Virus record (IMG/VR): IMGVR_UViG_3300046012_000591
Coordinates: 1-22,834 of that record
Length of the DNA stretch: 22,834 bases
Origin: a virus
Strand: one strand, 5' to 3'
In this document: piece by piece, positions 1 through 22,834 of the stretch
Layout of the letters: every line of letters starts with the position of its first letter
Position numbering within the stretch: the stretch's first letter is position 1
The notes under the pieces: model-generated
Told to the model about the DNA's origin: nothing
Seen by the model: only the letters and a program-made list of their open reading frames with translations
Databases searched by the model: none
Position numbers and translations under genes: made by a program

Positions 1-130
1 TGGCAACAGTCATATTTATCCCCTGTAATATTGATTTTTGACAACTTCTCAACTTTTCAAATAAATATTTATTTTGTATCAAAAATTGTCTTTGTCGTCA
101 ATACCCAAGTGGTTACGTTTTTTAAATTAA

Positions 131-168
131 ATATTTCTTATGCCATATATATTTTATTTAAGAAATAT
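131..168 (-). terminator. AT-rich hairpin downstream of the Cro-like gene
   Basis: A perfect 10-bp inverted repeat (ATATTTCTTA at 131-140 and TAAGAAATAT at 159-168, 18-nt loop) lies just past the stop of the minus-strand repressor gene and is followed in that direction by a T-rich stretch. It could end repressor transcription. The surrounding 1-179 sequence is very AT-rich, so a chance hairpin is possible. I see no gene in 1-179. Confidence 0.33.
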
Positions 169-179
169 CTTTTTATCAT

Positions 180-416
180 TCATTCCCCCTCTGCTTTCCG
201 CTCCAACCTCTTCTCAGGATTCTTCCTCTCATTCCATGGCAGATTCACCTTCCCACCAGTGAACTTGGAAATGTCGATCGATAACCTTTTTCCTGGTGTT
301 CTTTTCTCTGAAATTATTTCAGAAACATAACCTGGTCCTATATGCATGAGCTTTGCGAACTCTGTTTGCTTCATGCCTATAGTGGCCAAATATGCTTTCA
401 AGTCTCTTCCGTGCAT
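180..416 (-). CDS. Cro/YdaS-like helix-turn-helix DNA-binding protein
   Basis: A 78-residue protein starting MHGRDLKAYL. I chose the ATG at 416 because AAGGAG sits 6 nt upstream; the frame stays open further upstream but without a ribosome site. Residues about 15-36 (KQTEFAKLMHIGPGYVSEII) fit a helix-turn-helix of the Xre/Cro type. The later ISKFTGGKVNLP segment resembles the TGG-x-V stretch that ends many YdaS/Cro-like phage regulators. The tail is rich in Lys, Arg and Glu. By family it should bind operator DNA and control early phage transcription. It is divergent from the recombination operon, the usual place for such a regulator, and the 382-bp gap between them holds the likely operators. 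Whether it acts as a Cro, a repressor or a YdaS-type antitoxin cannot be told from sequence. Confidence 0.8.
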   Translation of the reverse strand: MHGRDLKAYLATIGMKQTEFAKLMHIGPGYVSEIISEKRTPGKRLSIDISKFTGGKVNLPWNERKNPEKRLERKAEGE

Positions 417-499
417 GACAAACTCCTTTTTTACTATATTCTTCGCTAAATACATATTTTTGCCAATTAGCCGTATTTTTGTCAATGTTTGTGAAAAAA

Positions 500-575
500 A
501 CCAAAAAGTGGATCAAGGTTGTTGACCAAAAAAGGGACGATAACTTACAATTTGTGGAAGAAACACCAAAAAGTG
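500..575 (+). repeat. Three ACCAAAAA direct repeats, candidate operators
   Basis: ACCAAAAAGTG occurs exactly at 500-510 and 565-575. A close relative, ACCAAAAAAGGG, lies at 525-536, overlapping the -35 hexamer of the candidate early promoter. The three copies therefore sit upstream of, on and downstream of the promoter core, as operators often do. The assignment to the adjacent helix-turn-helix protein is inference. A-tract motifs are easy to get by chance in this purine-rich strand. Confidence 0.4.
522..551 (+). promoter_or_regulatory. Candidate sigma70-type early promoter
   Basis: TTGACC (522-527) and TACAAT (546-551) are separated by 18 nt; each differs from the consensus hexamer at one position. 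It points toward the annealing-protein gene, leaving a leader of roughly 240 nt. One of the ACCAAAAA repeats overlaps the -35 box. Confidence 0.5.
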
Positions 576-798
576 AACGTCGATTAGGCAAAGTCAGTCT
601 ATTACGGTGGTGTAACCGACTCAGAAAAATGAAAGCAAAGAAAAAGCACACCCGGTAAGAGCGTGCCTTTTGGAATGTAAAGTCGCAGATCCAGCAAGAG
701 CGCAACTTCACTGGATGTAGAAAAGTGCCACCCTATGAGGGAGACAACCAAAGAGAGTGACACTAAAAGAAAAACCTTTAAACTAGGATACACAAGCT

Positions 799-1740
799 AT
801 GCATTCTAAATCTAAAGACAGTAGACATCATAACGGTTACGGTCAAATGCATCAAGCTCAAGGAGCAAGAAATATGCAAGAAGTAGTAGTACAAGAAGAA
901 TCAACAGAACCCGTTGTCGTCGATAAAAAGGCAGTTGCTTTGGCTGAAAAGCAAGCTATGGAGCAAGAGTATTCTATCATAGAGCAAGTGGTAATGCAGG
1001 GTGATTTATCCAAGCTAAATCCAGAGCAGCGCGTGATGTACCTTAGAAAAGTCTGCGAAAGCGCTGGACTCAACCCATTCACTAGACCATTCGAATACAT
1101 CTTCCTCAATGGAAAGCTCACTCTATATGCCAAGAAAGATGCGACCGAACAACTCAGAAAGGTTAACGGTATCTCTATTGAAAAGATTGAAGAAAAGATC
1201 ATCGATGGACTGTATATCGTCAAGGCAACAGCTCGTACAAAAGATGGTCGCACCGATGAGTCAACAGGTGTCGTCAGCATCGAAAACTTGCGTGGCGAAG
1301 CCAAGGCCAATGCGCTCATGAAAGCCGAAACCAAGGCCAAACGACGTGTCACTCTGAGTATTTCTGGTATGGGATGGGTGGATGAGAGCGAAGTGGATTC
1401 CATTCCAGGTGCTAAACCTTTGCAAATGGATCACTCAACGGGAGAGCTAATGGTACAGGAATCAAAGCCCATTGCCTATAAACCTCCTATGACTCCAAAT
1501 GAAGTTGATAAATTAACGAGCTTATTAAGGGAATGCGATGGTGATTACCAAAAAAGCGTTTATGATTATCTTCAACGTCAATTTAATACTAGGAATTTAA
1601 ACCACATTCCTGGAGAGCTTTATGATAGAATGACAAAGGCAGCTTATAAAAACATACAAGACAAGAAAGAAAATTCTCTTATCAAAGAAAAACTAAATTT
1701 ATTAGAAAATATATCTGAAGCTGAAGTGGTGACTGTATGA
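799..1740 (+). CDS. RecT/Bet-family single-strand annealing protein
   Basis: A 313-residue phage recombinase that would coat single-stranded DNA and anneal complementary strands in partnership with an exonuclease. The core (about residues 60-200) has the family hallmarks: YLRKVCESAGLNPFTRPFEY at 81-100, the NGKLTLYAKKDATEQLRK stretch around 104-121, and EAKANALMKAETKAKRRVTL at 167-186 leading into GMGWVDESEV. The C-terminal part (about 230-290) looks like a separate helical domain, as in other annealing proteins where it often contacts host SSB. Two starts are possible. ATG 799 has AGGA 10 nt upstream. ATG 874 (Met26) has a better AAGGAG 8 nt upstream and would drop a low-complexity His/Gly/Gln-rich leader. 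The stop overlaps the next start (ATGA), and a YqaJ nuclease follows, which supports the assignment. RecT and Bet subfamilies cannot be separated by eye. Confidence 0.85.
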   Translation: MHSKSKDSRHHNGYGQMHQAQGARNMQEVVVQEESTEPVVVDKKAVALAEKQAMEQEYSIIEQVVMQGDLSKLNPEQRVMYLRKVCESAGLNPFTRPFEYIFLNGKLTLYAKKDATEQLRKVNGISIEKIEEKIIDGLYIVKATARTKDGRTDESTGVVSIENLRGEAKANALMKAETKAKRRVTLSISGMGWVDESEVDSIPGAKPLQMDHSTGELMVQESKPIAYKPPMTPNEVDKLTSLLRECDGDYQKSVYDYLQRQFNTRNLNHIPGELYDRMTKAAYKNIQDKKENSLIKEKLNLLENISEAEVVTV

Positions 1741-1904
1741 TGAATGCCGAAGATATTATTCGAGAAATAAAAGATCATGCATCTGAATGGATCGAAATGT
1801 CCAATGACCCATCATATTTGATTGCATGGGTATTGGCACAAAGAGTCGTCAAACTATCCAATTATATTGAATACTTGGAGAAGAGGCTTCAGCATGGCAC
1901 ATAA
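1737..1904 (+). CDS. Small helical protein between annealing protein and exonuclease
   Basis: A 55-residue frame (MMNAEDIIREIKDHASEWIE..., ending EKRLQHGT) whose ATG overlaps the stop of the annealing-protein gene in an ATGA arrangement. Its own end overlaps the start of the exonuclease gene by 11 nt. This double overlap strongly suggests translational coupling in a three-gene operon. The composition is that of a soluble, amphipathic two-helix protein (acidic first half; a second helix from about residue 28, AWVLAQRVVKLSNYIEYLEK). No domain is recognised. Small proteins at this position in phage recombination operons are often exonuclease or annealing-protein accessories, but no such role is shown here. 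Confidence 0.7.
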   Translation: MMNAEDIIREIKDHASEWIEMSNDPSYLIAWVLAQRVVKLSNYIEYLEKRLQHGT

Positions 1905-2460
1905 TATCGTCGATGTGGAACAAGGATCGAAAGCGTGGCATGAACTTAGAAAATCCAAGATAACCGCAACCGATGCTCCTGTAATTATGGGAGCATCACC
2001 TTGGAAAACTAAGCATCAGCTTTATTATGAAAAGACGGAGTCAGGTTACGAGATCGTTATAAACGAACGGATGCAACGCGGTCTAGACTTAGAGCCCATT
2101 GCTCGTGAGACATTCATCTTCTCCACTGGCACTTTCGTTGCCCCCGCTGTGGTCGTAAAGGATTGGGCCATGGCATCGCTTGATGGTATCACCAAGGATG
2201 GCAGCTACATCATCGAGATCAAGTGTCCAGGTGAGAAGTATCATGCGATAGCACTTCAAGGGAAGGTGCCGGATCACTACTACCCTCAACTTCAGCATCA
2301 AATGTACGTGACTGACCTAAAAGAGGCAGGATATGTGAGCTTCGATGGAAAGGACTTCGTTTGCGTGAAGGTGCAGCGTGATGATGCTTACATCGAGAGG
2401 ATGGTCGAAGAGGAAAAAAAGTTCTACGAGTGCCTCGTGAATCGCATTCAACCCAAGTAA
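1894..2460 (+). CDS. YqaJ-type viral recombinase/exonuclease
   Basis: A 188-residue nuclease of the YqaJ (lambda exonuclease-like, PD-(D/E)XK) family, which resects double-stranded DNA ends to give single strands for the annealing protein encoded just upstream. Visible motifs: EQGSKAWHELRKSKITATDA near the N-terminus (the family's x-W-x-x-x-R-x-x-x-I-T-A-S/T signature), GASPW at 33-37, a Glu in GLDLEPIAR (about 67), SLDG with Asp97, EIK at 108-110 (the D...ExK core), and the PQLQHQMYVT helix at 131-140. I chose ATG 1894 rather than an ATG 72 nt upstream. The homologous region starts immediately after it, an AGAGG-like site precedes it, and the upstream stretch is the 55-residue gene in another frame. 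Length is normal for the family. A strong terminator follows. Confidence 0.9.
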   Translation: MAHNIVDVEQGSKAWHELRKSKITATDAPVIMGASPWKTKHQLYYEKTESGYEIVINERMQRGLDLEPIARETFIFSTGTFVAPAVVVKDWAMASLDGITKDGSYIIEIKCPGEKYHAIALQGKVPDHYYPQLQHQMYVTDLKEAGYVSFDGKDFVCVKVQRDDAYIERMVEEEKKFYECLVNRIQPK

Positions 2461-2470
2461 TGGTGGGCTT

Positions 2471-2506
2471 AAACCGTCTAGGATGCCTTGGCGGTTTTTT
2501 TATTTT
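2471..2506 (+). terminator. Rho-independent terminator of the recombination operon
   Basis: AAACCGTCTAGG (2471-2482) pairs with CCTTGGCGGTTT (2486-2497) around a 3-nt loop, with one G-U pair and one T-T mismatch. It is followed by TTTTATTTT. It begins 10 nt after the exonuclease stop codon. Confidence 0.85.
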
Positions 2507-2537
2507 CTGAATTATTTATTTTTTTCGTGAAATATGC

Positions 2538-2556
2538 TATCCTGATGTATAGGATA
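2538..2556. promoter_or_regulatory. Inverted repeat before the duplicated membrane-protein genes
   Basis: TATCCT (2538-2543) and AGGATA (2551-2556) form an inverted repeat with a 7-nt spacer, between the terminator and the first duplicated gene. It could be an operator or part of a promoter for these genes. No convincing -35 box goes with it, and the second gene's leader keeps only part of it. Confidence 0.3.
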
Positions 2557-2580
2557 CGCAGATACCAAGTGAGGGAGACA

Positions 2581-2907
2581 ATGGAACAACAACTCGTTGA
2601 GTTATTGAGAGAAGTCAATATTGCTCAAATATTCATCATATTCGCAGGTGGTTGGGTTTTCTATAATCGTTTGGATAATAAGATAACTAAGTCCGAAGAT
2701 AGACTGTCTGACCAAATTAAAACAGTAAAATCTGAACTGAAAGAGGAAATCAAAATTTTAGGTAACAAAGTAGAGGATATTGACCGTCGCTTGTGCCGCA
2801 TTGAAGGTGGAATAACTTTAGCTCACTTTGCTTATCATCAATCAAGAGCGCAAAAAGTAGATTCACAACCAGAAGAACCACATCCACAAGCTGGATCCGC
2901 GGTTTAG
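2581..2907 (+). CDS. Small membrane-anchored coiled-coil protein, copy 1
   Basis: A 108-residue protein starting MEQQLVELLREV. The frame is open 93 nt upstream, but the ATG at 2581 has AGGGAG close before it and matches the start of the second copy. Residues about 13-30 (IAQIFIIFAGGWVFYNRL) form one short membrane segment. Then comes a charged helix (about 32-75; KSEDRLSDQIKTVKSELKEE) with heptad-like spacing, typical of a coiled coil. A small C-terminal part follows: RRLCRIEGGITLAHFAYHQS, then a Gln/Glu/Pro tail. The layout (one membrane span plus coiled coil) is seen in many unidentified phage early proteins and some holin or superinfection-exclusion proteins. I cannot name a function. Confidence 0.75.
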   Translation: MEQQLVELLREVNIAQIFIIFAGGWVFYNRLDNKITKSEDRLSDQIKTVKSELKEEIKILGNKVEDIDRRLCRIEGGITLAHFAYHQSRAQKVDSQPEEPHPQAGSAV

Positions 2908-2955
2908 ATAAGTAGGATATGGATCACTATACGCAATAATACCTTGAGGGAGACA

Positions 2956-3318
2956 ATGGAACAACAACTCGTTGAGTTATTGAAAGAAGTCAATATCGCT
3001 CAAATCTTTATCATATTCGCAGGTGGGTGGGTTTTCTATAATCGTTTGGACAATAAGATAGCTAAGTCAGAAGATAGACTGTCTGACCAAATTAAAACAG
3101 TAAAATTTGAATTGAAAGATGAAATTAAAGCAGTAAAATCTGAACTGAAAGAGGAAATCAAAATTTTAGGTAACAAAGTAGAGGATATTGACCGACGCTT
3201 GTGCCGCATTGAAGGCGGAATAACTTTAGCTCACTTTGCTTATCATCAATCAAGATCACAAAAAGTAGATTCACAACCAGAAGAACCACATCATCCAAAA
3301 GAGGGATCCGCGGTTTAG
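2956..3318 (+). CDS. Small membrane-anchored coiled-coil protein, copy 2
   Basis: A 120-residue near-copy of the preceding gene with the same membrane segment, coiled coil and HFAYHQS tail. It is 12 residues longer, 11 of them from a duplicated block in the coiled coil: TVKFELKDEIK followed by AVKSELKEEIK. An 11-residue insert equals about three helical turns, so it can lengthen the coil without breaking its hydrophobic stripe. The ATG at 2956 has AGGGAG upstream, identical to copy 1. The two may form mixed oligomers. No terminator lies between them, so they are probably cotranscribed. Function unknown. Confidence 0.75.
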   Translation: MEQQLVELLKEVNIAQIFIIFAGGWVFYNRLDNKIAKSEDRLSDQIKTVKFELKDEIKAVKSELKEEIKILGNKVEDIDRRLCRIEGGITLAHFAYHQSRSQKVDSQPEEPHHPKEGSAV

Positions 3319-3361
3319 ACTTGGCTTCGATTCTCTCTATATTGGGCAAATGAAAGGGAGT

Positions 3362-3403
3362 GACCATCTTCTTGGGAACAGGATGAAAACCAAGAAGATG
3401 GTC
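3362..3403. terminator. Long hairpin between convergent genes
   Basis: A perfect 14-bp stem: GACCATCTTCTTGG (3362-3375) pairs with CCAAGAAGATGGTC (3390-3403), 14-nt loop. It lies between the end of the second duplicated gene and the end of the opposing small gene, where a bidirectional terminator is expected. Neither side has a clear T-run, so it may act instead as an RNA-stabilising hairpin or a Rho-assisted end. Confidence 0.55.
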
Positions 3404-3411
3404 CTCAACTA

Positions 3412-3594
3412 TTAATACTCGTGAGCCTTCTTAGCTCTGCTCTTCATATCTTTAGCAGCTGAAGAGGCTTCTTTCTTCTCTACCATGTCGTGCTTCTTCT
3501 TCATGGGAGACATGGTTTTCTTGGCATCCTTTGCGTAGTGCTCAGCATCTTTATCTAGCTTCATAGCCGCCTTCTCCATGATCTTCTTGTGCAT
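3412..3594 (-). CDS. Lys/Ala-rich small helical protein
   Basis: A 60-residue, strongly basic protein starting MHKKIMEKAAMKLDKDAEHY and ending SRAKKAHEY. GGAAAG lies just upstream of the ATG, inside the end of the preceding gene (TAG-G-ATG). Lys, Ala, Met, Asp and Glu dominate, so a long charged helix is expected, perhaps binding nucleic acid, though no domain is recognised. It is the last of three tiny genes in a minus-strand cluster. Tiny basic proteins of this kind are common beside structural genes in environmental podoviruses, where their role is unknown. Confidence 0.65.
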   Translation of the reverse strand: MHKKIMEKAAMKLDKDAEHYAKDAKKTMSPMKKKHDMVEKKEASSAAKDMKSRAKKAHEY

Positions 3595-3595
3595 C

Positions 3596-3745
3596 CTACT
3601 TTCCTTTCTTAGGTATTTTTGCTCCCGAACGTCTGGCTTCGGAGAGAGCTATCGCAACAGCTTGCTTTTTAGGCTTGCCAACATGCATTTCTGTGGACAC
3701 GTTATCTGATATGGCCTTCTTGCTCGTTCCTTTCATGAGAGGCAT
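3596..3745 (-). CDS. Small basic phage protein with GKPKKQAVAIALSEAR motif
   Basis: A 49-residue protein (MPLMKGTSKKAISDNVSTEM..., ending KIPKKGK) with a clear AGGAGA site 5 nt before its ATG. The motif GKPKKQAVAIALSEARRSG (residues 23-41) is the signature of a very widespread family of tiny phage and plasmid proteins, similar to the SRKQAIAIGLSEARKAG part of DUF6496-like proteins. No activity is known; a nucleic-acid or chaperone-like role is often assumed from the charge. It lies between the lipoprotein and the Lys/Ala-rich gene with gaps of 8 nt and 1 nt, so all three are likely one transcript. The recognisable family motif makes it a real gene despite its size. Confidence 0.75.
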   Translation of the reverse strand: MPLMKGTSKKAISDNVSTEMHVGKPKKQAVAIALSEARRSGAKIPKKGK

Positions 3746-3753
3746 GCGATCTC

Positions 3754-3915
3754 CTATTTTTGCGCAGGTAAGGTAGGACTAACGGTAGTGCTTGGTGTGT
3801 TCGATAGTGTCTCATCTACCAGATCTGAAGCAGTTCCCTGAGAATGTGCAGTTGTGACCGATAAGGTACACGAGGGAAGCAAAAAAGCCATCACTATAAA
3901 CAACATCTTTTTCAC
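3754..3915 (-). CDS. Small predicted lipoprotein
   Basis: A 53-residue protein that I start at GTG 3915 (VKKMLFIVMAFLLPSC...), because AGGAG lies 7 nt upstream; the internal ATG at 3906 lacks a site. The N-terminus is a typical lipoprotein signal: two Lys, a hydrophobic run, and the lipobox-like LPSC with Cys16 as the lipid-modified residue (Pro at -2 is unusual but tolerated). The mature part is about 38 residues, rich in Thr, Ser and Pro, with HSQGTASDLVDETL in the middle. Small phage lipoproteins include Rz1 spanins and superinfection-exclusion proteins. It lacks the Pro-richness and Rz overlap of an Rz1, so I do not assign one. First gene of a three-gene minus-strand cluster. Confidence 0.65.
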   Translation of the reverse strand: MKKMLFIVMAFLLPSCTLSVTTAHSQGTASDLVDETLSNTPSTTVSPTLPAQK

Positions 3916-3943
3916 AAGAAACTCCTCGCAGTTGTGATAAAAC

Positions 3944-3977
3944 TCACACGTCAGTCAACAAGAAAACAGACGTGTGA
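3944..3977. promoter_or_regulatory. Inverted repeat upstream of the lipoprotein cluster
   Basis: A perfect 9-bp inverted repeat: TCACACGTC (3944-3952) and GACGTGTGA (3969-3976/7), 16-nt spacer. It lies 29 nt upstream of the lipoprotein start, where an operator or leader hairpin would sit. Immediately to its right on the plus strand is AGGAG plus a 14-codon frame (3990-4034). Confidence 0.4.
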
Positions 3978-3989
3978 ATAGGAGAAACA

Positions 3990-4034
3990 ATGAGGGATTA
4001 CCCAATGGAGTATATAGCATTAAATATTTTTTGA
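3990..4034 (+). other. 14-codon frame with a strong ribosome site
   Basis: AGGAG (3980-3984) is followed 5 nt later by an ATG and a 14-codon frame (MRDYPMEYIALNIF). It is either a leader peptide, the relic start of a lost gene, or chance. The rest of 4035-4199 is very AT-rich and holds no other gene that I can see. Confidence 0.25.
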
Positions 4035-4131
4035 TAACACCTAATGACAAAAAAGAATATTTGTGAAAATTATATATTTTATGAAAAATATTTAAACAGA
4101 AATTTTACTCACTATCTATATAAAAATATTC

Positions 4132-4149
4132 TGATCATTTGTATGATCA
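4132..4149. promoter_or_regulatory. 18-bp palindrome upstream of the glycosyltransferase gene
   Basis: TGATCAT-TTGT-ATGATCA is a perfect 7-bp inverted repeat with a 4-nt centre, 50 bp before the gene start. It follows an AT-rich stretch with a TATATAAAA-like -10 candidate (about 4116-4125). Its symmetry and place suit a dimeric repressor site. The cognate protein is unknown. Confidence 0.4.
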
Positions 4150-4199
4150 AATCATGAATCATTACGAGTCTTTTATGTCCCTTCATTGTAGGAAATATA

Positions 4200-5159
4200 A
4201 TGTTTAGAAAAAAAAATCTCTCATATTCATTCAAAATTTTTATCGCAATCTTACTATGCTTATCATTTTTAAATACGCTCTACTGTGATTTTGAATTGCA
4301 AAATGGTAGACGTAGAAGGCATACTCCTCATAGACATTTTCATCCTAGACCACCTATAACTGTAGAGTATCCCAAAAACATTAGCATCAGAAGCAGAGAT
4401 AGTGGAATGTTTAGTCTATTTTTTGATGTTTTGTATGCATCTTGGGAATGGGATAATGGACTTCTAGATTCATTTACAGTTGATTTCCATAAGCAAGGAT
4501 TATACTTTGAAGAAAAATATGGAGACAATTGGTGGGAATATTACTGTGAACCCATAAGATTAGGAAGCCCAACAGGTGAAGTAAGATTAGTAGAGTATGG
4601 GTCCTATAAACATAGAGCTCCATGGGCTGAATGGATTGGTAGTGGAATTCCTAGAAAAAATGCATATGACTTAGTAGAAAAGTATATTCACCCCAAACAG
4701 CATATTATTGAAAAGGTGGATTCTTTTTATAATGAACACCTCTTAGGCAAGCATGTCATTGCAATCCACTACCGAGGAACCGATAAGATAAGCGAGGCTC
4801 CGCGTGCTGATTATAAGAATATATCTGATCAAGTGGAACAATCGATAAGGAAATTAGAAAAATACAAAAATATCAAAATATTCATAGCAACAGATGAACA
4901 GGACTTTATCGATTATGCAACCTCTCTTTGGGGAGATCGTATTTGTTATAGAGACGCTATTAGATCTACAGATAAAAGACCTGTTCACACAAACAAAGCG
5001 AATTCTCCTTATCAATTGGGAGAAGACGCCATGATAGATATGTTATTGCTTTCTCGTAGTGATCTTTTAATTAGAACAAGTTCTAACTTAAGTTTGTGGT
5101 CAACTTTCTTTAATCCATACATGGGATTGATTGAAATAACCAAAAGATACTGGCAATGA
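4200..5159 (+). CDS. Secreted fucosyltransferase-superfamily glycosyltransferase
   Basis: A 319-residue protein. Residues 1-29 form a signal peptide or signal anchor (Lys-rich start, FKIFIAILLCLSFLNTL core), followed by an Arg/His-rich linker (37-50). The GT core resembles NodZ/FUT8-type and related bacterial enzymes. It has a cap region SGMFSLFFDVLYASWEWDNG (68-87), GDNWWEYYCEPI (108-119), the donor-binding motif HYRGTDK (190-196, equivalent to H-x-R-x-T-D-K that holds GDP-fucose), IFIATDEQDFIDY (227-239), and a C-terminal RTSSNLSLWSTFFNP (292-306). By family it transfers fucose or a related sugar from a nucleotide donor to a glycan; acceptor and exact sugar are unknown. The ATG has AGGA about 8 nt upstream. 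It is more AT-rich than the virion genes, stands alone on the plus strand and ends 1 bp from the convergent adhesin gene, consistent with an acquired cargo gene. Cytosolic-type GT chemistry combined with a signal peptide is unusual for phage. Confidence 0.75.
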   Translation: MFRKKNLSYSFKIFIAILLCLSFLNTLYCDFELQNGRRRRHTPHRHFHPRPPITVEYPKNISIRSRDSGMFSLFFDVLYASWEWDNGLLDSFTVDFHKQGLYFEEKYGDNWWEYYCEPIRLGSPTGEVRLVEYGSYKHRAPWAEWIGSGIPRKNAYDLVEKYIHPKQHIIEKVDSFYNEHLLGKHVIAIHYRGTDKISEAPRADYKNISDQVEQSIRKLEKYKNIKIFIATDEQDFIDYATSLWGDRICYRDAIRSTDKRPVHTNKANSPYQLGEDAMIDMLLLSRSDLLIRTSSNLSLWSTFFNPYMGLIEITKRYWQ

Positions 5160-5160
5160 T

Positions 5161-6312
5161 CTAGAAGTATTCGATGATGATGATTTTACCATCTCCTCCG
5201 TTTCCACCAGCTCCTGAGTTGGCTTGAGAATCCAGACCACCTCCTCCGCCTCCTCCACCCCCACCTGGTTGGGATCCATTACCTCCTGCACCACTAACTG
5301 AACCACTTTTTGTACCACCACCACCGCCCCCGCCAAGTCCACCACTCATCAATCCGCCTGTTGTCGCGGCTGAACTGCCATTACTACCACCGATAGTTCC
5401 TGTCTGTATTCCACCAGCTGCACCTGCAATCACCGTGGTTCCGGCTGGATTAATTTGAGCTCCTCCAGCTCCTCCGGCTCGTGCTGTAGATGTGTTTGCT
5501 CCTCCACCTCCACCACCTCCAGTTGATAGAGCGAATCCTCCAAAGGAAGTTTGTCCCCCAACGTCAGTTCCATTTGATCCAGTTGATAACTGACCACCCC
5601 CGCCTGCTCCCGGTGTTGCTACGTTTGGGCTATAAAAGAAAGTACCTTGAGCTGGCCTTGCAGATCCGCCGGCGATTCCACCACCAGTTGGAACTCCTCC
5701 TCCTCCAAAGTTTCCACCTATAGCAAGAATATTTCCTAATGTAGTGTTATTTCCAACGTTTCCAGGACGTCCATTAACTTCGTCTGATGTTTGAGGTGTT
5801 CCTCCTATTCCCCCTGTACCAATACTATATGCTAATCCACCGGAGAATAATGAAGCAGGTCCTGAAACATAAACTGACTGTCCTCCTCCTCCTCCTCCCC
5901 CTCCTCCGGCTGCTCCGTTAGAACCCTTATATCCGCTTCCTCCGCCGCCTCCGCTACCCCACAAGTAAGCTTCTACCCAAATAGTGTTGGCATTAATGTT
6001 CCACGTTCCTGATCCCGATGTATAAGTAGTGACAAGGGTAAATCCAGGAGCACCTACGGCATTAATCGTGATCGATCCGGCTGCGTTTGTGATAGAAACG
6101 TTTGTACCAGCTGTTAAAGTAGATGCTGTGGGATCATTACCTGTATTCCCAATGAGCAGCTGACCATTTGTTAATAGAGTACTAGTAATGCCGTTAGACG
6201 CAGCTCCAATTAGTGTAGCGTGTTGAGTGACAGTAACACCTGAGAAAGTTCCAGATCCATCGTATTTTACTAAACCAGCAGATGAAGCATTGATTGCATT
6301 ATTTGTGGGCAT
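5161..6312 (-). CDS. Poly-glycine-rich tail adhesin
   Basis: A 383-residue protein with two parts. Residues 1-88 (MPTNNAINASSAGLVKYDG... to AGSITINAVGA) are nearly the same as the N-terminus of the next upstream gene, presumably a shared attachment or trimerisation module. From about 108 (TIWVEAYLWGSGGGGGSG) to the end is a glycine-rich domain with many Gly runs of 5-10, closing with GKIIIIEYF. That pattern (a W-G-x-GGGGG entry, glycine runs, and a short hydrophobic beta-strand end) matches glycine-rich phage tail domains. It is reminiscent of the poly-glycine sandwich of T-even gp38 adhesins, where loops between Gly helices bind the receptor. GAGG precedes the ATG. It is the last gene of the minus-strand virion block, so a tip adhesin is plausible. 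The receptor is unknown. Confidence 0.7.
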   Translation of the reverse strand: MPTNNAINASSAGLVKYDGSGTFSGVTVTQHATLIGAASNGITSTLLTNGQLLIGNTGNDPTASTLTAGTNVSITNAAGSITINAVGAPGFTLVTTYTSGSGTWNINANTIWVEAYLWGSGGGGGSGYKGSNGAAGGGGGGGGGQSVYVSGPASLFSGGLAYSIGTGGIGGTPQTSDEVNGRPGNVGNNTTLGNILAIGGNFGGGGVPTGGGIAGGSARPAQGTFFYSPNVATPGAGGGGQLSTGSNGTDVGGQTSFGGFALSTGGGGGGGANTSTARAGGAGGAQINPAGTTVIAGAAGGIQTGTIGGSNGSSAATTGGLMSGGLGGGGGGGTKSGSVSGAGGNGSQPGGGGGGGGGGLDSQANSGAGGNGGDGKIIIIEYF

Positions 6313-6321
6313 AAAACCTCA

Positions 6322-6903
6322 TTAAGTTATGGTCCAAGATCCTATACATCCAGGGGTAGTCCACCAAGTTGCGCTAGTAGATCGGTATGTTAGTGTTATT
6401 GCATTTCCAATTGTTGCAGATACACAAGTACCGGCAGAAGCAGAAGCTGTGTTACCAAGCCTAATGACTTGTCCAGTGTTTCCTGTAATTGTCATCGTTG
6501 CAGCAGCTACAACAACGAATGCACATACGTCACCTTCCGAAGGAGAGGCAGGCAAAGTAGGAGTTGATGCAGCCGTAAGAAAATATCCATTATTGACTGC
6601 TGCTGTGAATGAACCAGAAGTGTCGCTCCATGTCATTCCTGCACCAACAGCATTGATCGTGATAGAACCAGCACCATTACTTATGGTAACCCCAGTCCCG
6701 GCAGTCAATGTAGCGGCGCTTGGGTCATTGCTTGTATTCCCAATGAGTAGTTGTCCGTTTGTTAGCAAAGTACTAGTGATTCCGTTAGAAGATGCACCAA
6801 TAAGAGCAGCATGTTGAGTCAGTGTTACACCTGCAAAAGTCCCCGCTCCGTCATACTTTACTAAACCAGCTGAAGTGATGTTGACTGCGTTATTAGTTGG
6901 CAT
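6322..6903 (-). CDS. Small tail adhesin/fibre protein sharing the adhesin N-module
   Basis: A 193-residue protein. Residues 1-88 repeat the N-terminal module of the neighbouring poly-glycine adhesin (MPTNN, SAGLVKYDG, GITSTLLTNGQLLIGNT, SITINAVGAG). The C-terminal part (MTWSDTSGSFTAAVNNGYFL onward) is a different beta domain. It follows the pattern GY...TLPASPSEGD...GQVIRLGN, similar in layout to the C-terminus of the next upstream gene. AGGAG lies 5 nt before the ATG; gaps to its neighbours are 7-9 nt. This looks like a virion-surface or fibre component. No enzymatic motif is visible. The two genes probably arose by duplication of the N-module followed by exchange of the C-terminal domain. 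Confidence 0.65.
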   Translation of the reverse strand: MPTNNAVNITSAGLVKYDGAGTFAGVTLTQHAALIGASSNGITSTLLTNGQLLIGNTSNDPSAATLTAGTGVTISNGAGSITINAVGAGMTWSDTSGSFTAAVNNGYFLTAASTPTLPASPSEGDVCAFVVVAAATMTITGNTGQVIRLGNTASASAGTCVSATIGNAITLTYRSTSATWWTTPGCIGSWTIT

Positions 6904-6910
6904 GTGACTC

Positions 6911-7741
6911 CTAAACTATTGCAAGGTTTCCTATAGAACTTAAAGCCTGAAACTCTGTATTCGCAGTCACACAAACGATTGTCATCGTATCTTTCACTTG
7001 TGTGGCTGTAACGCTACCTCCTACGCCGACTGTCGATGTCATATCCCCCAGCGTCACTGATTGGTTTGCATTCTGAGTGAGCGTCCACAAGTTCCCGTAT
7101 CCAGCAATCACAAATGTATCCCCGACTAAAGCAGATGCAGGAAGAACAAAAGTAACGACTACAGCACCCTTAGCAATATATCCATGGGCTGCGACAATGG
7201 AGTTAGGATTAGTAGCGCTTGTTACAGAACTCCATGTGAACCCAGCCGATCCGCTTGAGCTCACAAATCCGTTCGCGTCTACAGTAAAGTTGGCTGAGTT
7301 AAATGCAGCTAGACCAATCTTTGTGGCGTCCGTCGCTGCGATTGCCTGAGAAATTTGCACATTGGTGGTTAAAGTACTCCCAGCCCCAGAAGTAGAAACA
7401 GGAGTAGTACCCGCAGCGGATGTGCCACCGTATATGTTCCAGTTCCCTGCGGTAGGAGAGAGAGAACCACCAGATTGTCCAGTGATCGTGTTGGCATCAT
7501 TAGGAAAAATGCGCTGCCATACAGTGTTACCTGTTCCAGAAACCTTTAACCATAAAAAACCAGATACAGGATCATGAGAAAGAGAAGATGGGTTAGCGGC
7601 AATATTATTGTTTGGATCTCCGGTGTAGTTCACTCTTGAAACATCAGTGGGTGTAACTTGCATAAGTGCGACATCTTGTGCAGAAGATGATTGTAAACGT
7701 TCACCAGGGGCAAACATCACTTCATTGTCAAATCCTGACAT
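6911..7741 (-). CDS. Tail fibre-associated beta protein
   Basis: A 276-residue protein starting MSGFDNEVMFAPGERLQSSS, with AGAGG before the ATG. The N-terminal part (1-90; NPSSLSHDPVSGFLWLKVSG, VWQRIFPND) resembles the base segments found in many environmental phage fibre proteins. The C-terminal part (about 168-276) is a compact beta domain: FTWSSVTSA..., HGYIAKGAVVVTFVLPASA, VGDTFVIAGYGNLWTL, QNANQSVTLGDMTSTVG. It recurs in phage structural proteins and shares its layout with the C-terminus of the downstream 193-residue protein. The Ser/Thr/Ala/Gly-rich composition without Cys-rich or catalytic motifs suits a fibre. The exact place in the virion is unknown. Confidence 0.6.
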   Translation of the reverse strand: MSGFDNEVMFAPGERLQSSSAQDVALMQVTPTDVSRVNYTGDPNNNIAANPSSLSHDPVSGFLWLKVSGTGNTVWQRIFPNDANTITGQSGGSLSPTAGNWNIYGGTSAAGTTPVSTSGAGSTLTTNVQISQAIAATDATKIGLAAFNSANFTVDANGFVSSSGSAGFTWSSVTSATNPNSIVAAHGYIAKGAVVVTFVLPASALVGDTFVIAGYGNLWTLTQNANQSVTLGDMTSTVGVGGSVTATQVKDTMTIVCVTANTEFQALSSIGNLAIV

Positions 7742-7748
7742 GGTACCT

Positions 7749-8345
7749 CTAGATTTGTATGTATGTGCCCACAGCTTTATATGTGATTGTTTGTCCTGCT
7801 AAACCTGAAACTTGAAGAATTACACTGTTACCGGATGTGATTAAGGACGCAGTAGCAGATGCAGAAGGTAACGCAAGATCAATAAAAGAAGCATCTTGAT
7901 CAGTGTCTAGATAATGAGTTTCGATAACGGTAGCTGTAATTCCATCTGTTTTGCATGCCGCGAACATCGTATATCCTAGAGAGTCTCCTGATACTATGTT
8001 TCTTCCTACAATCTGAAACTGAATTTGGTATGCTGTAGGAACATTTGCCAATGCAAAAGTTATAATGTCGTTTGGTCCAACCCCAATATTAGTTGTCCCA
8101 CCAAAGAGTCGATTCGTCAGCAATACTAGTAAGTTTTCTCCACCGTTTGGGTCTGATTGTGTCGCTATGCCATTGTCATTACTGATTGGATCTGCATTAT
8201 CATTACCACCAACGACATTTAAAATATTTGCCACAGGAATAGAGATTCCATTAGCTGTGAAATCGGATTTGTAATCTGTTGTAAAAGAAGTCGGAACAGC
8301 AGGAGGAACTGGTCCACTAGTGAGATTTTTGATAATTTGGCTCAT
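7749..8345 (-). CDS. Predicted virion beta-sandwich protein, unknown function
   Basis: A 198-residue protein (MSQIIKNLTSGPVPPAVPTS...). Its stop is 7 nt from the next start, and its own ATG directly follows the TAG of the upstream gene with AAGG in front. The N-terminus contains VPTSFTTDYKSDFTANGISIPVANILNVVGG and a DNDNGIATQSDPNGGENLLV-like stretch, a pattern I associate with phage fibre or baseplate-periphery proteins. The C-terminal half (about 95-198) reads as alternating beta strands ending in ITYKAVGTYIQI. No catalytic motif. Context within the adhesin cluster suggests a tail-fibre or fibre-tip component; nothing more specific can be supported. Confidence 0.6.
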   Translation of the reverse strand: MSQIIKNLTSGPVPPAVPTSFTTDYKSDFTANGISIPVANILNVVGGNDNADPISNDNGIATQSDPNGGENLLVLLTNRLFGGTTNIGVGPNDIITFALANVPTAYQIQFQIVGRNIVSGDSLGYTMFAACKTDGITATVIETHYLDTDQDASFIDLALPSASATASLITSGNSVILQVSGLAGQTITYKAVGTYIQI

Positions 8346-8663
8346 CTAGTATGCCTTTATATAGGTATAAGAAATGGAAAAAGTTCCTGATGCGCCAGTT
8401 CCATAAAAAATCGTACCTATGGGAAATGCCTGTAGATCATTATCGAGTACTAGGGCCTCTCCAGCAGGAAAAGTCCTCCAGGTTTGACCTGGTAAGCTGC
8501 TCATTGTGATCGCAACCGGCACTGATCCTTGATTATCGAAGATGATTTTGCAAGGATTTCCAATGAGTGTACCGATTGTAACTTGAGATCCATTCATTAC
8601 AGCTGCAAGCTCGGGGGCTGGTAGCTGTAATTGAGGGACATTATTTACTAGGTTGAACGACAT
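8346..8663 (-). CDS. Small beta-rich virion protein, unknown function
   Basis: A 105-residue protein (MSFNLVNNVPQLQLPAPELA... to SISYTYIKAY). AGGAG lies 7 nt before the ATG, and the start overlaps the end of the upstream 71-residue gene by 23 nt, a sign of coupling. The sequence alternates strands and turns (GNPCKIIFDNQGSVPVAITM, WRTFPAGEALVLDND, GTIFYGTGASGTFSISYTYI). This suits a small single-domain beta sandwich such as a decoration, fibre-cap or stabilising protein. The DNQGSVPVAI segment with a following sugar-like or edge-strand loop recurs in small phage structural proteins. No specific function recognised. Confidence 0.6.
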   Translation of the reverse strand: MSFNLVNNVPQLQLPAPELAAVMNGSQVTIGTLIGNPCKIIFDNQGSVPVAITMSSLPGQTWRTFPAGEALVLDNDLQAFPIGTIFYGTGASGTFSISYTYIKAY

Positions 8664-8856
8664 CTGAAGACTCCTGTTTAGGCTCTTCTACTTCTATTTT
8701 AGCCTTGTCTTGAGCAGCCTTTTCGATATCGGCCACCATCTTGGCAAATTGAATCAACGCATCCTTTAGGTCTACGAGTGGTGAATCGGGAGCGCACATC
8801 AGGTGATAGGTGCGCTGTCCGATTTGATGCATCATAACTGTGATTTGACTGATCAT
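8641..8856 (-). CDS. Small helical protein in the fibre cluster
   Basis: A 71-residue protein starting MISQITVMMHQIGQRTYHLM, with AAAGGA about 5 nt before the ATG. The N-terminal half (HLMCAPDSPLVDLKDALIQFAKMVADIEK) is helical. The C-terminal third is a charged, Glu/Gln/Ser-rich tail. Its end overlaps the next gene by 23 nt in another frame. Short helical proteins between a large fibre gene and fibre-tip genes may be fibre-assembly factors, but nothing in the sequence proves this. Confidence 0.55.
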   Translation of the reverse strand: MISQITVMMHQIGQRTYHLMCAPDSPLVDLKDALIQFAKMVADIEKAAQDKAKIEVEEPKQESSDVVQPSK

Positions 8857-8864
8857 GAGTTCCT

Positions 8865-11243
8865 TTAGGTTTGTCTGAATATGATGTAAGAGAAGGAGCT
8901 CACATCGGCTGTTTGCGGACTCACAGGTGTTCCTAGGATCACGCTGGTTACTGTAAAGCTGGCTCCTGCACTGATGCTGTATGTCAACTCACCAAGTGTA
9001 ACCGAACCGTTCGTGGCGATTCTGCTTAGGAAAATCCTATCGTTAGCTGCGATGTTTGTATTCGCGATGGTGACAGTTCCAGATACAAGAACAGAAGTTC
9101 CGATGAAGTCCGTCGCAGCTCCACCGTTCAGGCTGATTTTTGTCGCTACAGACGTTAAGTTGACATCCCCTGTAAGGTTAATCGCTCCAGAACCGGATTG
9201 GATTGTGGTAGTGGATGTTGAATTTGTGGAACCGACTGTGACTGTGTTAGCTCCTGCACCATCACCAATATTGATTGTCTTTCCGCCTGTACTATGACCA
9301 ATGTTGATGGTTTGCGCTCCAGTTCCACCTGCAATCGTCATTGTGCCTGTGTTAGCTCCTGTTCCACCGAAGTTGATGGTTCCAGAAGTGGTGGATGGTG
9401 CAAAGGTGTATATGGAGGTTGAAGCTCCATCTAGTGAAAAGTTTCCTGTTCCAACTAGCATAGAGATTGAAGCAGCACCAGAAACTGTACCAATCGTTAA
9501 AACGTTTGCGACTGCTCCCGTTGCGATATTGACCGCCTTGGCGCTACCAGCACCACCAGCGATATTGACGGTTGTTGCTCCAGTACCAGCACCGATTGCC
9601 ACAATATTAGTACCAGATGAGCTTCCTAGGGTCATGGTCCCTGTTTGAGCAGTACCACCAATCGTGATTGTTCCCGTAGTTGTTGAAGCTCCTACAGAAT
9701 AAGTTGACGATGCTGCCCCGTCTAAGGAATAGTTTCCGGTTCCAACTCTTAAGGTTAAACTAGATGCTCCGTTTGCTGAACCAATAGACACAACGTTAGT
9801 GCCTGCGCCAGCTCCGATGTTAATAGTCTTACCGCCTGTGGAGTTGGCTATATTGACTGTTTGAGCTCCTGTTCCTGGGGCAACCGCAATCGTACCAGTC
9901 TGGGCCCCCGTACCTCCTACCGTGATCGTTCCGGTGGTCATTGCAGTACCCATGTTGATAGCTCCACCTGTCTGTACGACACCAAGGCTAAGCGTACCGG
10001 CACCAGCGCCATTCATGATTTTAACGGCGTTTGTTCCGCTGGATGATCCTAAGACAAGGTCTCCTGTCTGCGCGGTACCACCTATGGTAATTGTACCTGT
10101 GGTTGTGGATGCTCCTAAAGTGTATGTTGATCCTGTGACACCATCTAGAACATAATTTCCAGTGCCTACATGCTCTACAAGTCCAGTTGCTCCAGTTGTG
10201 TTACCAATGGTGATTGTCTTAGCAATCGATGTTCCAATGTTGATAGCACCCGTTCCTGAATCTATCGCAACTGCAGTCGTGCCCGTGACGTTACCTATGG
10301 ATACAGTATGAGCAATTGCATTCGTTCCTATATTGATTGATGATCCAGTACCACCATTGATAGAAACGCTAGTGGTTGCGGTGCTATTACCAATAGATAT
10401 AGCTCTGGTTCCGGCAGATCCAATGGTGATATCTTGGTTTACAGCATCATTTCCTATATCGATCGTATCTGAAGAACTGTTCAGCTGAAGGACTCCTCCA
10501 GAATCTAAAAGAAGATTGTCGGCGGAATCAATTGCAATATCTCCTGTGGATGTGGAGGTAATTCCAACACCTCCAGTTCCAGAGTTAATATCAACTGACG
10601 TTGCTCCCGTTACGTTTCCAATCGTAATTACCCTATCCGCTGCTGCTGTACCGATATTAACAGCTGCTGTGTCTACGTCCGTAGCTAAGTTTAGAGCGGT
10701 CCCAGCTGTCAAAATGGTTGCACTTCCACTTAGTGAAGCAAGTCCAGAAGCGGAAAGAGTTGTAAAATGACCAGCAGCAGGAGTCGTTCCTCCAGATGGA
10801 GGGGGCGATGCAAAAATGGTTGTGATATTTGCAGGAGTCAAAACAGTATTGGCACCTAATGGAATACCATATGGTGAAACCACATCGGCATTTGTCGCTA
10901 GATAAGAAATGCCTTTTGTAACCTGAGAAGCATCAGGAGCGCCTGCAATGGCTAAATTGTCTGCATAAAACTTCGTGGCGACCGGCTCATTGTTGTCTGT
11001 TAAAAGTACCGTTCCATAGGTCGTTGTAGTGGCTGGACTTCCACCAGAAGTATTCCAAACTCCTGCCCCAGTGGTTTCATAGATTTCAGGAGTACTTACG
11101 GAGTTGTCTTGCCAGCAAGTACCAGGAGGATAGATGTCTTGAGTTGTGGGAGCCCTCATTGCTGAAAGGAACTGAGGGTATACATACCCGTCAACGACGT
11201 TTGCAAAGTTTCCGCCCGACTGATTGAAAAGAGCTGAAGTCAT
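8865..11243 (-). CDS. Large beta-repeat tail fibre protein
   Basis: A 792-residue probable trimeric fibre. GGAGG lies 7 nt before the ATG. Residues 1-70 form a head or attachment region (GNFANVVDGYVYPQFLSAMR, PPGTCWQDNSVSTPEIYE). About 155-690 is a long array of short beta repeats of the form T-I-x-I-G-N-x-T-G-x-x-x-V, with Asn, Gly and Thr at fixed places, typical of beta-helical or beta-prism shafts. Within it a longer unit recurs with VGTGNYVLDG (359), VGTGNYSLDG (500) and VGTGNFSLDG (597), each followed by Tyr/Thr-rich strands and a TGTITIGGTAQTG-like strand. About 705-792 is a separate C-terminal domain (ANDRIFLSRIATNGSVTLGE, LTYSISAGASFTVTSV), as in fibre ends that trimerise or bind receptors. 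It is preceded by a 142-bp gap, one of the few in the block. Confidence 0.75.
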   Translation of the reverse strand: MTSALFNQSGGNFANVVDGYVYPQFLSAMRAPTTQDIYPPGTCWQDNSVSTPEIYETTGAGVWNTSGGSPATTTTYGTVLLTDNNEPVATKFYADNLAIAGAPDASQVTKGISYLATNADVVSPYGIPLGANTVLTPANITTIFASPPPSGGTTPAAGHFTTLSASGLASLSGSATILTAGTALNLATDVDTAAVNIGTAAADRVITIGNVTGATSVDINSGTGGVGITSTSTGDIAIDSADNLLLDSGGVLQLNSSSDTIDIGNDAVNQDITIGSAGTRAISIGNSTATTSVSINGGTGSSINIGTNAIAHTVSIGNVTGTTAVAIDSGTGAINIGTSIAKTITIGNTTGATGLVEHVGTGNYVLDGVTGSTYTLGASTTTGTITIGGTAQTGDLVLGSSSGTNAVKIMNGAGAGTLSLGVVQTGGAINMGTAMTTGTITVGGTGAQTGTIAVAPGTGAQTVNIANSTGGKTINIGAGAGTNVVSIGSANGASSLTLRVGTGNYSLDGAASSTYSVGASTTTGTITIGGTAQTGTMTLGSSSGTNIVAIGAGTGATTVNIAGGAGSAKAVNIATGAVANVLTIGTVSGAASISMLVGTGNFSLDGASTSIYTFAPSTTSGTINFGGTGANTGTMTIAGGTGAQTINIGHSTGGKTINIGDGAGANTVTVGSTNSTSTTTIQSGSGAINLTGDVNLTSVATKISLNGGAATDFIGTSVLVSGTVTIANTNIAANDRIFLSRIATNGSVTLGELTYSISAGASFTVTSVILGTPVSPQTADVSSFSYIIFRQT

Positions 11244-11385
11244 GAGAATGCCTCCGTAGAGTATTGTAGATGTGTCTGATTAGACAAATACTTCTACGAC
11301 GGCGAGCTCGTATAACAGCCTTAAGGTGCGACCTTACTTTTCGCTAAACTCATATTATATAATATTTTATTAAAATGCTAGGTAC
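11244..11385 (-). promoter_or_regulatory. Intergenic leader with hairpins and a TATAAT box before the fibre genes
   Basis: One of the few real gaps in the virion block. Reading the minus strand: an AT-rich segment with a perfect TATAAT (about 11354-11362; no good -35), then a hairpin GGT-CGC-ACC core with 6-bp arms (11322-11336). Next is a two-part hairpin: GTAGA/TCTAC outer (11266-11270, 11293-11297) and TGTCT/AGACA inner (11273-11277, 11282-11286). Last comes the GGAGG ribosome site. This could be a separate promoter and structured leader for fibre expression, or an attenuator. Confidence 0.4.
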
Positions 11386-12048
11386 TTATCTTATCTTTCT
11401 ATAGGGGAAGTTGCCTTGCTTGATATATTGGTTCATCGCAGCCCCTATGCTTGGATTTTTCCCTCTCCACCATTTACCGTATTGGTTATGACCAGTCGTG
11501 CGTGCAACAGCATTTCCCTTGATGAAGGCATTGAATATGTTCTCCGGTACTCCATCGTACTCGTACTCCGATCCTCCTTGAAAGCGCACGCGCATTTTTT
11601 TAGATTTTGGATCGAATGCCGCTCCCCATACATTGGAGCTTTGCAAGTCTGCATGTGGTATTCCATCGACGACGATAGGCTCTCCAGGCGGCATCATGCT
11701 ATTGAGCTGCTCGATCGTAGAATTCAATGCATGGGGATCGTTAAGAAGAGCAGACGTTCCAGGAGTGGGGAATGTGCGCAAATAGGAAATGAAGGCCTGT
11801 GGATCTTGACCTGATAGCACCCATAGAAGTTGAGCATCGTTTGATGGGCCGGTGGAAACAGGAGGCTGAACGGGCTCTCTTAGCTTATCTTCTTCTCTGA
11901 GTTCCTTTATCTTCGATGATACCTTTTGAACGAGTTGAATGAGCAAATCTTGAATAAATTCAGGGGGTTCTTCGCCAACATCTAATACTTGGCGCATTAT
12001 CCCCCTAATCTGGTCCTTGAATTGGTTTATACGTGCTTCATTCATCAT
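11386..12048 (-). CDS. Virion-cluster protein with a KTSC-like domain
   Basis: A 220-residue protein. Residues 1-65 are helical and charged (NEARINQFKDQIRGIMRQVL, LVQKVSSKIKELREEDKLRE). About 135-195 is a KTSC-like domain: SSNVWGAAFDPKSKKMRVRF, QGGSEYEYDGVPENIFNAFI, then an Ala/Gly turn and HNQYGKWWRGKN. It matches the family pattern of a short beta sheet with Y-x-Y-x-x-V-P and a following helix. KTSC domains are small and occur alone or joined to other domains; they are linked with lysyl-tRNA synthetase in one family and have no proven general activity. The start overlaps the upstream stop (ATGA). Position among probable internal virion proteins suggests a capsid-internal or ejected protein rather than a fibre. 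Confidence 0.65.
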   Translation of the reverse strand: MMNEARINQFKDQIRGIMRQVLDVGEEPPEFIQDLLIQLVQKVSSKIKELREEDKLREPVQPPVSTGPSNDAQLLWVLSGQDPQAFISYLRTFPTPGTSALLNDPHALNSTIEQLNSMMPPGEPIVVDGIPHADLQSSNVWGAAFDPKSKKMRVRFQGGSEYEYDGVPENIFNAFIKGNAVARTTGHNQYGKWWRGKNPSIGAAMNQYIKQGNFPYRKIR

Positions 12049-12674
12049 GAATTCAACATTTCTTTTATGGAATTAGATAATTGGCTCCATCTGTCACTAG
12101 ATTGTTGTGGTTGATTGGGCGTATTTTGCATGTTATTTCCGCCCTTCTGTGGCTGATTTCGGTTACTTCCATATATAGACTCTGCAATAGAAGACCAGGG
12201 GGCTTGGTGATCCTTTTCCATTTGCTCAATAGCTTTCTTAAAGCTTCCCTTTTTACCGCCCAGTTGAGCGAGAGCAGCTATTTGCAGAAGTGGTCTACCC
12301 GTTTTGAGCTCATTGACTATGTATTGATGTAGCTCAGGGGAATACTGCTCGACGATGTTTTTCTTGTCAGGTGCAGGAGCTTGCTTACTTTCATCAGGCT
12401 TCATGAGATCTTTCACGTAGTTCATTCCCTCTTTGATATCCAATCCTGCTTGTTGTCCTCTTTTCAGAAAGTCCGCAATCTGTGGACTTACTTTGCTTAG
12501 ACCTTTGAGTGCCAGGTCTACGGGCACGTGCCCGTTTAGAAAAGGCATGACACGTGAAGCTGCCGCCCCACCTGCAATAGAAGCTGCTGTGCCAACACCA
12601 CGCTTCAGATTGCCTCGGAACCTCTCGTCTCTTTCGATTTCAGCTTGATTAGCTTGCTCATCTGGTCGCATCAT
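12045..12674 (-). CDS. Probable internal virion/ejection-type protein
   Basis: A 209-residue protein. I start it at ATG 12674 (MMRPDEQANQAEIERDERF), with GAGG 5 nt upstream inside the end of the preceding gene; the frame can extend only to a TTG at 12692. After a charged N-terminus comes an Ala/Gly-rich segment (TAASIAGGAAASRVMPFLNG, about 31-50) that could insert into a membrane. Then come LALKGLSKVSPQIADFLKRG, the conserved-looking NIVEQYSPELHQYIVNELKTG (about 107-126) and KDHQAPWSSIAESIYG. The C-terminal 45 residues are Gln/Asn/Pro-rich. The combination resembles proteins found beside ejection or internal core proteins in many environmental podoviruses. No activity is known. Confidence 0.6.
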   Translation of the reverse strand: MMRPDEQANQAEIERDERFRGNLKRGVGTAASIAGGAAASRVMPFLNGHVPVDLALKGLSKVSPQIADFLKRGQQAGLDIKEGMNYVKDLMKPDESKQAPAPDKKNIVEQYSPELHQYIVNELKTGRPLLQIAALAQLGGKKGSFKKAIEQMEKDHQAPWSSIAESIYGSNRNQPQKGGNNMQNTPNQPQQSSDRWSQLSNSIKEMLNS

Positions 12675-12676
12675 GA

Positions 12677-14101
12677 TTACCTCGAAAACCAATTAAAAAT
12701 GCGCATATCTCCCCATGTAGGCAGCCAGTCCGTATTGCGTTCTGGGATCTCAAGTCTCTGTCTGTCATTAAGATTTAATGTCTTCATATTCTGTTTGATT
12801 TCATCAAAAAATGCTTCCTGATCAAAGTATGGATCTTTTTGCCTGAGAGCTCTTGCAATGGTTAGTAGGCTATCATCTTCTGTAAGCATTTTTCCAATAT
12901 CAATTGCAGCTTTTCTAGAATTGGCTTCCGATCTCTTAGGGTCTGGAACCTCACCGTATTTCGTTTGCTTGAAGTTCTGGGGTTTGAAATTATTTACATA
13001 GTTGTTCCATGACGGACTAATTGGAAAAGCTACCGTAGCCGCTCCTTCAGAAGATAGACCCATCCCCCCATCTACAGGTTCCTTTTTGAGAATATTGTAG
13101 TACTCTTCAGAGTTTCCGGAATCTTTAAAGGTGCCCGAATAGTCATTTAGCTTACTGAGTGTTTCCTGTTTTTTTGCAAAGGCCTCTAGTCCAGTTGTCT
13201 TAGCTGTCTTATCAAATTGATTTCTAGCTTTTGCAGTCGCTAGCGCCTTTTTTGAGAATTCGTGAGCAGCATCTTCAATAGACAAGTTGGGATTTGTCCT
13301 AAGAGCTTTTTGCATCGCTCTTTCTAGATTTATTTTAAATTCTCCAGGTAAGTCTTTGTAAATACCTTCCTTCGTCTTCTGAAATTTCGTTTCTAGGTGG
13401 CGCTCCAATTCATTTTTTGCCGTAGTTGTCCTTTCCATGTCTTCTCTCTGCCTTTGCTGAAGCACTGGAGCTACTCCTAGTTCACGTGCTTCGTCATCGG
13501 CAGCCATTCTTTGAGACTGGTCTGGTAGAAATCCTTTGTCTATGTAGTGCAATATTCTTGCATCCCTTTGTTGAAGTGGCCAAGGAAGAGACGTTTTTGC
13601 CGCAGGATTAAACGTGTTTTCATTTGGAGATGAAAGCGGTTGTTCGGGCTCTCGTGAAGAGAATCTTCCTCCTCCCATTGCTTGCTGATCAGGAACTCTC
13701 CCTTGCGGCTGACCACGTATTGTCCCTTGTTGCATTGGGCGCGCAATGTTGTCTAGGAATTGTCTTTCCTGAACTGGAGTAATATCAGCGGATGATTCAG
13801 GAGGCTGTCCTTGATTTCCTCTTCCATAACCCCCTGCTACATTCCGGTATGCATTCGCCATATTGTTTGTTTTCGCCAGATCCGAGAATGACTGAATCGT
13901 CTGAGGAGTAATGCCAGGAATAGCAGACAAGCGAGCCAACTGCTGCATGGGATTTAAGTTTTGATGCTCTTGCTCAAAAGCCTTCAGTCCAGAAGAAAGC
14001 CTGTTCCTTTCGATCTCTTTAGGTACTTGCTCAGCTAGTCCTTTACCAAAACCACTCCCAATCCTTCCAAAAATGTCACCTTGCTTGATGTATTGTGCCA
14101 T
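12677..14101 (-). CDS. Probable internal virion protein
   Basis: A 474-residue, mostly helical and charged protein starting MAQYIKQGDIFGRIGSGFGK. The ATG directly follows the stop of the upstream gene. The first 30 residues carry a Gly-rich IFGRIGSGFGKGLAEQVPKE stretch found at the N-terminus of some capsid-internal proteins. A Gln/Gly/Pro-rich linker covers about 85-170. A long helical region follows (about 200-330; DDEARELGVAPVLQQRQRED, DAAHEFSKKALATAKARNQF). No peptidoglycan hydrolase motif is visible. Low-complexity, helical proteins in this place (after nozzle and fibre tip, before fibre genes) are usually ejected with DNA or line the portal channel; this is inference from context. Confidence 0.6.
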   Translation of the reverse strand: MAQYIKQGDIFGRIGSGFGKGLAEQVPKEIERNRLSSGLKAFEQEHQNLNPMQQLARLSAIPGITPQTIQSFSDLAKTNNMANAYRNVAGGYGRGNQGQPPESSADITPVQERQFLDNIARPMQQGTIRGQPQGRVPDQQAMGGGRFSSREPEQPLSSPNENTFNPAAKTSLPWPLQQRDARILHYIDKGFLPDQSQRMAADDEARELGVAPVLQQRQREDMERTTTAKNELERHLETKFQKTKEGIYKDLPGEFKINLERAMQKALRTNPNLSIEDAAHEFSKKALATAKARNQFDKTAKTTGLEAFAKKQETLSKLNDYSGTFKDSGNSEEYYNILKKEPVDGGMGLSSEGAATVAFPISPSWNNYVNNFKPQNFKQTKYGEVPDPKRSEANSRKAAIDIGKMLTEDDSLLTIARALRQKDPYFDQEAFFDEIKQNMKTLNLNDRQRLEIPERNTDWLPTWGDMRIFNWFSR

Positions 14102-14791
14102 TTAGTATGCTCCTCTTTGCAAGAAGTTAGGCAGCTGAAAGCCGGATTGTGGTCTTATGTTTGGACTCGCCGGTATTCCTCCTGTACCGTAAGGACTTGT
14201 ATTAGCACCTACCTGGTTTCCCGATCCATTCTTACCACTAAACCAATTGCTCATTTGAGATCCAACACCTGGAGGAGCTCCCGCGTATGTGGCCGCTATC
14301 TGTCCAGCTAATGGTGAAACCTGCGATAGGAAACCTTCTGTTCCAGGTCTAGTCACCATGTTTTGGCTAAAGTTATTTAGACCTTGCGCGCCGATGTTTT
14401 GTAGCCCCTGAGCGCCAGTTTGACGCAATTGTGCTCTCATTGCCCCTAATCTCTCCGAAAGGTCCGTGGCACCTTGTATTTGTGCGTTTCTGAATCCAGA
14501 GCTAGATAGACCCCCTGCTCCCATTCCCGCAAACTGTTCTGAGATTCCAGGCACAATGTCTTGGTTGTACTGTCTCAGTGCAGGCGCAGAAAAGGCGTTA
14601 TAGTCTGCACTATCATCACTGAGAAGACCGCGGTAATAATCGGCTGATGTACCAAATGCCCCACCTGCTCCAGGTTGTTGCCCTGCACCTACAAGTTGTT
14701 GATACAAGCCCTCTTGTTCAGGACGCAGAGTTGATACGTTTTTTCTTTTCTCAGGAGTACCAAGAAAGAATCGACTTAAGAATCCAGCCAT
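14102..14791 (-). CDS. Gln/Gly-rich probable ejection protein
   Basis: A 229-residue protein starting MAGFLSRFFLGTPEKRKNVS. A full AGGAGG lies 6 nt before the ATG, formed by the last codons of the upstream gene. Residues 1-12 are hydrophobic. About 25-170 are rich in Gln, Gly, Ala and Ser with short helical blocks (RPEQEGLYQQLVGAGQQPGA, FRNAQIQGATDLSERLGAMR). The final part is Gly/Pro/Asn-rich (SGNQVGANTSPYGTGGIPAS). The Gln/Ala-rich, low-complexity pattern resembles P22 gp7/gp20-type DNA-transfer proteins, but no family match can be proven by eye. It is the first of four consecutive genes that probably encode internal virion components. Confidence 0.55.
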   Translation of the reverse strand: MAGFLSRFFLGTPEKRKNVSTLRPEQEGLYQQLVGAGQQPGAGGAFGTSADYYRGLLSDDSADYNAFSAPALRQYNQDIVPGISEQFAGMGAGGLSSSGFRNAQIQGATDLSERLGAMRAQLRQTGAQGLQNIGAQGLNNFSQNMVTRPGTEGFLSQVSPLAGQIAATYAGAPPGVGSQMSNWFSGKNGSGNQVGANTSPYGTGGIPASPNIRPQSGFQLPNFLQRGAY

Positions 14792-14792
14792 A

Positions 14793-15311
14793 TTAGACCT
14801 CCTGAAGATATTCGATTATCACGTAACATCTGGTAAATTGCGAGTAATTTAAACTGGTTTGGATACGCACATTGTTCACGTCCATATTTAGCAGTATGTT
14901 CTGATTGAGTGCTAATGGTGATGCAAATGGTAAAGGGATACCTATGAAGTTTACGGGATCAGTCGCATAAGCTCCCATGAATACGAGCGTGAAGTTGGCA
15001 TCTACAGTGATCCCGTGCGGCACAGTTTTGAGAGCTGCGTTGGGAAGAGCTCCAAAGTTGATGACCTTACGCAGCACGCTTCTAAACTGTTGGCTTGTCC
15101 CCCCATCTGCCACGTTATTGGATCCAGGGATGAAGGCTTTACCAGAGAGCAATTCTTCATCTAGAAACCATCCAATCTCACGTAGGTTGACAGCGTTAGC
15201 TATGCGTTTGAGCTGCTCCACAATGAATGGCCGTGCGTCTTCCCATTTCTCAGGTACAACGTCATAAACAGGCACATACGATTCGAGCATTTGGTTGTCT
15301 GAAGGTGTCAT
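14793..15311 (-). CDS. Conserved virion-cluster protein, possibly tail accessory
   Basis: A 172-residue protein (MTPSDNQMLESYVPVYDVVP...). The N-terminal third is helical and charged (EKWEDARPFIVEQLKRIANA, then NLREIGWFLDEELLSGKAFI). About 85-172 is beta-rich: RKVINFGALPNAALKTVPHG, NFTLVFMGAYATDPVNFIGI, PLPFASPLALNQNILLNMDV, ending CYVIIEYLQEV. This domain with its late P-L-P-F-A-S-P motif occurs in small tail-associated proteins of environmental podoviruses. The start abuts the upstream stop (TATAAATG) with GGGG before it. No catalytic residues are apparent. It lies directly downstream of the fibre-tip gene. Confidence 0.6.
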   Translation of the reverse strand: MTPSDNQMLESYVPVYDVVPEKWEDARPFIVEQLKRIANAVNLREIGWFLDEELLSGKAFIPGSNNVADGGTSQQFRSVLRKVINFGALPNAALKTVPHGITVDANFTLVFMGAYATDPVNFIGIPLPFASPLALNQNILLNMDVNNVRIQTSLNYSQFTRCYVIIEYLQEV

Positions 15312-15962
15312 TTATACCCCTATTGCCATGAAGAAAACGGTTGCCGCTCTCTGACTACCGTTTTCATTTCTCACAATTACGGTTGCCTGAGTAGCTGAAG
15401 GAGTATTAAGAAAATCAGCCGTTCTAGTGTCATTGTTAGCGGTTACTATTACAGAAACTGTAGCAGAATAGAATGTGGTGAATGCTATAGGCCAATTAAA
15501 TGTCGTTCCATTTGCTGCTGATGCAATTGCTTGTCTTCCCCACTGTAAAATAAGTCCTCCAGGCAAAAAAGTAACTCCATTATTGGCTTTCACAGGAACG
15601 AAGTTTCTTGTAAGAGCTATTTGACGTCCCGCTCCGCTTAACCAATAGAGACCAGTGTCAACGTTTATTCCATCGTTCACTTGGCTGCTGAAAAGCTGAC
15701 CGAATCCTGCGGTTGTTGCAGGTACACCTTGAGGGTATTGAGCGGCAGACGTGTAGTTATTGGGTGCATTTGTTACAGTCGTGGATTGGGGGTTGTAGTG
15801 AATGGATTGATGATAGCCGTTAGGAGGTGATCCAGTCGTACTAGAAAAAGGAATGTGGTCCACGGAAAACTGAGTGTCCAACTGCTGAAAGTTCGTTTGC
15901 ACTGCAGAGTAATCAATGTTAAGTTTTACATTACCTGTCGGTATTCCTGGTTGATAAGTCAT
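15312..15962 (-). CDS. Tail fibre-tip protein, gp53-like C-terminal domain
   Basis: A 216-residue protein starting MTYQPGIPTGNVKLNIDYSA, with GGAG 7 nt before the ATG. The first half is a head or attachment region (NFQQLDTQFSVDHIPFSSTT, PPNGYHQSIHYNP). The C-terminal domain begins at about residue 130: NNGVTFLPGGLILQWGRQAI, then FNWPIAFTTFYSATVSVIVT, and ends AATVFFMAIGV. The GLILQWG plus W-P-I-A-F pattern is the signature of the gp53-like C-terminal domain found at the tips of many phage tail fibres, where it binds the host receptor. It lies directly downstream of the large nozzle-like gene, so it may be a short tail-tip or side fibre separate from the fibre genes at 5-11 kb. Good family match; receptor unknown. 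Confidence 0.7.
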   Translation of the reverse strand: MTYQPGIPTGNVKLNIDYSAVQTNFQQLDTQFSVDHIPFSSTTGSPPNGYHQSIHYNPQSTTVTNAPNNYTSAAQYPQGVPATTAGFGQLFSSQVNDGINVDTGLYWLSGAGRQIALTRNFVPVKANNGVTFLPGGLILQWGRQAIASAANGTTFNWPIAFTTFYSATVSVIVTANNDTRTADFLNTPSATQATVIVRNENGSQRAATVFFMAIGV

Positions 15963-15971
15963 TCTTCACTC

Positions 15972-18389
15972 CTATATCTGGGTCATACGACCGGCTTTTC
16001 TAATCCATAAAACTTGTGCGTCTATCTGCACGGGAAGCTCTTGTTCTTCACCATTCAGCTGTGCGTTTGAGAATGTGTATTGAAGAGTTAAGAAGTTTGC
16101 CCGCGTTGCACAAAATACCCTCTGCCAAAACTTGGAACTGCTTCCCATGTTGTTCAGAGTAGACTGAGTCGTGGGAATAACGGAGTTGAAGAACGTGTCA
16201 GGATTGCTTGCAATGCTGTAGTCGTTGATTTCGTTATTAGGAGATGTGTTAGAGGATGCGCTTTCGTCATAGTCTAAAAATACCTTAAGGGTGATGGCTC
16301 CAGGTTGCTCTTGTCCGCTTGCATCCATGAGGATATCTAGGTATCCCAGTTGTATACTCTGTCCATCATCCAAAAAGTTAAATTTCTTGCTGACTATCGA
16401 AAAATTATCTCGTAAGTTTATGAGTCCACCGCCCACATAAGTGCCACTTGGAGATGCAGTGACCTCACCGTTAAACTGTTGAGTGTTTGCGTCAAAGGTA
16501 TAGATCTCGAAAGTGTCTTGGTCTATTACGGATATACCGAACACTCCTCCATTGAGACTAGAGTAAGGCGTGCCGTCAGGGATTCCGCTAATTCCTATTA
16601 TGTAAGGAACATTGTTTATTGAGTCCGATCCTGTAGTACTGAATAGATTGTGGTTCGGGCATGTAATGATCGTTGTCGTGCTATTTGTGATTCCTTGAAT
16701 ATATAAACTGGGTTGACTGGTTGTTATGTCAACTGTCGATATGTAATGCACGAAGCCTTGTTGGTTTCCTCCTACGATGGAAGGAATTTGTGCCGGTTGG
16801 CTAGCTTTCCACGTGAAGTCGCATTCAACCCATGGTATGTCTGTGTTTAACCATGTTCTAGCTTGCTGTGGCTGGAAAGTTCCAAGAGTTGTCAATGAGT
16901 CTGTGAATAAAGCCCAGGAGTCATTCTCATAGTTGTAAACAAGACGTCGATTAGGAAATACAAAATTAGATTCTCCTAAATTCGGATCATATGCGTTAGA
17001 CAACGGGACAGTCCAATAAGCGAGACGATTCACAAAGTCTCTAATCCCATGTACGCGTTCTGGTCCATTATGGTCGCTATTAAAGGCAAATACAAAGTCA
17101 GGTATCTTTATGTCGATTCTTTCCGACTTATAGCTGTCACACTCAACGATGCCTTTATCTCCGATTCCCACAAGAGAAGTGTCGAATTGGATGGCCGAGA
17201 ATTCCCCTTCTGCACCCAGTTCACTATTGACTCTCTCGATTTGGAAAGGTGCAATGGATCGTCCCGTATAGCGTAATTGCCAGGTGGAGCGTTCGCAATA
17301 GATGACAAGGTTGTCGCGAACGAATCCCACCGCAACGATGTCTTCGCTAGTGGGGATGTCTAGAAATCCACCTTGTCCTCTGATGTCGTCTCTCCATGAT
17401 CCTGTTGATGGTGGACCATTGGAATATGCGATAAAAGGATTTCCGATGGTCGACCATCTAACACGATTTGAAAATTGTTGAGACTGAGCAACCGTGGCTC
17501 CTTCCCATGTATTGAACACGACCATGCGTCCTCGATATGGAAGCATGGATGCCCAATTAAAGAGGAAATTTGTGGCATCAATTTGGGTCCATGTTCCAGG
17601 AACAGCACCCGGTACGCTATACCAATTTAGCCAAGTAGCGCCATCTGTTATGCGAGGAGGATCTGCCTGGTTAGTGTTTCCAAAATTTCCTGTATTATTT
17701 ACAACCCAAAATAGCTTTTGATTATTAGTACCGAAGTTAATGCCATCGCTCACCCAATAGTTTGTGCTCCAGAAGAAATCGGTGGCTGTTGGATCTCCCA
17801 TGTGAGCGTTCCAAGTAGTGTTCGTTAAGGGAAGATATTCTTCAAAGGCACCTGTTGTGGGATTGTAAATATATGCATAGACTTGATCGAAGAAAATTGT
17901 GTTTGCATTCGTATCATTCTGTTGATCTTGGCTTCTAATGCCCATCACAGGAAGGTCCGGATAATACTTGATTGTTCCTGTTAAAGCCGCTCCCCCACCA
18001 CCTGCAATTGTTAAAACAGTCATGGCATAGTTAATGGTGCTTCCTGGGTCTGCAACTCCATTCTTAAGAAGATTTCCATCTTGTGCAGGATCTGTGTAAA
18101 GATTTCCCCCAACAGTTATGTTTATCGACCCAGCAACTATGTTAGAACTGGATTGTAGTCCTAAGATTGTTTTAAGAGTGGCCGAATCTACTGTTAGGTT
18201 TCCTGTGACAGTCACTTGACGTTGAAGCCTTCCAATAGTTTTAAGTCCCCTCTTTCTCAGGATGCGCTCCCTCCATACATAGGCATTCTGAAGGGTGGGA
18301 TAGGCATCATTGGGCAAAATGAATTCTTCCCGGCTCTTTACGAGTCCAGTCTGATTTCCAGTGATCTTGAGTGGACTATACCCCGCCAT
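15972..18389 (-). CDS. Large tail nozzle/hub-like protein
   Basis: An 805-residue protein. I start it at ATG 18389 because it overlaps the upstream stop as TAATG; a GTG 24 nt earlier is possible. The N-terminus MAGYSPLKITGNQTGLVKSR and PNDAYPTLQNAYVWRERILR resemble the opening of phage proteins that plug or extend the portal (P22 gp10/T7 gp12-type). The middle (about 150-520) has repeated beta blades with RVRWSTIGNP (about 310), DNLVIYCERSTWQLRYTGRS, ERIDIKIPDFVFAF and RLVYNYENDSWALFTDS, as in a beta propeller. About 565-640 is an FCCH-like domain (TCPNHNLFSTTG ... LNGGVFGISVIDQDTFEIYT). The end is beta-rich. It follows the adaptor gene, the usual order for tail nozzle genes. The function is by analogy; no direct match is proven. 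Confidence 0.6.
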   Translation of the reverse strand: MAGYSPLKITGNQTGLVKSREEFILPNDAYPTLQNAYVWRERILRKRGLKTIGRLQRQVTVTGNLTVDSATLKTILGLQSSSNIVAGSINITVGGNLYTDPAQDGNLLKNGVADPGSTINYAMTVLTIAGGGGAALTGTIKYYPDLPVMGIRSQDQQNDTNANTIFFDQVYAYIYNPTTGAFEEYLPLTNTTWNAHMGDPTATDFFWSTNYWVSDGINFGTNNQKLFWVVNNTGNFGNTNQADPPRITDGATWLNWYSVPGAVPGTWTQIDATNFLFNWASMLPYRGRMVVFNTWEGATVAQSQQFSNRVRWSTIGNPFIAYSNGPPSTGSWRDDIRGQGGFLDIPTSEDIVAVGFVRDNLVIYCERSTWQLRYTGRSIAPFQIERVNSELGAEGEFSAIQFDTSLVGIGDKGIVECDSYKSERIDIKIPDFVFAFNSDHNGPERVHGIRDFVNRLAYWTVPLSNAYDPNLGESNFVFPNRRLVYNYENDSWALFTDSLTTLGTFQPQQARTWLNTDIPWVECDFTWKASQPAQIPSIVGGNQQGFVHYISTVDITTSQPSLYIQGITNSTTTIITCPNHNLFSTTGSDSINNVPYIIGISGIPDGTPYSSLNGGVFGISVIDQDTFEIYTFDANTQQFNGEVTASPSGTYVGGGLINLRDNFSIVSKKFNFLDDGQSIQLGYLDILMDASGQEQPGAITLKVFLDYDESASSNTSPNNEINDYSIASNPDTFFNSVIPTTQSTLNNMGSSSKFWQRVFCATRANFLTLQYTFSNAQLNGEEQELPVQIDAQVLWIRKAGRMTQI

Positions 18390-19528
18390 TAGAAACCCTG
18401 TCCCATTCCCCACCCAGTGCCGAATCCCGTTTGGGTCGTATTGAATAAGGTGATGTTTGGCTGCTGGATCTCTTCTATGGCCTGCCTTTCAAGCACAAGG
18501 GCTTCTTGACGCTTGAAGCCTTCCATAAGGTTTTGCACTCCCTCCATATCTTGACGGTCCCTTAAGATCTCACAAGCTGCTCCATAGGCAATGTACTGGG
18601 CCCACTGATTGAGAATAGGGTTCTGCGTTGTGGTCATGAACTGTACGGGTGTCTGATAAGCTTCTATTTCGCACAAATAGACGTTGTCTGGCACTGGTCT
18701 AATGGTAAATTCGTTGTTCCAGAAAAGCAGGTTATAGGGCCTGCCTACCTGATAGGTTGCAGCCCAAACGTTGATCATCGTGCCTGCTGCCGGTGCTACA
18801 GGGAACGTTACGTTTATTTCGGTTGTCACATAGTTCACAGTGCCACAATACTGCGGTGTCTGCGGAGAAGGAGGAGAAGGGACAGGGATTGGAGACAAGG
18901 GAGGAATTGCAGGCTGTTGCACGTTCGATGAGTCTAGATAGACGTTATTTCCCACATTGTTTTGATTAACAAATAAGAGTTGTCCTGTAGTTGTATTGCT
19001 TCCGATCCCAAGTGCAGTGACAACACCGCCACCGTCATCAATGATACGAATAGGATTACCGTTAACATCGATTCCTCCTATGACAACTTGTGTGCTTAGA
19101 ATTCCAAAGTTAGGCTGTGGAAATGGGTTCTGGTTGTTTCCAAACAGTGTAAACGTAAACGAAGTCGTCACTCCATCTCCACCTACAGGCTGAAACTGCG
19201 TAGGGTAGCGTGGATATAGGTTTAAGAGCTGGTCGCGATTCTTGAAAAAGTTCCCTTGTATCCCCTCAAAGTAAATAGGAGCACGAAATCCCTGGTACAT
19301 GTTTACGTCAACTGGGTATCTGTCTACGTTAGGAATCGTTAAGAATTTGTAAACAGCTCGCTGCTGATCGATTTTAATTGCATAGGGGAAATCATTTGAA
19401 TAGAATACGTTGACCGCCCTCTGGATGTCTGCACTACTCAAAGCAGACTGGCTCGCAGACGCGGTGAGCCTGCGAACTTTAGTCTCGATGAACGTATAGG
19501 TAGAATCTGCCGGTAGTACTGATGACAT
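18389..19528 (-). CDS. gp4-like head-tail adaptor candidate
   Basis: A 379-residue protein. The N-terminal 120 residues are helix/strand mixed (SAADIQ-like SALSSADIQRAVNVFYSND, DQQRAVYKFLTIPNVDRYPV). The middle holds beta segments and a Pro-rich linker (PPLSPIPVPSPPSPQTPQ). About 304-350 is a helical bundle: NQWAQYIAYGAACEILRDRQ and VQNLMEGFKRQEALVLERQ. This helix pair (W-x-x-Y-I-A-x-G-A-A followed by a charged helix) is typical of gp4-type adaptors that attach the tail to the portal. The gene order capsid, small proteins, adaptor, nozzle supports it. Its stop overlaps the next start (TAATG). It is larger than the classical gp4 (about 166 residues), the excess being the beta insert. Confidence 0.5.
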   Translation of the reverse strand: MSSVLPADSTYTFIETKVRRLTASASQSALSSADIQRAVNVFYSNDFPYAIKIDQQRAVYKFLTIPNVDRYPVDVNMYQGFRAPIYFEGIQGNFFKNRDQLLNLYPRYPTQFQPVGGDGVTTSFTFTLFGNNQNPFPQPNFGILSTQVVIGGIDVNGNPIRIIDDGGGVVTALGIGSNTTTGQLLFVNQNNVGNNVYLDSSNVQQPAIPPLSPIPVPSPPSPQTPQYCGTVNYVTTEINVTFPVAPAAGTMINVWAATYQVGRPYNLLFWNNEFTIRPVPDNVYLCEIEAYQTPVQFMTTTQNPILNQWAQYIAYGAACEILRDRQDMEGVQNLMEGFKRQEALVLERQAIEEIQQPNITLFNTTQTGFGTGWGMGQGF

Positions 19529-19541
19529 GGGGGACCCCTAG

Positions 19542-19973
19542 TTAAAATGACGCTGGAGTAAACTTGTGAAGCCATTCCCCTTCTTCATCACGTCCCAGAG
19601 GAGCTTCAGAGTTTTGTACAGGCTTATCATCTATGCTAACAAGCCCCTCTCGCCTCTTCATAACCTTGTTTTTGTCATTGACTTCATTGATTAGTCCCAT
19701 TGGTACCTCATAGACCTTTCCAGGAATGAAATGCCAAACTTGGATCGGCTCTCCAGCATACTTGCAATAAGGCTTCGTAAGGCGCTCATGTCTACCTCGT
19801 GAATTCATATATTCTGCTTTAACCAAGCGAGCATCTTCTTTCTTCTGCTTCTCCACCTCTTTCTTGTGCTCTGGCTTCATATTCTTGAAGTCATCGAAGG
19901 GAACGCTATTAGTCAGAGTGTTGATAAGACCGTGTTGCTCACCACTTGCCGTAGCCATTAACAGTTGTGACAT
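19542..19973 (-). CDS. Conserved small virion-cluster protein, unknown function
   Basis: A 143-residue protein whose ATG overlaps the upstream stop (TAATG). The N-terminal 60 residues are hydrophilic (DDFKNMKPEHKKEVEKQKKE, a charged helix). About 58-110 contains the most conserved-looking part: SRGRHERLTKPYCKYAGEPI, QVWHFIPGKVYEVPMGLINE, then KVMKRREGLVS. The pattern of N-x-R-G-x-x-E-R-L-x-K-P-Y followed by W-x-x-I-P-G-x-x-Y-x-x-P is recurrent in podovirus structural clusters near the capsid gene. Whether it is a virion or an assembly protein cannot be told. No enzymatic motif is visible. Confidence 0.65.
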   Translation of the reverse strand: MSQLLMATASGEQHGLINTLTNSVPFDDFKNMKPEHKKEVEKQKKEDARLVKAEYMNSRGRHERLTKPYCKYAGEPIQVWHFIPGKVYEVPMGLINEVNDKNKVMKRREGLVSIDDKPVQNSEAPLGRDEEGEWLHKFTPASF

Positions 19974-20362
19974 TAGTTACCTATGTTGTTAAGGGATTGA
20001 AAAGGAACTTGGTTTGTAAAATTCGTGTATTGAAGGTTTCTAGATCCAGCTGGGGAGAAACTAGCAGGAGTATCTGCGCTGTTTGGGTTGTATACAAAGT
20101 CATCAAAATTTGTGGAATCTATATTTAAGGTCATAATTAGATTGATGTTATCCACAGACAATATCTTTCCATTGAGCCCATTAGCCTGAAACATTCCCCA
20201 CGTTATAGGCACAGTCAATTTAACTACTTGTTCAGGAACGTAAGTGCTATATCCATTTGGAGGAACCGTATAGGTCACTACCATAGGATTAGACTGAGTC
20301 ATGCTTGTAATTAGCATCATGCTCGGGATTTGGATAACGCCTGGTAGGTATGTGTTGGGCAT
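19973..20362 (-). CDS. Single FCCH-like beta-domain virion protein
   Basis: A 129-residue protein starting MPNTYLPGVIQIPSMMLITS, with AGGA before the ATG. Residues about 25-100 make one beta domain (NGYSTYVPEQVVKLTVPITW, GMFQANGLNGKILSVDNINL, TLNIDSTNFDDFVYNP). It is clearly related to the C-terminal half of the neighbouring 332-residue protein (PYSFGMYQMNQLTGKILSID, VDIDSSAFSAFAFP). The pattern (G-x-T-G or y-p entry, G-M-x-Q-x-N-x-L-x-G-x-I, then I-D-S-S/T-x-F) resembles FCCH-like domains common in phage tail and capsid-associated proteins. It is probably a capsid decoration or tail accessory protein. A hairpin separates it from the upstream gene. Confidence 0.6.
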   Translation of the reverse strand: MPNTYLPGVIQIPSMMLITSMTQSNPMVVTYTVPPNGYSTYVPEQVVKLTVPITWGMFQANGLNGKILSVDNINLIMTLNIDSTNFDDFVYNPNSADTPASFSPAGSRNLQYTNFTNQVPFQSLNNIGN

Positions 20363-20390
20363 ATTTTCCTATGCAAAAAGACGTAACTAA

Positions 20391-20415
20391 GGGAGGGGAC
20401 AAACTGTCTCCTCCC
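20391..20415 (-). terminator. GC-rich hairpin after the capsid gene pair
   Basis: On the minus strand GGGAGGAGAC-AGTTT-GTCCCCTCCC forms a 10-bp stem with one mismatch and a 5-nt loop, followed after 9 nt by TCTTTTT. It lies right after the 332-residue gene, where partial termination would leave capsid transcripts in excess over downstream genes. The gap before the T-run makes full termination doubtful. Confidence 0.6.
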
Positions 20416-20423
20416 TCGGATTC

Positions 20424-21422
20424 TTAGTTCTCAAGCTTGTAGGCCAACCAGTTAATCTGGTCGTTATTAGCTCCTGCGGGGGATTGAGCGCCTCCTGCAA
20501 GGAACATATAAGGAACAAATACTCCGGACCTAAAAGGCTGGTATTGGAAGTTGTACCCAGTTTGTACACCTGTCACAGGATCAACTTGCGTCGAAGCACC
20601 GGCTGGAGCTACAGTCGCGAACAGTTGAGCTGTTGGAGATGATGTAGAAGAAGGGAAAGCAAACGCAGAGAATGCGCTTGAGTCAATGTCAACTGTAAAC
20701 TGATAGTTTGCAGCATCTATAGACAGAATTTTCCCTGTTAGCTGATTCATTTGGTACATGCCAAAGGAATAAGGCACGCTAAAATGAACCTTCATACCTA
20801 CTGCGTAGTACAAGCTAGGATCAACAGATGTAGTGACAACTGCTTGAACAGCCTGAGAAATAGCCGTTACATACAAAAACTGAGGCTCTACAGCGGCATA
20901 TTTAGAAATACGTCGTGTAAACCCGGCTGTTCCTGCTGCTGCAAATCCAGATGAATTAAGACCAATGAGTGTATATCCAGATCCTGAGACACTCGAGATC
21001 TCAAAGTTCATCCCAGAAAGCTGTAGCATGCCTGTCGTGTTATAGAATTGCAGAATATCCCCTTCAGAATATGTCTGTGTCTGCGTCACAACCGCTTGAG
21101 CGGCTTGTGTGATCGCTGTGATCGGGTTAGCTGACTGTGCTTCTATAAACGGTGAATTTTGCACGTATGTGAATCCGCCGCTTGCATAAGCGCTTGTCAA
21201 ATCTGCTGTTGTTTTCACAACTTTTACGCCACCATCTGCTGCTGAAGCTCCCGCACCAAATTTAGGACCAAACCAACGACTTTCTATAACCTTATTAGGA
21301 TTAGAAGCCGCAATTTGAGTGACGTTAAACACTTCCATGTAATCCACAGAGCTTGGCATAGGAATAGGAACGCCGGCTCCAGTAGATTTGAAATTTCCAC
21401 CTGTAATGATAGTAAAAGGCAT
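20424..21422 (-). CDS. Capsid-linked protein with repeated FCCH-like domains
   Basis: A 332-residue protein next to the major capsid gene with a strong AAGGGGG ribosome site. After an N-terminal region (MPFTIITGGNFKSTGAGVPI, FNVTQIAASNPNKVIESRWF) come two related beta domains. The first (about 105-175) reads AITQAAQAVVTQTQTYSEGD, LQLSGMNFEISSVSGSGYTL. The second (about 183-260) reads AISQAVQAVVTTSVDPSLYY, FGMYQMNQLTGKILSIDAAN, VDIDSSAFSAFAFPSS. Both have an S-A-V-Q-A-V-V-T entry, a Met/Asn-rich loop and a closing strand. The second is also the core of the downstream 129-residue protein. Placement and probable high expression suggest a capsid decoration or cement protein, or a tail-accessory protein. 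Confidence 0.6.
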   Translation of the reverse strand: MPFTIITGGNFKSTGAGVPIPMPSSVDYMEVFNVTQIAASNPNKVIESRWFGPKFGAGASAADGGVKVVKTTADLTSAYASGGFTYVQNSPFIEAQSANPITAITQAAQAVVTQTQTYSEGDILQFYNTTGMLQLSGMNFEISSVSGSGYTLIGLNSSGFAAAGTAGFTRRISKYAAVEPQFLYVTAISQAVQAVVTTSVDPSLYYAVGMKVHFSVPYSFGMYQMNQLTGKILSIDAANYQFTVDIDSSAFSAFAFPSSTSSPTAQLFATVAPAGASTQVDPVTGVQTGYNFQYQPFRSGVFVPYMFLAGGAQSPAGANNDQINWLAYKLEN

Positions 21423-21432
21423 TGTGACCCCC

Positions 21433-22395
21433 TTAGGATGGTTGGAAGGTTGTTGCGTTTAGTCCAGAAATCCAGTTCTGGTTAGTGATAGCACGCGCAA
21501 TGGCGAACTTCGCATAGAGCTGGCTGTTCTGAGCTACAGAGGAAACCACCCAAGGTGGACGATAGCCAATCACGGCGGTGTAGTTGTTCTGCTCGATCTT
21601 GGCAGCAGCTTCTAGGCCGAACATCGGGATTGTATAGACGGTATTTCCCTTCAAGGAGATTCCAGGAATCTTTGCAGCCTTGGAGGAGACAAAGAAGCGG
21701 AATCGGCTAATGGAGCAATACTCCTCTGGTCTGATCCCCTCTTGTGTGGGATATGCAGACTTGAGTAATACGCCTTGAACCTTTTGCAGGTCAGCGCATA
21801 GGTTAGTATTTGCAAGCGCAATAAACGCATCACGCACACCAGCTGTACCGAACTTTAGAGTTGCCTCTAGGTTGGTTAGCATTGTGCGAGCGTCGTTGCC
21901 AAGCAAGATGTTCTCAATGTTGTTTACATCGTTCAGTGAGATGTTACTTGGCTGGTCGCCGTTTAAGCCGCCTGTGCAGTTGAGGTAAGAGACGCTTGAG
22001 GCGAAAAGATCGCGCATAAGCAAATCTTCCTTCTCACGCAGCCATTGACCAAGCAATGCCGTAAACTTTGTGAGCGTCTTGCTGTTCTCCCACAAGACCA
22101 CTTGCTCGTTCGTCACGATGCTCTTGGCGTATATTTCCATAGTCGCATCGATGTCTGTACGAACAGGCACTTCAGATGCGGGATCGATACCAGAGCCATC
22201 GAGCTGCCCACCATCAGTAGATAAGCGCTCAAAGCGTGACATACGAGTCGTCTTACCGATGTAAGATTCTGCGTGATGTAGATCAACACCAAATGAGTGA
22301 ATTAAATTGAACATTGGCGTGGAAAGTAGATCTTCCGAAGCCTGAACGGGTAGTTCAGGTGCCATGTTCTGTATGCCAGTGATTCCAGTTTGCAT
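21433..22395 (-). CDS. Major capsid protein, N4 gp56-like
   Basis: A 320-residue predicted HK97-fold coat protein. Visible family features: an N-terminal arm (NMAPELPVQASEDLLSTPMF), HSFGVDLHHAESYIGKTTRM with a Gly-Lys-Thr entry strand, a helical spine DIDATMEIYAKSIVTNEQVV (about 81-100), FTALLGQWLREKEDLLMRDL (111-130) with the arm helix, and a C-terminal beta region with TVYTIPMFGLEAAAKIEQNN and the final RPPWVVSSVAQNSQLYAKFA. The VTNEQV followed by a tri-helical charged stretch is the hallmark of N4 gp56-type capsid proteins. GAGG precedes the ATG. The gene starts the highly packed virion cluster and is followed by a decoration-like gene. Confident as a coat protein, less so about subfamily. 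Confidence 0.8.
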   Translation of the reverse strand: MQTGITGIQNMAPELPVQASEDLLSTPMFNLIHSFGVDLHHAESYIGKTTRMSRFERLSTDGGQLDGSGIDPASEVPVRTDIDATMEIYAKSIVTNEQVVLWENSKTLTKFTALLGQWLREKEDLLMRDLFASSVSYLNCTGGLNGDQPSNISLNDVNNIENILLGNDARTMLTNLEATLKFGTAGVRDAFIALANTNLCADLQKVQGVLLKSAYPTQEGIRPEEYCSISRFRFFVSSKAAKIPGISLKGNTVYTIPMFGLEAAAKIEQNNYTAVIGYRPPWVVSSVAQNSQLYAKFAIARAITNQNWISGLNATTFQPS

Positions 22396-22542
22396 AGTGC
22401 CTCAAAGTAAGTTGAATTGTCACGATTGACGAAATCGTTAATTCAGTCTTACGGTGGCGAGGCGTACTATGCGGCCAGGATATGTGAGACTTGCGAGGTC
22501 TCTTTATTCTGCTAGGCCCAATATATCAAACAAAATGTTTAA
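22396..22542 (-). promoter_or_regulatory. Leader region before the capsid gene
   Basis: A 147-bp gap between a small upstream gene and the capsid gene. On the minus strand it holds a TTGATA hexamer with a poor TAAAGA -10 (about 22500-22530) and a 5-bp hairpin GAGAC/GTCTC (22486-22502). No gene was seen. It may carry a capsid promoter or a stabilising leader; evidence is weak. Confidence 0.3.
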
Positions 22543-22710
22543 TCACAATTTCTCATTCTTTTCTAAATCTCTTTCATCCAAATATTTCTTGGCATTCTCG
22601 GAAAGTTCATTAAGAAATCTCTCAATCAGACAAAAAGATTTTACATAGTTGTTTTCTTCAAGAAGACGACGATCTTCTTTTTCATATAATTCCTTATATT
22701 CACATGACAT
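22543..22710 (-). CDS. Small charged helical protein upstream of the capsid gene
   Basis: A 55-residue protein starting MSCEYKELYEKEDRRLLEEN and ending RDLEKNEKL. AAGGAG lies 8 nt before the ATG, and the ATG follows the upstream stop by 2 nt. It is nearly all charged (Glu, Lys, Arg, Asp), with a LIERFLNELSENAKKYLDER helix, and is probably a single coiled coil. Small acidic helical proteins beside capsid genes can be scaffold fragments or chaperones, but 55 residues is far below a normal scaffold. Function unknown. Confidence 0.65.
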   Translation of the reverse strand: MSCEYKELYEKEDRRLLEENNYVKSFCLIERFLNELSENAKKYLDERDLEKNEKL

Positions 22711-22712
22711 TT

Positions 22713-22834
22713 CTACACTCCTTTCAGCACGCGTTGCATTCTAGCCCAGTTCTCTGCCTTCTTCTGCTCTGCTTCTTGCCATGTAGATCTTGGCGCTTCT
22801 CCTGTTGGGGATGGACCGGGAGATGACATAGATC
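22713..22834 (-). CDS. Partial CDS at the right edge, C-terminus only
   Basis: A minus-strand frame that runs off the window at 22834 and ends with TAG at 22713, 2 nt before the next gene's start. The visible last 40 residues read MSSPGPSPTGEAPRSTWQEA then EQKKAENWARMQRVLKGV (an internal Met at 22829 could also be a start). A Pro/Ser/Gly-rich linker leads into a charged helix. In this position (just before capsid) the end of a portal or scaffold gene would fit. The sequence shown cannot confirm either. Confidence 0.5.
   Translation of the reverse strand, partial: SMSSPGPSPTGEAPRSTWQEAEQKKAENWARMQRVLKGV

Follow-up and report, generated by a model that had tools for sequence, protein, structure and literature searches.

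What is a lone fucosyltransferase-like gene doing at the end of a phage's tail genes, and on which glycan would its product act? The gene, P0001 (4200–5159, + strand), lies in the window analysed here, which comes from an IMG/VR virus record, is 22,834 bases long and covers 22.8 of about 38 kb of the phage.

Genomic setting of P0001

The − strand of the window carries the structural module, in which tail fibre, tail and virion proteins were assigned with PHROGs. Position and conservation alone identify a probable major capsid protein (21433–22395, −). The left end of the + strand carries a recombination gene and a YqaJ-type exonuclease gene (1822–2460, +; Pfam YqaJ, 3.4e-28). P0001 has an intact frame of 319 aa, which starts with ATG and has AGGA (4190–4193, +), a probable ribosome-binding site read from the sequence, 7–10 bases upstream. 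It converges with the last tail gene, a glycine-rich tail-fibre-like gene (5161–6312, −; phrog_31660 tail fibre, 1.1e-6), and 1 bp separates the two stops. The tail-fibre-like genes beside P0001 on the − strand matched phrog_31660 with E values of 1e-6 to 3e-7, in agreement with the adhesin neighbours noted in a first-pass annotation. An Rfam search of the window gave no match.

Family and fold of the P0001 product

Pfam NodZ matched P0001 at 4.7e-11 (42.5 bits, cut-off 28.3) over residues 161–304 only, and FUT8_N_cat scored 24.4, below its cut-off of 27.6. A PDB sequence search also returned NodZ (1.6e-9). Single-protein scans of viral and genome contigs found no close relatives of P0001, and an alignment query that paired it with a Leisingera NodZ-like protein yielded nine viral loci. 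The profile of the resulting viral family (ten proteins) matched the solved structures of NodZ (5.8e-15), FUT8 (1.9e-12) and POFUT1 (4.5e-4). An AlphaFold model built with the family alignment reached a pLDDT of 70.9 and a pTM of 0.70, compared with a pLDDT of 41.8 without the alignment. Its best PDB fold matches in Foldseek were NodZ (4.8e-10) and FUT8 (3.0e-9), with TM-scores of about 0.5–0.58 for a model of medium confidence. In a viral structure library, the top matches were a Mimiviridae protein and the fucosyltransferase of cyanophage S-SRM01.

The conserved motifs were located in the alignment of the viral members. The catalytic domain begins with SRDSGMFS (4392–4415, +; S65 and S72 invariant), followed by the subfamily motif WEYYCEP (4533–4553, +), in which W112, E113, Y114, Y115, E117 and P118 are invariant in 10 sequences. 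The donor-site motif HYRGTDKISE (4767–4796, +) contains R192, D195, K196 and E199. The C-terminal donor-site block LLSRSDLLIRTSSNLSLWSTFFNP (5046–5120, +; N296 and N305 invariant) includes TSSNLSLWSTFFNP at residues 294–307, and the protein terminates directly behind the TSSN/FFNP block. The donor residues of the HxR motif and of the TxSN block (S295/N296) are present, and every family-invariant residue is retained. The HYRGTDK motif (residues 190–196, nt 4767–4787) and the TSSNLSLWSTFFNP end, on which the earlier assignment was founded, are thus both found in the intact frame. The roles of R365, D368 and K369 in FUT8 have been described (PMC12930516), and R192, D195 and K196 of P0001 show the same spacing in an alignment with FUT8. 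E199 is located at +7, whereas the catalytic base of FUT8, E373, is at +8; two large-phage members (L111a and L112) share the +7 position.

The profile and fold matches to NodZ and FUT8 and the donor-site spacing make the class well supported: by sequence and fold, P0001 would be a GT23/NodZ-type, GDP-fucose-dependent fucosyltransferase, with predicted activity and linkage. Membership of the fucosyltransferase superfamily is very probable from the profiles and the model, and GDP-fucose is the probable donor. The superfamily had been proposed before, with an HMM search and structure prediction as the check; NodZ exceeded the Pfam cut-off, and both NodZ and FUT8 were recovered as fold matches. 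In the tree, P0001 stood alone on a long branch without a supported sister. Its homologues in Bacteroidota amounted to 1/296, and its nearest sequence relatives were phage and bacterial, not eukaryotic.

Comparison with known fucosyltransferases

NodZ, the alpha-1,6-fucosyltransferase of nodulation (GT23; PDB 2hhc/3siw/3six), was the best match in both Pfam and PDB and has the GT-B fold and the donor-site region in common with P0001. However, identity is about 18% over the structural match, NodZ carries HVRHGNGED where the P0001 family has HxRGTDK, a hydrophobic N-terminus was not seen in the Bradyrhizobium NodZ, and nodulation genes do not occur in the P0001 setting. FUT8, the core alpha-1,6-fucosyltransferase of GT23, shares the HxRxTDK motif, the residue spacing and the fold at about 14% identity. 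FUT8 also has an N-terminal coiled-coil and a C-terminal SH3 domain, and P0001, with 319 aa, is too short for either.

NodZ-type genes in cyanophages have already been published (PMC9602691, PMC8557907), and a phage NodZ is therefore not new. The cyanophage enzymes (S-SCSM1 ORF134, S-SRM01 ORF303; S-B05, RN05-S) are phage-encoded and have a P0001-like fold. Unlike P0001, the RN05-S and S-H68 copies are about 260 aa long, have no signal and lie within sugar-metabolism or glycosyltransferase clusters. The large-phage fucosyltransferases (L108, L110–L116) share SRxxGxFS, WEYYxEP, HxRGTDK and TxSN with P0001, but have 5–11 residues before the first motif and lie inside glycan gene clusters, three of which (L111, L112 and L114) encode a GMD-like reductase as read from the sequence. 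Two of these clusters contain paired tandem fucosyltransferase paralogues (L110, 5101–6843; L111, 4700–6756). Since HVRGTDK occurs in other, cytoplasmic-type phage members and cyanophage NodZ is published, the label 'eukaryote-like' that had been given to the motif is weak. What is new is the stand-alone, membrane-targeted form in a cargo slot; the enzyme family was already known from phages.

N-terminal extension and topology

P0001 has 64 residues ahead of the first motif, compared with 5–11 in the nine other viral members. The extension consists of a four-charge N-tail, a hydrophobic segment (residues 11–28; 4230–4283, +) and a basic His/Arg/Pro-rich juxtamembrane linker (residues 30–55; 4287–4364, +). 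In the N-terminus, MFRKKNLSYSFKIFIAILLCLSFLNTLYC, the hydrophobic core reaches a best 17-residue mean hydropathy of 2.27 at residue 13 and is followed by the basic His/Pro-rich stretch DFELQNGRRRRHTPHRHFHPRPP. The pI of residues 30–60 is 11.3, and residues 38–56 have a pLDDT below 50 in the predicted model. The hydrophobic segment has no counterpart in the nine aligned viral relatives. Retention of motif and signal in homologues had been set as a check on the earlier reading; among the viral relatives compared, the HxRGTDK motif was kept and the N-terminal signal was not.

Either a signal peptide or a signal anchor would fit the N-terminus. LYC/D is a possible cleavage site, but a basic region comes next. 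Because the basic flank follows the hydrophobic segment directly, clean Sec export is less likely, and the flank fits a membrane anchor equally well. Secretion of P0001 is thus uncertain and its topology ambiguous: of the signal peptide and secretion claimed earlier, the hydrophobic export-or-anchor N-terminus stands, and 'secreted' is better put as 'membrane-targeted, possibly exported'.

This architecture bears on the possibility that the bacterium exports P0001 and that the enzyme fucosylates glycans of a eukaryotic cell housing that bacterium, an idea that the first-pass annotation had also raised and that we regard as unlikely. Golgi enzymes have a type II layout, and FUT8 has a hydrophobic N-terminus plus a stem in this layout. 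P0001 resembles it in having a short basic N-tail, then a hydrophobic segment, a flexible stem and a catalytic domain like that of FUT8, and the signal is not present in the nine viral relatives. In addition, GDP-fucose would be at hand in a eukaryotic cell, giant-virus proteins were among the closest structural matches, and P0001 shares its slot with small exported proteins. On the other hand, the closest sequence relatives are phage or bacterial, and a basic stretch so early in the mature protein disfavours Sec export.

Cargo slot between the tail genes and YqaJ

The slot, defined as the interval from the last tail gene to YqaJ, was compared in 15 relatives with limits drawn by hand. Small conserved genes were found in it, often together with one or two ORFs whose N-termini look like signals. 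Such ORFs accounted for 16/36 inside the slot and 9/318 elsewhere (Fisher p = 4e-12), as counted with a crude signal predictor, with homologues counted repeatedly and P0001 itself among the 16. In four relatives (L083, L084, L086 and L087), a signal-bearing ORF was convergent with the adjoining ORF, with stops overlapping by 4–33 bp; in all of these but L087 the partner was the last tail gene, and the layout is the one seen at P0001. P0001 is thus shown to be a single-gene cargo that abuts the last tail gene end-to-end, at a site where relatives carry other signal-bearing proteins.

Several other slot genes were observed. In the window, a short MPL..KKQAVAIALSEARRSGAKIPKK protein (3596–3745, −; phrog_2423, E 2.8e-18) is encoded by a small conserved gene found in the slot of most relatives, and a small lipoprotein-like ORF (3754–3915, −) has an LLPSC lipobox. 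Tandem near-duplicate genes (2488–2907 and 2944–3318) encode single-TM coiled-coil proteins, and like-built proteins occur in relatives L094, L102, L132 and L133; the tandem products are possibly exclusion or lysis factors, with a weak holin-like PHROG match. Signal-bearing small proteins adjoin the last tail gene in the L083, L084, L086, L087, L090 and L129 slots, and the cargo protein at L084:15284–15604 has relatives with 52–69% identity in eight other viral records. The slots of L098 (2431–3111) and L130 (9520–10233) contain glycosyltransferase-like genes that are 53% identical to each other (phrog_1574) and show weak matches to glycosyltransferase PHROGs.

The position of P0001 against the tail-fibre genes, and the glycosyltransferase-like genes that L098 and L130 hold in the same slot, would suit an enzyme that, inside the infected cell, fucosylates the capsid or the adjacent fibre proteins and so changes adsorption or hides the particle; cytoplasmic GDP-fucose would be enough if the domain faced inward. 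However, P0001 is convergent with the fibre genes and is therefore not co-transcribed with them. A hydrophobic N-terminus is also unexpected for an enzyme whose substrates are soluble virion proteins, and the slot cargo is mostly signal-bearing. We consider virion glycosylation unlikely.

No P0001 homologue was found in 50 related phage records, 20 of which were at least 34 kb long, in line with the acquisition that had been proposed, as a rare event. The AT content, which had been offered as evidence of acquisition, is indeed higher (GC 0.345), but codon usage was not discordant: the codon choice of P0001 was biased toward the phage's preferred codons (z = +3.0; fibA, +2.8), and 'foreign by AT content' was dropped. 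The absence from the other related records could also be expected of a neutral or non-functional passenger or an assembly chimera. The intact frame with all family-invariant residues kept, the phage-like codon usage and the recurrence of the end-to-end convergent layout among relatives make that highly improbable.

Phage group, host and lifestyle

Relatives of the capsid candidate were present in 251 viral (IMG/VR) contigs, and identity was 88–97% across the best 80 of the 251, which were retained (L002–L081). Neither the capsid candidate nor the 18392–19528 protein led to a named phage relative, and one structural protein was weakly similar to LUZ24-like podoviruses. The capsid candidate is probably carried by a widespread uncultured podovirus-like group. 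The sole cellular-genome contig with a capsid relative was a 16.5 kb contig of a Bacteroidetes metagenome bin (L082). Because only 1/21 genomes of that family had a capsid relative, this contig is probably bin contamination through a binning error or a free virion.

Conversion genes classically include glycosyltransferases, and P0001 is a lone cargo gene in its own orientation. Expression from a prophage, with modification of the surface and a block to superinfection, had been suggested in the first-pass annotation. A tyrosine integrase was found in one of 20 near-complete relatives (G012, 8788–9261), so lysogenic conversion is not favoured, and the only cellular contig with a relative is the metagenome-bin contig described above; we regard conversion as quite unlikely. 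Serine-recombinase-like ORFs were noted by eye in L130 and L133.

GDP-mannose dehydratase was not found in the window or the 20 near-complete relatives (0/21). The donor would thus come from the host or be made by genes in the missing part of the genome, where they could lie since the phage record is incomplete. The cargo near P0001 may have a chlamydial look; plasmid searches with the slot cargo genes gave no match, and no useful literature on chlamydial tailed phages was found. A more specific proposal, in which the phage infects an intracellular or protist-associated bacterium and the secreted enzyme, belonging to a changing set of exported slot cargo, edits eukaryotic glycans, is doubtful.

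Proposed role of P0001

The reading that we tentatively prefer, with slightly less than an even chance for the statement as a whole, is that membrane-tethered P0001 fucosylates an envelope glycan during infection with a donor that the phage does not make. P0001 would be a GT23/NodZ-FUT8-type fucosyltransferase with a GT-B fold and an inverting mechanism, using GDP-fucose supplied by the host. Its catalytic domain may be held at the membrane by the N-terminal signal anchor and the basic flexible linker, and would add fucose to an envelope glycan or a lipid-linked glycan of the infected bacterium. The fucosylated envelope may then alter recognition by competing phages or predators. The matches to NodZ and FUT8, the N-terminal extension, the signal-bearing slot cargo, the convergent layout in four relatives and the glycosyltransferase-like genes of L098 and L130 speak for this reading. 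On the other side, a periplasm-facing domain should find GDP-fucose absent, and a cytoplasm-facing domain would have little in common with the signal-bearing neighbours. An envelope glycan is the putative acceptor.

The phage fucosyltransferases compared here are signal-less and lie in cytoplasmic-type sugar clusters; P0001 is a stand-alone form, membrane-anchored or exported. If the host inhabits protists, one could ask whether sugar-modifying enzymes are weapons that phages give their hosts against eukaryotes. The presence of a lone anchored or exported enzyme in the cargo slot suggests that this phage group gives infected cells surface or extracellular activities.
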